NCBI GenBank assembly: GCA_017643395.1
Contig: JAEPNP010000004.1
Span: 62,001-126,000 of the forward strand
Length of the DNA: 64,000 bases
Origin: Rhodothermales bacterium
GTDB lineage: Bacteria; Bacteroidota; Rhodothermia; Rhodothermales; UBA10348
Direction of reading: 5' to 3'
In this document: positions 1 to 64,000 of the stretch, in pieces
Position numbering within the stretch: position 1 is the first letter of the stretch
Layout of the letters: each line of letters begins with the position of its first letter
Notes under the pieces: model-generated
What the model was told of the DNA's origin: nothing
What the model saw: the letters and a program-made list of their open reading frames with translations, nothing else
Databases searched by the model: none
Program-made: the position numbers and the translations under genes

Positions 1-10
1 CCGAGGAAGC

Positions 11-865
11 ATGGCCTGGTTTCGCCGCACAAAAGCGGGCATCAATACCGAGCTGAATGACCAGATCGACGTGCCCGAGGGGCAGTGGATCAAGTGCAAC
101 AGCTGTGGCAGCACGCTGAACCGCCGTGAGGTGCTCCGCAACCACCAGGTTTGCTCGGAGTGCGGTCACCACTTCTCCATGTCCAGCCTCGACTACTACC
201 GGCTGCTGTTCGACAACGGGGAGTTTGAACTCGCGGACGACAACATCGTGTCGAAAGACCCGCTGGAGTTCACCGACCGCAAGCCCTACTCGCGTCGACT
301 GACGGAAGCGCAGCGCAAATCCGGACTGATGGATGCAGCTACGGCTGCCGTCGGCAACATCGGTGGGCATCGCACCTCGGTCACCGCAATGGACTTCAAG
401 TTCATCGGCGGCTCCATGGGCTCGGTGGTCGGCGAAGTCATCTCCCGCGCCATCAAGCGCGCCTACACGGAAGAGATGCCGCTCATTATCATCACCCAGA
501 GTGGTGGTGCCCGTATGATGGAAGGAGCGCTCAGCCTGATGCAGCTTGCCAAAACGAGCGCACACCTGACCAGGCTTCACGAGAAGGGACTACCCTTTAT
601 TGTTATCCTGGCCAACCCGACCACGGGTGGCGTGACCGCATCGTTCGCCATGCTGGGCGATGTGCACCTTGCCGAACCCGGCGCGTTGATCGGGTTTGCC
701 GGCCCGAGAGTCATTCGGGAAACCATGGGCCAGGATCTGCCTGAAGGGTTTCAGCGCTCCGAGTTCCTGAAGGAGCACGGTTTCGTGGATCAGATTGTGC
801 CACGAAGCGAGATGAAGCAGCGCATCGCCGACCTGTTCGATCTGCTGCTCGAGAAGGAAGCATAG
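11..865 (+). CDS. accD: Acetyl-CoA carboxylase carboxyltransferase subunit beta
   Basis: Beta subunit of the carboxyltransferase half of acetyl-CoA carboxylase; with AccA it moves the carboxyl group from biotin to acetyl-CoA to make malonyl-CoA, the first committed step of fatty-acid synthesis in the cytoplasm. The 284-residue length is normal. The N-terminal four-cysteine zinc ribbon is complete (C29, C32, C48, C51), and the crotonase-like core shows TQSGGARMMEG and NPTTGGVTASFAMLGD, which form the oxyanion and CoA-binding loops. The start is an ATG preceded by GAGGAAGC, a good ribosome-binding site. accA is not next to it within the window. The following 560 bases are non-coding. Confidence 0.97.
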   Translation: MAWFRRTKAGINTELNDQIDVPEGQWIKCNSCGSTLNRREVLRNHQVCSECGHHFSMSSLDYYRLLFDNGEFELADDNIVSKDPLEFTDRKPYSRRLTEAQRKSGLMDAATAAVGNIGGHRTSVTAMDFKFIGGSMGSVVGEVISRAIKRAYTEEMPLIIITQSGGARMMEGALSLMQLAKTSAHLTRLHEKGLPFIVILANPTTGGVTASFAMLGDVHLAEPGALIGFAGPRVIRETMGQDLPEGFQRSEFLKEHGFVDQIVPRSEMKQRIADLFDLLLEKEA

Positions 866-879
866 GCTTCTGCCCGCGC

Positions 880-996
880 GGCGCCTGAGGCGTTCGCACC
901 GACACGCCAACACGGCCACCAGAGGCGTCGCCCGGCCGCGCCAAGCCGGCGCCTGACGCGTCGCACCGACACGCCAACACGGCCACCAGAGGCGTC
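880..996. repeat. Intergenic tandem duplication (two copies, period about 67 bp)
   Basis: Two copies of a roughly 50-bp unit lie in direct orientation, at 880-929 and 948-996. The last 36 bases of each (894-929 and 961-996, beginning TCGCACCGACACGCC) are identical; the first part differs at a few positions. The spacer is also GC-rich. Antisense ORFs here read through the repeat but have no gene-like features. The origin of the repeat is unknown. Confidence 0.8.
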
Positions 997-1427
997 CCGC
1001 GGCCCCCGCATCCCCCGCGTCCTGTCTCCCGCTTCGTAGGCCAATCTGCGCACTGGTGACCACCGGACTGGGCACCCGATCTCCTGAGGGGGGGCGGCTG
1101 AAAACGCCGATCCTTAAGCGCGAACAGCCACGCTTCACACGGTCTTCACGCGACCAATTTAAGTTCTTAAGTCCCGTGGCCGATAGGGGAAGAGCCCCGC
1201 GTATGCATTGTCGGACAAAGCGGCTTTTCGGGCCCATTAAGGCCTGTTTTGCGGCTCCGGCGATGCGGACTCGGTGTTCTTTTTCAACCGGTGTCTCCGG
1301 GCGGAATGGCCGCCCGAATGCGGCCAATTCCGGCCCTGCGCACCGTGCAATGTTCTCCTATTGTCGCTCCCAACGGGCGTCGTGGCAGCACTGTTGCCAG
1401 GACACCTGTGCGACGCCACTGTAACTG
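997..1427. other. Non-coding region upstream of the SpoIID gene
   Basis: There are about 430 bases without a convincing gene. ORFs across it (for example 1056-1424 on the plus strand) have low-complexity, arginine-rich translations without domains. Contents recognised are the candidate sigma-28-type promoter at 1159-1186 and AT-richer patches around 1100-1260 that contrast with the surrounding coding DNA. No terminator with a clear U-tract follows accD. Confidence 0.5.
1159..1186 (+). promoter_or_regulatory. Candidate sigma-28 (FliA/WhiG-type) promoter
   Basis: TTAAGTTC (1159-1166) and GCCGATAG (1179-1186) are separated by 12 bases. The enterobacterial FliA consensus is TAAAGTTT, 11 bases, GCCGATAA, so seven of eight -10 positions and six of eight -35 positions agree. 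It lies about 240 bases upstream of the SpoIID-like gene in the same orientation. No motility gene is in the window, so this rests on sequence similarity alone. Confidence 0.4.
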
Positions 1428-2855
1428 ATGACCAGAACGTCCCTCCGTTCGATAGCCCTGTTAGCCGCGATGCTTTTTTGCACCGCGGCTTCTGCTGCTT
1501 CCGGACCGGATCTCCGTGGAACGCTTCGCATCCGGCTGCTTGAGCCCATGACGCCCAAAGAGGCGACGGTTCAGGCCGGCCCCTACGGACTTGCCGTCTA
1601 TCTGAACAATGAGCGACAACCACGCTACCAGATTGGTCCGGACGGCACGCTTTCGCTGAGCATGCGCCGCGACGAAGTCACGGTCTCCAGTCAACACGGC
1701 ACGCAGGGGGTGAAGACCCTCCGGCTCATGCCTCTCGGACCCGGCGACATGACGCTGAACGTCAAGGGCACGACCCGCAGTTATTCGGGCAGCCTTGCCG
1801 TCACCGCTGACCGGGGTGAGGCGCTCAGACTCATCAATCACGTGCCGCTGGAAGACTATGTGGCGTCGGTCGTGGCCAGCGAATATGGACTCTCCGACCT
1901 CGAAGGCTCCAAGGCGATGGCAGTGATTGCCCGCACCTACGGCCTCAAGGTGATCAACAGCTCAGACGACAGCTACGACCATGTGGACCACACCGCCTCG
2001 CAGGTGTACCGCGGGTCGCGCGCCGTGACCTCGTTGGCCCGGCAGGCGGCCCAGGCTACCGCCGGCCAGGTGCTGACGTACGACGGTCGACTTATCGAGG
2101 CCGTGTATTCCTCCAGCTCGGGAGGTCACACGGCCAACAACGAAGACGTGTGGTCATCCGACCCACACCCCTACCTGCGAGGGAAGCCGGATCCCTGGGA
2201 TCGCGTGTCCAAGTATCACCGATGGGAATACTCGGTCTCCGAGGATGATCTGCATCGAGCCATCGAGCAGTCGCTGGGTCTCAAGCCTAGGTCCATCTCC
2301 GTGGCAGAATCGGGGCCGGACGGTCGGGCGAAGCGCATCGCGCTGGAGCCGCACAGTGGCCGCACCCGCACAATCGCCGCGGACGAGTTTCGCAGGATTG
2401 TGCGCGGCGCCCTGGGCGAGGCGGGGCTGCGCTCTACCCGATTCACCATGAAGCGCAAGCGCGGCACGTACAGGTTTGAGGGAGGTGGCTTCGGCCACGG
2501 GGTCGGTCTGAGCCAGTGGGGTGCCCACGGCATGGCCAACGCCGGCAAGTCCTACGACGAAATTCTGAACTTCTACTACACCGGCGTTCGCATCGATCAA
2601 CGGCGCGTTCAGGGAGCCTCGACGCCGGCGGCCGGCCTGTTGGCATCCGCGAGAGCCGCGCCTCCAACGGTGCGTCAGGTGAATGCGCCGCCGCCTGCAT
2701 CGGCAGTTACGTCGGGTCGTTCGCAACCAGCCGACCGCGCTGCTCAGCCCGTGCCGGAGCACCGAGCCACTGAGCGAAAGACGGTGGCCGCCTGGAACGA
2801 GTCGAGCAATCGGCGAGCGGCCAAGCGGACAGGCAAAAAGCGAAGGGGTTGGTAG
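1428..2855 (+). CDS. SpoIID/LytB-domain secreted protein (putative lytic transglycosylase)
   Basis: The 475-residue secreted protein has a clear signal peptide (residues 1 to about 23, ending SAAS) and a SpoIID/LytB domain. Family hallmarks are VPLEDYVASVVASEYG, KAMAVIARTYGLKV and GGGFGHGVGLSQWGAHGMA, then the YDEILNFYYTGV end of the domain. The last 90 residues are a proline/alanine- and then arginine/lysine-rich tail of low complexity. Bacillus SpoIID is a lytic transglycosylase that cleaves glycan strands already stripped of peptides, and the conserved glutamate in ASEYG matches its catalytic acid. A cell-wall role is therefore likely. The start is the ATG after TAACTG, chosen because it gives the complete signal peptide; no strong ribosome-binding site is visible. 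Confidence 0.88.
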   Translation: MTRTSLRSIALLAAMLFCTAASAASGPDLRGTLRIRLLEPMTPKEATVQAGPYGLAVYLNNERQPRYQIGPDGTLSLSMRRDEVTVSSQHGTQGVKTLRLMPLGPGDMTLNVKGTTRSYSGSLAVTADRGEALRLINHVPLEDYVASVVASEYGLSDLEGSKAMAVIARTYGLKVINSSDDSYDHVDHTASQVYRGSRAVTSLARQAAQATAGQVLTYDGRLIEAVYSSSSGGHTANNEDVWSSDPHPYLRGKPDPWDRVSKYHRWEYSVSEDDLHRAIEQSLGLKPRSISVAESGPDGRAKRIALEPHSGRTRTIAADEFRRIVRGALGEAGLRSTRFTMKRKRGTYRFEGGGFGHGVGLSQWGAHGMANAGKSYDEILNFYYTGVRIDQRRVQGASTPAAGLLASARAAPPTVRQVNAPPPASAVTSGRSQPADRAAQPVPEHRATERKTVAAWNESSNRRAAKRTGKKRRGW

Positions 2856-2878
2856 TGCGGCCTTGCGGGAGGGGCGAT

Positions 2879-2895
2879 ATTCCGGGCTCCGGAAT
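2879..2895. promoter_or_regulatory. Perfect 7-bp inverted repeat before the TonB receptor
   Basis: ATTCCGG-GCT-CCGGAAT lies 11 bases before the receptor start codon and 24 bases after the SpoIID gene ends. It could be an operator or a small hairpin in the leader. The function is inferred from position only. Confidence 0.3.
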
Positions 2896-2906
2896 GCCTC
2901 CTGCCC

Positions 2907-4898
2907 ATGCGCGTCTTACTGCCCGCCTTTCTCAGCCTTCTGATTGTAGCCCCACTGCGGGCGCAGGACACCCTGGAGGTTGTTTTACCTCCTGTTCGGG
3001 TGGAAGCATCGCGCGGTTCGTTCAGCAGCGGCGATGCGCCTGCCGCAATTGCCGTGGAGGTTCGCGGACCCGAGAGGCGGGCCGTTGAGCCCGCCCTGGC
3101 TCTGGAGGACGTGCTCACAGAGCTGCCCGGACTCTGGATTGCGGACCGTAGCCACTTCGCCATCGGGGAACGACTGGTCGTGCGTGGCCTGGGCAGCAGG
3201 GCAGCGTTCGGCGTCCGCAGTGTCGCCGTCCTGCTCGATGGCGTCCTGCTGACCATGCCGGACGGCCAGGCCGTGCTGGACCCTGTCGAGCCCTCGGTCC
3301 TCGCCCGTGCCGAGCTGTTGCGCGGCCCCGCTTCCCGATTCTGGGGCAATGCCGCCGGCGGTGTGCTGGCCCTCGAATCCGAAGCTCCCGGCGAAGCCGT
3401 CAGTCAGTCGGTACGAATTCTGGCCGGCTCCCATGGCAGTCGCCAACTCACCGGACGCGTCGGAATCGCCGAAGGCCGGCAGAAAACCTCGGCCTTCGCT
3501 TCTGTCCTGGATCAAACGGGGTTCAGGGAGCATGCCGACGGCCGCATGGCGAGGGTCGGTCTCCGAACAACCCGGGCACTGGACTCTGGCGCCGTCGTGG
3601 CGTTTTCGATCGCAGCCTCGGACCTGGACACCCGTAGCCCTGGATCCCTGACCGCGGAGCAGTGGGAAGCCGATCCCGCTGCGGCGGACGCGCGGTACAT
3701 CAACACGTCCTCGGGCAAGCAGGCCACCCAGATCCAGAGTTCACTGGGACTGACCGCACCCCTGTACGGCGGCATCCTGAGTACCAGCCTGTTTGCGCTC
3801 CAGCGCTCCCTCGACAACCCCCTCCCCTTCGCGTGGGTGGGGCTTGAGCGGCTCGCATTCGGAATGCGGGCGGACTGGCGGGTGGCGCGTGAAGGGCTCG
3901 AAGTCGGGGTGGGCGTTGATACCCGGCGCCAGGCAGACGATCGCATCAACACAAACAACGCCGATGGCGGGCGCGGAGACAATCTGCGCCTGGACCAGCG
4001 CGAAACCGTCACCGGTTCGGGGGCTTCGGCGCTCGCTACCTGGAACGGACCGATGACCGTGACTGCCGGTCTTCGCGTTGACCGGTTGACCGTGCGTCTG
4101 GAGGACCACCTGGTGTCCAACGGAGACGACTCGGGCAAGGAGGCTTTTTTTGCGGCGAGCCCGTCTTTGGGCGTGCGACTCGATAGAGGCGCCACCACGC
4201 TCTTCGCATCCGTGTCCACGGCATTCGAGATTCCTACGACTACCGAGTTGGTCAACAACCCGGACGGAAACGCGGGATTCAATCAAAACCTGGAGCCGCA
4301 GCGCATCACGGGACTGGAGTTCGGCCTGCGACATGTCCAGGCAGACCTCGACCTGGACCTAGCTGCCTACTCCCAGACACTGACCAATTTTCTGAGCCCA
4401 TACCAGTTGGAGTCCGCCCCTGGACGCACGTTCTATCGCAACGTGGGCGAGGTGGCCTACATGGGTCTGGAAGGCAGGGCGCGCGTGCGGCTGACCAGCT
4501 GGGTGGCCATGGTCGGAACGGCGTCCCTGCAGCGCTTTGAGTTCGCTTCCGGAACGCTGGACGGCAACAGGGTCCCTGGCATTCCAATGCGATTCGGCTC
4601 CCTGCGGCTGGACGTCGATCGCTCCGGGACTCTGGCTTCCGTGCGCATCAGGGCAGCCGGTGCGCAGATGGCCGATGATGCGAACACCGTCGAGATTGAC
4701 GGATTCGTATCCCTGGACGTACGTGTGGCCCGCACAGGACTCGTCATCGGCAACGCGACGGTCGCACCATTCCTGGAAATCCGGAATCTGGGCGATGCAA
4801 ACTACGTGGTGTCGATCATCCCCAATGCCCGGGGCGGGCGGTACTATGAAGGACTTCCCGGCCGCAATCTGCGTGGTGGGTTCTCCCTGACGTTCTAG
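2907..4898 (+). CDS. TonB-dependent outer-membrane receptor
   Basis: The 663-residue outer-membrane transporter has a signal peptide (about residues 1-19). Its plug domain (about 25-150) contains VLTELPGLWIADRSHFAIGERLVVRGLG and AELLRGPASRFWGNAAGGVL, the usual plug signatures. A long beta-barrel ends in the terminal aromatic residue (GFSLTF) expected for Bam-dependent insertion. Such receptors import siderophores, cobalamin, metals or oligosaccharides using the proton-motive force passed on by TonB. Nothing in the sequence identifies the substrate, and no SusD partner or carboxypeptidase-like N-terminal domain is present, so it is not a standard SusC. The stop codon directly abuts the stop of the convergent GNAT gene with no gap. 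Confidence 0.93.
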   Translation: MRVLLPAFLSLLIVAPLRAQDTLEVVLPPVRVEASRGSFSSGDAPAAIAVEVRGPERRAVEPALALEDVLTELPGLWIADRSHFAIGERLVVRGLGSRAAFGVRSVAVLLDGVLLTMPDGQAVLDPVEPSVLARAELLRGPASRFWGNAAGGVLALESEAPGEAVSQSVRILAGSHGSRQLTGRVGIAEGRQKTSAFASVLDQTGFREHADGRMARVGLRTTRALDSGAVVAFSIAASDLDTRSPGSLTAEQWEADPAAADARYINTSSGKQATQIQSSLGLTAPLYGGILSTSLFALQRSLDNPLPFAWVGLERLAFGMRADWRVAREGLEVGVGVDTRRQADDRINTNNADGGRGDNLRLDQRETVTGSGASALATWNGPMTVTAGLRVDRLTVRLEDHLVSNGDDSGKEAFFAASPSLGVRLDRGATTLFASVSTAFEIPTTTELVNNPDGNAGFNQNLEPQRITGLEFGLRHVQADLDLDLAAYSQTLTNFLSPYQLESAPGRTFYRNVGEVAYMGLEGRARVRLTSWVAMVGTASLQRFEFASGTLDGNRVPGIPMRFGSLRLDVDRSGTLASVRIRAAGAQMADDANTVEIDGFVSLDVRVARTGLVIGNATVAPFLEIRNLGDANYVVSIIPNARGGRYYEGLPGRNLRGGFSLTF

Positions 4899-5777
4899 TC
4901 AATCCGGGGAGTCCTGACCCAGGACCGACTCGCGCTTGAGTCGAACGAACCGGCGGTCGACACGGGCACCGACCGCATCGGCATAGAATTCGATCGGGCC
5001 TACCCAGGGAATGACGGCCTGCTCCTGGCCTCCCCGCCTGAGGTCGAGCAGGCTCCGCACGAGCAGCTCCCTGCCCAGCCCGCGACCACGATGGTCGGGA
5101 TCGGTACCCATGGGCCCGAACCATCCGGTACCCCGATTATTGGCGTCATGGGCGGAAAATGCTGCGACCGCATCGCCCGTCCACGCGAGAAACAGACCTG
5201 GGAGACTCCGACGCAAAGCGGCCTCCACTTCCCCACGCCAGGCCGGCCAGATCCGTTCGATGAGCTCCAGCACGGCCGCCCGGTCTGACGGCTGTGCTCG
5301 AGCCAGGCGAAAGCCCGGCACATTGCCGGCGCGGGGCAGATTGCCCAGGTCGACCCGGAGGTTGACCGTCCTGCCGAACTCACGGAACCCCAGCGTTTCG
5401 AGGAAGGCCTGGCTCCCCTCGTCCCGCACATCAAGCCCCGGCGTCAGATAGTTGGGCGCACTCTCGGCAACGCGTATTTCCCGGCTCCACCCCGCCAGTA
5501 CGCGGTGGGCCAGCCTCGACCCTATCCCCTTCCGACGCCATTCCGGGCGCACCACGACCGACTTCAGCACGTCGAAGGCCGGCCTGGAAACGGCCTGCGC
5601 GAACCCCAGCACGGCTTCGCCTTCCCTCGCCACCACTGTGCGTGATTCCTCCAGTCCGGGGTCTTGCCAGACCTTCTCCTCCAGCAAGGCAGGAGTCAGC
5701 ACGTCAAACAGGGAGCCCGCATTCCAGCAGTCCAGAATGCCATCGGAGTCTCGGGACTGTGCCTCGACCACCGTCAT
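4899..5777 (-). CDS. Tandem-GNAT-domain acetyltransferase
   Basis: This 292-residue protein carries two GNAT acyltransferase modules. The first has the acetyl-CoA loop VVVRPEWRRKGIGSRLAHR and the second has MGTDPDHRGRGLGRELLVR; both match the R/Q-x-x-G-x-G/A motif. The start is the ATG at 5777, eight bases after the stop of the permease gene. A longer open frame exists upstream but overlaps that permease and is not gene-like. It is the last gene of the operon beginning at 11475. The acceptor is unknown. Linkage to cell-wall glycan genes makes an amino-sugar or muropeptide substrate conceivable, but this is only inference. Confidence 0.85.
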   Translation of the reverse strand: MTVVEAQSRDSDGILDCWNAGSLFDVLTPALLEEKVWQDPGLEESRTVVAREGEAVLGFAQAVSRPAFDVLKSVVVRPEWRRKGIGSRLAHRVLAGWSREIRVAESAPNYLTPGLDVRDEGSQAFLETLGFREFGRTVNLRVDLGNLPRAGNVPGFRLARAQPSDRAAVLELIERIWPAWRGEVEAALRRSLPGLFLAWTGDAVAAFSAHDANNRGTGWFGPMGTDPDHRGRGLGRELLVRSLLDLRRGGQEQAVIPWVGPIEFYADAVGARVDRRFVRLKRESVLGQDSPD

Positions 5778-5785
5778 GCCGGTTG

Positions 5786-7066
5786 TCAGGTCGCCTCCTT
5801 CTTGCCGAACTCTGCGTCCAGCGGCACGAGACCGGCCACAATGAATCCGGGGATCGTGGCAATCAGCACCCAGACGAAGAACCAGTCGTAACCGATCCAC
5901 TCCTGGATGGCACCGCTGAACATGCCGGGAATCATCATTCCGAGCGCCATGAAGCCCGTGCAGATCGCAAAATGACTCGTCTTCTGCGGCCCGTCTGCCA
6001 CATAGATCATGTACAGCATGTAGGCAGTGAATCCGAAGCCGTATCCGAACTGCTCGATGGCCACCGCGATATTGACCGCGATGAAGCTGTCCGGCTGGGT
6101 AAAGGCCAGAAGTACATACACGATGTTCGGCAGGTTGATGGCTGCCACCATCCACCACAGCCAGGCCTTCAACCCGCTGCGGGAGGCCACGATGCCGCCC
6201 AGGATGCCGCCGACCGTCAGCGAAGCCAGACCGACCGTGCCATACACAAAGCCGAACTCCTGGGTGGAAAGGCCCAGTCCCCCCTCGGCCACATCGCCCA
6301 CAAGAAACAGCGGAGCCACCTTTACCAACTGCGCCTCCGCGAAACGGTACAGCAACAGAAAGGCCAGGATGAGGCCGATGCCCGGCTTGCGGAAGAAGCT
6401 TGCGAACGTCTCCAGGAATCCGCGCCAGACGTTGCCGGCCGACTCCGCCTGTGTCGGAACGTCCTCGGCGGGACGCGGCATCGCAAAGAAGTGCCAGGCC
6501 GCCAGAGCCACGAATGAACCGGCCAGAATCAGAAACACGATGGACCAGGCAAGCGGAATGTTGCCGGTTGACTGCTCCAGGTACCCTGCCAGGATCACAA
6601 GCAATCCCTGGCCCGTCAGCATGGCCAGGCGATAAAAGGTCGAGCGGATCCCCACAAAAAACGATTGCTCGCCCTGCGAGAGGCCAAGCATGTAGAAGCC
6701 GTCGGCCGCGATGTCGTGGGTGGCCGAGCTGAACGCCAGCAGCCAGAGGAACGCCAGGCTGTAGCGGAAGAAGTTGTCTCCCGGCAGCGTCAGGGCCACG
6801 CCGGCCAGTCCCGCCCCGATCAACAGCTGCATGGACACGACCCAGAAGCGCTTGGTGCGGATCAGATCCACGAAGGGGCTCCACAGGGGCTTGATGACCC
6901 ACGGCAGGTACAGCCATCCCGTGTAGAGCGTGACCTCGGCATTTCCGATGCCCAGGTTGCTGTACATCACGACCGACACGGTCATGACGATCACGTACGG
7001 GAGTCCCTCCGCAAAGTAGAGCGTGGGAATCCAGAACCACGGACGGGTCAGGGTGCGATCAGTCAT
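5786..7066 (-). CDS. MFS permease, AmpG/PAT-family-like (putative muropeptide importer)
   Basis: The 426-residue integral membrane protein has about twelve hydrophobic segments. The opening PWFWIPTLYFAEGLPYVIV, followed by GWLYLPWVIKPLWSPFVD, closely follows the AmpG-like branch of the major facilitator superfamily. AmpG imports anhydro-muropeptides or anhydro-disaccharides released by cell-wall turnover. The start overlaps the end of the amidase gene by 8 bp, which implies translational coupling. Sitting between a wall amidase and a double acetyltransferase, a role in recycling wall fragments fits well. Related AmpG-like proteins with other cargo exist, so the substrate stays unproven. Confidence 0.85.
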   Translation of the reverse strand: MTDRTLTRPWFWIPTLYFAEGLPYVIVMTVSVVMYSNLGIGNAEVTLYTGWLYLPWVIKPLWSPFVDLIRTKRFWVVSMQLLIGAGLAGVALTLPGDNFFRYSLAFLWLLAFSSATHDIAADGFYMLGLSQGEQSFFVGIRSTFYRLAMLTGQGLLVILAGYLEQSTGNIPLAWSIVFLILAGSFVALAAWHFFAMPRPAEDVPTQAESAGNVWRGFLETFASFFRKPGIGLILAFLLLYRFAEAQLVKVAPLFLVGDVAEGGLGLSTQEFGFVYGTVGLASLTVGGILGGIVASRSGLKAWLWWMVAAINLPNIVYVLLAFTQPDSFIAVNIAVAIEQFGYGFGFTAYMLYMIYVADGPQKTSHFAICTGFMALGMMIPGMFSGAIQEWIGYDWFFVWVLIATIPGFIVAGLVPLDAEFGKKEAT

Positions 7067-9983
7067 GATGTCCGGTTGCTTGCAGGGCGGCTTGAATAAG
7101 GGCGATGCGCTCCCGCCGATCCGTCACCGATTCCAGCGGAAACCCGAAGACGGCCACACCGGTGGCGGCCACTGCCGCCGACATGTTGGAGTCTCCATAT
7201 CGCAATACGGTGACCGTCTCCCTATCGCCCGGCATGATGGCTTCGGGAGCCTCCACGGCATAGACCGAGCCGCCCCTGTCGGTGTTGAAGCGGGCGCTCA
7301 AATCGGAAAACGGACCGGATACTCCTCGCAGAGTACCGCTTCGCGAGGCGCGTTCGGAGCGATGGACGGCGCGGAGCACCTCCCGGGCGAAGGCCTGTTC
7401 TTCCTCCGTGCCACGGGTGAGTTCCTCGGTGACGTAGGAGCCGGACACGAGCACGGTTCGGCCCCGCTCACGGGCGCCCCGCAGGGCTTGACGCAGTCCG
7501 GCGGAAAACGGCCGAAACGCCTCCCGCACGGGGTGCCCCGGCACGGCTGCCCGCTCCTCTCCCAGGAGGACGTAGATCACGTCATACCCGGTCGCGAGGC
7601 CGGGTTCCTCCGCCAGGCGCTCGTCGCTGATCACGTCGAAGGCCGACCCGGCCCCGGCAGCCAGCAGATCGGCGCCGGCCGAGGCCGCGAAGTCGAACGT
7701 GTTACCCGGCTCCACGCTGGTCTCCCAATCGGCATGGCTCGCGCCGTGCCCCGGTTCGTCGTCGTCGCGCCAAACCACGCGGGTATCAAACTGGTGCTGC
7801 GCGCCCACGTATTCCAGCGCCATGCCGTCCGGCACGCCGTGATCCAGATATTCAGGAAAGCCCCGCCATCCCCCCACGTCTACCGCCGCGGGAGGACCGA
7901 TGCGGTCAAATGCACTCACTACCAGGACCCTCGCCCCCCCTCCGGCAGCTCGTGCCGTGACCACTTCCGACGGTCGACTTTCGCCGCCACCATTGAGAGC
8001 GGTCACTCGCATACCCGTGATCGTCGAGTCAGCCGGAATCACGGTGGAAAGCCCCTGAACGGCGCGTCCGTCGTCGAACCCGCGGATACCACGACGCAGA
8101 TACACCCGAAAGGACTCCGGCATGGCGGACGGCTCGAGCGGGTCCGTGTTCGGCTGCCAGGAGAGTTCAATTCCGGCGGCCGTGGCAACTGCTGAGAGAT
8201 GGGTCGGCGCCAGCGGCTGAATGACCGGCTCCGGCTCGCCGTACTGGAGGGCGACGAACCGCAGTACGGCCTTGTAGATGGCGCGACTGACATGAAAGCG
8301 GAACTGCGGATCCAGCGCAAAGCGCATGTCCGCGAAATTCTGGTGGCTCAGGAGTTCCAGCAACGCGGACGGCATGTTGGGCCGGTAGGCCTCGCTGTAG
8401 TCGCGGTCCCAGATCGGCCGGCGCGTCCAATCGGCGTCGTAGAGGTCGCGGAGATCGGCCACGATCTGCTCCTGGAGCAGATCCGCAAAATCTCGGTTGG
8501 CGAACCGGGACATGCCGTCGCCAAAGGTGCGCACTTCGGACCCGTCGTCCCCGAATCCCCTGGACGAGTAGATCAGCAGCGTGCCGATGGTGGTGCTGTC
8601 CGGCGTGATGCCTGCGTCCGTGTGGAAGGCAATGGAAACGTCCACAGGAACGCCCAGCCCGGGATTTAACTGATCCTTGTTTGGACCCAGCGGAGCACCG
8701 CGCAGGAAGTTGACCCATTCTCCGCGGTTGCGGTAGTCGTCCACGTAGTCGTTGGCCGGCTGCTCGGTGACGTTGTAGACGAGTGCCGCCGGCATGCCGT
8801 CGAACTGCAGGGCGTATCGCGCCCCTTCAAGCCAACGGGCCCGGCCCGATGGACGTCCTCCTCGTTCGATGAGACCCATGCCTCCCCCAAACCGCACCGC
8901 ATCGGCAGAGATTGCCGCGCCAGTGGCGCCGGCAGTGGTCAGGGTCACGGCTGCGGAGGCGTCAAACTCAAAGTGCCCCAGGTATACCCACGTTCCCGGT
9001 GCCATGCGCTGGTCTACCACGACACGGGTATCACCGCCCGCATGAGAAACGGTGTAGGTCACCATGCCAGGGCCGGCGGAACGACCGTAGCCCACATACA
9101 CCGCGTAGCTGCCAGCCTCAGGAAGTCGGGACTGCCAGGTTGCGGTGCATGGTCTGTCAGTAACGTCGATGCGGCGCGCCGTGCCGTCCTGCCACGGATT
9201 GTGGCCGGTTTCGTACGGCGGACTGCCCATCGCAAATCCGGACCCCCCGACACTCCAGTTACAGGTCTCCCGGTAGCCGGAGTTCGCGTCGTCGTTGTCG
9301 ACCACCACCATGTGGGGTTGCACATCCCGTTCGCGTGGCATCCAGACGTGCGCTCCCGCCCGTTCCAGCATGGGTGCCAGGTAGGGCAGGACAAACGACG
9401 TCGGCAGCACATCTTCCACGGTCGTGAACAGCCGAGCGCGCTGCCACTCCCATCGATCAAGCGCGGGTTCGTAGTACCAGCCATGGCTGCCCCAAATGGC
9501 CACATGACGGCCGAACAAGCCGTTTGAGGGCGCGGGTGCGCGATCGGGATACTGCACCATGGGGCGTGGCCTCGGCGGTGCGGCGGGTCTGCGGTCTTCG
9601 TCCACGGCCAGTGCCGTCCTGAGGTGATTCGGCACGAGCTCCCGCACGGGCACCCCCAGCGCCGTGACCAGCACCGAATCCGCCTCGGGAAACAACGCCT
9701 TCAGGCCGGACTCCATGGCCAGCACGTCAGACTCGCGGGTGGGCTCTTGGGCGTAGGCCGCGTTGAGCCGAACCTCAACCAGGCCCTCCAGCGTGATCAA
9801 CGTGTCCACGTCCGCCCCCGGGTCCATGGGGTAACCACAGCCCTCGTTGACGCAGTTCCTGACGAACTCAGAGGCCAGCTGCCTGGGTGTCGGCAGCGGT
9901 TCCTCGGGTTCGACCACCACCGGAGCAGCGGACCCGCAGCCCAGGCTGAATACCAGCGCCGCTATGCAGGTGCGCCTACTCAA
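7059..9983 (-). CDS. Amidase_3-type N-acetylmuramoyl-L-alanine amidase lipoprotein with golvesin-like insertion
   Basis: The 974-residue protein starts at a TTG (9983) that overlaps the stop of the upstream gene; this start gives a lipoprotein signal (SLGC, lipidated Cys about residue 16). Amidase_3 landmarks occur in order but far apart: GSHG near residue 167, SIAFHTDAG near 454 and SALLELLSHQNF near 543. Between the first two, about residues 250-367, sits a golvesin/xanthan-lyase-type beta-sandwich (TATWQSRLPEAGSYAVYVGY to AISADAVRFGG). An FN3-like domain (about 600-690) and a C-terminal alpha/beta domain follow. Predicted activity is removal of stem peptides from periplasmic glycan. Public annotations of relatives often read 'xanthan lyase', which the catalytic motifs do not support. 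Confidence 0.75.
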   Translation of the reverse strand: MSRRTCIAALVFSLGCGSAAPVVVEPEEPLPTPRQLASEFVRNCVNEGCGYPMDPGADVDTLITLEGLVEVRLNAAYAQEPTRESDVLAMESGLKALFPEADSVLVTALGVPVRELVPNHLRTALAVDEDRRPAAPPRPRPMVQYPDRAPAPSNGLFGRHVAIWGSHGWYYEPALDRWEWQRARLFTTVEDVLPTSFVLPYLAPMLERAGAHVWMPRERDVQPHMVVVDNDDANSGYRETCNWSVGGSGFAMGSPPYETGHNPWQDGTARRIDVTDRPCTATWQSRLPEAGSYAVYVGYGRSAGPGMVTYTVSHAGGDTRVVVDQRMAPGTWVYLGHFEFDASAAVTLTTAGATGAAISADAVRFGGGMGLIERGGRPSGRARWLEGARYALQFDGMPAALVYNVTEQPANDYVDDYRNRGEWVNFLRGAPLGPNKDQLNPGLGVPVDVSIAFHTDAGITPDSTTIGTLLIYSSRGFGDDGSEVRTFGDGMSRFANRDFADLLQEQIVADLRDLYDADWTRRPIWDRDYSEAYRPNMPSALLELLSHQNFADMRFALDPQFRFHVSRAIYKAVLRFVALQYGEPEPVIQPLAPTHLSAVATAAGIELSWQPNTDPLEPSAMPESFRVYLRRGIRGFDDGRAVQGLSTVIPADSTITGMRVTALNGGGESRPSEVVTARAAGGGARVLVVSAFDRIGPPAAVDVGGWRGFPEYLDHGVPDGMALEYVGAQHQFDTRVVWRDDDEPGHGASHADWETSVEPGNTFDFAASAGADLLAAGAGSAFDVISDERLAEEPGLATGYDVIYVLLGEERAAVPGHPVREAFRPFSAGLRQALRGARERGRTVLVSGSYVTEELTRGTEEEQAFAREVLRAVHRSERASRSGTLRGVSGPFSDLSARFNTDRGGSVYAVEAPEAIMPGDRETVTVLRYGDSNMSAAVAATGVAVFGFPLESVTDRRERIALIQAALQATGHHD

Positions 9984-11475
9984 CGGGCACCCGGCGAATC
10001 GCCCAGGCTGGTGCCGACTCCAGGCCCAGCGGGGACACCGCTGACACGACCACGTAGGTCGGAGGAGTGCCGTCAAAGATCAGGCGACGGACGGCACCAG
10101 GCACCACGCGTATGGACCACGTGTCGCGCCACTCGCGCACATGCCAGACGGCGGGGTCGGTGGTGCCCGGATCCAGCAGGAGCACATCGCCATCCCAAGA
10201 GGGAATCGGCACGTCCGGGGTGGCGCCTCCCAACCAGGTGGTGGCCGGCACAAGGGCGGGACCGGTATACACACTGTCTCTGAGCAGGCTGCCCTGCCCG
10301 GTGCCGGGCATGAGGGCTTTCATGCTGAAATGCACGTTCCCCGTGGCCTGCTGTACTTGTCGTGTGTGCCTGACCTGACGCACCAGTTCCTCCGGCTCCC
10401 AGTAGGCCGATCCCTCGAGAATGACGCGGCTCGCATAGTTGCCGGGCCACAGGTGGCGGTTGTGGATGTTTTCTCCGGTCCACCAGTCCAGCAGCGCGGC
10501 GTATGGCTGGCCCTGCGAGTCCATCGCCCAGTACAGCTGCGGCGTGTAGTAGTCCACCCAACCCTCGCGCAGCCACTTCCTCGCGTCGGCGTACAGCCCT
10601 TCATACTGGTCGAAACCCGTCACACCTTCCGGATAGCCGGGACGCCAGATGCCGAAGGGGCTGATACCCACCTTGACTTCGGGGCGCACGGCCTTGACGG
10701 CATCGTAGAGCGTCTCCACGAACGTATCCACATTACTGCGCCGCCAGTCCGACAGCGAACCATTGAACCCGCTCGCCCGCCACGCGATGGAGTCCGGGAA
10801 GGGAATCTCGGCCCCGGTGGAATCAAGCGCGGCGTACGGGTAGAAGTAGTCGTCCATGTGTACGCCGTCGATGTCGTAGCGCCGCACGACGTCCAGCATC
10901 ACGGACAGACTGTGATCCCGGACCTCCGGAATGCCAGGATCCATCCACTTGAAGACCCCGTAGTCGTGCACCCATGCCGGCTGCGTTACGGACACATGGG
11001 ACGAATCGTAGGCTCCTTCATGCGTAGGATGGCCGGCCCGGAACGGGTTGAACCAGGCATGCAATTCCAGCCCGCGGGCGTGGGCCTCCTCGATGGCCAG
11101 TGCGAGCGGATCGTACCCCGGATCTCCCCCGGCCTGTCCGGTGAGATAGATCGACCAGGGCTCCAACCCGGACGGATACAGCGCATCGGCCATCGGCCTG
11201 ACCTGAAACACGACGGCGTTCAGGGACAACTCGACTGCGCGATCGAGCATGCCTCTAAGTTCGGCGCGCTGACTGTCCGCCGAGAGGCCGGGTTCTGATG
11301 GCCAGTCGATATTGGCGACCGTCGCGATCCAGGCCGCCCTGAACTCCCGTGGCGCCTCCGGCGGCTCGACAGTCGGCATCGGTGCGGTCGTGAAGCGCAT
11401 GACCTCGGCGGCGGGCGCACAGCCGGACCCCAGCACCACGGAGACGAGGGCCAGGCCGGCCAGGACACGCAGCAT
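9976..11475 (-). CDS. GHL10/DUF187 glycosyl-hydrolase-like lipoprotein (DigH/YngK family)
   Basis: The 499-residue lipoprotein has signal peptide with lipobox LGSGC and the GHL10 TIM-barrel landmarks EFRAAWIATVANIDWPS, LNAVVFQVRPMADALYPS, LELHAWFNPFRAGH and DIDGVHMDDYFYPY. A short beta domain closes the protein. The E. coli relative DigH (YddW) cleaves peptidoglycan glycans that have lost their peptides. That matches the amidase encoded immediately downstream with an 8-bp overlap. The ATG at 11475 was preferred over an adjacent GTG at 11478. It is the first gene of a four-gene leftward operon. The family assignment is firm; the peptidoglycan activity is inferred from the relative and the context. 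Confidence 0.87.
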   Translation of the reverse strand: MLRVLAGLALVSVVLGSGCAPAAEVMRFTTAPMPTVEPPEAPREFRAAWIATVANIDWPSEPGLSADSQRAELRGMLDRAVELSLNAVVFQVRPMADALYPSGLEPWSIYLTGQAGGDPGYDPLALAIEEAHARGLELHAWFNPFRAGHPTHEGAYDSSHVSVTQPAWVHDYGVFKWMDPGIPEVRDHSLSVMLDVVRRYDIDGVHMDDYFYPYAALDSTGAEIPFPDSIAWRASGFNGSLSDWRRSNVDTFVETLYDAVKAVRPEVKVGISPFGIWRPGYPEGVTGFDQYEGLYADARKWLREGWVDYYTPQLYWAMDSQGQPYAALLDWWTGENIHNRHLWPGNYASRVILEGSAYWEPEELVRQVRHTRQVQQATGNVHFSMKALMPGTGQGSLLRDSVYTGPALVPATTWLGGATPDVPIPSWDGDVLLLDPGTTDPAVWHVREWRDTWSIRVVPGAVRRLIFDGTPPTYVVVSAVSPLGLESAPAWAIRRVPVE

Positions 11476-11557
11476 CACGAGATGGCCGCAGGGATAGAAG
11501 TGAGCTTCACCATGGAGCCGCCTAATTTATCCCGACCCCCCGCCTGCTACAACCCGA
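11476..11557. promoter_or_regulatory. Divergent promoter region between wall operon and YhhN gene
   Basis: These 82 bases separate two divergently transcribed genes. On the minus strand a TTGTAG and a GATAAATTA lie about 17 bases apart, a plausible -35/-10 pair for the wall operon. No clear element was found for the plus-strand gene. Confidence 0.35.
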
Positions 11558-12193
11558 ATGACCGTCCCTCTGCTTTCGATTCTGGCCCTCATGAGCCTGG
11601 TCGTTCTCCTGCGTGCGTACCGGATCGAATACGATGCCGTGGTCTACGCGGCAAAACCGCTGACGCTGCTCGCCATCGGCCTGATTGCCTACTTCAGCTG
11701 GCCGCCGGTCTCCACGATGTATCAGAAGGCGATTCTCGTTGGTCTCGCGGGGGCTCTTCTGGGCGATGTGCTCCTGATGCTCCCGAAGGATCGCTTTCTC
11801 GCGGGGCTGGCTGCGTTTCTGATCACGCACGTCGCGTACGGAGCCGCGTTCGTCTCCCGACTGGAGCTGATTCCTGTGCTGCCGTTCCTGCCGTACACGG
11901 TAGCCTCCCTGTTTGTGCTGCGTCTGCTGTGGCCGCACACCAAGGGCGTGCGCTTTCCGGTCGCGCTGTACACGATCGCGCTCGCCGCCATGGCCTCGCT
12001 TGCATTCGGAGTGGCCATGACCGTTGGTGGTGCTTCCGCCTGGTTCGCGGCGGCGGGTGCAGCCCTGTTTGTGCTGAGCGATGCGGCGTTGGCGTTCGAC
12101 CGGTTCGTAGGGGCCTTCGGCGCGGCTCGTACGGTGATACTGACCACCTATTTCGCCGGCCAGTGGCTGATTGCCCTCTCAGTCGGTCTTTGA
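11558..12193 (+). CDS. YhhN/TMEM86-family integral membrane protein (lysoplasmalogenase-like)
   Basis: This 211-residue polytopic protein has about eight hydrophobic segments. The YhhN fingerprint is present: AKPLTLLAIGL, GALLGDVLLMLPKDRFLAGLAAFLITHVAYGAAF and VLSDAALAFDRF. Animal TMEM86 members hydrolyse the vinyl-ether bond of lysoplasmalogens; bacterial members are mostly uncharacterised, so the substrate is uncertain. Its last 15 bases overlap the convergent isoaspartyl-peptidase gene. Confidence 0.85.
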   Translation: MTVPLLSILALMSLVVLLRAYRIEYDAVVYAAKPLTLLAIGLIAYFSWPPVSTMYQKAILVGLAGALLGDVLLMLPKDRFLAGLAAFLITHVAYGAAFVSRLELIPVLPFLPYTVASLFVLRLLWPHTKGVRFPVALYTIALAAMASLAFGVAMTVGGASAWFAAAGAALFVLSDAALAFDRFVGAFGAARTVILTTYFAGQWLIALSVGL

Positions 12194-13150
12194 ACGAAAC
12201 TCCAGCTTGCTCCAGGCCCCGGATCCCGGAGACCAGCCTGCACGGGCCATGCGCGGCGTATTGTATGCCCAGGCCCCGTCTCCCTCCGCGGTCAGCAAAA
12301 TGATTCCTGCGGTGGCGTGATCACCCTGGGGATTGCGAATCCGGTCCCTCAGCCGCGTCAACTCGTCCAGGACGGCGGCCTCCGGAGCTGCGCCGCGCGC
12401 GACCTGCTCCACGGCCCTCCCGCACAGGCCTGCCGCGGCGATGGCCTCACCCCACCCCGTGCCGCTGGCGGCAGCCGAGTGATCGGCGTAGTACCCGCTA
12501 CCCGGAAGCGGAGAATCCCCAACCCGGCCCTCCGGGCGGAACGGCGTGCCGCCCGTGGACGTCGCGGCAGCCAGGCGGCCCTGGTGGTCCCGAACCACAC
12601 AACCCACCGTGCCACGAGGCATGGGCGTCTGGAAGGCGTGTGAAGTGTGGAAACCCGCCTCCTCCCGAAGGCGGTCCCAGCGCTCTCGTTCGCGCGGGTG
12701 AACCAGCGACTCCGGGTCGCACACTTCGGCTCCGTGGGCTGACAGGAAGGTCTCGGCAAATGAGCCCGTCATGAGTCTCACCTGACCGTGTCCGGCGTCG
12801 CGCAATAGCGCAGCCGCGCGGATCGGATGCCGCAACCGGGACACCGCAGCCACCGCTCCAAATGCGAGATCCTCTCCCGTCATCACCCCCGCATCCATCT
12901 GGACGAGGCCGTTTCGTGTCAGGACGGACCCCGCTCCCGCATCAAACACGCCGCAAGCCTCCATGTGACTGACGGCCGCGACGGCAGCAGAGAGGGCATC
13001 GCCCGCCTCTTCCACAACGCGGCGAGCCTCCTGCAGCGCAGCTTCCATGCCCTGCAGGTGGGCCGTGGTTTCATCGGCGGGAATGTCCCAGGCACCTCCG
13101 TGCACCAGCACGGCGGGACCGGGATCAAGAGCAAATACGCCGGAATGCAT
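12179..13150 (-). CDS. Isoaspartyl peptidase / L-asparaginase (Ntn-hydrolase, type 2)
   Basis: The 323-residue precursor belongs to the plant-type asparaginase family. N-terminal LVHGGAWDIP and DAGAGSVLTRNGLVQMDAGVMTG are diagnostic. The autocleavage site is in MPRGTVGCVVRD, where the threonine becomes the N-terminal nucleophile of the beta chain, followed by the substrate loop ATSTGGTPFRPEGRVGDSPLPGSGYYAD. These enzymes repair or degrade isoaspartyl dipeptides and hydrolyse asparagine. The ATG at 13150 was chosen because GAGGAAAGG sits just before it; an in-frame GTG at 13165 precedes that site and is less likely. No signal peptide is seen, so it is probably cytoplasmic. Confidence 0.92.
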   Translation of the reverse strand: MHSGVFALDPGPAVLVHGGAWDIPADETTAHLQGMEAALQEARRVVEEAGDALSAAVAAVSHMEACGVFDAGAGSVLTRNGLVQMDAGVMTGEDLAFGAVAAVSRLRHPIRAAALLRDAGHGQVRLMTGSFAETFLSAHGAEVCDPESLVHPRERERWDRLREEAGFHTSHAFQTPMPRGTVGCVVRDHQGRLAAATSTGGTPFRPEGRVGDSPLPGSGYYADHSAAASGTGWGEAIAAAGLCGRAVEQVARGAAPEAAVLDELTRLRDRIRNPQGDHATAGIILLTAEGDGAWAYNTPRMARAGWSPGSGAWSKLEFRSKTD

Positions 13151-13182
13151 GACCTTTCCTCGCACGGGGCTAATATATCGGC

Positions 13183-13923
13183 GTGCGTCTCGTTCTGCCG
13201 CTCATACTGCTGCTTCAGGTTGCCGGCCAGGCCCGCGGTCAGGCGCCCAACGATCCGTTTCGATTTGTGGTCTGGCCGGTCGAGGATGTGCGAGCGCTGA
13301 CCGGCAGCGTGTCAACGCGGACGGTGATTGCGGTGACCGGAGCGGCAGCGATTGTCGGGGTGTCCGCACGATTCGACGATCAGTTTGCCGGACCCGCCCG
13401 GCGTTGGGACGGCAGTCCGGTGCTGCGCGTCGCGCAGGAACTCGGGCATGCACGTGCCATGCGACCCGCGCTGGCCGTCCTGTTTCTGGGGTCCCTGATG
13501 CAAAATGATACACGCCTCCAGGACGCCTCTTTCACCGGATTGGAAGCGGTGATCGTTGCCAACCTGGTCACCAACTCGTTCAAGGCCGCCTTTGGGCGCT
13601 CGCGGCCCTACGAGGGTGACGGATCGCGGCGGTTCGCCCCGTTTTCGGGCCACCGATCATTTCCCTCCGGCCATGCGACCACTGCATTCGCGGCGCTGAC
13701 GCCATTCGCCAGGTATTATGGTGGTGTGCCGGCGGTGGTGCTGTACGGTGCGGCGGCGGCCACCGCATTCTCCCGGATGGCCATTGGTGTGCACTGGTTC
13801 TCCGACGTCCTGGCCGGCAGCGCCATCGGCTTTGCGACCGCCAGCGCACTGACGCGACTGCACCGTGGGCGGATCCGGCTGAGCGCGGGGCCGGGCGGAG
13901 CGGTGCTTGCGGTGCGACTGTGA
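13183..13923 (+). CDS. PAP2-family phosphatase (secreted or membrane-associated)
   Basis: The 246-residue protein has an N-terminal signal segment (MRLVLPLILLLQVAGQARG) and the three-part PAP2/vanadium-haloperoxidase signature: KAAFGRSRP, FPSGHATT and SRMAIGVHWFSD. All catalytic residues (K, R, S, H, R, H, D) are there. Members dephosphorylate undecaprenyl pyrophosphate, phosphatidic acid or phosphatidylglycerol phosphate on the outer face of the inner membrane; this one cannot be assigned further. The start is a GTG, divergent from the isoaspartyl peptidase with 32 bases between them. TAATATAT lies a few bases upstream. Confidence 0.88.
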   Translation: MRLVLPLILLLQVAGQARGQAPNDPFRFVVWPVEDVRALTGSVSTRTVIAVTGAAAIVGVSARFDDQFAGPARRWDGSPVLRVAQELGHARAMRPALAVLFLGSLMQNDTRLQDASFTGLEAVIVANLVTNSFKAAFGRSRPYEGDGSRRFAPFSGHRSFPSGHATTAFAALTPFARYYGGVPAVVLYGAAAATAFSRMAIGVHWFSDVLAGSAIGFATASALTRLHRGRIRLSAGPGGAVLAVRL

Positions 13924-13941
13924 GGCCTTTGGGCGAGGCAC

Positions 13942-13984
13942 CAAAAAAGAAAAACCGCTGACCCCACGAAGGGAGCCAGCGGTT
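13942..13984 (-). terminator. Intrinsic terminator of the 35-residue membrane protein gene
   Basis: Read on the minus strand, AACCGCTG pairs with CAGCGGTT around an extended GC stem and CTTCG-containing loop, and TTTTTCTTTTTT follows at once. The U-rich tract is on the minus-strand side only, so it serves the small gene ending at 14007 rather than the PAP2 gene. Confidence 0.85.
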
Positions 13985-14006
13985 GATCTATCTATCTGAA
14001 GAGCGC

Positions 14007-14114
14007 CTAGCCAACCAGAGCGGCGAGGGCGGTCAGCACCACGATGGTGGTGCCGACATACGCCAGCTGCTCGGGACCAGTCTGCATGCGCTCGCGCTGT
14101 GATGCGGCGTGCAT
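14007..14114 (-). CDS. Small single-span membrane protein (35 aa), function unknown
   Basis: The 35-codon frame begins with an ATG that has GAGG seven bases before it, a textbook ribosome-binding site. It is followed 22 bases after its stop by a strong terminator. The product has a short polar head (MHAASQRERMQTGPEQ) and then one hydrophobic helix of about 19 residues (AYVGTTIVVLTALAALVG) ending at the C-terminus. The longer frame that extends upstream to 14192 lacks a ribosome site. I do not recognise a family. The combination of ribosome site, membrane helix and terminator argues that this is a real gene; such proteins commonly tune a membrane complex, but no partner is evident. Confidence 0.7.
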   Translation of the reverse strand: MHAASQRERMQTGPEQLAYVGTTIVVLTALAALVG

Positions 14115-14187
14115 GATGTCCTCACTCGTTATATGTAAAAGAAATCGGGCGCACTTCCCTCCCCGGGAGCGCACCCGCTTTATGTAG

Positions 14188-14203
14188 ATCACATGCCTGT
14201 GAT
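14188..14203. promoter_or_regulatory. Inverted repeat upstream of the 35-aa gene (candidate operator)
   Basis: ATCACA-TGCC-TGTGAT is a perfect 6-bp palindrome with a 4-base centre, about 75-90 bases upstream of the small membrane-protein start. The half-sites recall CRP/FNR-class sites, but their orientation and spacing differ from the CRP consensus, so the regulator is unknown. Confidence 0.4.
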
Positions 14204-14331
14204 ACGCTCCGAAATCCGGGATGTAACAGGGCGATCCGAATGTTTGCCCGAATGCACGGACCCTTCATCCTGAGGCGTGAAGGGACCTGGAAGCGCTTTT
14301 GCACAGCGGCGCCGTCCGTGCCGGGCCAAAA

Positions 14332-14409
14332 CAGCCGGCGGCCTCCGCGGCCCGAGTCAGCCCGCGGCCTCAGCGGCGCAACTCAACCCGCGGCCTCGGC
14401 GGCCCGACG
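14332..14409. repeat. Three tandem 26-bp repeats across the Sua5 stop codon
   Basis: Gap-free units lie at 14332-14357, 14358-14383 and 14384-14409, each built around CGGCCTC-GCGGC. The third encodes the last residues of the Sua5 protein (RRAAEAAG) and the other two are copies placed after the stop, each with a TGA-like sequence at the corresponding place. It is probably a slippage product of the gene's 3' end. Confidence 0.85.
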
Positions 14410-15318
14410 TATCCGGTCCCGAAGTGCCGTGCCCAACCCGCCCTCGGGAGGAAGCTGACAGTGCACTTCGGCGAGGCCTGCCGCGTCCACCTGCCGGAAG
14501 AAGTCATATAGCTCGTGGGCGTACTGCCGCTCGGACTCGACGACGAGCTGCATGGCGTAGCCAGTCGGGGGAGTCACCATACCTACCCAGGCCGCGCTCG
14601 CATCGGGGCGCGCACCCTCGACGATCCGTACACGCGCACGTGGCGCGTAGTGGGGATGCCGTGTGCCCGGGCTGGCCTGTTCGCGATCCCCGCGCGCCTG
14701 GACACCTGCGATGACCGAACGCAGAGACTCCAGGCTGATGCCCCCGGCTCGAAGGATCGCAGGAGGATCCACGACGCAGTCCACCACCGTAGACTCAATA
14801 CCCACACCGGATCGCTCCCCACGCAAAACGGCGTCCACCCGCCCGTGCAGTTCTTCGGCGGCGGCCTGCCACGTCGTCGCGCTCGGACGACCCGACCGGT
14901 TGGCGGACGGTGCGGCCACCGGCACCTGGGCCGCACGAATGAGAGCCAGCGCAGTCGGGTGAGCCGGGATGCGCACGCCCACCGTGCCCAGACCCGCCGT
15001 TACACCCGGAGCCAGCCGCTCATCGGCCGGCACCACCACCGTAAGAGGCCCTGGGGCAAAGACTTCCAATAGCCGGGATGCAGAGGCGGAATGACTGCGA
15101 GACACCGAGGCCAGGTCCGCCGCATCAGACAGATGCACAATCAACGGGTTGTCGGCAGGACGACCCTTCGCGGCAAAGACCGCATCGACAGCCTGCGCCT
15201 GCGTCGCATCGGCTCCAAGGCCGAACACGGTTTCCGTGGGAAAGGCCACAAGGCCACCGCCGCGGATGATTGCGGCGGCCTCCTGGACATCGTCCGTGAT
15301 GATCGTCTTGCGTGACAC
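14383..15318 (-). CDS. L-threonylcarbamoyladenylate synthase, Sua5 type
   Basis: The 311-residue enzyme forms threonylcarbamoyl-AMP from threonine, bicarbonate and ATP, the first step of t6A modification at position 37 of ANN-decoding tRNAs. The YrdC core shows GLVAFPTETVFGLGADA, KGRPADNPLIVH, APGPLTVVV and APSANRSGRPS. Residues from about 205 onward form the extra Sua5 domain, linked by the HPHYAPRARV segment, which distinguishes it from shorter TsaC. It lies 23 bases downstream of the efflux operon on the same strand and may be co-transcribed. Its last codons lie in a tandem-repeat array. Confidence 0.95.
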   Translation of the reverse strand: MSRKTIITDDVQEAAAIIRGGGLVAFPTETVFGLGADATQAQAVDAVFAAKGRPADNPLIVHLSDAADLASVSRSHSASASRLLEVFAPGPLTVVVPADERLAPGVTAGLGTVGVRIPAHPTALALIRAAQVPVAAPSANRSGRPSATTWQAAAEELHGRVDAVLRGERSGVGIESTVVDCVVDPPAILRAGGISLESLRSVIAGVQARGDREQASPGTRHPHYAPRARVRIVEGARPDASAAWVGMVTPPTGYAMQLVVESERQYAHELYDFFRQVDAAGLAEVHCQLPPEGGLGTALRDRIRRAAEAAG

Positions 15319-15341
15319 GGGCGCATATACGCCCGGCCGGT

Positions 15342-18300
15342 TCAGCGGATGCCGCCCTGCTGGACCCGTGCTTCCCGCGCCGTCCGCACGCCCCAGCGAC
15401 GCACATCGTCCAGGAAGACATAGATCGCCGGCAGGATGACCAGCGTGACGAGCGTCGAGAATGTCAGCCCACCCACAATGGCCCGGGCCATCGGGAAGTA
15501 CGGCGGACCGTCACCTCCGATCTGGGTGGTGCCCAGGCACAAAGGGACCAGGCCGAGCACCGTAGTCGCTGCCGTCATGATGATGGGCCGCATGCGGTCC
15601 CGGCCGGCCTGCACAATGGCCTCGTGACGCTCCAGGCCCTCGGACCGCAGGTGGTTGATGTGATCTATCAGCACGATGCCGTTGTTGACAACCACCCCGA
15701 TCAGTACCAGAATGCCGATCCAGGCCATAATCTGGAACGTGGTGCCGGTGGCCAGGAAGAACCAGAACACACCCACAATCGCAAAGATGATGGACGTCCA
15801 AATGGCTGCCGGGTGGATCAGGCTTTCGAACAGGGAGGCCATCACCAGATAAATGAGGACCAGCGCCATGAGCAGATTGACCAGCATGATCTGTTGGCTC
15901 TGCGCCTCGTCGTCGAAGCGACTGCCGTACCCCCAGCCGTAGCCCGGCGGCAGCTCCATGCGTTCCATGGTCTGACGAATGCGCGCGTACCCCTCATCCT
16001 GCGTGATGCCGTCCAGGAAGAGGATCACGCCCATGGAGGTCACCCTGTTCTCGCGGTTGATGCCGCGTCGCGCCTTCCGGGACTGGAAATCTGCGAGCGC
16101 CGCCAGACGAACCTGCTCCTGGTCCGCCGTCTGCAGCGGCAGATTCCGAAGGTCATCCATAGAGCGCTGGTCCCGGTCCTGAAACTCGATGCGCAGGTCC
16201 ACTTCGCCTTCCGGCGTGCGAATGCGACGCAGGTTCTGCCCACGCATTGCCGTGGATACGGTCTGGGCCACCGCCTGCGTGCTCAACCCGTGAATGCGCG
16301 CCCGGTCCCGGTCCACGACCACCTGGATTTCCTGGTCGTCAATCTCGGCCTGCGAACGCACGTCCTTGAAGCCCTCCATGCGATCAAACATCTCCGCCAC
16401 CTCGCGCGAGAGTTCGACCAGTTTTTCGCTCGACTCTCCGTGCAGCAGCACGCGGAGATTCTCTCCCGTGATGCCGGAGGACCAGTCGAAGGCCGGACGG
16501 GCCAGCGCCAGCTTGGGGAAACCCTCCCGGATGCGCTCTTCCAGGACCTCGATGTCCGTGTCGCTGTCCGGATCCAGCAGCAGATCTGACTCCGCGTAGT
16601 TGCCGGTGTAGAAGCTGTAGACATCCTTGATCTCGAAGCGCTCCTTGTTGGCAAAGAGATACTCCTCCATCTCGTCGACCACCTTCTCCACCTCCTCGAC
16701 CGTGTACTGGCCCTGGATGTTGTAGATGATCTCGATTTCCCGCTCCCCTTCATTGTCGGGGAAGAAGTCCATGTTCACGAGCGATGCGGGGATCGCCACA
16801 CTGAGCAGCGTACCCACCACCACGGCGGCGGCGAGCTTCGGCTTGCGCAGCAGGCGATCCAGCAGTGTGGCATAGCGCTCGGTCAGCCAGTCGATGGAAC
16901 TCGCCTTGGCGGTTTCCGGCGGAGGCTTCAGCCGTGACGCTAGCAGCGGCACGACCGTCAGCGAAATCAACAGCGATACCACCAAGGACACGTTGATGGA
17001 GACCGCCACATGCTTGAGGAAGAGCGTGACCTCGTCAGCCTGACTCACAATCATGGGCAGGAAGACAATCGCCGTCGTCAGCGTGCCCGCCGTGACGGCG
17101 AGAGCGACTTCCTTCACTCCGCGCAAGGTGGCCTGCATCGGGTTGCCCGGGTCCATGCGTTGATGACGATGGATGTTCTCCGTCACCACGACGGCGTTGT
17201 CCACCAGCATGCCGACCGCCAGCATGAGGCCCATCATGCTCAGGATATTGAGCGAGAAGCCCAGAAAGTAGAGCGCGCCGACCGTCACGAGGATGGAGAT
17301 CGGCACCGCCAGCGTCACCACGAGCGTGGTGGACAGACGCCGGAGGAAGAAGAAGAGCACGATGAGTGCAAAAAGGCCACCCCAGGCTCCGGACTCGAGC
17401 AGATCCGTCAGCGAAGAGGTAATGCCGTCGGCCGCGTTGCCCATGAAATAGATGGAGATCCCGGCCATGTCGGGATCTTCCCCAACCTCCTCGAGCGCGA
17501 CCTTGATGCGATCGGATACGGCCACTGTGTTCGCACCGGCCTCCTTGCGGACGTCGAGCCCCACCGCGTACCGGCGGTTGAGGTGTCGACCGTGATCCAG
17601 TTCCGGATCATCCAGCGTGACCTCGGCCACATCGCCCAGTCGCAGACCGTCCCTGCGAATGACCAGGTCCCGAACCTCATCAGCCGTACGGATCTCTCCC
17701 AGCGGACGAATCAGATAACGCCTCGGGCCGTCCGTAATCCGCCCGGCAGTCACAGAGAAGTTGGCGGTCTGCAGTTGCCCCAGCAGCATCTGCAGATCCA
17801 CGCGGTGCGCGGCTACACGGTCGGCAAGCAGCTCGATGCGGACTTCACGGCGATTCACACCGTACAACTCCACCTGTGAGACGCCTTCCACGCGCTCCAG
17901 CACCTGCTTCAGCTTGCGATCCAGGAGTTCGTACGCGCCGGAGAGGTCTCGTTCGGAGGACAGTCTCAGCTGCAGAATCGGAGCGTCCGCCATGTTGAAA
18001 CGCTGCACGAACATGCGCTCCACATCGGCCGGGAATTGATCCCTGACCGCATCCAGTCGTTCGCGAACCTGGATCGCCTTCAGATCGGTGTCGGCGCCCC
18101 AGTCGAACTCCATGAAGATGTTCGCGCCGGACTGTCCTGAGTTCGAGTTCAGGCGCTTCAGGCCGGGCACCGTGGCCAGGACCTCTTCCGCCGGACGCGT
18201 GATTTCCCGTTCCACCTCCTCGGGTGTTGAGCCCGGGTATGGAATATTGATGTTCAGAAACGGCGCCGAGACCTCAGGAAACAGCTCCAGCGGAACCAAT

Positions 18301-18389
18301 CGGCTCGAGATGAGGCCGATGACAACCATGCACACGAAGACCATCATGGTGGTCACCGGGCGCTTCATGGCGAGTTCTGGCAGGTTCAT
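15342..18389 (-). CDS. RND efflux transporter subunit (second of two)
   Basis: The 1015-residue AcrB/HAE-type pump subunit has the usual twelve-span layout with two large periplasmic loops. It opens with KRPVTTMMVFVCMVVIGLISSRLVPLELFPEVSAP and has the TM4 motif GMLVDNAVVVTENIHRH. In classical AcrB this position carries two aspartates; here the second is asparagine, as is common in Bacteroidota pumps, leaving one proton-relay acid. It starts two bases after the stop of the preceding RND gene. Two different RND subunits in one operon suggest a hetero-oligomer like MdtBC. Substrates cannot be read from the sequence. Confidence 0.93.
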   Translation of the reverse strand: MNLPELAMKRPVTTMMVFVCMVVIGLISSRLVPLELFPEVSAPFLNINIPYPGSTPEEVEREITRPAEEVLATVPGLKRLNSNSGQSGANIFMEFDWGADTDLKAIQVRERLDAVRDQFPADVERMFVQRFNMADAPILQLRLSSERDLSGAYELLDRKLKQVLERVEGVSQVELYGVNRREVRIELLADRVAAHRVDLQMLLGQLQTANFSVTAGRITDGPRRYLIRPLGEIRTADEVRDLVIRRDGLRLGDVAEVTLDDPELDHGRHLNRRYAVGLDVRKEAGANTVAVSDRIKVALEEVGEDPDMAGISIYFMGNAADGITSSLTDLLESGAWGGLFALIVLFFFLRRLSTTLVVTLAVPISILVTVGALYFLGFSLNILSMMGLMLAVGMLVDNAVVVTENIHRHQRMDPGNPMQATLRGVKEVALAVTAGTLTTAIVFLPMIVSQADEVTLFLKHVAVSINVSLVVSLLISLTVVPLLASRLKPPPETAKASSIDWLTERYATLLDRLLRKPKLAAAVVVGTLLSVAIPASLVNMDFFPDNEGEREIEIIYNIQGQYTVEEVEKVVDEMEEYLFANKERFEIKDVYSFYTGNYAESDLLLDPDSDTDIEVLEERIREGFPKLALARPAFDWSSGITGENLRVLLHGESSEKLVELSREVAEMFDRMEGFKDVRSQAEIDDQEIQVVVDRDRARIHGLSTQAVAQTVSTAMRGQNLRRIRTPEGEVDLRIEFQDRDQRSMDDLRNLPLQTADQEQVRLAALADFQSRKARRGINRENRVTSMGVILFLDGITQDEGYARIRQTMERMELPPGYGWGYGSRFDDEAQSQQIMLVNLLMALVLIYLVMASLFESLIHPAAIWTSIIFAIVGVFWFFLATGTTFQIMAWIGILVLIGVVVNNGIVLIDHINHLRSEGLERHEAIVQAGRDRMRPIIMTAATTVLGLVPLCLGTTQIGGDGPPYFPMARAIVGGLTFSTLVTLVILPAIYVFLDDVRRWGVRTAREARVQQGGIR

Positions 18390-18391
18390 GG

Positions 18392-21300
18392 CTACCTCGT
18401 TCTGTCGAGCACCGCGTACATGGTCGGAATGACCAGCAGCGTCAGGGCCGTGGATACCACCAGACCGCCAATCACGGTGATCGCCATCGGTGCGCGGATC
18501 TCCGCGCCTTCTCCGAAACCGATCGCCAGGGGCACAAGGCCGAGCGTGGTCGTCAGGGTGGTCATCAGAATGGGCCGGAGCCGCTGGGAACCGGCCTCGA
18601 TGATCGCCTCAACCTTCTCCATGCCACCCGTGCGCAGCTGGTTGATCAGGTCCACCAGTACGATGGCATTGTTCACCACAATGCCGGCCAGCAGGATGAG
18701 GCCGATAAAGACGACCACGCTTACCGTAGATCCGGTCACCCACAAGGCCAGGATGGCGCCGACAGCCGCCAGGGGGATGGAAAAGAAAATGACGAAGGGG
18801 TGCAGCAGGCTCTCAAACTGCGAAGCCATGACGAGATAGACCAGGAAGACCGCCAGCAGGAGCGCCAGAATCAGCGAACGGAAGCTGTCCGACATCTCCT
18901 GGTTCTGTCCTGCAATGCGCACCGAGGTACCGGGAGGCGTGCGCACGGACGCCATCGCGGCAGACAATTCCTCTGCGGCAGCGCCGAGATCGCCGTAGCT
19001 CAGATTGGCGGTGACCAGGGCCACACGCTGCTGGCTTACTCGGCGGATCTCACTCGGACCGAGGCCGACTTCGAGGTCGGCAATCGCGTTCAGCGTCACA
19101 GGACGCTCCGACTCGGGATTTACGATCAGGTCGCGCAGCTGATCGACCGAGGCGCGATCCTCCTCACGGGTGCGCACCAGCACATCGATCTTGCGATCGT
19201 TCCAGGAGTAGCGCGTCGCCACGGACCCGCGCACATTGGAGACCAGACGGTCCGCCACATTGGAAACAGATAACCCAAGTGCAGCCGCCCGCTCCCGGTC
19301 GAAACGGATCTGGACCTCCGGATGACCCACCTCCATGGTGGATTTGACGTCGGTGAAGCGGTCTGATTGCCGTAGCCGGCCCGCAAGCGCCTGAGAGACC
19401 AGTTTGAGGTCATCGAGGTCGTACCCGGTGACCTCCAGCTCGACCGGGGTACGGAAACTGAAGAGTGTCGGTCGGGCAATCTTGTACTGAAGCCCCGGAA
19501 TGCGACCGAGCTCGCCGCGAATCGTATTGACCGCCTCGGCCTCGCCGAGCTCACCGGATCCGGTGGCCAGGGCCACATGCAGCTCACCCCAGTTCTCCCC
19601 GCCCTCTTCAGGGTTGGAGTCCATGCGGTTGCCGCTGCCCGATACGGAGAACGATGCGCGCACGTTGGGTGCGGCTGCGGCCACGCGCTGCACGCGAGCC
19701 ATCGCCGCGTCCGTCTCGGTCAGGGGCGTGCCCGGGGCAAGCTGCATCTCCACATTGAACTCGTCCTGCGCGAGCTGCGGGATCAGTTCGATGCCCAGGC
19801 TTGGAATCAGGGCGATGGATCCTGCGAAGATGCCGATCGCTACCAGCAGCACGCCGGCCCGGTGGTCAAGCGACCATACCAGCGCGGGTTTGTAGCGCGC
19901 GGCGATCATATCGAAGCCGCGGTTGAAGCCGCCTGCAATGGGCTTCATCACAAAGCCGGACGCCTTGCCGATCCCCTTTCCGGCGAGGAAGGCGCCGCGT
20001 GCGATGTAGAACGGAATGCGATTGACCAGCACGTGCCGAACCTTGCGCACCCCCCGGCCGAACCGGGTCCTGGCCGGCGGCCTTTCCGGCACCTCGAACA
20101 CCTTCTCGGCCCGGCCGCCGAGCGAAGCGAGCATGGGAATGAGAGTGATGGCGACGATCAGCGAGGCCAGAAGCGAAAAGGTCACGGTCAGCGCCTGATC
20201 GCGGAACAGCTGCCCGGCAATACCCTGCACGAACACCAGCGGGAAGAACACGGCCACCGTGGTCAGCGTGGAGGCGATGACGGCGCGACCGACTTCGCTC
20301 GCGCCCTTCCTGGCGGCCTCCAGTGGCGGCTCGCCGCGCTCCCGGTGTCTCGAAATGTTCTCGAGCACGACAATCGAGTTGTCTACCAGGAGGCCGATTC
20401 CAAGCGCCAGTCCGCCAAGCGACATGATGTTCAGGGTCAGGTCGTACCCGTACATCATGTTGAATGTGGCGATGACCGAGACCGGTATGGACACCGAAAT
20501 GATCAGGGTCGCCGCGAGATTCCTCAGGAACAGGTAGAGCACCAGTACTGCAAGCAGACCACCGACAATGCCGGCATTGACCACATCGTCCACCGCACTG
20601 CGGATGAAGGTGGACTGGTCGTACACGTTCTCTATGCGTACCCCCTCGGGGAACAGGTTCTGGGTGCGATCCAGGCGTGACTTGACGGCATCAGCCACGG
20701 AAACCGTGTTCGCGTCACCTTCCTTGTAGACCGCGAGTTCCACGGCCTCCCGGCCGTTGATTCGCGTGATCGCTTCCCGCTCCTTGTAGCCCATGCGCAC
20801 ATCGGCCACGTCCCGCAGGTAGATCGGCCGGGCCTGCCGGGTCTCGACTATGACGTCGCCGATCTGGGAAACCGTCTGAAACTGATTGACCGTGCGCACC
20901 AGGAACTGCTGCACACCTTCCTCCAGCCTGCCCCCGGACAGGTTGACGTTCTCCGCGCGGATGACCTGGACGATGCGTTCGATGGGGATTCCGAGCTGGG
21001 CCAGCTTCTCTTGGTCCACCAGAATCTGCACCTCATCCTCGAGCCCGCCGCTGATCTTGACGGCAGCCACGCCGAGCGCAGCCTCCAGCTCTTTCTTCAG
21101 CTGCTCGTCCGCGAAGCGTCGAAGCACCTTTAGGTCCTCGGTGTCTTCGCTCGCATCCTCAAGTGCCACGGTTTGAACCGGGTTCTCTCCCGCGTCCGCC
21201 CGTCGCACGTCAGCCTCCATGTAGAGGGCGTAGCGCATCACCGGGTCAAACGAAGGATCGAACCGAAGCAGGACCGGCCGCGTGGCCTCCAGCGGAAGCA

Positions 21301-21646
21301 GCAATGCGTCCAGGCGCTCTCGCACATCGATGGACGCCATATCCATGTCCGTGCCCCACTCGAATTCGAGCACGACATCGGACTGACCGGTTCGGGAGAC
21401 GCTGCGCATCTCCTTGACGTTCTTGACGACGCCGAGGGCCTCCTCAACCGGCTTGGTCAGGAGGTTTTCAATCTCGACCGGCGCGGCGCCTTCATACTCA
21501 GATCGAATGGTCAGCGTCGGATACGACAGATCCGGCAACAGATTCAGATTCAGCCGGGACAGGGAAACCGAGCCGAACAGGGCCACGGCCACCGTGAACA
21601 TGGCAATGGTCACCCTTCGCCGCGTGGCGACGTCAATAATCTTCAT
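18392..21646 (-). CDS. RND efflux transporter subunit (first of two)
   Basis: The 1084-residue RND inner-membrane pump has N-terminal DVATRRRVTIAMFTVAVALFGSVSLSRLNLNLLPDLSYPTL and TM4 motif LGIGLLVDNSIVVLENISRH, again with a single aspartate. It is slightly longer than its neighbour because of an insert after about residue 510 rich in basic residues and proline. It begins 18 bases after the adaptor gene and ends two bases before the second pump gene. Expected to use proton influx to drive export of hydrophobic compounds through an outer-membrane channel that is not encoded here. Confidence 0.93.
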   Translation of the reverse strand: MKIIDVATRRRVTIAMFTVAVALFGSVSLSRLNLNLLPDLSYPTLTIRSEYEGAAPVEIENLLTKPVEEALGVVKNVKEMRSVSRTGQSDVVLEFEWGTDMDMASIDVRERLDALLLPLEATRPVLLRFDPSFDPVMRYALYMEADVRRADAGENPVQTVALEDASEDTEDLKVLRRFADEQLKKELEAALGVAAVKISGGLEDEVQILVDQEKLAQLGIPIERIVQVIRAENVNLSGGRLEEGVQQFLVRTVNQFQTVSQIGDVIVETRQARPIYLRDVADVRMGYKEREAITRINGREAVELAVYKEGDANTVSVADAVKSRLDRTQNLFPEGVRIENVYDQSTFIRSAVDDVVNAGIVGGLLAVLVLYLFLRNLAATLIISVSIPVSVIATFNMMYGYDLTLNIMSLGGLALGIGLLVDNSIVVLENISRHRERGEPPLEAARKGASEVGRAVIASTLTTVAVFFPLVFVQGIAGQLFRDQALTVTFSLLASLIVAITLIPMLASLGGRAEKVFEVPERPPARTRFGRGVRKVRHVLVNRIPFYIARGAFLAGKGIGKASGFVMKPIAGGFNRGFDMIAARYKPALVWSLDHRAGVLLVAIGIFAGSIALIPSLGIELIPQLAQDEFNVEMQLAPGTPLTETDAAMARVQRVAAAAPNVRASFSVSGSGNRMDSNPEEGGENWGELHVALATGSGELGEAEAVNTIRGELGRIPGLQYKIARPTLFSFRTPVELEVTGYDLDDLKLVSQALAGRLRQSDRFTDVKSTMEVGHPEVQIRFDRERAAALGLSVSNVADRLVSNVRGSVATRYSWNDRKIDVLVRTREEDRASVDQLRDLIVNPESERPVTLNAIADLEVGLGPSEIRRVSQQRVALVTANLSYGDLGAAAEELSAAMASVRTPPGTSVRIAGQNQEMSDSFRSLILALLLAVFLVYLVMASQFESLLHPFVIFFSIPLAAVGAILALWVTGSTVSVVVFIGLILLAGIVVNNAIVLVDLINQLRTGGMEKVEAIIEAGSQRLRPILMTTLTTTLGLVPLAIGFGEGAEIRAPMAITVIGGLVVSTALTLLVIPTMYAVLDRTR

Positions 21647-21664
21647 GGCCTGCTGGGCTTCAGG

Positions 21665-22744
21665 TCAGCGAATGACCTCGACGCGCGAGCTGTCGCGCAA
21701 GTTGGTCTGACCGGTGGTGATGATCTCCGTGCCCGCGGTGACTCCGCTGAGCACTTCCACAAAGCGGTCATTCTCGAATCCTCGGACCACCAGCTGCCGG
21801 AAGGCAGTGTCATTCTGCACGACGAATACGGCGGACTCGTCATCCTGGGTGAGCACGGCCTGTTTGGGCACCAGTACGGTCTCTGCATGCGTGTCGTAGA
21901 CAATGCCGATGCGACCGAACATGCCGGGTTTCAGGCTGCCGGAGCGGTCGCGAATCTCAACCGTGACCTTGAATGTGCCCGTGGACGCATCGACCACGGG
22001 GGCAATGCGCAGGATGCGGCCCTGAAATACCTGCTCCGGCAGTGCATCAACACGCACCGTAGCGTCCTGGCCCACCTGGAGTTTGTTCAGCTCGCGCTCC
22101 GGCACGTGCATTTCGGCCAGGAGCGGATTGAACGACGTAATGCGGAAGGTGGGCGAGAAGGTCTGCACCATGTTGCCCACTTTTACCATGCGACTGGAAA
22201 CCACGCCAGCAATCGGGGCGCGCACCGTCGTGTGCTCCAGGGCCAGCTTCGCCAGATCGAAGGCGGCCTTCTGGGTGTCGAAGGCATACTGCGATCGCTC
22301 GATCTCTTCGGCGGAGATCAGCTGGCGCTCGAAGAGCAGCTTGTTGCGCTCCAGCTCTCCTTCCAGGCGCTTAAGCTCGGCCTCGGCGCGTGCAACCTCG
22401 ATGGCCAGACGCTCATCATCCAGTTGAGCCAGCGCCTGTCCCTTGCGGACGTAGCCGCCTTCTTCCACATAGATGGCTGTGACGATGCCGCCACTCTTGG
22501 CGACCACGTCGGTTTCGTCATCGGCCGTCAGGGTGGCAGTGCCGGAGAAGAACGCAGAGATATCACCTACGGAAGCGGCGGTGGTCTCTACAGGAAGCGC
22601 CGGTACTTCCTCTTCTTCCTCGGTGGGGGCTCCTTCGGCGTCACCGTTGCAGCCCGAAATGATCAGCGTGGATCCAGCGAGCAGGGTGACCAGGAACAGG
22701 GAGAGCAGGGCCTGCGGGGCGGGCCGGCGAATGGGTTCGTTCAT
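21665..22744 (-). CDS. RND efflux periplasmic adaptor (membrane fusion) lipoprotein
   Basis: The 359-residue adaptor has a lipoprotein signal (LIISGC), an acidic linker of consecutive glutamates, and the standard lipoyl/hairpin/beta-barrel order: GGIVTAIYVEEGGYVRKGQ, a coiled-coil hairpin rich in E, K, L and A (about residues 105-165), then TTVRAPIAGVVS and the barrel and membrane-proximal domain. It bridges the RND pumps to an outer-membrane factor. The ATG at 22744 is preferred to an in-frame TTG at 22774, though neither has a clear ribosome site. It is the first gene of a three-gene pump operon; about 150 non-coding bases separate it from the deacetylase gene. Confidence 0.92.
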   Translation of the reverse strand: MNEPIRRPAPQALLSLFLVTLLAGSTLIISGCNGDAEGAPTEEEEEVPALPVETTAASVGDISAFFSGTATLTADDETDVVAKSGGIVTAIYVEEGGYVRKGQALAQLDDERLAIEVARAEAELKRLEGELERNKLLFERQLISAEEIERSQYAFDTQKAAFDLAKLALEHTTVRAPIAGVVSSRMVKVGNMVQTFSPTFRITSFNPLLAEMHVPERELNKLQVGQDATVRVDALPEQVFQGRILRIAPVVDASTGTFKVTVEIRDRSGSLKPGMFGRIGIVYDTHAETVLVPKQAVLTQDDESAVFVVQNDTAFRQLVVRGFENDRFVEVLSGVTAGTEIITTGQTNLRDSSRVEVIR

Positions 22745-22894
22745 GGGGAGCGCAGTGCGTGGGTCGGTGTGCAAGGCACGTGGACTACGGGTGGCCTCCG
22801 CGAAGTGTTACAGAAGGGGTGTCCGCAAACGGGCACTTTGTGGTGCTCGAGGCGGCAATCAGCACCAGCTGTCGGCGCCCGTGCGACGGTGCCG

Positions 22895-24262
22895 TCAGCC
22901 CCAGACGGTCAGTGCTCCGGCAAGGGATTCGATGGTTGCCTCCTGCTGGATCGCCAGATCCAACGTTCCCAGAAAGTGACTCCCCCATCCGGGATAGTCC
23001 ATCTCGTCCCAGAGCACATTGTGCCAGAGCGCCACGCACGCACCGCCGTGCAATCGCACACGATCGATGAGCTTCGCCGTGGCCTGGAGTGCATACTCAG
23101 CATTCAGGCCGCGGCGGTTGAAGAGGGCCGACTCCATGAGCGCCAGGGGCAGCTCCTGAATCGGCTCAGGCTCATTCCTGACATGATTCCAGGGCCGAAA
23201 CGGCAGACAGGTTCCGTTCCTGAATCCGGCCGCGTCAGGAAAGCCCAGCGTGGAGTCCACCCCAAACCCGGCTTCGGCATAAGCAGCCGCCGTAGTAGCC
23301 TCCTGCCAGCGAAGATAGTGGGAGCGCACACTGCGCAGAGGCTGCTGCACGGCCAGCCGCAAGGCCTCCACCTCCCGGCGCAAGTATGCCGGATGATTGT
23401 AGGCGTGAAAGGATGGGTGCAAGCCGATGTCGTGGCCGCCGGCCTTCAGGGCCTGCACTTCTTCGAGCGCGAATGGGCTATCGAGCCGGTACTCCACGTC
23501 GTGTGCGCTCGTCGCTCCCGTCTTGAACAGGACCGAGAGCCTGCCTGATCGGGCCTCAACCTCCTGCCGCATGCGTCGCAGGGCACGCTGAAACGGATCC
23601 TGGCCCGGCAGACTCTCCCTCAGCCCCCGAACCAGACGGCCCGGTTGACGCCCTGGACCTCTCCCGAGCAGGAGGTACTCGACCAACTCGCGCCACCAGA
23701 TGCCTGCCCTCCATTTGCGCAGGTAGTCGACATCCGTGGTGGGCACCAGGCACCAGCTGTTCGTTCCCCACCGCCGCCGCTGCACGGGCACACCGATTGC
23801 CCGCAGCCGCTCGGCCAACCAATCCCGCAGCTGATCCACCGGCGCCTCCTTTAGGAGACCGCGCTCCTCAAGCAAGCTGCCGGCTGCGGTCACCCGCCCA
23901 AACCGATCGCGGCTCGGGTTGGCCTGGTAGTCACATCCTGCCAACCAGTAGAATGCACTGGCGATGGGGTCTCCGGCAAATACCCACGCCGGAGCCCCGG
24001 CCGAATCGGTGCCTCGAACATTTGACGTTATGCGACCCGGCGTATCGGGGTCGAGAGGAATGTGGAGGTAGTGATCGCCGGGCGGCTGCCCGGTCCCGTA
24101 CCAGATACCGCCGTCAAGGTCTGCGTCCGGCCTCAGGTCGAGCGGCAGCAGCAGGGTTTCCAGGGCGTACCAGGCCTGCGCCCTGTACGGCTCCCCGGCC
24201 TGCACTCGACAGCCGATGCGCTTTCTGGCTTGCAGTGGGGCTGTTGGGGCGTGTTTGGGCAC
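22895..24262 (-). CDS. Polysaccharide-deacetylase-family protein with N-terminal DUF7033-like region
   Basis: The 455-residue protein has a C-terminal NodB/polysaccharide-deacetylase-like barrel from about residue 230: FKTGATSAHDVEYRLDS, GGHDIGLHPSFHAYN, VRSHYLRW and LWHNVLWDE are recognisable motif regions. The metal motif is a degenerate form of the canonical TFDD. The N-terminal half (GDPIASAFYWLAGCDYQ, DRFGRVTAAGSLLEE) resembles the DUF7033 region that precedes such domains in Bacteroidota surface-polysaccharide loci. The start is a GTG and no signal peptide is visible. It transcribes away from the HD-hydrolase gene. Substrate unknown; deacetylation of a surface glycan is the usual expectation. 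Confidence 0.75.
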   Translation of the reverse strand: MPKHAPTAPLQARKRIGCRVQAGEPYRAQAWYALETLLLPLDLRPDADLDGGIWYGTGQPPGDHYLHIPLDPDTPGRITSNVRGTDSAGAPAWVFAGDPIASAFYWLAGCDYQANPSRDRFGRVTAAGSLLEERGLLKEAPVDQLRDWLAERLRAIGVPVQRRRWGTNSWCLVPTTDVDYLRKWRAGIWWRELVEYLLLGRGPGRQPGRLVRGLRESLPGQDPFQRALRRMRQEVEARSGRLSVLFKTGATSAHDVEYRLDSPFALEEVQALKAGGHDIGLHPSFHAYNHPAYLRREVEALRLAVQQPLRSVRSHYLRWQEATTAAAYAEAGFGVDSTLGFPDAAGFRNGTCLPFRPWNHVRNEPEPIQELPLALMESALFNRRGLNAEYALQATAKLIDRVRLHGGACVALWHNVLWDEMDYPGWGSHFLGTLDLAIQQEATIESLAGALTVWG

Positions 24263-24348
24263 TGAGGGCTACCTTCTGTCCGGGATTCGGCCGTTGGCCG
24301 GCCTGAGCCGGGGCGTAAAAATCCGTATAACAGTCCGCCACGCCAAAC

Positions 24349-25626
24349 TTGTCGAGTCGAATCACGCTTTTCTCCGATCCGGTGCACGGTTTCGTCTCCG
24401 TGCCCCGTGGCGATCTGTTTGACCTGATACAGACGCCGGAGGTGCAGCGGCTGCGCCGCATCCGCCAGTTGGGCGTTGGGTACATGGTATTTCCAGGCGC
24501 GGAGCACTCTCGCTTCGGGCATGCCCTGGGTGCCATGGCGCTGATGCGGGACGCCCTGAAGACGCTGCTCGACAAAGGCACTGACATTCCCCCGGAAGAG
24601 ATCTTTGCAGCCTCCGCCGCCGCGCTGCTGCACGACATCGGCCACGGACCCTTTTCCCACACGCTGGAGGACGTGCTCATCGAGGGCTTTGAACACGAAG
24701 CCATGAGCCGTGAGCTCATTGTGTCCCTGAATGAGCGCTTCGGAGGCAGACTGGGGCTGACGCTGCAGATCTTCGACGGCGACTACCACCGTCCCTTCCT
24801 GCATGAACTGGTATCAAGCCAACTGGACATGGATCGCCTGGACTACCTCAGGCGGGACTCATACTACACCGGCGTGGTGGAAGGACGCGTCGGCATCGGC
24901 CGGATCGTGAAATCGCTTCGCGTGACGCCGCAGCAGATGCTTGCCGTGGAGCACAAGGGCCTGTACGCGGTGGAGAGTTTCCTCATCGCGCGGCGCCTGA
25001 TGTACTGGCAGGTATACCTGCACAAGACCGTGGTGGCCGGCGACCAGGTCCTTCGCTCGGCGCTTCGGAGAGCCCGGGATCTCGCCTGCGAGGGCCACCC
25101 GGATGTGCTCGACGCGGCCGCTCCGCCGCTGAGACCGTTCATCAGCACGACAGTGAACGCCGCCGATATCAAGGAGCCGGAGATTCGGGATGCGTATGCC
25201 TCCCTGGACGACTCGGACATCCTCTACTCGCTCAAGCGATGGGCTGACTCGCAGGACGCCATCCTGGCAGACCTGGCCTCCCGCTTCCTGGATCGCCGAT
25301 TTTTCCGCACGGCCGTCATGCCGCGACAGCCCCGCCCCGCCCATCTCGAGGAGTACCGCGACCAGGTCCGCCGATGGATGTCGGACCAGGGACTACCGGT
25401 CGATTCGGAGCGTGATTGCGACTACTACTGCAATTCGGGTTGGCTGCGCCACAGGGCTTACGATGCTGAACAGCATCCCATCCGGGTTCGCATGGAGGAG
25501 GGCATTCAGGAGCTGACCGCTGCGGCCGACTCGGAGGCCATCGCCTCGCTGGCCAACGTGGAAAAGAAGGCCTTCGTATGCGGACCGAAGGAGGTCCCCT
25601 TCCGCACCAACAGGGTGCCGGCCTGA
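24349..25626 (+). CDS. HD-domain phosphohydrolase (dGTPase-like)
   Basis: The 425-residue cytoplasmic protein opens with ITLFSDPVHGFVSVP and has the metal-binding HD sequence AEHSRFGHALGAM, then ALLHDIGHGPFSHTLE and the ELVSSQLDMDRLDYLRRDSYYTGV region, all typical of the YwfO/dGTPase-like branch of HD hydrolases. Members hydrolyse nucleoside triphosphates, for dNTP pool control or nucleotide signalling. The start is a TTG, and the frame cannot extend to a better codon without losing the conserved beginning. Its TGA overlaps the ATG of the formamidase gene (TGATG), so the two are co-translated although functionally unrelated. Confidence 0.87.
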   Translation: MSSRITLFSDPVHGFVSVPRGDLFDLIQTPEVQRLRRIRQLGVGYMVFPGAEHSRFGHALGAMALMRDALKTLLDKGTDIPPEEIFAASAAALLHDIGHGPFSHTLEDVLIEGFEHEAMSRELIVSLNERFGGRLGLTLQIFDGDYHRPFLHELVSSQLDMDRLDYLRRDSYYTGVVEGRVGIGRIVKSLRVTPQQMLAVEHKGLYAVESFLIARRLMYWQVYLHKTVVAGDQVLRSALRRARDLACEGHPDVLDAAAPPLRPFISTTVNAADIKEPEIRDAYASLDDSDILYSLKRWADSQDAILADLASRFLDRRFFRTAVMPRQPRPAHLEEYRDQVRRWMSDQGLPVDSERDCDYYCNSGWLRHRAYDAEQHPIRVRMEEGIQELTAAADSEAIASLANVEKKAFVCGPKEVPFRTNRVPA

Positions 25627-26321
25627 TGCCGCTTTCGCTGGTCCGTTTCTACATCAACGGCGCCGCCTGGGTGGCTGACCTGACCCGACCCGCCGTGCTG
25701 GCGCGCCCCGTCGCGTTTGAGGGCGATCGGGAGACCTGGATGGGAGCCCATCCGGCCGGAAGTGAGCCGATGCGCTCCGGAGATTTCGTGGGCAGCGTAG
25801 CACAGGGTGGCCCGGTAAATGCCGCTGTACTCACGCTCACACCGCATGGCAACGGCACCCACACCGAAGGCATCGGGCATATCACGCGTCGAGCCGACCC
25901 GGTTCGCGTTCCCGCGGCTCCATTGCCTGCGTCCCTGGTGACGCCCCGGGGAGATCTGGTCGCAGCGCTGGACCGTGCCGAGTCCGGGTTTCTGGAGGCC
26001 GTCGTCCTGCGCACGGGCGCGCAACCGTTGGACCCGGACCACATGCGCACACTGCTCAAGGCAGGTGTGCGGCATCTGATCGTTGAAGCGCCCTCCGTGG
26101 ATCCCGAGGATGACGGGGGTGCCTTGCTGGCCCATCGGGCCTGGTGGGGGGTTGAGCCGAGCGGGACGGCGACGCACTCGCCGCGGACCATCACGGAGCT
26201 CGCGGCGATTCCTGCTTCTCTGGCAGACGGGCCGTACCTGCTCAATCTTCAGGTCCCTGCCCTTGAGACCGATGCCGTTCCCAGCCGTCCCATCCTCTAC
26301 CCCGTGGTGCGAAGTCGATAG
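25626..26321 (+). CDS. Cyclase-family hydrolase, probable kynurenine formamidase
   Basis: The 231-residue protein has the metal-binding signature of the cyclase/KynB family, HGNGTHTEGIGHI. KynB converts N-formylkynurenine to kynurenine. Adjacency to kynureninase, 0 bases downstream, makes that the best assignment, though the protein is divergent around the remaining motif and isatin-hydrolase-like or other cyclase activities cannot be excluded. The ATG at 25626 overlaps the TGA of the HD gene; a longer frame from 25578 would run inside that gene and was rejected. Confidence 0.8.
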   Translation: MPLSLVRFYINGAAWVADLTRPAVLARPVAFEGDRETWMGAHPAGSEPMRSGDFVGSVAQGGPVNAAVLTLTPHGNGTHTEGIGHITRRADPVRVPAAPLPASLVTPRGDLVAALDRAESGFLEAVVLRTGAQPLDPDHMRTLLKAGVRHLIVEAPSVDPEDDGGALLAHRAWWGVEPSGTATHSPRTITELAAIPASLADGPYLLNLQVPALETDAVPSRPILYPVVRSR

Positions 26322-27542
26322 ATGGACCTTACGCTGGAATCGGCCTACGAACTCGATGCCGGGGATGCACTCTGGCGACAGCGAGCACGCTTCCTGCGTC
26401 CGGGCGACGACGTGATTTACCTGGCCGGAAACTCCCTCGGACTCCAGCCTAGAGGCGCGCGCGCACTCCTGGATCACCGTCTGCGGGAATGGGGCGAGGC
26501 CGCGGTGCTGGCCTGGCACGACTCTGACTGGATGGAGGTCGAAGACGCCGTTGCGGCGAGTATGGCACGAATCGTCGGTGCCCGCCCCCACGAAGTCGCA
26601 GTCACCGGCACGCTTACGGTGAACCTGCACCTCTTGATGGCATCGTTCTACCGCCCCGCAGGCACGCGGACGGCCATCCTCATGGAGCCAGACGCGTTTC
26701 CCAGCGACCAGTATGCTGCCGCAGGACAGGCCGCCTGGCACGGCCTGACTCCCTCGGAGCACGTACTGACAGCCGAGGCCGGTACGGACGAGGGACTGAT
26801 TGAGGCACTGGACAGATTCGGAGACCGCATCGCCCTGGTGCTTCTGTCGGGTGTCAACTATTACACGGGACGGGTCTTTGATATGCAGCGCGTGACTGAG
26901 CACGCGCGTGCTGCGGGCTGCCTGGTGGGCCTGGACCTGGCCCACGCCGCGGGCAATGTGCCGCTCTACCTGCATGACTGGGACGTGGATTTCGCAGCCT
27001 GGTGTGGATACAAGTACCTGAACGGGGGCCCGGGCGCGCCGGCGGCGTTGTTCGTTCACGAGCGCCATCACACGGCGGACCTGCCTCGCCTGGCCGGTTG
27101 GTGGGGCCACGATCCGGCGTCCCGATTTCAGATGCCGGACAGATTCCTCCCGGCCCGCGGAGCATCCGGTTGGCAGGTCAGCACGCCCTCGGTGCTCGCG
27201 CTTGCACCCCTTCAGGCATCCATGGCCATGTTTGACGAGGTCGGCATGCCGGCACTCCTGGAGAAAAGCCGCAAACTGACGGGGTTTCTCTCGGAGCTCA
27301 TCGTCCACAAGTCACCGGCTGTCGAGATCATCACGCCTCAAGCCCGAGGTGCACAGCTTTCCCTCAAGGTGCCCGGGGGACGCGCCACGTTCGACGCCCT
27401 CAGGGCGCTGGGCGTTGTCTGCGACTGGCGGGAGCCCGACGTGATTCGGGTCGCTCCCACACCCTTCTACAACGGCTTCGCCGAGATGGTGCGATTCGTC
27501 GATCGACTGGAGCGCGCGCTTTCCGAGGCCGGACGCCCCTAG
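26322..27542 (+). CDS. kynU: Kynureninase
   Basis: The 406-residue PLP-dependent fold-type I enzyme cleaves kynurenine to anthranilate and alanine (or 3-hydroxykynurenine to 3-hydroxyanthranilate). Motifs seen: VIYLAGNSLGLQPRGA near the N-terminus, LDLAHAAGNVPLYLHDWDVDFAAWCGYKYLNGGPG with the Schiff-base lysine, and the C-terminal RVAPTPFYNGFAEMVRFVD. It follows the probable kynurenine formamidase without a gap and its last four bases overlap the convergent hpt gene. Tryptophan dioxygenase and kynurenine monooxygenase are not in the window. Confidence 0.95.
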   Translation: MDLTLESAYELDAGDALWRQRARFLRPGDDVIYLAGNSLGLQPRGARALLDHRLREWGEAAVLAWHDSDWMEVEDAVAASMARIVGARPHEVAVTGTLTVNLHLLMASFYRPAGTRTAILMEPDAFPSDQYAAAGQAAWHGLTPSEHVLTAEAGTDEGLIEALDRFGDRIALVLLSGVNYYTGRVFDMQRVTEHARAAGCLVGLDLAHAAGNVPLYLHDWDVDFAAWCGYKYLNGGPGAPAALFVHERHHTADLPRLAGWWGHDPASRFQMPDRFLPARGASGWQVSTPSVLALAPLQASMAMFDEVGMPALLEKSRKLTGFLSELIVHKSPAVEIITPQARGAQLSLKVPGGRATFDALRALGVVCDWREPDVIRVAPTPFYNGFAEMVRFVDRLERALSEAGRP

Positions 27543-28105
27543 TCGTCGTCCAGGATGTAGATGTCCGCCAGCTGACGACCTACCTGCGCATAGTCCAGGC
27601 CGTAACCGACGACAAACAGGTTGTCGATCTCGAAGCCGACGTAATCGAGTGACAAGGGAATGCGGGTGGCATCCACTTTGTGAAGCAGCACGGCCGTGCG
27701 TACTGAAGCCGGCTTCAGTTCCTGCATTTTGTCCATCAGGAACTGCATGGAAAGGCCCGTATCGACGATGTCCTCCACCAGGATGACATGACGCCCCTCG
27801 ATATCGGCATCCAGTGACTTGAGTTCGTGCACCTTGCCACTCGAGATCTTCGCGGCACCGTAGGAGGACAGCTTGAGGAAGTCCACCTCACACTCGATCG
27901 AGAGCTCACGCATGAGGTCGGCAAGGAAGATGAACGCTCCGTTCAGCACGCCGACCAGGATCGGCACGGTGCCATCCAGGTCCCGGTCTATCTGTGCGGC
28001 GATCGCACGCACGCGGTCGGCGATCACATCGCGTGTCAGGTAGGGGCGGAACCGATCGCCGTTGATGACGACGGAGTCAGAGGCGGTCTTCAAAGTGGAC
28101 TGCAT
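27539..28105 (-). CDS. hpt: Hypoxanthine phosphoribosyltransferase
   Basis: The 188-residue purine-salvage enzyme transfers phosphoribose from PRPP to hypoxanthine or guanine. The PRPP loop VILVEDIVDTGLSM is intact, as is the GAFIFLADLMREL segment and the C-terminal DYVGFEIDNLFVVGYGLDYAQ base-binding region. The length is typical of bacterial Hpt. It sits 21 bases downstream of tilS, a pairing (tilS-hpt) found in many bacteria. The ATG gives the conserved N-terminus. Confidence 0.96.
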   Translation of the reverse strand: MQSTLKTASDSVVINGDRFRPYLTRDVIADRVRAIAAQIDRDLDGTVPILVGVLNGAFIFLADLMRELSIECEVDFLKLSSYGAAKISSGKVHELKSLDADIEGRHVILVEDIVDTGLSMQFLMDKMQELKPASVRTAVLLHKVDATRIPLSLDYVGFEIDNLFVVGYGLDYAQVGRQLADIYILDDD

Positions 28106-28126
28106 GGAGCAAGGTATGAACAGCTG

Positions 28127-29455
28127 TTATTCGGCAAGCGCAGAGAGACGAACCCAGGTGGTGCCGGATTTCTCCGCGTCCGATAGCCACATGGCCCGAA
28201 TTCCCGGAATCCAGACCACCTGACCGTTCACTTCGACCACCGGAAACGATGCGCGGGCGAACGAGGGTACCCGCGAGTCGGTCAGCACGTCCTTGACCTT
28301 GGTCGAGCCGTCGCGAATCGCGATGCGATCTCCCGGCCTCCAGGGGCGCACCAGAAACGGTCCCTGAAACGGCACCGCCGCCCCCCAGGAGACTGGCTCA
28401 AAGTAGTACGATGCGCTTTGCGCCCGGAACGCCAGGCGACCGAAGCTGGCACCACGACCCCGCTCGAAGAGAAGCTCGGAGTCGGGATGTGTTGCCCGCG
28501 AGAGAACGGCCAATCCCTCCCGCTCGCGCCACACCTCACCTGATCCGACCGTCACGCGGCGGCCCGGCTGCGCGTCCAGCAGGCCCAGCACGGACAAGGC
28601 GGTATTTTCGTCGCGAGGGCCATCAATACCGGCCTCCTGAAGAGCTTCAAGGACCAGACGGCCTTGCCATTCCAGGGATTGCGCCGCCAACCCGTCGAGG
28701 TCCAGCAAGACGCCTTCGGCCTCCAGATGGGTATCCGGAAGCGGCCGCATGACCTCGTTGAGCAGGGCTTCAGACATCGGGTTCAGGGTATCGTCGAGTA
28801 GTCCACGGAGCAGTCGCGCCGATCGGGCGACCGCTTCGGGTGCGTGCTCGCCGAAAATATCACGCACAACCGGCATGACGCGGGCTCTCAGGGCGTTTCT
28901 GCGGTAGCGAAGGTCGGAGTTCGACGGATCTTCGACCGTCGGCAACCCCAGCCGCTCCACGACGGCCCGCAATTCCGACTTCCTTGCCTCCAGAAGGGGA
29001 CGAATCAGAACCAGATCAGGCGATCCGGGCAGGGGCGACACGGGCGCCATCCCGGCCAGCCCGTCCGGTCCGGTACCGCGGAAAAGGTTCAGCAGGACGG
29101 TCTCTGCCTGGTCCTCAAGGTGGTGTGCGGTTACGACATGGAATGCTCCGTGCTCGGCAGCCGCGTCGGCCAACGCGCCATATCGAGCATGCCTCGCTGC
29201 CGCCTGAGGCGACCCCTGGACGGGCACGTCGACGCGCCGCAGGTCAAACGGCACTCCGAGCGCGCGTGCAACCGCCTCGGCAGTCTGGGCGTCCGCGTCC
29301 GCGGATTCTCGAAGACCATGGTGCACGTGTACACACACAAGGTCCCGGTCGTCATCGGCCAGCAGGGCAGCCAGCGCCACCGAGTCCACGCCCCCCGAGA
29401 GAGCCACGATCAAACGCCCGCCGTTCGGCAGCGTGCTGCGGTCGAGCAGACTCAC
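28127..29455 (-). CDS. tilS: tRNA(Ile)-lysidine synthase
   Basis: The 442-residue N-type ATP pyrophosphatase attaches lysine to C34 of tRNA-Ile(CAU), changing its decoding from AUG to AUA. The P-loop SGGVDSVAL, the HVHHGLRESADADAQT segment and TAHHLEDQAETVLLNLFRGTG are all present. A C-terminal domain (about 350-442, RPWRPGDRIAIRDG) matches the TilS substrate-binding domain. The start overlaps the end of mutL by 4 bp. It is an essential gene in most bacteria. Confidence 0.95.
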   Translation of the reverse strand: MSLLDRSTLPNGGRLIVALSGGVDSVALAALLADDDRDLVCVHVHHGLRESADADAQTAEAVARALGVPFDLRRVDVPVQGSPQAAARHARYGALADAAAEHGAFHVVTAHHLEDQAETVLLNLFRGTGPDGLAGMAPVSPLPGSPDLVLIRPLLEARKSELRAVVERLGLPTVEDPSNSDLRYRRNALRARVMPVVRDIFGEHAPEAVARSARLLRGLLDDTLNPMSEALLNEVMRPLPDTHLEAEGVLLDLDGLAAQSLEWQGRLVLEALQEAGIDGPRDENTALSVLGLLDAQPGRRVTVGSGEVWREREGLAVLSRATHPDSELLFERGRGASFGRLAFRAQSASYYFEPVSWGAAVPFQGPFLVRPWRPGDRIAIRDGSTKVKDVLTDSRVPSFARASFPVVEVNGQVVWIPGIRAMWLSDAEKSGTTWVRLSALAE

Positions 29456-31263
29456 GCCCGTGAGCCGAACCGCCTGGCCAGCTCCTCAGCGGTGATGCGG
29501 ATCAGGGTCGGGCGGCCGGCAGGACTCGTGTAGGGCTCCCTGCACTGGAAGAGCTGATCGATGAGCGAACGCATCTCGCGGGGATCCAGCGGTGCATCAC
29601 TGGGCACCGCGCTGCGGCGGGCCATCGCCCGGGCCAGCATCTCCCGAGGCGACAGGCGCAGCCGCTGCACGAACGACTTGTACTGATCGAGCACCTCTCC
29701 CAACACACCGCGCTCATCGCCAGGCCGGATGTCTGCGGGCAAGCCACGCACCATCACGCTCTGACCGCTCAGGACGGCCAGGTCGAACCCGATGGCACGC
29801 AGATCAGGCAACAGACCCTCCAACAGAGCGAAATCCGCGGCGCTGAAATCCACCACCGTCGGGAAGAGGAGCTGCTGACTCAGCCCGAACCCATCTTCCA
29901 GCGCTTTCAGCGCACGCTCAAAAATGACGCGTTCGTGAGCCGCATGCTGGTCCACGATCAGCAGCCCGGATCTGATCGGCGCGACCACGTACGATCCCAG
30001 AATCTGCCAGACGAGGCGTTCAGGCTCGACGACGGCATGCTCTTCGGCCTGCTCGGCGGGCTCCGGGCCCGCTGTCGGGGCGTAGAGGGCCTCCGACACC
30101 GAACCGGGATCCGCAGCGCGTGGTGTCGTCGGCGACGACAAGGCCGGGTACCCATCTTCAGACGATTCAGAGCCGGCCAACAGATCTACCGCGCCGGCAT
30201 CGTCAAAGCGCAGTACGCCTGCCCCCTCGGACAGGGCCCGGCCCACCACCGCCTTGAGCATGCTGTAGACCCCCCGCTCGTCATCGAAGCGAACCTCCGA
30301 CTTGGTCGGGTGCACGTTGACGTCCACATGCCGGGTGTCGACGTCCAGCACTATCGTGAAGAACGGGAACGTGCCCTCGGGAATGAGGCCGCGATACGAG
30401 TTGTAGACGGCGTGCTCCAGATAGCGACTGCGGATGGGTCTGCCGTTCACCAGGAGGAACTGCTCTCCCCGATTGCGCTTCCGGACTTCAGGTTGCCCGA
30501 TCCAACCGCGCACGCTCAGGTAACTGGTTCGCTCCTCGACCCAGAGCAGTGACTCCTGCTCGTGGGCAAACAAATCCCGAATACGTCCGGCCAGGGCAAC
30601 GGGCCCATCGCCCGTGCAGGCCTGAAGGGCGAGCACCTCCCTGCCGTCCGCCGCCAGGCTGAATCCCACCGAGGGGTGCGCCAGCGCCAGCATTTGCACC
30701 GTATCGATGATGTGGCTGAACTCGGTAGCCTCGGATTTCAGAAAAGCCCGGCGCGCGGGCACATTGTAGAACAGCTGCCGCACGGCGACGGACGTTCCTG
30801 TGGGTTGCGCACATGGCTCGACGGCTCGCTCGTGACCACCCTCGACGCGCACCAATGTGCCCACCTCGTCCTCTGCACGTCTCGTTTTCAGTTCGACGCG
30901 GGCCACAGCGCCGATGGATGCCAGGGCTTCACCCCGAAAGCCGAGTGTGTGAATGCGCTCCAGATCGTCGAAGTCCCGGATCTTGCTGGTAGCGTGTCGC
31001 TGGAAGCACCGCACGGCATCCCCGGCCGACATCCCCGATCCGTTGTCGACCACCTGAACCAGCGAACGGCCGCTGTCTGCGACAATGATGTCGATGCGGG
31101 TGGCGCCCGCATCCAGGGCGTTTTCCACCAGTTCCTTGGCGACCGATGCGGGGCGTCCGACCACCTCCCCTGCGGCGATCTTGTTCGCCAGGACATCCGG
31201 CATCACCCGGATGATGCCTTGCTCGGAACTCGAAACGTCTTTCTCTTCGGTCTGCCCGGTCAT
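29452..31263 (-). CDS. mutL: DNA mismatch repair protein MutL
   Basis: The 603-residue GHKL ATPase couples MutS mismatch recognition to strand removal. Motifs: ELVENALDAGATRID, DNGSGM, TSKI and GFRGEALASIGAVA (ATPase), then a linker and a C-terminal dimerisation domain. The endonuclease-type box DQHAAHERVIFE is present, but the C-terminal zinc-binding motifs expected of nicking MutLs (ACR and CPHGRP) appear as MARRSAV and SPAGRP, without the cysteine and histidine. I chose the ATG at 31263; an upstream ATG at 31308 overlaps the small membrane-protein gene, and a later one at residue 21 of this call is just before the conserved PDVLANKIAAGEVV start. Confidence 0.94.
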   Translation of the reverse strand: MTGQTEEKDVSSSEQGIIRVMPDVLANKIAAGEVVGRPASVAKELVENALDAGATRIDIIVADSGRSLVQVVDNGSGMSAGDAVRCFQRHATSKIRDFDDLERIHTLGFRGEALASIGAVARVELKTRRAEDEVGTLVRVEGGHERAVEPCAQPTGTSVAVRQLFYNVPARRAFLKSEATEFSHIIDTVQMLALAHPSVGFSLAADGREVLALQACTGDGPVALAGRIRDLFAHEQESLLWVEERTSYLSVRGWIGQPEVRKRNRGEQFLLVNGRPIRSRYLEHAVYNSYRGLIPEGTFPFFTIVLDVDTRHVDVNVHPTKSEVRFDDERGVYSMLKAVVGRALSEGAGVLRFDDAGAVDLLAGSESSEDGYPALSSPTTPRAADPGSVSEALYAPTAGPEPAEQAEEHAVVEPERLVWQILGSYVVAPIRSGLLIVDQHAAHERVIFERALKALEDGFGLSQQLLFPTVVDFSAADFALLEGLLPDLRAIGFDLAVLSGQSVMVRGLPADIRPGDERGVLGEVLDQYKSFVQRLRLSPREMLARAMARRSAVPSDAPLDPREMRSLIDQLFQCREPYTSPAGRPTLIRITAEELARRFGSRA

Positions 31264-31279
31264 CAAGGGCGGCGGAGGG

Positions 31280-31480
31280 TCAGAGGGTGAGGTACATCCA
31301 GACGGCAAGACCCAGCAGCAGGAGGAAGTAGATCAGCCCCGCAGGGCTGCGGCGACGCACTTTGGACTGAATCCTCATGCGACGTTTGAGGCGCTCCTCT
31401 TTCTCGGGGTTGTAGTACCGCGGCTCGTAGGAAAACTTGCGATGCCGGGCGCGTTTTCCGGGCGTAAACAGACCCATCAT
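31280..31480 (-). CDS. Small single-span membrane protein (66 aa), function unknown
   Basis: This 66-residue product is strongly basic for its first 45 residues (for example KEERLKRRMRIQSKVRRR) and ends in one hydrophobic helix (GLIYFLLLLGLAVWMYLTL). That suggests a cytoplasmic cationic tail anchored at its C-terminus. GGGAGGGA precedes a double ATG, giving a strong ribosome site. It lies 16 bases before mutL in the same direction. No family is recognised, and interaction with nucleic acid or phospholipid is only a guess from charge. Confidence 0.75.
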   Translation of the reverse strand: MMGLFTPGKRARHRKFSYEPRYYNPEKEERLKRRMRIQSKVRRRSPAGLIYFLLLLGLAVWMYLTL

Positions 31481-31486
31481 TCCCTC

Positions 31487-31520
31487 CCTGCAGGATCAGG
31501 TTCGGCTTTACCGGAAGACC
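31487..31520 (-). other. Possible structured leader before the 66-aa gene
   Basis: On the minus strand, TTCCGG and CCGAA pair around a TAAAG loop and flanking GGGTC/GATCC can extend the stem, ending just before the ribosome site. GAACCTGATC resembles the 3' part of a TPP riboswitch, but the other conserved parts are missing, so only a leader hairpin is claimed. Confidence 0.3.
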
Positions 31521-31594
31521 CGCGCATCGTTCCGTAGTTGCCCCGCGATGTGGGTAAATCGGGGGTAACGCGGTTGTGGCGGCGAGCGCCGCTG

Positions 31595-32389
31595 CTAGCG
31601 GGCCAGCGTAAACAGGTAGGCCGCCGCTACCGGAGCAACAAACATCAGGGCATCAAACCGGTCCAGAACGCCACCGTGTCCTGGCAGGATGCTCGCGGAG
31701 TCCTTGCGGTTCGAAGCGCGCTTGAAGCCGCTCTCGAACAGGTCTCCGGCAGGGCCCAGCACCGAGACGATGGCCGCCAGCGCCAGCCAGTGCGGGTATG
31801 CCAGTCCTCCGCTCCATACCGTGGACAGCACTCCCGCGGTTATGAAGGCACCCAGGGCACCTCCGATGGCCCCCTCCCAGGTCTTCTTGGGGGAAAGCGT
31901 CGGGGCCAGAGCGCGCTTGCCGAACGCGCGGCCGGCGTAGTAGGCGGCTGTGTCGCCGACCCACATCAGAATGACCAGCCCCATCGTAACCGGGAACGGA
32001 TCCCACGCGACCGGCGAATGCGGAATGCGAATGACAACCAGCGCCGCCAGGAACGCACACGGGTAGATGATGCCGAAGAGTGAGCCTGACAGGGTCGAGA
32101 GCCAGAGCGGACCCTGTGCGCGGTTGAGGTACCAGGTGAGGGAAAGGATGATGAGCGGCGGAATGAGCCAGATGGCGGGCGGCCATGCGGGCGCGAAGAT
32201 CATGGACAATCCGGCCAGATAGGCCGGGAGGTTTCCGGGGGGGGACCCCTCCTCGGAGAACAGCGCGAACGCCTCTTTCTGCCCGGCGAGAGCGATGACC
32301 GCAATGAACCCTACAAACGGCCATCCCCCCAACCATGTCAACGCTACGAAGAGCGGAATGCCGATCAGGGCCGTGACGATTCGCTTCAA
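31595..32389 (-). CDS. cdsA: Phosphatidate cytidylyltransferase
   Basis: The 264-residue polytopic enzyme makes CDP-diacylglycerol from phosphatidate and CTP, the branch point for phosphatidylethanolamine and phosphatidylglycerol synthesis in the inner membrane. The C-terminal family signature is complete: SGFKRASNRKDSASILPGHGG then LDRFDALMF, with the conserved KD and HGG-x-DRxD residues. SPKKTWEGAIGGA is another typical stretch. The start overlaps the DUF2007 gene by 4 bp, so CPBP protease, DUF2007 protein and CdsA form a coupled trio. Confidence 0.96.
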   Translation of the reverse strand: MKRIVTALIGIPLFVALTWLGGWPFVGFIAVIALAGQKEAFALFSEEGSPPGNLPAYLAGLSMIFAPAWPPAIWLIPPLIILSLTWYLNRAQGPLWLSTLSGSLFGIIYPCAFLAALVVIRIPHSPVAWDPFPVTMGLVILMWVGDTAAYYAGRAFGKRALAPTLSPKKTWEGAIGGALGAFITAGVLSTVWSGGLAYPHWLALAAIVSVLGPAGDLFESGFKRASNRKDSASILPGHGGVLDRFDALMFVAPVAAAYLFTLAR

Positions 32390-32742
32390 GCCGGGTCCTC
32401 CGGGGGACTCAGGTTGATGTGCTCGGCCCCGCTGTCAGCGATCACGTCTCCCTTGGGCGGGGATTCCGGATCGGCGGCCAGCGCGACCGCTGCCAGTTCG
32501 TCGTCTGTGAGCGGCTCCGCGGACATGACATGCCGCACGGCATCCACCTGGTCCTCCGGCACGTAGACGTGGACACGCGATAGGGAGCCGTGTGTCAGGT
32601 TGAAGGCGTGATCGCGCAAGGTCAGGACGACCGCCGGGATCCCCGAGTCATCGAGTCGATCACGAACCAGATCCGCCTCATAGTCCGTGCCCGAGTTGAA
32701 TACGGACACCCACCCCTCGATTTCGCGCGTTCCCTTGCTCAT
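32386..32742 (-). CDS. DUF2007-domain protein (putative signal-transducing protein)
   Basis: This 118-residue soluble protein has the DUF2007 beta-alpha-beta core: WVSVFNSGTDYEADLVRDRLDDSGIPAVVL followed by VHVYVPEDQVDAVRHVM. An acidic tail of about 40 residues follows. The fold resembles a small ligand-binding or PII-like unit; no activity has been assigned. It overlaps the neighbouring genes by 4 bp on both sides. Confidence 0.85.
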   Translation of the reverse strand: MSKGTREIEGWVSVFNSGTDYEADLVRDRLDDSGIPAVVLTLRDHAFNLTHGSLSRVHVYVPEDQVDAVRHVMSAEPLTDDELAAVALAADPESPPKGDVIADSGAEHINLSPPEDPA

Positions 32743-33683
32743 GCGCCTTCCTCCGCTCTGCCCATGCGGTGCATGGTCCTGACGATCAGTCCGAACACCA
32801 CGACGGCTCCGAGCACAATATAGATCGGCACGTCCATGGTTTCGATGTCCTCCAGGGACATCCCGTCAGAGGAAGAAATCCAGGCTCCAAGCGCTACGGC
32901 AAAGCCATTGTTCGCGAGGTGTACGAGAATGCCCGGCACCAGGCTGTTGGACCGCCAGACGACATAGGCCATGTACACGCCGAGCATCGAGAGCGGCAGG
33001 GCCTGCGTAATCCGGAAGTGATACAACCCGAACACTACACCGGAGAAGATGATCGCCGCGAGCCAGCCCGAAAACATGCGCTCCGCCTGCCGTTGGATAT
33101 ACCCCCGGAAGAACAATTCCTCGCAGAGGGCCGGCGTAATGGCCATCGTGAACAGGGTGAAGAAGAAGCCCAGGTTGGTCGCAAGGACCTGCTCGATCAA
33201 ATCCATCTGCATCTGCTCGAACTCGCGGATCCCCTCCGGCCAGGGCAGGCCGTCCATGATGGAACCGGCCCACTGCACGATGGGAAACAGCGCAACAAGT
33301 CCTGCGAGCGAGAGCAGGGTGATTGCAAGACCAGACCCTCGCAACCTCAGCATGGCAGCGGGCCTGGAAGTGTGGAGTCGGGCAAACAGCCAGCCGAGTC
33401 CGAGCAGGCCGAGAAACTGGCCCACCGTGTTGGCAATCAGGAACTCTGAGGCAAAGGTGGCCACGAGCGTGGACGTGTCCATGCCCGCCATCTCGGTCAG
33501 CTGGCCGGTTGCCGCGAGCACGGCGACCAGGACCACGAGAGAAATGCCCTGAAAGGCGACAAACCCCAGGATGAGCCCGACCGCAATGGTCAGACCCGGC
33601 CCGATGCGATTGCGCTCAAGCACGCCGTCCAGGGGAAAGGCGCGGTCTTCGGAAACGGGAGCTACCTCCGGAATGGGCTGCAT
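32739..33683 (-). CDS. CPBP-family intramembrane metalloprotease
   Basis: The 314-residue membrane protein has about eight hydrophobic segments. The CPBP/Abi glutamic-protease motifs are EELFFRGYIQR (EExxxR), FGLYHF and HLANNG. Relatives include type-II CAAX prenyl proteases and bacteriocin self-immunity proteins. The ATG at 33683 is the first giving a compact N-terminus (MQPIPEVAPVSED); two further ATGs upstream, at 33710 and 33737, lie in a hairpin-containing spacer and are less likely. It is the first gene of the coupled trio with DUF2007 and cdsA. Confidence 0.87.
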   Translation of the reverse strand: MQPIPEVAPVSEDRAFPLDGVLERNRIGPGLTIAVGLILGFVAFQGISLVVLVAVLAATGQLTEMAGMDTSTLVATFASEFLIANTVGQFLGLLGLGWLFARLHTSRPAAMLRLRGSGLAITLLSLAGLVALFPIVQWAGSIMDGLPWPEGIREFEQMQMDLIEQVLATNLGFFFTLFTMAITPALCEELFFRGYIQRQAERMFSGWLAAIIFSGVVFGLYHFRITQALPLSMLGVYMAYVVWRSNSLVPGILVHLANNGFAVALGAWISSSDGMSLEDIETMDVPIYIVLGAVVVFGLIVRTMHRMGRAEEGA

Positions 33684-33713
33684 ACGGGTTCGGGTTTGAG
33701 GCGCGAACATACG

Positions 33714-33775
33714 GACGCGCCCGACGGGAGGTCCCACCGGGCGCGTCTCACGTGGAGAGGCTCAGACCCCACGTC
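33714..33775. terminator. Long GC hairpin(s) between sigma-factor and CPBP genes
   Basis: GACGCGCCCG (33714-33723) pairs perfectly with CGGGCGCGTC (33738-33747) and the loop can pair further (GGG/CCC). Beside it is a second stem, ACGTGG/CCACGT, between about 33750 and 33775. Located just after the stop of the sigma-factor gene, they are plausible terminators, but there is no U-tract. Confidence 0.45.
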
Positions 33776-33789
33776 CATGGTAGCTGTTG

Positions 33790-34605
33790 TCAGGCCACGC
33801 CGTTGCGTACGCGGGTGTCGCTCATCTGGCGGCGCAGGCGATTGACGATGGTGCGCAGGCGGGTGTAGACGTATTTCTGGTTGTCGAACTTCATGACCTT
33901 GGCTATCTGGTTCGCACGCATGCCCTGCTCGTAGCGGAGCTGGATCAGGAGTTGGTCCTCGGCATCCAGACTGCCGATGGCGCGCTGCAGGTTGGCCAGG
34001 TTCTCTTCATCGACCCCGTCGCCCTGTGCGTCCAGCAGGGTGGACTTGTCGACAGGCTGGATGCCAGCCTCGGCCAGGTCCTCAAACGAGACCATGGGGC
34101 GGTTGGCTCGGAGCGCGGCGAGCAGGTGCCAGCGCTTGTTGACGGACAGGAGTTCATTGATCGTCTGCACGTCGCGGGAGACGTCCGACGTGGTGCACGG
34201 CATGCGGTGTTTGCTCTTGATGAGCTCCGCGATGTCGTCGTGCGGCATCTGCTCCTGGTAGTAGTATTTGAAGACGTGGCGCTGCCGCTCATTGAGCTTG
34301 GAGATCACCGACTGGGGAGCGGAGACCACACGCTGCTTGCGGAAACGGTCCCGGCAGGCGTTGGCGACAACCACGCTGAGCCACGGCGTGAGCTCGCTGT
34401 TGATGCGGAAGTTGCGCAGGGCCTGAAAGTCGGCGTTTCGCAGACGTTCGCAGATGGCCGTATAGGTTTCCATGATGTCGTCCGGATCCTTAAGGAACCG
34501 GCGAATCATGCGCAGGATGACGGGGGTGTACTGGTCCAGCAATTCGTGGTAACCAGTTTCAGGATCCGTCTTGAAACGCTGGATGAGGGCTGTATCGCTG
34601 CTCAT
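33790..34605 (-). CDS. Sigma-70-family factor with two region-4-like HTH segments
   Basis: The 271-residue protein has an ECF-like region 2 (about residues 20-90: YTPVILRMIRRFLKDPDDIMETYTAICERL and LTPWLSVVVANACRDRFRK). What follows is unusual. One region-4-like helix-turn-helix lies at about 100-135 (LNERQRHVFKYYYQEQMPHDDIAELI) and a second at about 205-262 (LDAEDQLLIQLRYEQGMRANQIAKVM then YVYTRLRTIVNRLRR), joined by about 70 helical residues. Ordinary ECF factors are 170-200 residues with one region 4. The ATG at 34605 was chosen because the longer frame has no domain. No anti-sigma gene is adjacent. Confidence 0.78.
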   Translation of the reverse strand: MSSDTALIQRFKTDPETGYHELLDQYTPVILRMIRRFLKDPDDIMETYTAICERLRNADFQALRNFRINSELTPWLSVVVANACRDRFRKQRVVSAPQSVISKLNERQRHVFKYYYQEQMPHDDIAELIKSKHRMPCTTSDVSRDVQTINELLSVNKRWHLLAALRANRPMVSFEDLAEAGIQPVDKSTLLDAQGDGVDEENLANLQRAIGSLDAEDQLLIQLRYEQGMRANQIAKVMKFDNQKYVYTRLRTIVNRLRRQMSDTRVRNGVA

Positions 34606-34712
34606 AGACTGCGGAAGAGCCCCGCTTGCGCCGGCACCGGAATGCCGGGGTACATCGGCCGGTTGGTAACGCAAGTCGGGAACGGTTTCGGGTTTTGCTC
34701 ACAATCCGCTCC

Positions 34713-34743
34713 TTGACCACCCTCAGTCGATCACGCTATTTTG
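34713..34743 (+). promoter_or_regulatory. Promoter of tRNA-Arg
   Basis: TTGACC (34713-34718) is followed 18 bases later by TATTTTG (34737-34743), close to the Bacteroidota TAnnTTTG box, and the mature tRNA begins eight bases further on. Position and both boxes support it. Confidence 0.65.
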
Positions 34744-34750
34744 CCCATCT

Positions 34751-34824
34751 GCGCTTGTAGCTCAGTTGGATAGAGCGTTGGATTCCGGTTCCAAAGGCCG
34801 GGGGTTCGAATCCTCCCAAGCGCG
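34751..34824 (+). tRNA. tRNA-Arg (anticodon CCG)
   Basis: The cloverleaf closes fully. Acceptor stem GCGCTTG pairs with CAAGCGC, the D arm is GCTCAGTTGGATAGAGC, the anticodon stem TTGGA/TCCAA holds the loop TTCCGGT with anticodon CCG (codon CGG), and the T arm is GGGGG-TTCGAAT-CCTCC. The discriminator is G and no CCA is encoded. Its 3' 16 bases recur 144 bp downstream at 34953-34968. Confidence 0.95.
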
Positions 34825-34825
34825 C

Positions 34826-34868
34826 ATGGTGAAGCCCGATCCGCCGTAGGCGGGTTGGGCTTTGCCAT
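34826..34868 (+). terminator. 20-bp hairpin after tRNA-Arg (unit 1)
   Basis: Twenty consecutive pairs (G-U allowed) close a 3-base GTA loop, beginning ATGGTGAAGCCC and ending GGGCTTTGCCAT. ATTTTG follows. It starts two bases after the tRNA and is likely its terminator or 3'-processing structure. Confidence 0.75.
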
Positions 34869-34969
34869 ATTTTGCTGGGCGGATGAGAACCCCAACCAGG
34901 GTTCGTGACGAGCGGCTGCGAAGCAGACGCGACTCACGAGCCGAAGGCGAGTAATCCTCCCAAGCGCGC

Positions 34970-35010
34970 TGCTAAATCCTTGTCCGCCATCGGCGGGCGA
35001 GGATTTTGCA
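34970..35010 (+). terminator. 18-bp hairpin of unit 2
   Basis: The stem reads TGC-T-AAATCCTTGTCCGCC against GGCGGGCGAGGATTT-T-GCA with a single T-T mismatch and a 3-base ATC loop; TTTTG follows. The inner CCGCC/GGCGG is shared with unit 1 while the outer stem has different bases, yet remains paired. Confidence 0.75.
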
Positions 35011-35093
35011 TTTTGTCTGGGCGGATGAGAACCCCACCAGGGTTCGTGACGAGCGGCTGCGAAGCAGACGCGACTCACGAGCCGAAGGCGAGT

Positions 35094-35419
35094 GGCCGAG
35101 CAGACGCGACCTGCAGCATGACGCAGGTCCCATCACCCGAGCCGCAGCGACCAAGGGCCGCACCCGGAATCCAAAAGGGTGTGTCAAGGAACTGCCCGAT
35201 CCGTGACGAACTTGGTGCCAGCGTCCTCCCTTCCTCCCTCCGGGGCGCGGTCGTACCAGTATTTGTCGCTTTCCTGCTGCTCGACCTCCGATTCGTGACC
35301 GATGTCCGATTTCTGGTAGCCCGAATTCTCGCTTCGGGACCCAGATTGAGACATCTTCTCACCGCTCGATTTCGCGCCGGTCTCATGGCCGGCACCACGA
35401 AACCTCTCTGCGTCCCCAG
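35094..35419. other. Non-coding stretch with degenerate third repeat copy
   Basis: From 35094 to about 35156 fragments of the 76-bp module recur in order (GAGCAGACGCGAC, then CACCCGAGCCGCAGCGACCAAGG), interrupted by a small CTGC/GCAG hairpin. The remaining 260 bases to galM hold no gene or clear signal that I can recognise. Confidence 0.5.
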
Positions 35420-36382
35420 GTGAGACTCGATCGTATCCAATTGCGGCTTCCGAATGGCTTCTGCGCAGAGCTGACCAGTCTGGGCGCCACCCTGATGGGC
35501 CTCTATGTGCCCGGAGTCTCCCACTCCCTGGTGCTGGGCCTGCCGGAGCCGGAAGACTACGCGGGGCCGCACCCTTTCATCGGTTCGACGGTCGGGCGAT
35601 ACGCCAATCGCATCGCACACGGCCGTTTCTCGCTGGATGGCAGGGACTATGTGCTGCCGACAAACAACGCACGGCACCATCTGCACGGCGGGCCGGAAGG
35701 ATTTCATGCCCAGATCTGGCGCACGCTCTCCCAATCCGATCACGAGGTCGTGTTTGCTCACACCAGCCCGCACGGGCACGCTGGATATCCCGGCAGACTC
35801 GACGCCCGGGCCACGTATCGCCTCGAGGAGCCTTTTCGGCTTGTGATCGAATTTGAGGCACGCTCCGACCGGCCCACTCCGGTTTCATTGACGCACCATG
35901 CCTACTTCAACCTGGCGGGAGCCGGCGACGTACGCGATCACGAGCTGACACTGTCCGCCACACACTACACCCCGACGGATGAAGAACTCATCCCCACCGG
36001 TGAGCGGGCGCACGTGGCGGGCACGGTGCTCGACTTTCGTGAGCCGGCGGTGATCGCGGATCGCGTCGGCGCTGAGGGCCTCGACCACAATCTGGTGCTC
36101 CCTCCGGATGCCTGCGTTCACGCCCGGCTGCTTCACCGGGAATCCGGAGTGGGCCTCACTATCCGGACCAGCGAGCCGGCCATGCAGATTTACACCGGCC
36201 AGCACCTGGATGACCCGGCCGCCGGCGCCCACTTCCCGGCCTACGCCGGTCTGTGCCTGGAGCCGCAACAGTATCCGGACGCGCCGAATCAGCCCGCCTT
36301 CCCATCGCCCGTACTCAGGCCGGGTGATGTCTACCGAAGTCGAACGGTCTACGAGGCCTCAGCCAACGCCCCCGCGAACTGA
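35420..36382 (+). CDS. galM: Aldose 1-epimerase (mutarotase)
   Basis: The 320-residue enzyme interconverts alpha and beta anomers of galactose or glucose. Seen are STVGRYANRIAHGRFSLDGRDY, the NNARHHLHGGPEGFH segment with the first catalytic-site histidine, LTHHAYFNLAG with the second, and the C-terminal CLEPQQYPDAPNQPAFPSPVLRPGD, whose glutamate is the catalytic base. The start is a GTG that gives a conventional N-terminus. No other Leloir gene is in the window; a GH53 galactanase lies 27 kb away. Its last 34 bases overlap the convergent symporter gene. Confidence 0.95.
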   Translation: MRLDRIQLRLPNGFCAELTSLGATLMGLYVPGVSHSLVLGLPEPEDYAGPHPFIGSTVGRYANRIAHGRFSLDGRDYVLPTNNARHHLHGGPEGFHAQIWRTLSQSDHEVVFAHTSPHGHAGYPGRLDARATYRLEEPFRLVIEFEARSDRPTPVSLTHHAYFNLAGAGDVRDHELTLSATHYTPTDEELIPTGERAHVAGTVLDFREPAVIADRVGAEGLDHNLVLPPDACVHARLLHRESGVGLTIRTSEPAMQIYTGQHLDDPAAGAHFPAYAGLCLEPQQYPDAPNQPAFPSPVLRPGDVYRSRTVYEASANAPAN

Positions 36383-37653
36383 TCCTCGCTGGCCGCGACG
36401 ACGGTCGCCACCGTCAGGTCACCGGTCACATTGGTCACCGTGCGACACATGTCCAGAATGCGATCGACCCCCAGGATGAGGGCAATGCCTGCTGCGGGCA
36501 CGCTCACCGATTCCAGAATGATCACGAGCATCACGATCCCGGCACTCGGCACGGCGGCTGTCCCGATGGATGCGAGGACCGCCGTGAATACAATCGTCAG
36601 CTGCGCACCCAGGTCCAGGCCGAGGCCCAGTGTCTGTGCAATGAAGACGGCCGCGACCGCCTGATAGAGGCCGGTGCCGTCCATGTTGATGGTCGCGCCG
36701 AGCGGCAGCACGAAGCTCGATACTTCTTCCGAAACGCCGAGCTCCTTCTCGGCCGTCTCCATGGTCACCGGGAGCGTGGCTCCACTTGAGGACGTAGAGA
36801 AGGCGACCAGCTGCACCGGAGTAATCTTGCGCAGGAAGTCGCGCAGCTTGATGGGCGTCAGGAAGCGCACCATCGAGAAATAGGTCAGGCACATGTGCAC
36901 CACAAGGCCCAGAAGAACCGCGATGCAGTAGTAGCCCAGCGCCGTCAGGAGCTCGATGATCTCCCTCAGGTCGTCGCCCGCAATCGACACGATGGTGTCG
37001 GCCATGAGCGCGAAGACACCAATGGGCGCCATGATCATGATGATCTCAACCAGCTTGATCACCAGGTCGTTGAACGCCTCAAAGACATCGTATAGCGTCT
37101 TGGCCTGCGCCGCCGGGATCATCAGCATGCCGATGCCCAGGAAGATCGCCACAAAGACCACCTGCAGCATGTTGCGGTTGTTGGCGGCCGAGCCGAAGAA
37201 GTTTTCCGGCACCATGTCCACGATGGGTTGCAGCGGCCCCCGCTCCTGAGCCTCCAGCGCGGCCCCGGTGCGACTCATGGCATCCTCGGCGTAGGTCTCC
37301 TGCAGCTGATCTCGCATTTCCGGCGGAACCGTGTCGCCCGGACGCATGAGGTTCACGACCGTCAGTCCAATGATCAACGCGATGACCGTCGTGGCAATGT
37401 AGATGGCGATGGTCTTTCCCCCGATCCGGGACAGCTTCTTCAGGTCCGACAGGGACGCCACGCCGGTCACCAGCGAGACGATGATCAGCGGTACGGCAAT
37501 CAGCTTCAGCAGATTGATGAAGATGACCCCGAACGGCGAAATCCAGTCCGTGGTGAAGTCACCCCAGCCCGACGACGCGGCCACGATGCCGAAAAACACC
37601 CCCAGGACGAGACCGATGATGATTTGCCAGTGGAGCTTCTTGTACCAGGGCAT
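36349..37653 (-). CDS. Dicarboxylate/amino acid:cation symporter (DAACS family)
   Basis: The 434-residue GltP/DctA-type transporter has HWQIIIGLVLGVFFG at the start. The re-entrant-loop motif SSSGATLPVTMETAEKELGVSEEVSSFVLPLGATINMDGTGLYQ and the last-helix region STAAVPSAGIV-like segment are both characteristic of the elevator-type glutamate/aspartate/dicarboxylate carriers. It imports acidic amino acids or C4-dicarboxylates with sodium or protons; the exact substrate cannot be set. Monocistronic; its 3' end lies inside the convergent galM. Confidence 0.93.
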   Translation of the reverse strand: MPWYKKLHWQIIIGLVLGVFFGIVAASSGWGDFTTDWISPFGVIFINLLKLIAVPLIIVSLVTGVASLSDLKKLSRIGGKTIAIYIATTVIALIIGLTVVNLMRPGDTVPPEMRDQLQETYAEDAMSRTGAALEAQERGPLQPIVDMVPENFFGSAANNRNMLQVVFVAIFLGIGMLMIPAAQAKTLYDVFEAFNDLVIKLVEIIMIMAPIGVFALMADTIVSIAGDDLREIIELLTALGYYCIAVLLGLVVHMCLTYFSMVRFLTPIKLRDFLRKITPVQLVAFSTSSSGATLPVTMETAEKELGVSEEVSSFVLPLGATINMDGTGLYQAVAAVFIAQTLGLGLDLGAQLTIVFTAVLASIGTAAVPSAGIVMLVIILESVSVPAAGIALILGVDRILDMCRTVTNVTGDLTVATVVAASEDQFAGALAEAS

Positions 37654-37774
37654 GGTCGAGGGGCTTGGGCTAGAGTGGGACCGCGGAAACGGGTAGACCG
37701 GCCAAGAAACGTTGACGGGCCCCGTGAATCAACCCGTCTCCTTTCGGCGCCGGCGGACAGCACCAGGCGTTCCC

Positions 37775-38740
37775 TCAGAAGCGCAGGGTCAGCGAAACGC
37801 TGGGCTCCGGAGGTCCGTCGGGCACGTACAGCAACGCCATGTTCGCCCCGAGGCGATCGTTGTGCAACTTGGCGGAAACCGCCGCATCGATGGCTGCAAC
37901 GAGGTGGTTCACCACAAACAGCGTGGACATGCGGGAAGCCGTACGCAACAGATCCTGCGCATGGGCATGATCCTCGGCGTACCGGTAGAAGGTGCTGGAC
38001 ACATTGGGCTTGCTACCCCCGTTTCCGGTCAACTCGGGGTCAATGGCCGCCGTGAAGTTGCCCTCGCCGTCCACCCAAGCGGGATAGTCCGCCCATCCGG
38101 GAGCAAACTGGAAGTACTTGCCGATCAGTTCGTAGTACTGTTGCTCACCGAATCCTGGGAGTTGGTGCGAGAAGGTCGCACCAGTTTCGGGGTGGAACAC
38201 CTGACGCTCGATCGCCTGGATCTGGCGGAAGAAGCTGGTCACGGCAGCACGCTGATCTGCGGACCAGCCGTCCGGATTCGTGAAGTCCACCCCACTCGGG
38301 GCCTGGGCGGCGGGTGCGGACACCGCGTGCCCGAAGTCAGCCTGCAGATATGCCACGTAATCGTTCAACCAGCCCGCGTACTGCACCGGATCCCATTGTG
38401 CGTGGGCAAAGGCTCGGAAATCATCCTCAGCCGACAGCCCGTCCGAACGCTTCAGCGACCAGACCGTGAACACGGCGGCCTCGAGACCAATCGCGACGGC
38501 CGCCTTGATCCAGTTGCGGTTGTACGCCTGACCCGCTCCGGGAGCCAGGGCGGAGAGCCCGAACGCCAGCGGGATGCTGCGCTGATCGGCGCGAATTCCA
38601 TTCGGGGCGACCGCTTCCGTGGGAGCCAGGAGCCCCGCGCGGATCTCTGCGTGCGATGGCAGCGCCTCCTGCGCCGAACTCGGTGCGGCGGCCAGCGCCC
38701 ATGCGCCGACGAGGATCAGACTAGATATACGGCTGAACAA
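37775..38740 (-). CDS. DUF5683-like secreted/membrane protein
   Basis: The 321-residue protein starts at a TTG (38740) inside the end of the thioredoxin gene; that start yields a signal peptide (ISSLILVGAWALAAAPSSAQ). The segment AFGLSALAPGAGQAYNRNWIKAAVAIGLEAAVF matches the DUF5683 membrane-insertion motif common in Bacteroidota, and VVNHLVAAIDAAVSAKLHNDRL closes the domain. The middle 170 residues are specific to this protein. Last gene of the block downstream of porU/porV, so a link to cell-envelope biogenesis is inferred. No enzymatic residues are seen. Confidence 0.65.
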   Translation of the reverse strand: MFSRISSLILVGAWALAAAPSSAQEALPSHAEIRAGLLAPTEAVAPNGIRADQRSIPLAFGLSALAPGAGQAYNRNWIKAAVAIGLEAAVFTVWSLKRSDGLSAEDDFRAFAHAQWDPVQYAGWLNDYVAYLQADFGHAVSAPAAQAPSGVDFTNPDGWSADQRAAVTSFFRQIQAIERQVFHPETGATFSHQLPGFGEQQYYELIGKYFQFAPGWADYPAWVDGEGNFTAAIDPELTGNGGSKPNVSSTFYRYAEDHAHAQDLLRTASRMSTLFVVNHLVAAIDAAVSAKLHNDRLGANMALLYVPDGPPEPSVSLTLRF

Positions 38741-39389
38741 ATCGCTCGAAGATGTCAAAGCTTCGCTGTCCGAGCAGGTAGCGGCGGACCACGCCTTCCC
38801 GGTCAATTACGAAGCTCGTGGGACGAATGTTGAACGCGTCGGAGAACGGCGCGGGAAGGGGTGATCCGGCTTCGACGAATGCCGAAAACGTGCGCAGTTC
38901 AAGGAATTCCTCAAAGCCCTGCAGCGTGGCCGGGTCCTCGTCACTGAGGGATAGCACCACGAGATCGTCGGGATACTTGTCCGCCAAGCGATTCAGTTCG
39001 GGGATTTCCTGAAGACAGGGTGCGCACCAGGTAGCCCAGAAGTTCAGCAACACCACCTTGCCCTCGAGACTCGCCAGATCCAGCTCATCGCCATCATCCA
39101 CGCCCCGGAAGGCAAAATTGCCGGCCTCTGTGGACAGCGCCATGTCCACAATTTCCGGCTGCTCGGTGCCTTCTGCGACGAACATGACGGGGTCGTCGCC
39201 AGAGCGCTGCAGGGTGACCAGGATCAACGCAATCGAGGACAGGATCAGCAGCGACGACAGCACGGCCCCGGCCCACTCGGTCGGGTCCTGCGGTTTGAAG
39301 CCGGGCTTTCGGGAAAGCAATAGCCACAGGAAGACCAATCCAACCGTCAACATGAGGACGGCCGCCGCGAGGATGATGCTCAGGTCCAT
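38721..39389 (-). CDS. TlpA/ResA-like membrane-anchored thioredoxin
   Basis: The 222-residue protein has two N-terminal hydrophobic helices (about residues 1-25 and 40-58), then a periplasmic thioredoxin fold with the redox motif FWATWCAPC, and the cis-proline region RPTSFVIDREGVV. The TlpA/ResA family keeps cysteines reduced or transfers electrons to cytochrome-maturation and other secreted proteins. It begins one base after the stop of the metallopeptidase-like gene and overlaps the DUF5683 gene by 20 bp. An ATG at 39389 was used because the longer frame lies inside the upstream gene. Confidence 0.9.
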   Translation of the reverse strand: MDLSIILAAAVLMLTVGLVFLWLLLSRKPGFKPQDPTEWAGAVLSSLLILSSIALILVTLQRSGDDPVMFVAEGTEQPEIVDMALSTEAGNFAFRGVDDGDELDLASLEGKVVLLNFWATWCAPCLQEIPELNRLADKYPDDLVVLSLSDEDPATLQGFEEFLELRTFSAFVEAGSPLPAPFSDAFNIRPTSFVIDREGVVRRYLLGQRSFDIFERFVQPYI

Positions 39390-39390
39390 G

Positions 39391-42300
39391 TCAGAAGAGG
39401 TCGAAACCGAACAGCACGCCGACATGCCACTGCACGCCACCACCGTACTGCACGGTGCTCTGGCCGTCCGGCGTCACGAAGCCGTCGTCCAGTTGAAAGT
39501 CAAACGTATCCAGTCCGTACGTACCGCTTACAAAAACGGCCGTCGGCAGGAGATAAAACGAGCCCAGTCCAAGGCGAAGTTCCGCGCCCACATCCTTGCG
39601 GATGGACCCCGCCCCGGGGAACGCGCCGCGCCAGGCACTGACGGCGTCCGCGTAGACACGTGCGAACAGCTTGTCCGCGTAGAGGAATCCCATCTGCCGG
39701 TCGATGCGAGGCAGCAGCGGGAAGGTGTACGCCATCTGGGCCCACGCCGTACGGTTGCCGCCCAGCGCATAGAATGGATAGCCTCGTGCACCCGTCAAAC
39801 CACCGATGTAGTCGTCGTAGAAGTCGTTCACTTCACCGCCAAGCACCATGCTGGTGCGTACGCGCGCTGAGATTCCGTGGGGCAACGGCCGCCGAACCAG
39901 ATGCCTGGCCACTCGCGCATCCAGGGTCAGCCTCGTAATCGCGTCGGAGGTGTAGACCGGCGTGAGAATGCCGTCCTCCACATCGAACTCCTCAAGCAGC
40001 CGGCCACGCTCACGTTCGAGCGTAGCCTCCACCTTGATGCCCTCCGGCACCACGTCCATGTGGCGATGCGGCTCGAAGGCCTCGAAGTACGCCTTGAGGC
40101 GCACGGACCGGCCGATGAAGTAGCGTGACGAGGTCTCGGGAATGGCCTGCGCCAGCTCTTTCGAGAAAAAGCGCTCTGTGGTCACGCGGTACGGGCTGTA
40201 TCGCACACCCGCCTCCAGGAGCAGCGCACGGTTGATCTTGCTGCGAGCCGCCAGATCCACCTCCCAGAGGTTGTAGGCAAGATCCGCCAGCGTAGTGTCC
40301 GGATAGCAGGCGGTACAGGGAAATTCCTCGATGCTGAGGCCGTTCTCCACATTCCGGCGCACGTTGAAGAGTTCCAGCGACCACTGCGGAGCCCATCGTT
40401 TGTCCAGGATGCCCAGGCTTCGCCGCAGTTCGAACTGCAGGAACAGGTCGCGCTCCAACTTGAGCAGCGACGACGGACTGAAGAAGTCCGCAGGCGACTC
40501 CGCAGCGCGCGATCCAGGCGCGAGCAGCAGCCCGCCGAACATGGTCAGGCCGTTCATGATCTCCCGGGAAGCCGCGTACGCCCCAATCTTGGTGTTGCGC
40601 AGCAGGGTCTCCCCACGCGTGCGATCCTTGATGCGCACGTCCGTCCTGCTCCGCTTGCGGGACACGTATCGGTCCAGCCGCAACACCGGCAGGAAACTGA
40701 ACGACGTAAAGACGCTCGAATACTCGCTGAGCTCGGCAGCCCGATCCGAATCCGTGGACCAGGCCAGGCCGCTCAGTTCCACTCCAGAGCTGTCTGCCGC
40801 CAGATTCAGCGTCTCACGGGCGATGGGGCCCAGATCCGAGTCGTCGTACGAGTTCGCACTTGGCGTGTTGGCCTTGGTCAGCACGCGCGGCGGCGTGTAG
40901 GCAGGGGCCGATCCCACCACCTGGGGATTCTCCAGCAACGCGAGGCTGTAGCCGTCCCAATCGTATCGTGCGAAAGCCACCTGACCGCCTGGTGCCACGT
41001 CCGGCATGAAGGCTCCGCCAACCACGTTGGTCATGCGTTCCGGTGCCGAAGCGCCGTCTCGCAGTCGATACAGGTTGAAAATCCCGTCCCGATCGGAGGC
41101 AAACCAGACGCCGTCGGTCGAGGGCACAGGTGAGCGTTCGTCGGATTCAGTAGCAAGCACCTGCTCAACTGACCCACCCTGAGCCCGCACGCGCGCCAGG
41201 TCGTATCCGTGCCTGTCGAGCTGCGAGAAGTACACCCAGGCCCCATCGGCGGAGAACCGCGGTTCGGTGGCCTGCTGCCCGGACGCGAAAGCGGTCAAGG
41301 GCGCGACTTCCCCCGAAGCCGGATCCAGCAGCACGATGTTGGTTGTGCCATCTGACTGCCGCACCGCCGCAATCCGGTCACCATCGGGCGACCAGGCCGG
41401 ATCCGAGAGGCGCTGCTCCCGGGTGATCCGTGTGCTCTTTTCCTCCTCCAGCGAATAGCTGTAGAGGTCGTTGAACAGGCGTCCTTCCGGCGTCTCGCGG
41501 GACCGCGTGTAAACCACGCTGCCGCCGTCCGGACTCCAGGTCACCGCGCCGGTGGCGGGGCCGGCCAGACGATGCCCCAGCGCACACACATGACCGGGCG
41601 CTACGTCAAAGGCCACTTCAGCGATCTCCTCGCCGGAGGCCACATCCATAATGTGCAGGTATTGGCGAGAGAAGTCCTCGCCCTTGTTGGAGAGCCACGC
41701 TATGCGCGAGCCGTCCGGCGAAAAGCGCGGGTACTGGTTGTAGAACCCATCGTCCTCCAGCACGCGACCCGCAACCAGCGTTTCCATGCGCTCCTGCATG
41801 GAGGCCGTGTAGTCCGCCTCCAGACTGGAAACCCAGTCCTGCCAGACGTCCCCTCCATCGCGACCGACGGCATCCCGCGCGGCGCGCTCGAAGTTCCAGT
41901 TGCTCCACTGCCCGAGACTGCGGGTCACATCCGCCAGCGCCTGCTCGCCATACGTGGCCGCCAGATACTGCGACAGCGCAAAGCCCTGATTGTAGACGGT
42001 CTCGCGCTCCAGGCTGGTGTGGGAGTAGAAGCCGCCCATCTCCTCGATGGTCAGGGTCTCCCCCGCAAGCACACGGGTGCGCAGGATCATGTCGCGATGG
42101 GCATCCCAGCGGTCGTAGTCCAGACTCGCCCGCTGGTACTGGGCTGTACCCTCGGCCAGCCATGCCGGATTGTTGAGCACGGGTACCGGGTACGAAGCGA
42201 TCACGTTCGGATAGCCGTACAGCACGTCCGGCCTGCGCACGTCCTCGTAGTCCAGGTACTGGAGGTACACAAACGGCACCCGGCGGCCGGACTTCATGCT

Positions 42301-42726
42301 GGCCTGCACCTGCACGATATGCGCGAACTCGTGTGTGATCACATTGCGCAGCCACGCGTGTGCGCCGCGCAGGGGCGTATTCAGTGCCGGGGCCCAGATC
42401 TCAATCAGGTTGTCGAAAAAGTAGGCTGCGCCGTTGGAGTAGTCCTCAAAGTCCTTGAGCACGATGGAAACCTTCGTGTCCGGCTCCAGGCCGTACAGCT
42501 CGGTCATAGGTCCGTAGATCTCCTCGGCGATACGTGCCGTGACCTGGGCAGAGCGCGACGAGCCGCTCCCGTCCGGATCCGCGTGGAAATGCACCAGAAA
42601 GTGCTCCGTCTCGATGGTGTACCAGTCGAGATCGGAGCGCACATAGTCGTACAGGTTGGGAGAGACCTGTGCAGCAGCCGGCAGCGCGCTCCAGATGAGC
42701 GCCATGAATGCAAAGAACCGCCTCAT
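39391..42726 (-). CDS. Peptidase-MA-like HEXXH protein with beta-propeller and C-terminal barrel
   Basis: The 1111-residue protein has a signal peptide (about 1-20), then a gluzincin-like domain: THEFAHIVQVQ (HEXXH, residues 132-136) and, about 55 residues on, WLAEGTAQY, whose glutamate fits the third zinc ligand. WD40-like PD40 propeller blades follow at about 300-560 (for example PRFSPDGSRIAWLSNKG, PAWSPDGDRIAAVRQSDG). The C-terminal third looks like an outer-membrane beta-barrel and ends in an aromatic residue (GFDLF). The ATG at 42726 overlaps the TGA of the M6-like gene. It is probably a cell-surface peptidase anchored by its barrel; substrate unknown. Confidence 0.75.
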   Translation of the reverse strand: MRRFFAFMALIWSALPAAAQVSPNLYDYVRSDLDWYTIETEHFLVHFHADPDGSGSSRSAQVTARIAEEIYGPMTELYGLEPDTKVSIVLKDFEDYSNGAAYFFDNLIEIWAPALNTPLRGAHAWLRNVITHEFAHIVQVQASMKSGRRVPFVYLQYLDYEDVRRPDVLYGYPNVIASYPVPVLNNPAWLAEGTAQYQRASLDYDRWDAHRDMILRTRVLAGETLTIEEMGGFYSHTSLERETVYNQGFALSQYLAATYGEQALADVTRSLGQWSNWNFERAARDAVGRDGGDVWQDWVSSLEADYTASMQERMETLVAGRVLEDDGFYNQYPRFSPDGSRIAWLSNKGEDFSRQYLHIMDVASGEEIAEVAFDVAPGHVCALGHRLAGPATGAVTWSPDGGSVVYTRSRETPEGRLFNDLYSYSLEEEKSTRITREQRLSDPAWSPDGDRIAAVRQSDGTTNIVLLDPASGEVAPLTAFASGQQATEPRFSADGAWVYFSQLDRHGYDLARVRAQGGSVEQVLATESDERSPVPSTDGVWFASDRDGIFNLYRLRDGASAPERMTNVVGGAFMPDVAPGGQVAFARYDWDGYSLALLENPQVVGSAPAYTPPRVLTKANTPSANSYDDSDLGPIARETLNLAADSSGVELSGLAWSTDSDRAAELSEYSSVFTSFSFLPVLRLDRYVSRKRSRTDVRIKDRTRGETLLRNTKIGAYAASREIMNGLTMFGGLLLAPGSRAAESPADFFSPSSLLKLERDLFLQFELRRSLGILDKRWAPQWSLELFNVRRNVENGLSIEEFPCTACYPDTTLADLAYNLWEVDLAARSKINRALLLEAGVRYSPYRVTTERFFSKELAQAIPETSSRYFIGRSVRLKAYFEAFEPHRHMDVVPEGIKVEATLERERGRLLEEFDVEDGILTPVYTSDAITRLTLDARVARHLVRRPLPHGISARVRTSMVLGGEVNDFYDDYIGGLTGARGYPFYALGGNRTAWAQMAYTFPLLPRIDRQMGFLYADKLFARVYADAVSAWRGAFPGAGSIRKDVGAELRLGLGSFYLLPTAVFVSGTYGLDTFDFQLDDGFVTPDGQSTVQYGGGVQWHVGVLFGFDLF

Positions 42727-45700
42727 CGCATCACCGCCACTTTGATCAGCTGGTCCTCGGTCCGGCCATCGGTAGAGGTGGCCCGCACGCGCGCGAAGTA
42801 GACGCCGCTTTCGGCGTCGGTGCGCCACTCCAGCTCGGACGGCACTTCGGCCGGGGCCATGTCCAGCTCCAGCGTATCGATCTCGCGGCCAGACGCATCG
42901 AGAATGCGCACTGAGATCGCGCAGTCGACGGTCGGAAATACGCGAAATCGCGTCACGCCGTCCCGGATCGGATTCGGCCAATTGTACGTTTCTCCGGGCA
43001 CGAGCACCGCTTCCGTTTCGAGCAACGTGGTGGTAAACGGGGCGGTTTCGCCGTAGGACGAGTTGCCGAGATTGCCGAGTGCTCGCGGGCCTCGAAGCAG
43101 GCCAAATCGGTTTGTGCCGAAGCTCACGATCTGCCCATCGCCACTGAGCACGGCCAGATGCACGCGCTCCGGCGCTTCGTCGTTGAGCCGGAAGGCAGGG
43201 CCGGCGCCTGCAGCCGTGCCAACCGAAAGCGGGAATCCGTCCGGCTGCCGGTCTGTCCCGGGCTGGTAGGCGTCCAGCTGCCCATCGCGGGATACGGCAA
43301 GAATGGTGATCGCGTCTGCGTCCTCGGCTGATTCCAGAACGATGGGAAATCCGACAATCCCCTGCCGGAGCCGAATCGGGAATCCTCGGGCCACGGCGCC
43401 CGTGCGAGAGAACGCCCACAAGTGCCCCTCATCCGGCACCAGGGCGTCAAGAAGCCCGTCATTGTCGACGTCCGCAAGGGCTACGCGACCCGAGATCGGC
43501 CCCTCAAACCGGCCGTCCACCCGCACCGAGAAGCTGCGCGAAGTCCCGTCCGGCAGCAACATGCGTAGTGACGACGACTCCGGGTCCGGCACCACGCCCA
43601 TCAGACCCTCCCGGTCGCTGGCAAATTGTGGCCGGAGCCCCGATTGCGGATTCACGGGCTCAAATGTCCACTGCACCTGATCCTCCAGGTCCCGCACCTC
43701 GGAGGTCAGCACACGCAGCTGGCGGGTGGCAGACAACTGGATGATGCCCAGGACCGGCGCGGGTTGTGGCTGCATGCCGTTGCTGGAAAGCACCAAGGGA
43801 CCCATGGGCCCATCCACGCCTACGGCCAGACCTGTGCCACGGGGACCCACGAAACCCACCACGGGAGTTGTCGCCTCGGTATAGACGCCCGGGCCGAAGG
43901 TCGGGCCCTGGATCACGCCGCCGCCCCCGGTCACCCCGCGAAATGCCACGCCCCCGTCCACCGGGCCGAACGCCCAGATGGCATTGCCGGCGATGGCTGG
44001 CTCTGCGGCACTGAGCCCTTCGAGCCGACCGATCTCCGTGTTGTCCGCAAACAGGGAAAGCACTCCCTGTCGGGCAGACCACGCGAGCAGGCCGTTCAGC
44101 CCGACAAAACGCACCACCGAGGGCCCCACAAAGGAGGATTCGGGCGATGGGACCTGCACCGTACCCAGGGGCACCAGTCCACTCTGGGTCGGTCGCGCAA
44201 AAGAAACGGTCATCTCACGCCCGGGGGCACTAAACCCGGACAGCTCCACAAACCCCGGTCCGCCATCGTTGGCCGTAGCGGCAGGCTGTGTATCCGGCCC
44301 AAACCGGTTCTGGTACAGACTGACCTCGCGTCCGCTGGAGGTGATGGTGACGACCGGATTGCCTTCGTACCAGAAGTCGAACGGGCTGCCGAGATCGAAA
44401 CTCGGTCCAAAGAGTCCGCCAACAGGGAATCCGATGTCCTGGGCCCCGTCGGCCTCCTCCAGGTCGACGCCCCGGCGCCCCGCGTCGGCGTTCACACTGT
44501 TGTCGGCCAGGTTGGCCGCGATGACGCGCTCGTCGATGTGCCAGATCAGCGCACCCCCAATCAGCGGCACGTTGTCTTCATCCTTCCCGCCCGGCAGCGC
44601 AAAATCGTACTGGTCCACAGACACCACCACGCCGCCGGGAAAGCCGCTTACCGTAGCGCTATTGAAGGTCTCATCGCCATTGGGGAAGCGCACCTCGGAA
44701 ACGACGCCGTCCTTCCAGACCTGCATGCGCACGCCGTCCTGCTCCGGGTCGCGATGCCGGTTCTCGACCAGAAAGTACTCGGCGGGGGAAATGCTGGCCC
44801 GAGCCTGATCCGAACCCGAAGGGTCCCCGGCATAGCTGAGCCGAATCGGGAAGCCAGGCACCATCTCTACAGGGTCGGCCCAGCCCAGGTAGTATTTGGT
44901 CCAGGCCGTCGGCTCGGGAGGAAAGAGGCCCGAGAAGGCAAAAATTCCCAGGCCGTCCATGAGACCGAACGGACCGATGGCACTCTTGCCGGTCTTCGTG
45001 TCGAAGAGATCCGGAACGCCGAGATAGTTGAAGAAACTGGCGGCGAGCAGCCCGTTGACCGAGAACTCGGCCAGGAAGTTCTCTCCCGCCAGGGCATTGA
45101 ACCCCTGCCGGGTCTCCGTGCGGGGTACGATGATGCCGTGATTCACGGGCACGCCCAGCACACTCGGTCGAGCGCGCGGATCCAGGCGATCCAGGGCGGC
45201 CTGGTCAAAGTACAGTGACGGAAGATCCTCCGGGGTTTTGTCCAGCGTGGTGCCGACCAGTTCCAGGTCCCTTCCAACACCGGCGTGGAGGATCAGGAAG
45301 GCCGTATTGTCCGCGCTCAGGGCCGGAAGTCCGGCGAACCAGGCCGGATCAGCCATGGACCAGGCTTCGGTGGAAAGTCTGGCCAGTTTGGCCAGTTCCG
45401 CGTCCGAGTCCGAATCGGGGCCCGTCGGGCTGTAGTCTCCCATGGTGCCGGAGACACGCACCACGCCCGGCAGCAGCCAGGTATCGACGACAGTCTGGCC
45501 GTCCGACACCCGCGCCACGTAGTCTTCCAGGAAGGCGAGGTGGGCCGAGAAATAGCCCTCGTTGTGCGGCAGGGGATCGATGGACGGGGTCATGCCGTCG
45601 GTAAACAGGGGGCCGGCGAAGGTCCCATCGCCTGTTGTGAACCGCGTGGTGTCCGGCTGAAACTCCACTCGCAGCGCTACCACGTTGTAGTGCGGCCTGG

Positions 45701-45887
45701 CGAGGCGGCGGAACGTGGTGCCGGCGGCCGCTCCCGCGGCCTCCACCCCCGCCGCGGCCCGCAGGCGGGCCGTGTCGGGCTGCAGCCGGGCCTGGCCGGA
45801 GGCGCCGGACACAAACGCGGTGCTGCTCGCCAAGGCAAGCAGCACCGGGATTGTCAGGCGCCTGAAGAGGGGACGTCGAAGACGCAA
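42723..45887 (-). CDS. M6-peptidase-like secreted protein lacking the zinc site, with type IX sorting domain
   Basis: The 1054-residue protein has a signal peptide, then an M6 (immune-inhibitor-A-like) scaffold. VALRVEFQPDTTRF, YLGVPDLFDT and GPFGLMDGLG are the expected M6 landmarks, but the HEFGH motif is ASFFN (residues 283-287), so both histidines and the glutamate are gone. A beta-rich region with FG-GAP/propeller-like repeats (VALADVDNDGLLDALVPD) follows. The final 90 residues (YNWPNPIRDGVTRFRVF to DQLIKVAVMR) form a type IX sorting domain. It follows porV by five bases. A non-catalytic surface adhesin or inhibitor-like role is inferred. Confidence 0.78.
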   Translation of the reverse strand: MRLRRPLFRRLTIPVLLALASSTAFVSGASGQARLQPDTARLRAAAGVEAAGAAAGTTFRRLARPHYNVVALRVEFQPDTTRFTTGDGTFAGPLFTDGMTPSIDPLPHNEGYFSAHLAFLEDYVARVSDGQTVVDTWLLPGVVRVSGTMGDYSPTGPDSDSDAELAKLARLSTEAWSMADPAWFAGLPALSADNTAFLILHAGVGRDLELVGTTLDKTPEDLPSLYFDQAALDRLDPRARPSVLGVPVNHGIIVPRTETRQGFNALAGENFLAEFSVNGLLAASFFNYLGVPDLFDTKTGKSAIGPFGLMDGLGIFAFSGLFPPEPTAWTKYYLGWADPVEMVPGFPIRLSYAGDPSGSDQARASISPAEYFLVENRHRDPEQDGVRMQVWKDGVVSEVRFPNGDETFNSATVSGFPGGVVVSVDQYDFALPGGKDEDNVPLIGGALIWHIDERVIAANLADNSVNADAGRRGVDLEEADGAQDIGFPVGGLFGPSFDLGSPFDFWYEGNPVVTITSSGREVSLYQNRFGPDTQPAATANDGGPGFVELSGFSAPGREMTVSFARPTQSGLVPLGTVQVPSPESSFVGPSVVRFVGLNGLLAWSARQGVLSLFADNTEIGRLEGLSAAEPAIAGNAIWAFGPVDGGVAFRGVTGGGGVIQGPTFGPGVYTEATTPVVGFVGPRGTGLAVGVDGPMGPLVLSSNGMQPQPAPVLGIIQLSATRQLRVLTSEVRDLEDQVQWTFEPVNPQSGLRPQFASDREGLMGVVPDPESSSLRMLLPDGTSRSFSVRVDGRFEGPISGRVALADVDNDGLLDALVPDEGHLWAFSRTGAVARGFPIRLRQGIVGFPIVLESAEDADAITILAVSRDGQLDAYQPGTDRQPDGFPLSVGTAAGAGPAFRLNDEAPERVHLAVLSGDGQIVSFGTNRFGLLRGPRALGNLGNSSYGETAPFTTTLLETEAVLVPGETYNWPNPIRDGVTRFRVFPTVDCAISVRILDASGREIDTLELDMAPAEVPSELEWRTDAESGVYFARVRATSTDGRTEDQLIKVAVMR

Positions 45888-45892
45888 CGGGC

Positions 45893-47074
45893 CTACCGGC
45901 CGAAGTTGATCAGCAGCGAGAACCGCATTGTATTTGCCAGCGGGGAGTTCTCCTCGAGGGCATAGATGTAGGAGAAGTCGATACCGATGATGTTGTATCG
46001 AACGCCGGAGCCCAGCGTCATGAACTTCCGATTCCCGTTGTACGGGTTCTCGTAGAAGTACCCGCCGCGAATGGCAAACAGGTTGTTGTACCAGTACTCG
46101 AGACCGGCACCGATGGTCATCTGGTCGAGAACGCCAAGCGTTTCCAGTTCGGCCTGCGACTCATTCAGTGCGTTGGTCTGGACCTCGATCGGGCTCCAGG
46201 AACTGAAGATGGCCTTGTAGAAGGGATCCGCCTCCCGGCCGGTGGAATCTGAATCCGAGTAGTGGATGAGGTCCTTGTTGAAGTCCGTCACCAGGGTCAG
46301 CGAGTTGTACTCGTCGAAGTCCATGGTGAACGCGTAACCGAGGCGCAGATTGGTCGGGATGGGGTCCGCTTGATCGTTGTCCGAATACTGGATCTTCGGG
46401 CCCATGTTGGCCAGGTTGAAGCCGAGAGACAGCTGACCTTTGGTGCTGCCCATGTTGAACTTGCGCGTCCTGTAGAGACCTGCGAGGTCGAACGACGTGG
46501 ATACGCCGGCCTTGGTCTCCTGTGCACCTACCACCTGCCCGGGGGCGAGGTTGGAGTAGATGAAGCGCAGGCTCGTACCGAGGCCAAATCGCTCGGTGAG
46601 CTTCACGCCGTACGACGCGCCCAGCGCCAGGTCATACGACTTGAACGTGCCGGTCGGGTTGTTCTGCGCATCACGACCCTCATGCTCCCCAAGGAACAGG
46701 TAGGTCAGATGGGCGCCGAACGTGCCCCAACCCGGGACATGATGTTTGGCGGTCAGGTACTCGTAGAACAGACCGGCATTGAACTCCGGCAGCCAGTTCG
46801 AGTGCGTGATCGCGGCTTCGGTGCCTTCCTGGAAGGCAAGTCCGGCCGGATTCCAGAAAATTGCGCTGGCGTTGTCAGCGAGTGCGACGCCCGCGTTACC
46901 CATACCCGCGGCACGGGAGTCAGGCTCGATTTTCAAGAAGACCACCGCGGATCCGCCCACCTGGGCAGCAGCGGTGCCGGCAAGAACTCCGGCTGAAAGC
47001 ACGAGGGCTACAGCAAGCAGCGTCAGGCGCACCGGAAAGGGGCGTTTGGCTGCTGTATGCTTCAAAAAGGACAT
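45893..47074 (-). CDS. porV: Type IX secretion outer-membrane protein PorV (LptO)
   Basis: The 393-residue FadL-like outer-membrane barrel shuttles cargo from the SprA translocon to the PorU attachment complex. The start after the signal peptide, VVFLKIEPDSRAAGMGNAGVALADNASAIFWNPAG, is the hallmark of the PorV/PorQ family, and the C-terminus ends in a beta strand (MRFSLLINFGR). Location directly after porU is the common order in Bacteroidota. Translation begins 83 bases after porU; the spacer has a small AGGCGA/TCGCCT hairpin. Confidence 0.95.
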   Translation of the reverse strand: MSFLKHTAAKRPFPVRLTLLAVALVLSAGVLAGTAAAQVGGSAVVFLKIEPDSRAAGMGNAGVALADNASAIFWNPAGLAFQEGTEAAITHSNWLPEFNAGLFYEYLTAKHHVPGWGTFGAHLTYLFLGEHEGRDAQNNPTGTFKSYDLALGASYGVKLTERFGLGTSLRFIYSNLAPGQVVGAQETKAGVSTSFDLAGLYRTRKFNMGSTKGQLSLGFNLANMGPKIQYSDNDQADPIPTNLRLGYAFTMDFDEYNSLTLVTDFNKDLIHYSDSDSTGREADPFYKAIFSSWSPIEVQTNALNESQAELETLGVLDQMTIGAGLEYWYNNLFAIRGGYFYENPYNGNRKFMTLGSGVRYNIIGIDFSYIYALEENSPLANTMRFSLLINFGR

Positions 47075-47157
47075 GTCGTTCGGATCGACTGGTTGTTCAC
47101 GTGGCCGAGGCGATCAGGGTCGCCTGTTCGTATCAAGCTCGATGCGTTTCCTCTCTC

Positions 47158-50100
47158 TTAGCGAATTACGGCCAGTTTCTCGACGACTTCGGAGGTCTGG
47201 GTCGTTCCGTCGGGTTGATCCACTTCCACGCGTAACTGGTAGAGGTAGATCCCCGTCGCAATGCGATCCAGGTCGTCGTCCATTCCGTCCCACAAGATCT
47301 GTACCGGTCCCGAGTTGAGAACACCGCCCGGCAAGGCGGTTTCTTCGGCGATTGTCTTGATGGGCGTACCGTTCAGGGTAAAAATCCGAACCCGAACCCG
47401 AGCAGGCGTGCCTGGCGCCTGGTTGTGTTCAAACACAAACCGCGTACGGCGGCTCATGGGGTTGGGATAGTTATACACGTTGGCGAGGCGCAGTACCTCA
47501 TCCTGCCGAACCACAAAGTCGAGTTCGGCCGTTGCGGAATTGTTGAGTACGTCCCAGGCACGCACTGAAAGGCGGCCCGGACCTTCGCCCTCAAGCTCGA
47601 GCGGCCAGCGGATCTCGCCCTCCTGGTACGAATCCGGAGCACTCTCAAATGCCGCGCTGATGTCTTCGGCACCGGACTCGTCTCCGTTGACGACCAGCAG
47701 TACTTCGTGCCCTACTCCGGCCCCGACGGTATTGATGCCGCTTTCGTCGTAGAGCCTGACGATCAGTTCGGTGTCTGCCGGCGTCGTGGAGCCGGCCGTA
47801 AACGTCGTGTCGTTCAGGAACAGGCGCATGGAAGGCCCGGCCGCGTCATTTGGCGGGTTGTCCGATGTGCCCCCGACCAGCAGGCGCTCCGTAAAGCCGA
47901 TGCCGTGTTCGGTGGCCGACCGCGCGTAGGTGGAAATGCGACCGGCAAGATTGCTGTACGAGATGTCCTTCGGCACCACAAACGTGGCGCTCCATCGGCC
48001 TTGCGTGGCAGTCACCTGACCGCGCCAGATCAGGTCCTCGCGGATCTCGTAGTACGGGCGCGGCATGCGGCGCTGCTTGACGAGCGGCACGTTGCGTTCG
48101 GCATCGAACACCGTTACCTGCACTAAACCGTCAAACGTGGGGTCCGGCGCGCCGAAAGCGTCGAGCACCGACCCTTCCACGGTCACCCGGTCCAGAGCGC
48201 GCAGACGCCCGTCGGTTGTGGCCAGCTCCGTACCGTTCAGTCGCTCCACAGCCACCTGCCGCGTCGGCAGGCCCAGGCGCATGGAGGGGTCACCAAGCAG
48301 GTTGAACTTGCGGCTGTTGCCCTGGAGGCCGACCGGCGTGTTCTTGGTCAGCTGGAGCGCATCGCCCAGTCGCCTCGGCAGTCCATCCTCGGCCTCTCGG
48401 AAGAGTTCGATGTTGAGGGCGCGGTTCAGGCCCGCGTTCAGCGATGTGGTATCTCCGCTGGTGTAGACCAGGCGCACCGTGGTAAGCAGCGCCACGGCGC
48501 CACCCTCAGGATTCAGCAGCAGCGCCTCAGCCCCTGACTGGTCGTTCTGCAAGTCCCACCAACCAAACGAGCACGTGGCGGTCACGAAAACGGCCAGCTT
48601 GTCCTTGTTGGTCAGGGCGATTGCGTCTTCCTTGGTGAAGATCTCTTCCTGCGCCAGGCCCTCCGGCCCGCCGTGGCCACTGTAGTTGAACAGGAGCGTG
48701 CCGCGGTTGAGCGCAGCGTTGATCTCCTCCTTGGCGTCCGGAATCCGGAAACCATTCAGAAAGACGCGGTCGAAGCTCTCCGCATACACCTTGCGCACGT
48801 TGATCTCTGGATAGAGCCCCCCGCGAATGAGTTCGGCTACCTGATCCACGTTCTGCACGTGCAGGTCGGCATCGTCCTGCTGACCAGTCTGTCCGGTCGG
48901 TCCGTCATCTGCCACGAATACGTACTCAGTGCGCCAGGATCCGAACGTTTCCGGGGACTCATAGCGGCGGATTTTGTCAACCAGCATGCGGGCTTCGGCC
49001 AGCGATTGCGCCGGCAGTCGACCCACGCCGATGTCCACGCGCTCGAACGACGAGGCGAAGTACGTGGTGTATCGCCAGATCCCCTCGTTCGGCGACAGCA
49101 GGCCGAAGTAGTCGTCACTGGAGTATGTGGCGTCCGTATTCAACGACTCCTCCGTCTCAAACGGGAAGACCCAGTTCTCCAGCGACCCCTCACGGGTCGC
49201 CAGACCACGGAAGTCGTAGTGTCCGTCACCAAACAGCAGGCCGTAGCGCAGCGTCTGGTCCTCGGTTGGTCCGCGGTCATACAGGAAACGGAAATAGTCC
49301 CGCACCGCCCGCATGTCCGGGATGCCTCCGGAAAACTCGTTGTAAATGTGGGCCGTCTGAGCAACGACCACCTCCAGCCCGTCCGCACGACGCATCTCCG
49401 CCAGCTCTTCGGCCGCCTCGAGGAATTCGGGAGGGGTCACGATGGCCAGGCCCGGGAATCCGGTAAGTCCGTGCAGATTCTGATTGGGCACGCCGGCGAT
49501 CAGTTCGGCCTGCAGTGGACGCGCCGCGGACTCCACAAACGCGACCAATTCGCGTGGCCGCTCGCCCTCGGACCGATCGATGCGCACGTGGTTGACGCCC
49601 ACAAAATCCTCCTGGCCGAGCTCTCGGATAAGGCGGGGATCGGTCACATCCCAGATGAACGGACGACCCGAAAAGCCCGAGAACTCCAGCACATGGGGCC
49701 CGGTGACATCGTCCGGTGCGGCGACTCGCAGGTAGCCGGTGCTGCCATCGAGCGCCTGCGGATAGAACGCCTGCACGTAGTCAATGGCGGCCTGCGGCTC
49801 GTTGATCTGATCCAACAGGCGCACCGTCAGGTCCAGAGCCCTCCCGGCTGACAGCGAGTGCGTGAACGTAGTCGTGGCCGGCGAAGCGGCGGGCTGCTCC
49901 GAGCGGTCCACAATAATGGAGGGAGCCAGCTGCTGCGCGATGACCTGGCCCCCGGACTCATAGTTGAGCATCGCTCGCGGATTGGACGCTATCGCCGAGC
50001 GTGCGCGATACACGACCTCTCCCGCTTGCAGGCCCGGAGGCGTCACGTTGTCCAGCAGCCGACGGGTCCCCTGCGCCCGAATGGCGTTGCTCATCCAGTC

Positions 50101-51129
50101 AGAACCGGATTCGTGGTCCCTGCTCCAGATCTGCTCCTCAAAATCGACGACGTGACGACCCGTGACTGAGGAAAGCACCGGCATGTTGCCGGCGGATACG
50201 AACGGAGCCGTGCTGATGCGGGCACCAGGACCGGAGCCGACTTTCAGGAAATAGGCATTCTCGACAGAGTATGGATGCACCGTGTGCTGCCATCCGGAGG
50301 CATCCCAGGACCAGGAAATCGGACCGGCGGCATAAAACAGGAGCACATCGCCCGAATCGAACCGGCCGTCCCCTCCGCCGCGCACCAGTACCGGATTTTC
50401 GGCCAGATCCGCAATGCGGGGATCGCTGTTCAGGGCCGGCACCGGTGCGCCTCCATTGCCGAAGATCTGCAGGTTGTTCGGCTCGATCTGATCCGGGTTG
50501 AGTCCGATCGCCGAAAGCAGGGCACGATCGATGCGGTAGATGCCCTCCTCCGTGATCGGGATGCGATAGACCGTGCCATCGGCCAGTACGCTGCGGGTGA
50601 TCTGCAGATGAGGATTCGAGATGCCGCCCGTGACCCGCGCGGACGGTTGCTGCACGCCCGTTACGCGAATGGCGAGCGAATGGTAGCGACGTACGGTTCC
50701 GGTGCCAGGGTCATAGGTCGCGGCCGGTCCGATCACGGACGCCACGGCACGCTTGCGATACATGCCCGGGGCCTCGACACGCGCTTCGGTGGAAGGACCT
50801 GCAAGAGCCTCGGGGCCCGCAGGGAGCCGGATCTCGTCGAATCCCGCTCCGGTCACGCGCACGGATGGCGGCGTCAGCGACGGCAGATCCACGAGCTCCG
50901 TGACCTCCAGCATGCCCCCGGCGATGCGCGCCAGATCATGCCGTCCCATCACCTGGACCTCGAGCGAATCCACCGTCTCGCGCAGCGTGCGCGGCCAGGT
51001 CATGGAAAACCGCACCTCCAGTTCGGAATCCGACAGCCAGACCACTTCCGACGAGGCCTGCTGGGCCTGCGCCGGAATCGGGGCCATGGCCCACAGGGCT
51101 ACCAGAAAAAAAACGGCCGTACGCAGCAC
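47158..51129 (-). CDS. porU: Type IX secretion sortase PorU (C25-family peptidase)
   Basis: The 1323-residue C25 (gingipain-like) protease removes the C-terminal signal of type IX cargo and attaches the product to the surface. The catalytic pair is present: FNYSGHGGPEGLAQ (His) and FVTATCSFGWWD (Cys). It has its own sorting domain at the C-terminus (NVYNYPNPMSRRTRFVF and LPGGVLNSGPVQILWDG). I placed the start at the GTG 51129 because it gives an ideal signal peptide (MLRTAVFFLVALWAMAPIPAQAQ). In-frame ATGs at 51252 and 51354 would put 41-75 residues before it; the latter overlaps the stop of the upstream gene (ATGA) and may reflect coupling. Confidence 0.93.
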   Translation of the reverse strand: MLRTAVFFLVALWAMAPIPAQAQQASSEVVWLSDSELEVRFSMTWPRTLRETVDSLEVQVMGRHDLARIAGGMLEVTELVDLPSLTPPSVRVTGAGFDEIRLPAGPEALAGPSTEARVEAPGMYRKRAVASVIGPAATYDPGTGTVRRYHSLAIRVTGVQQPSARVTGGISNPHLQITRSVLADGTVYRIPITEEGIYRIDRALLSAIGLNPDQIEPNNLQIFGNGGAPVPALNSDPRIADLAENPVLVRGGGDGRFDSGDVLLFYAAGPISWSWDASGWQHTVHPYSVENAYFLKVGSGPGARISTAPFVSAGNMPVLSSVTGRHVVDFEEQIWSRDHESGSDWMSNAIRAQGTRRLLDNVTPPGLQAGEVVYRARSAIASNPRAMLNYESGGQVIAQQLAPSIIVDRSEQPAASPATTTFTHSLSAGRALDLTVRLLDQINEPQAAIDYVQAFYPQALDGSTGYLRVAAPDDVTGPHVLEFSGFSGRPFIWDVTDPRLIRELGQEDFVGVNHVRIDRSEGERPRELVAFVESAARPLQAELIAGVPNQNLHGLTGFPGLAIVTPPEFLEAAEELAEMRRADGLEVVVAQTAHIYNEFSGGIPDMRAVRDYFRFLYDRGPTEDQTLRYGLLFGDGHYDFRGLATREGSLENWVFPFETEESLNTDATYSSDDYFGLLSPNEGIWRYTTYFASSFERVDIGVGRLPAQSLAEARMLVDKIRRYESPETFGSWRTEYVFVADDGPTGQTGQQDDADLHVQNVDQVAELIRGGLYPEINVRKVYAESFDRVFLNGFRIPDAKEEINAALNRGTLLFNYSGHGGPEGLAQEEIFTKEDAIALTNKDKLAVFVTATCSFGWWDLQNDQSGAEALLLNPEGGAVALLTTVRLVYTSGDTTSLNAGLNRALNIELFREAEDGLPRRLGDALQLTKNTPVGLQGNSRKFNLLGDPSMRLGLPTRQVAVERLNGTELATTDGRLRALDRVTVEGSVLDAFGAPDPTFDGLVQVTVFDAERNVPLVKQRRMPRPYYEIREDLIWRGQVTATQGRWSATFVVPKDISYSNLAGRISTYARSATEHGIGFTERLLVGGTSDNPPNDAAGPSMRLFLNDTTFTAGSTTPADTELIVRLYDESGINTVGAGVGHEVLLVVNGDESGAEDISAAFESAPDSYQEGEIRWPLELEGEGPGRLSVRAWDVLNNSATAELDFVVRQDEVLRLANVYNYPNPMSRRTRFVFEHNQAPGTPARVRVRIFTLNGTPIKTIAEETALPGGVLNSGPVQILWDGMDDDLDRIATGIYLYQLRVEVDQPDGTTQTSEVVEKLAVIR

Positions 51130-51350
51130 GAGACGGATCGGGAGGTTGAGGTCCAGACGTAGTTCGGCGGGCTTCCGGAGACCCGGGCTGCCGAAATTCG
51201 TATCCGTTCGTGCTATAGGCTGCTGGTTCGTAGCGATGACGCTGGCGGGCATCAGATAATACGCGCGATTCCTGCTGGTTCGGGATTCAACGCGGCCGGT
51301 TCTAGCAGAGGCTGCGCGGTTGGTTCCTCCGTTCAGGCGAACGGATGCGC

Positions 51351-51608
51351 TCATTCAGGGCCGTTCTCCAATCGCTCGTCGATCAGTCGGCGGATGGTCA
51401 TCAAATGCTGCATGGGCTGATGAAATCCGGCCAATGCTGCGTGGGCGTCGTCGATGGAGTCCAGCAGTTCCTCGGGCGGTGCTCCGGCCTTGCGGAGCTC
51501 GGCGATGAGCTCGAGGTTTCCCTGCACGATGGCGAGCGGATTGCTGATGTCGTGGTATGCGCGGCCCAGTTCGGCTTTCACGCGGCGCAGGAATTCGGAG
51601 TCAGTCAC
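51351..51608 (-). CDS. Free-standing histidine-kinase dimerisation/phosphoacceptor (HisKA-like) protein
   Basis: The 85-residue protein is almost entirely one two-helix unit. YHDISNPLAIVQGNLELIAEL (H19) matches the H-box of histidine-kinase DHp domains, and a second helix rich in hydrophobic heptads follows. There is no ATP-binding (HATPase_c) domain, receiver or membrane helix. It lies 20 bases after the PAS-sensor gene and overlaps the possible longer start of porU by four bases. It could be a phosphotransfer protein in the manner of Spo0B or ChpT, or a partner fed by a separate kinase domain; this is inference. Confidence 0.75.
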   Translation of the reverse strand: MTDSEFLRRVKAELGRAYHDISNPLAIVQGNLELIAELRKAGAPPEELLDSIDDAHAALAGFHQPMQHLMTIRRLIDERLENGPE

Positions 51609-51628
51609 GGATCAGGTGTTCGTTGCCG

Positions 51629-53245
51629 TCAATCTACGTGCAAGCCTTCGTCCGTTTCCGTCTCCTCCCCGGTTTCACTCGGCTGCGTTTCTGCCGTCCG
51701 GTTGCGAAACAGATACCGTCGGCGTGCGAGCGATACGCGGCGCGCCGGCCGGTCTGGATCAGGCATGGGCGAGGCGATACCAAACAGGGCTCCGCCGACC
51801 ACGCGGCCCTGGTGACGCAGTTCGCGTGCTGTCCAACGCACGCGATATACGCTCCCTTCGGCGGAAGCGCACTCTATCTCCAGGGGCTCCAGCTCGGGAC
51901 GCGCATCCATCCAATCGTGGAACGCCTCCTGCGCCGAGGCCGTCGAGAACAGATGATCCACGGCCGATCTGAGATCCGGCACCTCATCGAGGCCCGCGCG
52001 ACAGAAGCGCTCGGCAGCTGCGTTCCAGACCAGGGTCCGGGTATTGCCGTCGAAGGCGATGATAATCTCCTGGGCGCCCTGCAGCAGTTGCTGTTCCAAC
52101 CCCTCCGCCTCGCGATCGATGGCCGTCGAATCTCCGGCGTCGTTGACGGCCTCGATGTGCGCCATGTAGGCGGGCACACCACGGAACGCTACCGCGCGGA
52201 TCGAGGCCCGCATGGCAGGACGCTCGCCGTCTGCCTCGCTGACAGGCAAGTTGTCGAAGGTGACACCACGGGTCCGGGACTTCTCGGCAGCCGTGTGAAC
52301 GCGGGCCAGCGGGAGTTCCGGCAGCAGGTCCTCGACGGAGCGCCCCACCTGCGACTCGGGACCAAGGCGCTGCCTGAGCAGGGGTCCGGCATACAGCAGC
52401 GCACCGTCATAGGAGGCCAGGTAGGCAATTCCGGGCAGCAGTTCCACGGCAAGGCTGAATCGGCTCTCGGCCTCGTTGGCGCGGATGGCTCGCTCCTGCA
52501 TGCGCTCGACGAGCTGCAGCACCATGCCTGCGGGCCCAAACCCGTCCATGGCGGGCCGCAGCCGCGCCAGGGATGCGGGCGCGGAGACTTCACCCCGCAG
52601 CGCCCGGCTGGCCACGAGATCGGAGACATCGAGCGCTCTGCCCACCGTTCGGCGAATCACCGCTATCACGGTGCCGGCCACGATCAGCCAGATCGTGAGA
52701 CTGAAGAGCAGCAGCGCGGCAATGCGGGCCGTTGCAGAAAAAATGGGACTGTCCAGATCGGCGATGGCCATGGCCCACGCCCCACGCTCGATGTCGTGGT
52801 AGGCCACCTGAACATACCTGCGCCCGCCCCAGGTCTGGCTACGCCTGACACGTCGCTGATCCGTCGGCAAGTCTTGCCACCAGATGTCGTCCACCAGGCC
52901 GTTTACTTCCGCCCCCCGGTTGGACGCCAGGATGCGACCTGTGGCCGAGACAATCCACAGCCGGTCGGCCTCCACCCACTCTGCCGTGCGCGTGAGCACG
53001 CCGCTGGCTGGAGGCTCGGACATGGCCAGCGCCTGCACCATGCCGTCCATACGGTCATAGGCCAGCTCGCCGGCGGTTCTGTTGGCCAGAATGACCAGGT
53101 AAACGGTCACCAGTATCTGGATGACCGACAGGGGAATCAGGAGGGCGCGAACGAGTCTGGAGGAGGGGCGGTTCAGCAGTCGGGTGAGACGAGACACAGG
53201 CCTTGGGGACTTCGATGGCGGGGGTGTCCTTCTCCGATCAAACAC
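51629..53245 (-). CDS. Membrane sensor with two PAS-like domains and no kinase domain
   Basis: The 538-residue protein has a first membrane helix (ALLIPLSVIQILVTVYLVILA), an extracytoplasmic Cache-like domain of about 120 residues, and a second helix (IAALLLFSLTIWLIVAGTVIAV). A HAMP-like linker follows, then two PAS-like domains (AVELLPGIAYLASYDGALLYAG and AQEIIIAFDGNTRTLVWNAAAERF). It stops after the second PAS domain with an acidic tail, where a kinase would normally begin. The separate HisKA-like gene downstream supplies that next domain. The start is uncertain; GTG 53245 avoids overlap with the MBL gene, with 53302 (ATG) and 53197 (GTG) as alternatives. Confidence 0.75.
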   Translation of the reverse strand: MFDRRRTPPPSKSPRPVSRLTRLLNRPSSRLVRALLIPLSVIQILVTVYLVILANRTAGELAYDRMDGMVQALAMSEPPASGVLTRTAEWVEADRLWIVSATGRILASNRGAEVNGLVDDIWWQDLPTDQRRVRRSQTWGGRRYVQVAYHDIERGAWAMAIADLDSPIFSATARIAALLLFSLTIWLIVAGTVIAVIRRTVGRALDVSDLVASRALRGEVSAPASLARLRPAMDGFGPAGMVLQLVERMQERAIRANEAESRFSLAVELLPGIAYLASYDGALLYAGPLLRQRLGPESQVGRSVEDLLPELPLARVHTAAEKSRTRGVTFDNLPVSEADGERPAMRASIRAVAFRGVPAYMAHIEAVNDAGDSTAIDREAEGLEQQLLQGAQEIIIAFDGNTRTLVWNAAAERFCRAGLDEVPDLRSAVDHLFSTASAQEAFHDWMDARPELEPLEIECASAEGSVYRVRWTARELRHQGRVVGGALFGIASPMPDPDRPARRVSLARRRYLFRNRTAETQPSETGEETETDEGLHVD

Positions 53246-53258
53246 TATGCCGCCGGGC

Positions 53259-54104
53259 TCAGCCCGCCTCCACGAGATCGTCGAGCTGGGGCTTGCGGCC
53301 ACCCTGCGTCACAACTCCGCTTTCGACAAACGGGTCGTGCTCGAAGAACAGGCGCCACCCGCCTTCCGCCGCACGAGCCAGAAACTGCTCCTTTTCGCTG
53401 ATCGTGACCATGGGTCGGATGTCGTAGGCCATGCCCCATACCGGCGGGAGATGCGCGGAAGTCGGGATGAGGTCCGCTACGTAGACCAGGTGTTCATCCC
53501 CTGCTCCATCGATGTGCACAATCTGCTGCGCCTCGGTATGTCCGTTCACGGCCTCGACGGAGATGCCGGGAAACAGATCGACATTGCCGTCGAGCAGGTT
53601 GAGCTGCCCTTCTGCTTCCAGCGGTAGCAGGTTTTCCGGAAGGAACGACGCCTGCTCCCGGGAATTGCCGGCCTGGGCCCACTCCCAGTGTGCACGCTGC
53701 ACATGATGCACGGCGCGGTCGAAAATCACGCGGGACGCCCCGTCCCTGAACGTTGTCGCCCCGCCGCAGTGGTCAAAGTGCAGGTGGGTCAGCACTACAT
53801 CGGTGACGTCCGAAGGCGCAACGCCCATCGCCCGTAATCCGTCAACGAGCGACGGGCCCTGCTCCATCGCGTAGATGCCGCGGTGCTTGGCGTCAAACTT
53901 GTCTCCGATGCCCACATCGATGAGGATCAGCCGACCCTCCCCCTGCAGAAGCAGGCAGCGCGTGGACAGCGGAATGCGCCCGGCATCATCCGGCTGCGTT
54001 TTCCTGCTCCAGAGAGGTCGGGGAACGATGCCGAACATGGCGCCGCCGTCCAGGCCGAATCGGCCGGCCTCCACGGCACGCGCCTCATAGCTGGGTGCAC
54101 TCAT
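53259..54104 (-). CDS. MBL-fold metallo-hydrolase
   Basis: The 281-residue cytoplasmic metallo-beta-lactamase-fold protein has the dinuclear zinc motif HLHFDHCGG (HxHxDH), the later ligands in VNGHTEAQQ and a final histidine in RLFFEHDPF. This resembles the lactonase-like branch (AHL lactonase/AiiA relatives), so ester or lactone hydrolysis is plausible; no substrate can be set. Its start overlaps the Lon-N gene by four bases, and its end lies just before the sensor gene, so it may share a transcript with the type IX block. Confidence 0.88.
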   Translation of the reverse strand: MSAPSYEARAVEAGRFGLDGGAMFGIVPRPLWSRKTQPDDAGRIPLSTRCLLLQGEGRLILIDVGIGDKFDAKHRGIYAMEQGPSLVDGLRAMGVAPSDVTDVVLTHLHFDHCGGATTFRDGASRVIFDRAVHHVQRAHWEWAQAGNSREQASFLPENLLPLEAEGQLNLLDGNVDLFPGISVEAVNGHTEAQQIVHIDGAGDEHLVYVADLIPTSAHLPPVWGMAYDIRPMVTISEKEQFLARAAEGGWRLFFEHDPFVESGVVTQGGRKPQLDDLVEAG

Positions 54105-54736
54105 GCGTCGGGGGGAAAGTCTGGAAAATGTCCGTTTGAGGAGATCTTTCGACGCAGTGTTTCTGCCTCTTCCACGCGCGGAATGAACTCCGACATGTGC
54201 TTGATGAGGAAGGCAATGCGAGCCTCCTCATCCCCGAGTTCGAGCATCACCTGTTTCTGATCCAGCGACAGGCCCGCATTCAGAGCAATGAAGAACGAGA
54301 GCTCTGCGCGGTTCTGATATACGCTCGGGGAGGGCGTGCGGCCAGCCAGCTCGAGCAATTTGATGTGCTGGGTGATGACGCGCTCCCGGCCCGGCAGGTC
54401 CTCTGGTGGTGTGCGCTCAACGACCGGCTCGGCATCTGCCTGGAGATAGGACCGCTGCCGATTGATGTCCAGGACACGAAATCTGCCCTCGCCCGCGACC
54501 ACAATATCCATGCGACCGTCTTCGTAGCGTCGAACAACCTCCCTGATGCGCGCCGTGCAACCGATTCGGGACATCTTGCCCTCCTGGAAGAGCACAATGC
54601 CGAAAGCGCTCTCGGCCTTCAGACAATCGCGCACCAGGTCCCGATACCGCTGCTCAAATATGTGCAGCGGAAGCAGCTCGTTCGGATAGAGCACCAGACC
54701 GAGCGGAAAGAGTGGAATCAGCTGGGAGGAGGTCAT
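54101..54736 (-). CDS. Lon-protease N-terminal-domain protein (LON substrate-binding)
   Basis: The 211-residue protein consists of the PUA-like LON substrate-binding domain alone: LIPLFPLGLVLYPNELLPLHIFEQRYRDLVRDCL is its signature, followed by GRFRVLDI. There is no ATPase or protease domain, so it is not Lon itself. Such stand-alone proteins are widespread and uncharacterised. The ATG at 54736 (MTSSQLIPLF) was chosen over the longer frame from 54823 because it begins right at the domain. Confidence 0.9.
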   Translation of the reverse strand: MTSSQLIPLFPLGLVLYPNELLPLHIFEQRYRDLVRDCLKAESAFGIVLFQEGKMSRIGCTARIREVVRRYEDGRMDIVVAGEGRFRVLDINRQRSYLQADAEPVVERTPPEDLPGRERVITQHIKLLELAGRTPSPSVYQNRAELSFFIALNAGLSLDQKQVMLELGDEEARIAFLIKHMSEFIPRVEEAETLRRKISSNGHFPDFPPDA

Positions 54737-54836
54737 CGTCGGAAGAACGAATCGCAGACGCAGTTGGGTCCCCCGGGGCAGGAGCAGGTGGCTATCTTCC
54801 GGGATCCGGGTCTGCCCTCTCATAGCGCTCCTGCTC

Positions 54837-56090
54837 TTGCTGCTGCGGCCACCTGCCGGACAGGCTCAGTCCCATCTGTTCGGCAGTCTCGACGATCCGC
54901 TTGAGGTGCCGGCGGCAGCGTGGTGGGCACGCACATCACATGCCGAGGCGTTGTCCGGGCTTTCGCTGGTAGGTGCCCAGTGGCGTAGCGCCGCACGGCT
55001 GCGCGCCCGACTCGTTTCGCGCAGAGCTGCGGCTGAGATTGATGGTTCTTTTCGCGCCGGCATATACGGACGCTATGCGCCCGAAACGGACGAGCCATAC
55101 GATGCCCTGCGCGCTTTGTCGTATGCGCGGGTGCAGACGGAAGGCGCCTATCTGAGGGCCGGCACGCCGACTCGAACCCGGATGGGATCGGGCCTGCTTG
55201 TCGACTTCTATCATGGAGGCGCCGCGTGGGACGAGCGGTCTGTGGGTCTGGAAGCCGCGCTCAGCGGGCGCCTGCTGGGGATTCGGGCGATGGCCTCTGA
55301 TGCGCGCCTGGACGCGCTCGTATCCGGCCGCGCCGAGCTGTATCTGGGGCGGGTCACCCTGGGAGCGGGACTGACGGCGGATCGCCGGCTTTCGCTGGAC
55401 GCGGAGAACGCGCCGACGGCGCGAGAGGCAGACCTGCGAGTGATCGCCGCGCGCTCCGGCGGGTTCACCCTGGAGCCGTTCGTCTCCGCTGCGGAGTTTC
55501 TGCGCTACGGGCGCGGGATGATGGTGGGTGCCGATCTGGGCACCCGGAATTTCATCGATCTGGCCCGATTCCACGTCCGCCTTGCGCTTCAGTACGCCGA
55601 GGACCGGTTTATCCCGGGTTACTTCGGCAGCTTCTATGAGGTGCACAACCCTCTGGCAGTGATCGCGTCGGGAGAAGGTATCGGCGAAACGGAAGGCGTG
55701 GCCCTGGCTGATGCCGCGGCTGCCACCTACCTGCTGTCGGAGCTCCGACTGATGTTCTTCGAGCGGTTCGAGCTGTGGTACGCCTTCAGGCGGCACTACG
55801 GCGCAGCGCAGCGGTCCACATTTCATCTCCGGGTGTTTCTGCGCAGTGAGCGCCTGCTCTTTGCGTACGGCGAGGACCGCGGTGGGCTGCGCAGCGTCTT
55901 TTCCCTGCTTGATGACGTCGGCCTCCAGTCCGTGATGTCCTTCCGCGTGGACTACCGTCTCACGGGCCCGCTCTGGATGCGCGTGGATGCACGGTACGGG
56001 TACACGCCGCTGTTCGAGTCCGAGGGCGTAACGCGCTACTCGGTGCAGCGGCGATTCGAGCCTTACGTGGGCCTGCGAGCCACGTTTTAG
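54837..56090 (+). CDS. Predicted outer-membrane beta-barrel protein, unknown function
   Basis: The protein of about 417 residues is rich in alternating hydrophobic strands and ends in GLRATF, with a C-terminal phenylalanine typical of Bam substrates. The visible start is a TTG at 54837; in-frame upstream codons read IALLLLLLRPPAGQAQS, so a complete signal peptide would need an ATA (54822) or CTG start. No similarity to a named family is recognised. Neighbours are the Lon-N gene (divergent) and nadA (convergent, six bases away). Confidence 0.65.
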   Translation: MLLRPPAGQAQSHLFGSLDDPLEVPAAAWWARTSHAEALSGLSLVGAQWRSAARLRARLVSRRAAAEIDGSFRAGIYGRYAPETDEPYDALRALSYARVQTEGAYLRAGTPTRTRMGSGLLVDFYHGGAAWDERSVGLEAALSGRLLGIRAMASDARLDALVSGRAELYLGRVTLGAGLTADRRLSLDAENAPTAREADLRVIAARSGGFTLEPFVSAAEFLRYGRGMMVGADLGTRNFIDLARFHVRLALQYAEDRFIPGYFGSFYEVHNPLAVIASGEGIGETEGVALADAAAATYLLSELRLMFFERFELWYAFRRHYGAAQRSTFHLRVFLRSERLLFAYGEDRGGLRSVFSLLDDVGLQSVMSFRVDYRLTGPLWMRVDARYGYTPLFESEGVTRYSVQRRFEPYVGLRATF

Positions 56091-56096
56091 GCGATC

Positions 56097-57086
56097 CTAG
56101 CGAATGGCCGCGCTCATCTCCAGCATGCGCTCGATAGGAGCCAATGCACGGAGGCGCAACTCTTCATCCATGGTGATCTCCGGAGCCTCGTGCTCCAGGC
56201 AGAGGTAGAGCTTCTCGATCGTGTTGAGCCGCATGTGCGGGCACTGATTGCAGGAGCAGCCACTCTCCGGCGGTGCCGCGATAAAGGTCTTGGAAGGATT
56301 GTCCTTCCGCATCTGGTGCAGAATGCCTTCTTCGGTCGCCACGATAAAGGCCTCGTGGGCATCCTCGGTGGCAAATCGCCTGATCTGGGAGGTCGAACCC
56401 ACAAAGTCGGCGTGGCGCAGCACTTCGGGCTCACATTCCGGATGGGCCAGCACGGGAGCATCGGGGTAGCGCACCTTCAGGCGCACCAGCTTCTGCTCGG
56501 AGAACGTCTGGTGCACAATGCACACGCCGTCCCAGAGCACCATGTCCCGACCGGTCTGTTTGATCAGGAAGCGCCCCAGATTGCGGTCGGGCGCGAAAAT
56601 GATGCCCTGATCCTCCGGAATCTGGCGAATGATGTGCTCCGCGTTCGAGGACGTGCAGATGATGTCGCTGAGGGCCTTGGTCGCAGCCGTGCAGTTGATG
56701 TATGAGACCACAATGTGGTCGGGGTGCTGCGCCTTGAACGCCGCGAATTCGTCGGCAGGACAGGCATCGGCAAGCGAACATCCAGCATTCAGGTCCGGCA
56801 GCAGCACCTTCTTCTCCGGGCTCAGAATCTTGGCCGTCTCGGCCATGAAGTGAACCCCCGCAAAGACAATGATGTCCGCGTCCGTGCCGGCCGCCTGTCG
56901 GGACAAACCCAGCGAATCCCCGATATAGTCGGCGATGTCCTGGATGGCCGGCTCCTGGTAGTAGTGGGCCAGCAGGATGGCGTTCTTTTGGCGCTTCAGA
57001 CGCTCGATCTCCTCGAACAGATCGAGGGACCGGTCTACCGGACGGTTGACGTAACCGATGGCGGGGTCCAGAACGGGTAGCTCCAT
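56097..57086 (-). CDS. nadA: Quinolinate synthase A
   Basis: The 329-residue [4Fe-4S] enzyme condenses iminoaspartate with dihydroxyacetone phosphate to give quinolinate for NAD synthesis. The cluster-binding cysteines lie in [25 protein letters not shown] and [13 protein letters not shown], and the substrate motifs [23 protein letters not shown] and [14 protein letters not shown] are intact. nadB and nadC are not adjacent. The ATG is preceded directly by nine cytosines on its own strand, leaving no normal ribosome site. Confidence 0.96.
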
Positions 57087-57182
57087 GGGGGGGGGCTGAA
57101 TGGTGCGTTGGCGATACTGCCGGCCGGGTGTGGCGTTCCGCGGAGTTCACGTGCAGGCTGCCCCCCCCCGGGGATCCCCGCC
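57087..57182. other. Spacer with two 9-base homopolymer tracts
   Basis: On the plus strand nine G (57087-57095) touch the nadA start codon and nine C (57161-57169) lie 65 bases away. They form an inverted pair and the first occupies the ribosome-binding position of nadA. No gene or terminator is visible. Confidence 0.75.
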
Positions 57183-59810
57183 CTACTCGCTCCGCAGCGT
57201 GCGCACCGGATCCAGCCGCGCCGCCAGCAAGGCTTGCCCGGCCACGGTAGCCAATGCGACGATCAGCGCACCCGCGCCCGCGGCCACAAAGAACCAGGGT
57301 GACAGCGAAATCCGATATGCGAATGTGTCGAGCCACCGAGCCATGGGCAGCCAGGCGAGCGGGACGGCCAGTACCAGCCCGACGGCCAGCTGCAGGCTGT
57401 ACTCTCTGGAGAGCAGTCCCACGATGCCGACCGAGCTGGCACCCAGCACTTTTCGGATTCCGATTTCGCGGGTGCGGCGGGCTGCCGAATGGGCGGCCAG
57501 CCCAAACAGGCCCAGGCATGCCACGAGTATCGCCAGCACAGCAAACACTCCAATGATGGCCCTCAGCGTGTCTTCCCTGCGATAGAGCGCCTCAATCTCT
57601 CCCTGCACAAACGAATACGAGAGATACTCTCCCGGCAACAGTTCGGTCATGGCCTGGCGCGCCGATGCGAGCAGATGCTGTCGGTCGTCGCCCGCAAATC
57701 GCAGCAACACGTTGCCCCCCTGACCCGGCCGGAGCGGAATAACAAGCGGCTCCACCTCGGCGTGCAGGGACGCAAAATTGAAGTTTCTCACCACGCCCAC
57801 CACGGGGGCCTGGTAGTTACCCCAGATCAGCTCCTGCCCGACGATTTGGTTGCCCCCCAGCAGAGCTGCGGCGGATTCGTTCAACACCCAGGCGGCCGTA
57901 TCCCTCGGGGCCGAGTCGCGAAAGCTCCTGCCCGCGACGAACTGCAAACCCAACGCCTCCGGGTACGCATGGTCGGCCCGCCAGGCCACTCGCATCAGGT
58001 GCGACTCATCGGAGCCACGGAGCCGCATGGGCTCGATGCTGTACCTGCTTCCCGGCGTATCAGAAGCCTGCGATACAGCCAGGATACCCGGAATCTGCTC
58101 CAGGCGGTCCCGAAATACTTCGGGGCCCTCCGTCATCGCTCTGGCCCCCGGCGTGGACAGGCCGATTCGCAGCACGTGCTCCTGATCAAAGCCAAGTTCA
58201 GCCGTTCGCAGATACGAAAGTTGACTCCAGACGACCGCTGAGCTGACAAGCAGGGTGACGCAGAGCGCGAACTGAACCGTTACCAGGGTTTTGCGCAGCG
58301 CCGTGCCGCCGACCGGTGTTGCGCCCTTACCCGCGGCCCTGGCCGGACGAAACCGGGCGAGCACCAGCGCTGGATAGGCGCCCGCCAACAACCCTACCAG
58401 CAGCGAGACACCCGCCAGGGTCAGAATGACCGGGGCTGCGAGCAGCGACTCAATGGGTACGGAGATGCCGGAGACCTGCTGAAACAGCGGCAGGACCGCC
58501 AGCGACAGTAGCACGGAGACCAGGAACGCGGCCAGCGCGAACAAGGCGCTTTCGATCAGAAACTGCCGCACCAGTTGCACCCTTCCGGCTCCGAAAGTTT
58601 TTCGTACGCCGATCTCCATGCGACGCAGGGCGGCCTTTGCCGTGGCAAGGTTTACAAAATTGAAGGCAGCGATCAAAAGCACCAGAACCGCCACCAGACT
58701 GAAGGTGCGCACGTAGCGCATGTCGCTCCCTGCCAGGTACTCCTTCTCAAGCCCCCGGGCCAGGTGGATATCCGGCACCGGCTGCAGGACCAGGCTGGCC
58801 GACTCGGAGGGTCGGCCCTCTCCCACGCCTTCGAAAAACCGATCGATGAAGGCCGGCAGGGCGGCTTCAAGCACGGGCAGATCCCCCGCCTCCTGCAGCC
58901 GGACATAGGTCAGAAACGCGGACCAGGTGCGCGCAGAGGCCAGCCACTCCTCGTTCCCCCGGTAGAACGTGGACATGGCCATCACCAACTCGACCGGCAT
59001 GTGCGTGGTGGGCCGGGAATCCTCGATGACGGCGGAGATGCGAGCCGGCGGAAACCCTGCGAGGGGTAGATCCTCCCCAACCACATCCGTTCGGCCGAAG
59101 GCGGCCATCGCCACGCTCCGACTGATGACGGCTTCGCCGAACTCATCCAGGGCAGTGCTCGGGTCTCCGGCAACGAACTGGTGGGAGAACATCTCGAAGT
59201 AGTCCGCATCCGCGAAGCCCGCCAGGCGCACCTCAACCTGGCTGCCCGGCGGGCCGACAACGGCTGGCGATTCCGTCGGAAAGAACCGGACCATGGTTTC
59301 AATCTGGGGAAACTCGGCCTGCAGGGCCTCCCCCACAGGCGGGCCGATGGGTGCCCAGTGCCGGTCATTGCTTTCAAAACGAGCGGTGACGCGGTACATG
59401 GCGTCGGCACGCTCGTGATGTCGGTCATAAGCCAGTTCGTGGCGCACGTAAAGGCCGATGAACTGGGCGCAGACCAACCCGACGGCCAGGCCGCCCGCGT
59501 TCAGGAAGGCAAATCCGGCGCGCTTGCGCATTAGCCTGCCTGCAAACACAAACTCATAGCGCATCAGGGCTGCCTGGGCCGACACCCGCTGGCTCAGGGA
59601 ACGGCGGCTGCGCCGCCAGAAGCGGGGCCTCATGCAGATGGAGAGCACGTCCCGTACATAGGCGCGCGTCGCCGCGGAACGCCCGGTCCGGTCAAGGCGA
59701 ATGGCAAACAACTCTTCCAGTTCGTCCGCCATTTCGGCGGCGCGGTCACCGGCAACAATGGCCTCGAGCAGCCACCGGGCCCAGCCGGGAGGTCTCTCAG
59801 AGCGTTTCAT
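57183..59810 (-). CDS. ABC transporter permease, MacB/FtsX-like with N-terminal prefix domain
   Basis: The 875-residue integral membrane protein has an N-terminal permease-prefix region (about residues 1-80), then the first helix (AGFAFLNAGGLAVGLVCAQFIGLYV), a large MacB-type periplasmic domain, three FtsX helices near 365-480 (SLVAVLVLLIAAFNFVNLATAKAALRRMEIGVRKTFGA), a second such domain and a final FtsX triplet (RTREIGIRKVLGAS). It lacks its own ATPase; the partner must be encoded elsewhere. The typical role is mechanotransmission for export or lipoprotein/antibiotic handling. It overlaps the PadR regulator by four bases, the usual arrangement for this family. Confidence 0.9.
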   Translation of the reverse strand: MKRSERPPGWARWLLEAIVAGDRAAEMADELEELFAIRLDRTGRSAATRAYVRDVLSICMRPRFWRRSRRSLSQRVSAQAALMRYEFVFAGRLMRKRAGFAFLNAGGLAVGLVCAQFIGLYVRHELAYDRHHERADAMYRVTARFESNDRHWAPIGPPVGEALQAEFPQIETMVRFFPTESPAVVGPPGSQVEVRLAGFADADYFEMFSHQFVAGDPSTALDEFGEAVISRSVAMAAFGRTDVVGEDLPLAGFPPARISAVIEDSRPTTHMPVELVMAMSTFYRGNEEWLASARTWSAFLTYVRLQEAGDLPVLEAALPAFIDRFFEGVGEGRPSESASLVLQPVPDIHLARGLEKEYLAGSDMRYVRTFSLVAVLVLLIAAFNFVNLATAKAALRRMEIGVRKTFGAGRVQLVRQFLIESALFALAAFLVSVLLSLAVLPLFQQVSGISVPIESLLAAPVILTLAGVSLLVGLLAGAYPALVLARFRPARAAGKGATPVGGTALRKTLVTVQFALCVTLLVSSAVVWSQLSYLRTAELGFDQEHVLRIGLSTPGARAMTEGPEVFRDRLEQIPGILAVSQASDTPGSRYSIEPMRLRGSDESHLMRVAWRADHAYPEALGLQFVAGRSFRDSAPRDTAAWVLNESAAALLGGNQIVGQELIWGNYQAPVVGVVRNFNFASLHAEVEPLVIPLRPGQGGNVLLRFAGDDRQHLLASARQAMTELLPGEYLSYSFVQGEIEALYRREDTLRAIIGVFAVLAILVACLGLFGLAAHSAARRTREIGIRKVLGASSVGIVGLLSREYSLQLAVGLVLAVPLAWLPMARWLDTFAYRISLSPWFFVAAGAGALIVALATVAGQALLAARLDPVRTLRSE

Positions 59811-60142
59811 AGGCTGTACCCAAGTCTGCCTGCCATCTCGGGCGTTAGCCGCGCCACGAGCCCTTCCCTGCTCGCCCGTGTTGTCGACAGCGCCGCCAGC
59901 CCCGTTCCGGTGGGCTCGTAAAACCGGCGAGCCTTGCCGCCGGGCCGGCCGAGAGACGGCCCCATGCGGCTTCTGAGCAGCCCCTTCTTCTCAAGGCGAT
60001 CCAGCGTGGCATAGACCGATCCCATGGATGCCTCCCGTTTGCCGCGCTCCGTGATTTCCTGCTGGATGGGGACTGCATATGCCCCGTCACGCAGGCCGCA
60101 CACCGCCAGCAGTACCAGTTCCTCAAACGCACCCAGGGTCAT
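59807..60142 (-). CDS. PadR-family transcriptional regulator
   Basis: The 111-residue winged-helix protein has the PadR fingerprint: FEELVLLAVCGLRDGAYAVPIQQEITERG and MGSVYATLDRLEKKGLLRSRMG, followed by RRFYEPTGTG. PadR proteins repress efflux or stress genes and respond to small molecules. It begins the operon with the MacB-like permease and is divergent from arsC. A 13-bp palindrome at 60164-60176, just upstream, is a likely self-regulation site. Confidence 0.93.
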   Translation of the reverse strand: MTLGAFEELVLLAVCGLRDGAYAVPIQQEITERGKREASMGSVYATLDRLEKKGLLRSRMGPSLGRPGGKARRFYEPTGTGLAALSTTRASREGLVARLTPEMAGRLGYSL

Positions 60143-60163
60143 GGCAGACTATATTTTCGTGTT

Positions 60164-60176
60164 TGTAAGGAATACA
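60164..60176. promoter_or_regulatory. Candidate PadR operator
   Basis: TGTA-AGGAA-TACA is a perfect inverted repeat 22-34 bases upstream of the padR start, overlapping the region that on the minus strand contains TATAGT. PadR sites are often built from ATGT/ACAT half-sites, similar but not identical. Confidence 0.45.
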
Positions 60177-60192
60177 GAGACAAGACGTGCTG

Positions 60193-60208
60193 GTAACACA
60201 AAGGTTAC
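60193..60208. promoter_or_regulatory. Inverted repeat upstream of arsC
   Basis: GTAAC-ACAAAG-GTTAC lies about 45 bases before the arsC start. It could be an operator for an unknown regulator; no arsR is nearby. Position and symmetry are the only evidence. Confidence 0.3.
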
Positions 60209-60252
60209 ACCGGCACGCTAGCTTGAGTCATCCAACTGTCCCCCGTCCCGTT

Positions 60253-60681
60253 TTGAGCAAACCATCTGTCCTGTTTGTCTGCACACACAATTCTGCCAGG
60301 TCCCAAATGGCAGAAGGCCTCCTGCGCGCACGACACGGCGAGCGTTATGAGGCCTTGAGCGCCGGCACCGAGGCCACGCGGGTCAAGCCCGAAGCCGCCC
60401 AGGCCCTCGAGGAATTGGGGATCGATGCGTCCGGCCATTACTCCAAGACCGTCGATGACCTCGGCGATGCCGTGCCGGACTATGTCGTGACGGTGTGCGA
60501 CGCGGCCAAAGAGGCGTGCCCCTACGTACCGGCGCGCAGTGGCCGCGTGCACCGGGCGTTCGCTGACCCGTCTGATGTCACAGAAAGCCGGGAGGAACGC
60601 ATGCAGGCCTTCAGGGACTCGTGCGCCGAAATCCAGGACTGGATCGACGCAACGTTCGGCTCAGTCCCTCCCCGTTTTTGA
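60253..60681 (+). CDS. arsC: Thioredoxin-coupled arsenate reductase (low-molecular-weight phosphatase fold)
   Basis: The 142-residue enzyme reduces arsenate to arsenite using thioredoxin. The phosphatase loop VCTHNSARS and the redox pair VCDAAKEACP are both there. With the TTG start at 60253 the three cysteines fall exactly at 10, 82 and 89, the numbering of S. aureus ArsC; this decided the start over a GTG at 60187. No arsB, acr3 or arsR flanks it, so export of the product must be encoded elsewhere. Its last 21 bases overlap the convergent DUF1295 gene. Confidence 0.94.
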   Translation: MSKPSVLFVCTHNSARSQMAEGLLRARHGERYEALSAGTEATRVKPEAAQALEELGIDASGHYSKTVDDLGDAVPDYVVTVCDAAKEACPYVPARSGRVHRAFADPSDVTESREERMQAFRDSCAEIQDWIDATFGSVPPRF

Positions 60682-61458
60682 TCGCGGTGGCATGGGAATG
60701 AAGGCACTCGTGCGAGCCATGTAGTCGGCGTATCCCGGCTTGCTTGATTCCAGGTGCCGGTCCAGCATGGCGACGCCGGATACGCGGATCACCAGCCAGA
60801 TCATCAGGGCCGGGGCGAACAGCAGCATCCATCCCCCGGGCAGATTGATGCTCCAGAAAGCCACGCCGAGCCAGATCACGCATTCACCGAAGTAGTTGGG
60901 GTGGCGACTGTATCGCCACAGGCCCGTGTCCAGCACTCCGCTGCGTTCAGGGTCGCTCTTGAACGACGCCAGCTGCCGGTCAGCCACGGCCTCGATGCCC
61001 AGGCCGGTCACGAAAATCAGCGCACCGACCAGGTCGAGTCCCGTCAGGACCGTCGGCATCTGCCACGTGACCGCGGCCTGCAGAGGCAGCGATACGGTCC
61101 ACAGGATGCCCCCCTGGAGCAGGAATACCTTGAAATAGCTCCACCACCACCACTTCGCTCCAGACTCCCGCCGCCACTTGTTGTAGCGCGCGTCTTCCGG
61201 TTCGCCCAGATTGCGCCGGCCGATGTGCGCCGCAAGTCGCATCGCCCATACACCAAGTGGAACCAGCACCAGCCAGATCCGGGCCTCCACGCCGGGCTGC
61301 AGCCAGGCCGCCAGGCCGACCGCCAGCACAAAACCCGGCCCCCAGAAGATGTCCATGATGCCCGAGTCCTTCAGGCGCAGACTGAGCAGCCAGACCAGCG
61401 TCACGTAAAGCCAGGCTGCGGCAAGGCTCCAGAGGGCGGGTTCCAGGTAGAGAGGCAT
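60661..61458 (-). CDS. DUF1295-family membrane protein (steroid-5-alpha-reductase-like)
   Basis: The 265-residue polytopic protein has SGIMDIFWGPGFVLA, RRNLGEPEDARYNKWRRE and the C-terminal signature DTGLWRYSRHPNYFGECVIWLG, all typical of DUF1295 proteins, which belong with 3-oxo-5-alpha-steroid 4-dehydrogenases and isoprenylcysteine methyltransferases. The chemistry in bacteria is not established. It is divergent from the DUF2254 gene, with 67 bases between. Confidence 0.87.
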   Translation of the reverse strand: MPLYLEPALWSLAAAWLYVTLVWLLSLRLKDSGIMDIFWGPGFVLAVGLAAWLQPGVEARIWLVLVPLGVWAMRLAAHIGRRNLGEPEDARYNKWRRESGAKWWWWSYFKVFLLQGGILWTVSLPLQAAVTWQMPTVLTGLDLVGALIFVTGLGIEAVADRQLASFKSDPERSGVLDTGLWRYSRHPNYFGECVIWLGVAFWSINLPGGWMLLFAPALMIWLVIRVSGVAMLDRHLESSKPGYADYMARTSAFIPMPPRSKTGRD

Positions 61459-61525
61459 CCCGCAAGATCGTCGCCACTACCCATCGCGGCCACCCGTATT
61501 CTCACGGGTACCTGTTTGCGCGCCT

Positions 61526-62875
61526 GTGAATTTGCTCAAGTACTGGGACCGCCTGCGATCGAGCTTCTGGTTCGTGCCCGCCGTGATGACCCTGGCGGCG
61601 GCCGGCCTTGCCTCGGGCATCGTCAGCCTCGACCGATCGGAGAGCCTGGCGTGGCTGCACAGGCTGCCCATGATCTACACCGGCACGCCGGAGGGGGCCT
61701 CGTCTGTCCTGTCCGGGATATCCAGCGGCATGATCACGATTGCGGGCGTGGTGTTTTCCATGACGCTCGTGGCGCTCTCGCTGGCGTCCGGCCAGTTCGG
61801 TCCGCGCCTCCTGCGCAACTTCATGCGGGATACCACCAATCAGGTGGTGCTCGGAACGTTTGTCGCCACGTTCCTCTACTGCCTGCTGGTTCTGCGCAGC
61901 ATCCGATTCGGTGAAGGCGACGCGGCTTTCGTACCCGACCTGGCCGTGACGCTGTCCATCGTCGGCGCCGTGGGGGCGATGGGCGTGCTGATCTACTTCA
62001 TCCACCACGTGGCCATCTCCATCCAGGCGGACCACGTGGTGGCCCGGGTCGGCGAAGAGTTTGTGGACCAGGTGGACATGCTGTTTCCAGAGCATCTCGG
62101 CGATCCGGATGGGGACACCGATCCGGAGGAAGAGGATTTCGATGCGGTTGCAGCACGCTTCTCGGCGACCGGGGACCGGAATCGGTCCACCGTGTGCCTG
62201 GAACGGGACGGCTATCTGCAGGCGATTGATGCCGAGGAGCATCTTCAGATAGCACGTGAGGCCGACCTGCGCATCAAGCTCCTGACAGCGCCCGGAGACT
62301 ATGTGATTGCCGGCGTTCCCGTTGCGGTAATCCATCCACGGCCCGATGACGAGACGCTGCGTGCCCTTCGGAAGGGGTTCATCCTTGGCCGGGAGCGCAC
62401 GACCCTGCAGGACCCCTCGTTCCCGCTGGACCAGTTGGTGGAAATGGCCGTGCGTGCGCTGTCGCCGGGGGTAAATGACCCGTTCACGGCCGCCCGATGC
62501 CTGGATCGGCTGACGTCCGGGCTTGTGCGCGCCGGCCGAAGAAGGCGCCCGTCGGCAGTCCGGCTCGACGCGGAGGGCGTACCTCGTGTCTGGGCACCGC
62601 TCCGGGACTTCCAGCACCTCCTCCATCGGGCTTGCGACGGGATCCGGCCACACACAGCCGGAAGCGCCCAGACCATTCAGGATTTGATGCGCATGCTGGC
62701 TACCCTCGCCGGTGAGGTTCGACGAGCCGAAGACGCCCAGGCCGTTCGGGAACAGGCTGCAGCGCTTGTTCGGGTCGGTCGGGATAGCCTGACGGAGCCG
62801 CGGGACCTGGAACGGTTGGAGGGCCTGTATGCGGGTGTCAGCCAGACGATGCGCATACCGGCTGAGGTCGACTAA
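61526..62875 (+). CDS. DUF2254-family membrane protein
   Basis: The 449-residue protein has four N-terminal membrane helices (residues about 15-165, including GMITIAGVVFSMTLVALSLASGQFGPRLLRNFMRDTTNQVVLG, the family signature) and a soluble C-terminal half with SPGVNDPFTAARCLDRL. No activity is known. The GTG start gives MNLLKYWDRLRSSFWF, matching the usual N-terminus. It ends 14 bases before the convergent galactanase gene. Confidence 0.88.
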   Translation: MNLLKYWDRLRSSFWFVPAVMTLAAAGLASGIVSLDRSESLAWLHRLPMIYTGTPEGASSVLSGISSGMITIAGVVFSMTLVALSLASGQFGPRLLRNFMRDTTNQVVLGTFVATFLYCLLVLRSIRFGEGDAAFVPDLAVTLSIVGAVGAMGVLIYFIHHVAISIQADHVVARVGEEFVDQVDMLFPEHLGDPDGDTDPEEEDFDAVAARFSATGDRNRSTVCLERDGYLQAIDAEEHLQIAREADLRIKLLTAPGDYVIAGVPVAVIHPRPDDETLRALRKGFILGRERTTLQDPSFPLDQLVEMAVRALSPGVNDPFTAARCLDRLTSGLVRAGRRRRPSAVRLDAEGVPRVWAPLRDFQHLLHRACDGIRPHTAGSAQTIQDLMRMLATLAGEVRRAEDAQAVREQAAALVRVGRDSLTEPRDLERLEGLYAGVSQTMRIPAEVD

Positions 62876-62889
62876 CCGGTCAGCCCCGG

Positions 62890-64000
62890 CTACTGCACGA
62901 CGAACAGTTTCCGGGGCAGGTTTCCGCACCGCGCCACATAGACCCCCGCCGCCAATGCGACGCTGGACACCGGTCGCCCCTGCAGGTCGAACACTTCCAG
63001 GTGCTCCGGACAGGTAGATTGCGGAAGTCCCGCAGAAGGGTTGGGATAGACGGACCAGGCCGGTTGCCCGGGCGTGGCCTCGACGCCCGTCAGTCGCTCG
63101 GCGTGGTGCCAGGCCCCATCCTCGTCAAACAACGCCAGGTTCTCCCAACTGCTTCCGAAACCCGGTGCCGCAATCCACTCTGGAGCCCAGTAGATCCAAC
63201 CGCGCCCGGACTGCAAGGCCACAGTCTCATCCAACGCGACCAGGAAATCGCGCTGCCCGGCCGGCGTCGCCGGATATCCGTCCGGCAGGGACGCCCCGCT
63301 TCCGACCAGGTTGTGGGTATTGTCGTACCAGGAGAACGTCCAGGGGTAGGCGGTCTCCAGCACGATGGCCGGCACACCATACCGGGAGGAAACGCGCTGC
63401 AGGGTATCCCGCAAGTCCTGCAGGCTGCCGTGCCACCATGGGTAATATGACAGACCCAGCATGTCCGGGGTGTATCCGGCCGCCGTGAGATTGTCCATAA
63501 ACCACTGGGTGCCCGCGGCATCACCACCGCGGTCAATGTGCACAATCACCGGGACATCCGGCAGAACCTCCCGCACGGCACTGTGCGCATGCCGAAGCAC
63601 CTCAGCCAGTCTTGCCCAGGACGCCGGTGTGTCGAACGATCCGCCGACCCTTGCCACGTCCCAGAGCATGCCACTGGTGATCTCGTTCCCAATCTGCACC
63701 GCCGCGGGCGACACGCCCGAGGCGCTCAGGTGTCGCAGTACCCGGTTCGTGTACGCCAGAACACTGTCGGCCATGGTCTCGACATCGAGCCCCGCCCACG
63801 CCGCCGGTGGGGTCTGCGTGCCCGGATCGGCCCAGGAGTCCGAGTAGTGGATGTCCAGCAGCCAGGATCCGCCCGCCCCGACGATGCGCTGCGCCAGGGC
63901 CGTTGTGTAGGCAAGCCCGTTCGTGCCGCCCGCCGGCGTGTGCCACAGCCGAAGCCGGAAGGTGTTGAATCCCTCGGACACCATCTGGGCGATGGGATCC
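62890..64000 (-). CDS. GH53 arabinogalactan endo-beta-1,4-galactanase with type IX sorting tail (5' end outside window)
   Basis: About 370 residues are visible; the frame stays open past the window edge, so the signal peptide and first barrel strands are missing. GH53 landmarks are GFNTFRLRLWHTP, LLDIHYSDSWADPGTQ, the acid/base glutamate in QIGNEITSGMLW and the nucleophile in IVLETAYPW. After the barrel, a 75-residue sorting domain starts at WSVYPNPSAG and ends in KLFVVQ, predicting secretion by the PorU/PorV system encoded 15 kb away. It cleaves beta-1,4-galactan of plant or algal origin; galM in this window could act on the released galactose. Confidence 0.9.
   Translation of the reverse strand, partial: DPIAQMVSEGFNTFRLRLWHTPAGGTNGLAYTTALAQRIVGAGGSWLLDIHYSDSWADPGTQTPPAAWAGLDVETMADSVLAYTNRVLRHLSASGVSPAAVQIGNEITSGMLWDVARVGGSFDTPASWARLAEVLRHAHSAVREVLPDVPVIVHIDRGGDAAGTQWFMDNLTAAGYTPDMLGLSYYPWWHGSLQDLRDTLQRVSSRYGVPAIVLETAYPWTFSWYDNTHNLVGSGASLPDGYPATPAGQRDFLVALDETVALQSGRGWIYWAPEWIAAPGFGSSWENLALFDEDGAWHHAERLTGVEATPGQPAWSVYPNPSAGLPQSTCPEHLEVFDLQGRPVSSVALAAGVYVARCGNLPRKLFVVQ

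Follow-up and report, generated by a model that had tools for sequence, protein, structure and literature searches.

An RtT-type tRNA-tail element behind a tRNA-Arg gene of a Rhodothermales bacterium, with both outer arms matched to its host tRNA

The closest described relatives of the locus reported here are the RtT repeats (Rfam RF00391) of the Escherichia coli tyrT/V locus, where an annotated small RNA, rttR, is located. To our knowledge, the tyrT repeats were described decades ago and still lack an agreed function. At tyrV of E. coli K-12, the order is tRNA, an antisense strand (GGGGAAGGAT), a copied AAGGTTCG, hairpins, and finally GAGTAATCC plus the tRNA tail, and this arrangement is present three times. 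RtT members of the Pasteurellaceae have been reported near Asn and Lys tRNAs (PMC4986893). Two other kinds of system resemble the locus in part: islands that tyrosine integrases target to tRNA genes have a duplicated tRNA 3' end at their distal boundary, and REP/BIME palindromic repeats are likewise intergenic hairpin elements, with some BIME-linked attenuators having been reported as rtT-like (PMC2965389).

The DNA examined here (the window) is a stretch of 64,000 nucleotides, and the element that it carries behind tRNA-Arg(CCG) is an RtT-type tRNA-tail element and a relative of RF00391. As in E. coli RtT, it sits behind a tRNA, opens with the tRNA tail in antisense followed by a copied T-stem GGTTCG, has an insert of C(GNA)G hairpins in the copied T-loop, ends with GAGTAATCC plus the host tail, and occurs in tandem copies. 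It differs from E. coli RtT in its host, which is tRNA-Arg here and various other tRNAs among the relatives, and in the strong terminator located between the tRNA and the element; moreover, the E. coli units are 178 bp long and present in three copies, and the window units score below the Rfam gathering score. With the Pasteurellaceae members, which belong to the Proteobacteria, it shares a tRNA-adjacent position at non-Tyr tRNAs (PMC4986893). Unlike tyrosine-integrase islands, it is far too small, has no integrase, contains both sense and antisense tRNA copies and has host-dependent tails, and unlike REP/BIME it is tied to tRNA genes with host tails, in a genome lacking a Y1/RAYT transposase. 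The features of the locus are as follows:

34713-34742, plus strand: promoter-like site upstream of tRNA-Arg(CCG) (from a consensus scan only)
34751-34825, plus strand: host tRNA-Arg(CCG) (ARAGORN and Rfam); its last 17 nt (34809-34825) are the copied tail
34826-34868, plus strand: proximal intrinsic terminator with a 20-bp stem and a 3-nt loop, followed by ATTTTG
34874-34893, plus strand: antisense copy of the host T-arm/acceptor 3' strand, GCTGGGCGGATGAGAACCCC compared with GCTTGGGAGGATTCGAACCCC for the reverse complement of the tRNA; by sequence, it supplies the 5' strands of helices P1 and P2
34899-34905, plus strand: sense copy of the 5' half of the host T-stem plus TTCG (GGGTTCG), by sequence the 3' strand of P2
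34906-34952, plus strand: insert within the copied T-loop, consisting in order of P3, CGACTCACGA, P4 and GAGT
34912-34930, plus strand: hairpin P3 of the insert, with a GAA loop
34940-34948, plus strand: hairpin P4 of the insert, with a GAA loop
34953-34969, plus strand: distal copy of the host tRNA tail, which forms helix P1 by pairing with 34874-34884
34974-35006, plus strand: second intrinsic terminator, unlike the first in sequence, with paired changes that preserve the stem
35017-35093, plus strand: second body, with an antisense arm, a T-stem copy (35040-35046) and an insert (35047-35093), and no tail copy
35094-35176, no strand assigned: unclear remnant sequence containing one 12-mer of the insert at 35099-35110

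From the tRNA onward, the architecture is a terminator, an antisense copy, a sense T-stem copy, a hairpin insert in the T-loop (TTCG^AATCC), a tail copy and a terminator. The one complete element in the window is 34874-34969, approximately 95 nt of structured sequence between two terminators. A sequence-only reading of this locus had described 16 bases of the tRNA end recurring 144 bp downstream, each copy starting a unit of 141-144 bp that closes with a module of 76-77 bp. The tail repeat is real, although it is 17 nt long (AATCCTCCCAAGCGCGC, at 34809-34825 and 34953-34969, with a spacing of 144 bp), and the single indel said to distinguish the two modules was borne out too, as the bodies at 34870-34952 and 35011-35093 are identical at 82/84 aligned positions and differ by a one-base indel. 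Because a 21-base core of the module gave exactly two matches in the window (≤3 mismatches) and none in 100 shuffles, the two-copy module is not a product of chance. The stretches after the two tails do measure 144 and 141 bp, but the two terminators are identical at just 27/44 positions, compared to 99/101 for the tail and body taken together (Fisher p = 1e-8). Therefore, the 141-144 bp unit does not repeat uniformly. As the second body also lacks a tail, a more fitting order, in place of two equivalent units, is the tRNA, then terminator 1 and body 1, the tail copy, and terminator 2 with a tail-less body 2. Further fragments of the module had been placed at 35094-35156; there, one exact 12-mer of the insert (AGCAGACGCGAC, 35099-35110) is present, whereas the remaining sequence of 35094-35176 is unclear. 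The same reading had considered the unit too small for an integrase and devoid of ORFs, and there is indeed no gene-sized room. Two ORFs that overlap the element, 34731-35078 on the minus strand and 34905-35423 on the plus strand, were judged spurious, since they translate antisense tRNA and hairpins; repeated antisense-tRNA peptides of this sort are a likely origin of spurious annotated proteins. Immediately downstream, a block at 35177-35219 (GTCAAGGAACTG...TGACGAACTTGGTGCCA) is kept 3' of the tRNA in the congeners G001 and G002. As for the terminators, those flanking near-identical bodies are far apart in sequence and keep perfect stems (34826-34868 and 34974-35006 in the window, and loci L169 and L156). 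At tRNA-Asn of genome G019, the distal terminators are alike and the proximal one is different, a pattern which suggests that the proximal terminator is native to the tRNA.

The 77-bp module had no second site in its own 4.5-Mb genome in a sequence search and was not found in 394 genomes of the phylum, where there were a few weak, short matches at E 0.01. It had no exact match in two collections (genome_contigs and viral_contigs), and a broader pattern of its core had no match in viral_contigs. The recurring feature is the architecture, not the module sequence: looking behind other tRNA genes, as had been proposed, the architecture was found again with each host's own tail, whereas the 76-bp sequence occurs only here. 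A module unique by sequence, arranged in a short tandem, could also be read as nothing more than a neutral tandem duplication that took in a tRNA 3' end together with the terminator, without any element being involved. As a complete account this is refuted, and we consider it extremely improbable, because a common build and a covarying structure recur at numerous tRNAs across many genomes as well as in E. coli, and because simple tandem copying yields no antisense copy of a tRNA end. Such duplication may nevertheless explain the second body (35017-35093).

In a permissive Rfam scan, the window copies matched RtT (RF00391) at 29.7 and 21.3 bits, and relatives reached at most 34.5 bits. Since the gathering threshold is 45 bits, we refer to the window units as RtT-like relatives rather than formal members. 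An RF00391 search of other Rhodothermales yielded tRNA-adjacent relatives; four of ten subthreshold matches (L103, L106, L108 and L109) had no nearby tRNA and were taken as chance. The kinship was tested in the reverse direction with R1, a covariance model made from five Rhodothermales units only; the Glu unit, which MAFFT had misaligned, was kept out of the training set and was later recovered by R1. The model recovered each of the three tyrT/V repeats of E. coli, at scores of 38-40 bits and with E-values of 1.5e-8 to 4.2e-8 that are rough, the calibration of both R1 and R2 having been short. Its scores were 72.9 bits for window positions 34875-34962, 43.7 bits for the second window body and 24.7 bits for the Glu unit, while the best match outside of known elements was 14.4 bits in 166 kb of searched sequence that included dozens of tRNA genes. 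No ordinary tRNA gene was among the matches listed. The elements further agree with RtT in lying directly 3' of a tRNA gene with a repeated tRNA 3' end, and in having the tandem G-A motif and the set of helices, all four of which covary; the GA-stem-GA flanks and the Y-R covariation in CTGAY/GARTAA are visible in the unit listing. The element had been proposed as possibly new, which is only partly the case given that the E. coli tyrT/V repeats share its build. Two other RNA classes were considered and rejected. The CUGAYGA...GAA segments resemble the core of a hammerhead ribozyme, but by inspection the positions vary (CTCACGA in the window, and GAG for GAA), and weak matches to a box C/D snoRNA (sR23, 10-12 bits) are accounted for by the GA motifs.

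In the window's own genome, a tail test of 43 tRNA genes identified two further tRNAs with their own tail repeated ~130-145 nt downstream, namely Val(CAC) with 17 nt and Glu(TTC) with 15 nt. Elements detected with R1 and R2 are present in most genomes of its family and in one more family of the phylum (f27). Because the FMO antenna protein (PF02327) is encoded in 3/3 genomes of f27 tested, f27 very probably corresponds to green sulfur bacteria. The host tRNAs of f27 are Ser where examined, and those seen in Bacteroidota are Arg(CCG), Arg(ACG), Val, Glu, Cys, Met, Asn, Pro and Ser. Overall, and leaving E. coli aside, the element recurs at no fewer than nine tRNA species from two bacterial lineages, and the earlier suggestion of a tRNA-associated element stands, as similar elements lie behind other tRNA genes, each with its own host's 3' end. 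Tandem arrays in green sulfur bacteria (L116, L117 and L175-L182) have up to three matched units, and the number of units varies among genomes. Among three congeners, the Arg element is found in the window genome only; G001 and G002 have kept tRNA-Arg and one terminator and have neither tail copy nor body. The Glu element is common to all three, and an Asn element is present in G001 and not in the window genome. Thus, the genomes compared, many of which are metagenome assemblies, display gain or loss between congeners as well as frequent duplication. In genome G010, a nearly identical insert is found both behind tRNA-Met and in the T-loop of a tRNA-Gln copy; spread between tRNAs is clear in one genome only. 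The Gln copy of G010 (L119:1501-1600) is devoid of a D-arm, has its T-loop broken by the RtT-type insert and is followed by a terminator.

Both arms of the elements are matched to the host tRNA. Tails sharing ≥12 nt with the upstream tRNA were found for 38/57 elements, compared to 63/2990 (2%) of mismatched pairings, where the upstream partner of the 38 is a tRNA, a displaced tRNA fragment or, for a few units in arrays, the preceding unit. The antisense arm had a mean score of 12.5 against its own tRNA and 7.9 against other tRNAs, and 0/2000 shuffles reached the observed mean. The exceptions include some units that are degenerate and some cases of isoacceptors that are nearly identical (Glu TTC/CTC, Ser). 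Where the tail is intact, the insert of most units starts right after the TTCG/TTCA of the T-loop and stops right before AATCC. With this build present behind many tRNAs in both the Rhodothermales and the green sulfur bacteria, and with its arms following the host, what looked like a peculiarity of a single operon becomes a general class with a rule that can be tested.

Host matching bears directly upon whether these could be miniature integrative elements, in which a tyrosine recombinase would use the tRNA tail and the tail copies would be attL and attR. A direct repeat of the tRNA 3' end does lie at both boundaries, such that terminator plus body are flanked by direct tail repeats, and element-bearing tRNA genes also serve real islands. 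In the window genome, a displaced tRNA-Met tail with a terminator and an RtT-like element is located 11 kb from the intact tRNA-Met (L194, G000:C1:691500-703000), and a tyrosine integrase gene (L194:9725-10930, minus strand) lies near the displaced tRNA-Met end of this island-like stretch. However, the tails vary with the local tRNA in a way that one integrase specificity cannot account for, the antisense arm is host-specific too, the boundary falls at T-loop 57/58, and no integrase is linked to the element, which has no room for a gene. The Met locus itself argues in the same direction: an integrase-bearing 11-kb stretch precedes the displaced copy, so islands enter at such tRNAs, and the element was already there and was displaced as a passenger. 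We consider a miniature integrative element very improbable, and there is no sign of the integrase-type tandem integration that had been put forward for the window, where the boundary lies within the copied T-loop, the element includes the tRNA end in antisense as well, and one complete unit is accompanied by a tail-less duplicate body. Among the enzymes considered, none was found to track the element, and no recombinase was linked to it. The Y1 transposase (PF01797) had no match in the window's own genome (G000) or in the element-bearing genomes G004, G010 and G015, and a Y1/RAYT transposase was rejected as the driver given that the own genome has no Y1. The frequency of islands at these same tRNAs, together with the host-matched tail copies, might also point to a protective decoy, whose tail copy and T-arm-like dyads would divert integrating elements from the tRNA gene. 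As the observed islands entered at the tRNA and not at the copy, and as a decoy leaves the conserved insert unexplained, we regard this as highly improbable.

All four helices of the element covary. Across 21 units, two-sided changes were found at 23/28 pairs, and the covariation score was 0.348, compared to 0.135 (sd 0.013) after shuffling and ≤0.089 with the partners slid, in an alignment that was fitted to the model and thus somewhat favours it. The hairpin loops were distinctive as well: GNA triloops, mostly C(GNA)G, occur in 39/84 insert hairpins versus 5/59 tRNA terminators and 7/818 background hairpins, while G-U pairs make up 4.2%, 10.2% and 15.7%, respectively. Single-stranded DNA mini-hairpins of the GNA type are exceptionally stable (PMC10527192). 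GNA loops combined with few G-U pairs suggest, but do not prove, that the hairpins act as DNA more than as RNA; GNA triloops occur in RNA too, and the loop type alone is suggestive only.

The element might instead be a functional RNA, produced by read-through from the tRNA promoter, processed to a small RNA with tRNA-like outer arms in the manner of E. coli rttR, and proposed to act on the stringent response, tRNA processing or translation. In addition to the rttR annotation at tyrT/V, RtT has been described as freed from tRNA transcripts and tied to the stringent response (PMC4986893), and a covarying tandem G-A motif has been described in RtT (PMC7657543). Four covarying helices and conserved unpaired motifs fit this account too, and no strong terminator precedes the Met member of G010, the Ser members of Chlorobi or the Tyr members of E. 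coli. Nonetheless, a strong intrinsic terminator separates tRNA and element in the window and in many relatives, there are very few G-U pairs, the GNA loops are of the DNA type, and presence is patchy, even among congeners. Overall, we view a functional RNA as the less likely account, but we take it seriously as a rival. If it were true, tRNA genes in distant phyla would have matched companion RNAs, which RNA libraries have missed as subthreshold.

Our favoured reading, to which we assign a probability of roughly 0.55, is a parasitic or neutral DNA hairpin element whose arms are kept matched to the host by recopying. The anatomy, the host rule and the RtT kinship rest on tests. We infer the function, the mobility step and the recopying step, the last of these from the matched arms. 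The element takes both outer arms from the host tRNA as antisense and sense copies of the T-arm/acceptor 3' strand, and its own part is the hairpin pair with conserved unpaired bases, positioned exactly within the copied T-loop. Spreading would mean that the insert enters a duplicated tRNA 3' end, and expansion would occur when the direct tail repeats recombine or slip against each other. The host match would then be maintained by template switching, as the tail repeats and the fold-back of antisense arm and tRNA tail are recopied. In the window, the body of the complete element would have been copied again 3' of the second terminator (35017-35093). The unpaired motifs were more alike among elements of the same genus at different tRNAs (0.816) than between genera (0.747; p = 0.0005), and elements that share a tRNA were no more alike when taken from different genera (p = 0.39). 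The genus-wise likeness might also stem from a binding factor specific to the lineage. It is possible, and we propose it tentatively, that RtT-type elements as a whole make up a wide group of selfish DNA hairpins that adapt themselves, in which the insert enters a copied T-loop and fold-back template switching rewrites both arms to the host. If the DNA reading is true, this would be a genetic element able to rebuild its termini to suit the site that it occupies.

Some units have additional sequence within this build. In the second Asn unit of L169 (G019:C5:60300-61900), the P2 loop contains an extra insertion of >150 bp with terminal inverted repeats (GAAGCGTTTTGAA...TTCAAAACGCTTC), which is possibly a separate miniature element. 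Some units of genus g6 (L138, L161 and L167) carry an extra tandem module, CACGAG-hairpin-CGAC, as if the insert were growing hairpin by hairpin.

Follow-up and report, generated by a model that had tools for sequence, protein, structure and literature searches.

The first description of tRNA-linked repeats (TLRs), in E. coli, dates from 1978. In the accessible parts of their paper, Stenum et al. place 22 TLRs in ten E. coli loci and give the 3' end of the element as 18-19 bp identical to the upstream tRNA or rRNA; by these authors' account, TLRs were without known function before that study (PMC8144298). At rrnA, rrnB and rrnD the TLR lies between two terminators, T1 and T2, of which T1 stops 87% of transcripts, and read-through of T1 gives the small RNA RrB, whose 3' end is near the repeated tail and is credited by the authors to RNase E (PMC8144298). 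The E. coli rrnB sequence confirms the order 5S, T1, TLR, tail, T2. In the literature that could be searched, where sources were available in part and subscription journals lay mostly outside the search so that a wider account may exist, the treatment of TLR/RtT elements is confined to Enterobacteria and Pasteurellaceae (PMC8144298, PMC4986893, PMC2965389, PMC2658671, PMC7657543, PMC9245011); a further paper, in its accessible text, names rttR only (PMC12306157).

We analysed a stretch of 64,000 nucleotides from a Rhodothermales bacterium (the window) and found two tandem units 3' of a tRNA-Arg(CCG) gene, each made up of the last 17 nt of the tRNA, a hairpin (H1 or H2) and a module of about 80 nt, in the order tRNA, H1, module 1, second tail, H2, module 2. 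We consider it very probable that H1 and H2 are intrinsic terminators of tRNA-Arg(CCG) and that they frame a TLR (Rfam RtT) in a partly duplicated array. An initial annotation had drawn attention to the hairpins and modules and had passed over the tRNA gene, the duplicated 17-nt tail and the T-rich sequence after the hairpins; it is the tRNA and the duplicated tail that identify the element. Like the TLRs of E. coli, including that of rrnB, the array lies directly 3' of a tRNA or rRNA gene, and the 3' end of its first unit repeats the tail of that gene in 17 of 17 nt. The second unit has no such end: module 2 shares GCGAGT with the end of module 1 and then passes into other sequence with no third tail, so it lacks the TLR hallmark. 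The near-identity of the two modules that had been described earlier is borne out over 62 nt at 98% and 25 nt at 92% identity, at an offset of 141-142. The 5' strand of arm P1 pairs at 7 of 8 positions with ATCCTCCC (34954-34961) of the second tail and is an imperfect inverted copy of the T-arm of tRNA-Arg(CCG) itself, and the spacing from the tRNA to GGAT, 55 nt, is close to the median over loci of 52. The tRNA gene was matched in all 60 genomes searched, that of the window included, some of which matches may be to another tRNA. Open frames at 34731-35078 (minus) and 34905-35423 (plus) cross the tRNA and modules and are probably spurious; one of them reads LGRIRTPGLWNRNPTLYPTELQA, which is the reverse strand of the tRNA.

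Features of the tRNA-Arg(CCG) locus, in window coordinates, with the basis for each assignment
Feature	Position	Strand	Basis
Candidate sigma-70-like promoter for tRNA-Arg(CCG) (TTGACC, 18, TATTTT)	34713..34742	+	Consensus scan, weak: 1 found vs 0.2 expected
tRNA-Arg, anticodon CCG	34751..34825	+	Rfam tRNA 68.4 bits, ARAGORN; best matches in relatives 87-100% identical
tRNA 3' tail, copy 1 (AATCCTCCCAAGCGCGC)	34809..34825	+	Direct repeat D4
H1, probable intrinsic terminator 1 (T1-like), then ATTTT	34826..34868	+	Fold, terminator scan, homology to congeners' terminator
TLR/RtT module 1	34873..34952	+	R1 43.6 bits, E 1.1e-8, match 34872-34967; RF00391 29.7 bits, gathering 45
Arm P1, 5' strand GGGCGGAT	34877..34884	+	Sequence, RF00391 and R1 alignments, covariation over other loci
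tRNA 3' tail, copy 2 (TLR hallmark)	34953..34969	+	17 nt, 100% identical to copy 1
H2, probable intrinsic terminator 2 (T2-like)	34970..35010	+	Fold, terminator scan, alignment with congeners
TLR/RtT module 2, no tail copy after	35011..35093	+	Direct repeat; R1 27.5 bits, E 1.2e-4

The Rfam RtT model (RF00391) matches both units over its full length and below its gathering score of 45 bits, at 29.7 and 21.3 bits (E 8e-4 and 0.09). A covariance model, R1, was built from a scan of 84,980 species genomes with a pattern drawn from the window, the tRNA-Cys copy of genome G021 and the E. coli element. The scan gave at least 119 stretches, to which four viral loci were added. Among the listed stretches and the viral loci there were 156 matches, and for 100 of them the 150 nt upstream include a tRNA or tmRNA gene; setting aside one without a readable T-arm and three repeats left 96 distinct comparable instances, of which 70 have a second tail. 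A similarity filter reduced these 70 to 28, and the omission of five long or odd sequences to 23, which were aligned with four window-side sequences (the window twice, its genome's own tRNA-Val copy and G021). R1 itself consists of 22 sequences, one more having been dropped as misaligned, and none is from the window genome, although the pattern that gathered them was partly derived from the window. In the window R1 picks out modules 1 and 2 at the scores tabulated, and its third match has E 1.1. Across the whole genome its three best matches are the two modules and, ranked between them at 29.7 bits, a copy behind tRNA-Val(CAC); the fourth has E 0.19. The tRNA-Val(CAC) copy carries 17 nt of its own tRNA as second tail, with a strong hairpin in between. 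A model that excludes the window genome thus shows the modules to belong, by similarity of sequence and structure, to an RtT/TLR-type family. A weak RtT-like match was seen elsewhere in the genome (L213, G000 C1:702605-702695; 22.1 bits, E 0.19); no tRNA lies within 1.5 kb of it, but it is preceded by a hairpin and flanked by tail-like stretches, and it is possibly an orphan unit.

R1 matches all four RtT copies of E. coli tyrT and gives no match to the rrnB TLR, so the comparison with rrnB rests on layout, not on sequence. In that layout the window resembles rrnA, rrnB and rrnD, where the element also sits between two terminators of different sequence. It differs from the E. coli TLRs in following a tRNA-Arg gene (5S at rrnB) in a genome far from Enterobacterales, in its 17-nt tail, in having a second module without a tail and in its divergent core sequence. 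With the RtT elements of tyrT and rttR it shares the order GGATGAGAACC ... GGTTCG ... CGAGCG ... GAGTAATCC and an outer stem between arm and tail, and the E. coli K-12 tyrT/tyrV/rttR sequence runs the same way: tRNA, spacer, GGGGAAGGGTGAGAACC ... AAGGTTCGA ..., tRNA tail. In the window, however, a strong terminator precedes each module, whereas tyrT has a longer spacer with no obvious terminator. H1 and H2 in turn resemble the intrinsic terminators of other tRNA genes in being stable G+C-rich hairpins with T-rich sequence immediately 3' of the tRNA; they differ from these in that the hairpin has been duplicated together with the tRNA tail, and in that the two copies are alike in their modules but not in their stems.

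The hairpins had been located and their pairs counted correctly at the outset, and their folds are more stable than those of all 200 shuffled sequences: H1 has 20 continuous pairs, 4 of them G.U, and a 3-nt loop (-35.1 kcal/mol, z -7.8), and H2 has 18 pairs and a single mismatch (-28.2 kcal/mol, z -6.1). A terminator scan for a G+C-rich hairpin followed by a T run recovers both and reports three sites in all, where shuffles give 0.7; neither T run is long (ATTTTGC after H1, TGCATTTTG after H2). The statement that the two stems share only CCGCC/GGCGG was too strong, as 27 of 41 aligned positions are identical. When H1, H2 and the single terminators of two congeners (G001 and G002, which have no clear module) are aligned, the share of paired cells is 96.1%, compared with 85.9% in shuffles, and both sides have changed in 8 of 20 pairs; neither value is reached in 500 shuffles, and slid controls give 38-51% paired cells and at most one pair changed on both sides. 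With only four sequences and a structure taken from H1 this is support and not proof, but it bears out the earlier proposal that pairing was retained through changes on both arms. By this alignment H1, H2 and the terminators of the two congeners are homologous, with pairing kept through paired changes. H1 is identical to the G001 terminator at 29 of 38 positions and H2 at 30 of 38, so that each is about as close to the congener as to the other, and neither can be called native or foreign; a native H2 beside a foreign H1 was rejected because both resemble the congeners' terminator about equally.

We inspected by eye the 330 nt after the orthologous tRNA in 30 loci (L016-L045, L016 being the window). 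A hairpin and T run directly 3' of the tRNA were seen in many of them, uncounted, and by the same inspection the stems differ in sequence between genera. Many other tRNA genes of the window genome also have such 3' hairpins (33 tRNA genes are listed; Rfam finds 42 tRNAs). That the hairpins are functional RNAs in their own right, acting as processing guides or small RNAs and not as terminators, would suit their great stability and the retention of structure by paired changes; their terminator position behind a tRNA, the T runs, the unrelated terminator stems that fill the same place in other genera and the location of the conserved sequence at other loci in the module and not the hairpin make this very improbable. 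H1 and H2 are best read as terminators. The suggestion of a functional RNA fold that accompanied their first description stands in its terminator form, and the analogy of E. coli rrnB, as reported in the accessible text of Stenum et al. (PMC8144298), makes a small RNA from between the two hairpins plausible.

The TLR reading explains the presence of two terminators of different sequence behind one tRNA, and the same anatomy can be followed at other loci. In 70 of 96 comparable loci the tRNA's own tail is found again downstream (12 nt, exact), while tests with non-cognate tails gave 2 such cases in 8384. Of 92 loci, 55 have a terminator between tRNA and module, and of 67 loci, 38 have one that follows the second tail, in each case against 3.3% of shuffles; by the same definition it is absent between tRNA and module in 37 of the 92 comparable loci, including 10 of 11 tRNA-Tyr loci assessed. 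The two terminators are coupled: across 63 loci, four further loci not being assessable for T1, 36 have both, 4 have T1 only, 1 has T2 only and 22 have neither (Fisher p 6e-12), where the 'second' terminator in an array is often the next unit's first. Arm and tail also vary together. At five positions outside the conserved GGAT that were not fixed by the search pattern, 75.6% of arm-tail cells are paired against 47.9% in shuffles, and 46 cells have changed on both sides; none of 500 shuffles reaches this number or the paired share, and slid controls give 34-48%. This test used 27 rows, including module 2 and L154, which have no aligned tail, and the rows are related to differing degrees while the shuffles ignore kinship. 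In a Gastranaerophilales genome, two tRNA-Ser genes that differ in their tails are followed by cores identical at 61 of 63 positions, and the arm at each gene, as judged by eye, fits the tail of that gene.

These data bear on whether the array is functional. A non-functional tandem duplication, in which only H1 matters and H2 and the modules are debris, would account for a module 2 without a tail copy and for congeners without modules, and would agree with the absence of a known TLR function before the work of Stenum et al., as the accessible part of that paper has it (PMC8144298). Since the pairing of H2 has been kept, T1 and T2 are coupled across loci and arm and tail covary, we regard this explanation as unlikely. 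The tRNA itself does not need the unit, because the congeners have a terminator without a clear module. If the terminator-framed TLR works as rrnB does, most transcripts would stop at H1, a minority would read through and stop at H2, and the read-through RNA would be cut near the second tail, leaving a short module RNA comparable to RrB.

The divergence of the stems beside near-identical modules had been taken as strong evidence of selection for structure. Two hairpins alone do not support that conclusion: H1 and H2 differ from each other as much as from another species' terminator, and near-identical modules with differing stems need modules that have been homogenised, recombined or strongly constrained, and not only stems that evolve faster. 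Very fast stem evolution unique to the window was rejected, as 7 of 31 neighbouring unit pairs elsewhere (L089, L105 twice, L109 twice, L128 and L141) also combine spacers less than 90% identical with modules 93-100% identical, these identities being for aligned parts only with ends free. Two pairs (L157 and L199) show a mild opposite trend, with identical spacers and modules at 91-93%. In Enterobacter pulveris (L105) spacers 1 and 3 match and spacer 2 differs, a pattern consistent with exchange between units through their tails and modules, and stems and modules would look no different if the modules were under constraint. Unequal recombination through the tails and modules that the units share is the probable route by which the window array grew; it would have homogenised the modules while each terminator stem drifted, the sole demand on it being that it still pair.

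The window locus is a further example of a TLR/RtT element, and the same anatomy is found behind tRNA and tmRNA genes in many phyla and on contigs with archaeal genes. Among the matches listed, the 100 upstream genes are tRNA-Pro (37), Lys (20), Ser (13), Tyr (12), Gln (7), Cys (3), Leu (3) and Gly (1), and tmRNA (4); by eye, the other 56 matches listed are mostly later array units or contig ends, with a few unexplained. Titles among the matches listed include Enterobacterales, other Proteobacteria, Verrucomicrobia, Lentisphaerae, Kiritimatiellia, Bacteroidetes, Gemmatimonadetes, Saccharibacteria, Gastranaerophilales and archaeal MAGs. The Rfam model, too, extends to some non-enterobacterial phyla, RtT being found at gathering level in 4 of 20 non-enterobacterial loci tested. 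Closer to the window the element is sporadic, as R1 matches at E 0.01 or better occur in 5 of the 195 genomes of the class. Of the matches outside the window genome, three are behind tRNA-Cys (L214, which is the same place as L082, L215 and L216, the last without a clear second tail in the stretch examined), and the fourth (L217), with no tRNA nearby, has the look of a chance match.

As to the source of the unit, a mobile repeat dispersed in the window genome was rejected because the unit is at one locus only at the DNA level, and a plasmid source because no match was found in plasmids. A phage source was rejected too: among the best 20 of 197 phage records the matches are only to the tRNA part. 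Exact long module strings were absent from the genome and viral collections. The sporadic presence of the element, a unit boundary that coincides exactly with the tail and the near-identical Gastranaerophilales cores with arms matching their own tails would all be expected of a site-specific DNA element that inserts and excises at the T-loop, with the tail as attachment core and the terminator as cargo that keeps the tRNA expressed. No recombinase, however, is encoded in the unit, nor was one linked to it in this analysis, many Enterobacterales have the elements behind the same types of tRNA (Pro, Lys, Tyr), as in vertical descent, and homologous recombination between repeats accounts for tandem growth without an integrase, so that we judge such an element improbable. 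In two viral contigs (L206 and L209) the contig end lies at most about 110 nt from an RtT-like element beside a tRNA-Ser-like tail, as expected if the element integrates there.

It is conceivable, although we hold the proposal in its full breadth to be doubtful, that TLR/RtT elements form one family over bacteria and DPANN-type archaea that moves between tRNA and tmRNA genes, its 5' arm and 3' tail at each new site being copies of the local gene's 3' end or rewritten to match it; the window genome would then have one such element behind tRNA-Arg and another behind tRNA-Val, both having an arm that matches their own tRNA and a terminator that separates tRNA from module. The breadth of the distribution, together with the matching of arms to tails, is the interesting part of the result. 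If TLRs do span phyla behind tRNA, tmRNA and rRNA genes, with an arm that tracks the tail and with coupled terminators, their function and spread become testable by comparison and not in E. coli alone. MAG contamination as the origin of the archaeal loci was rejected, given that the ribosomal protein L13 at L183 is of archaeal/eukaryotic type and above its cut-off; best hits of the CCA enzyme and KH protein on L136 and of the UDG on L159 are archaeal and below their own cut-offs.

Some further observations concern individual loci. R1 finds RtT-like elements behind tmRNA genes or tmRNA-like tails at L088, L091, L103, L106, L145 and L185 (19-37 bits). One Nanoarchaeota MAG (L134, L136, L180 and L183) has four RtT-like elements behind different tRNA tails, whose arms fit the tail poorly beyond GGAT, and L159 and L177 are listed beside these four. 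Downstream of the array, at 35185-35220 of the window, we noted an intergenic motif, CAAKGAACTG followed by a spacer and TGCCA, that is conserved 3' of tRNA-Arg(CCG); it was found in 13 of the 30 loci searched (the window, L016, and L019, L020, L022-L025, L027, L031-L033, L035 and L039), often after a purine-rich GAGGGG.
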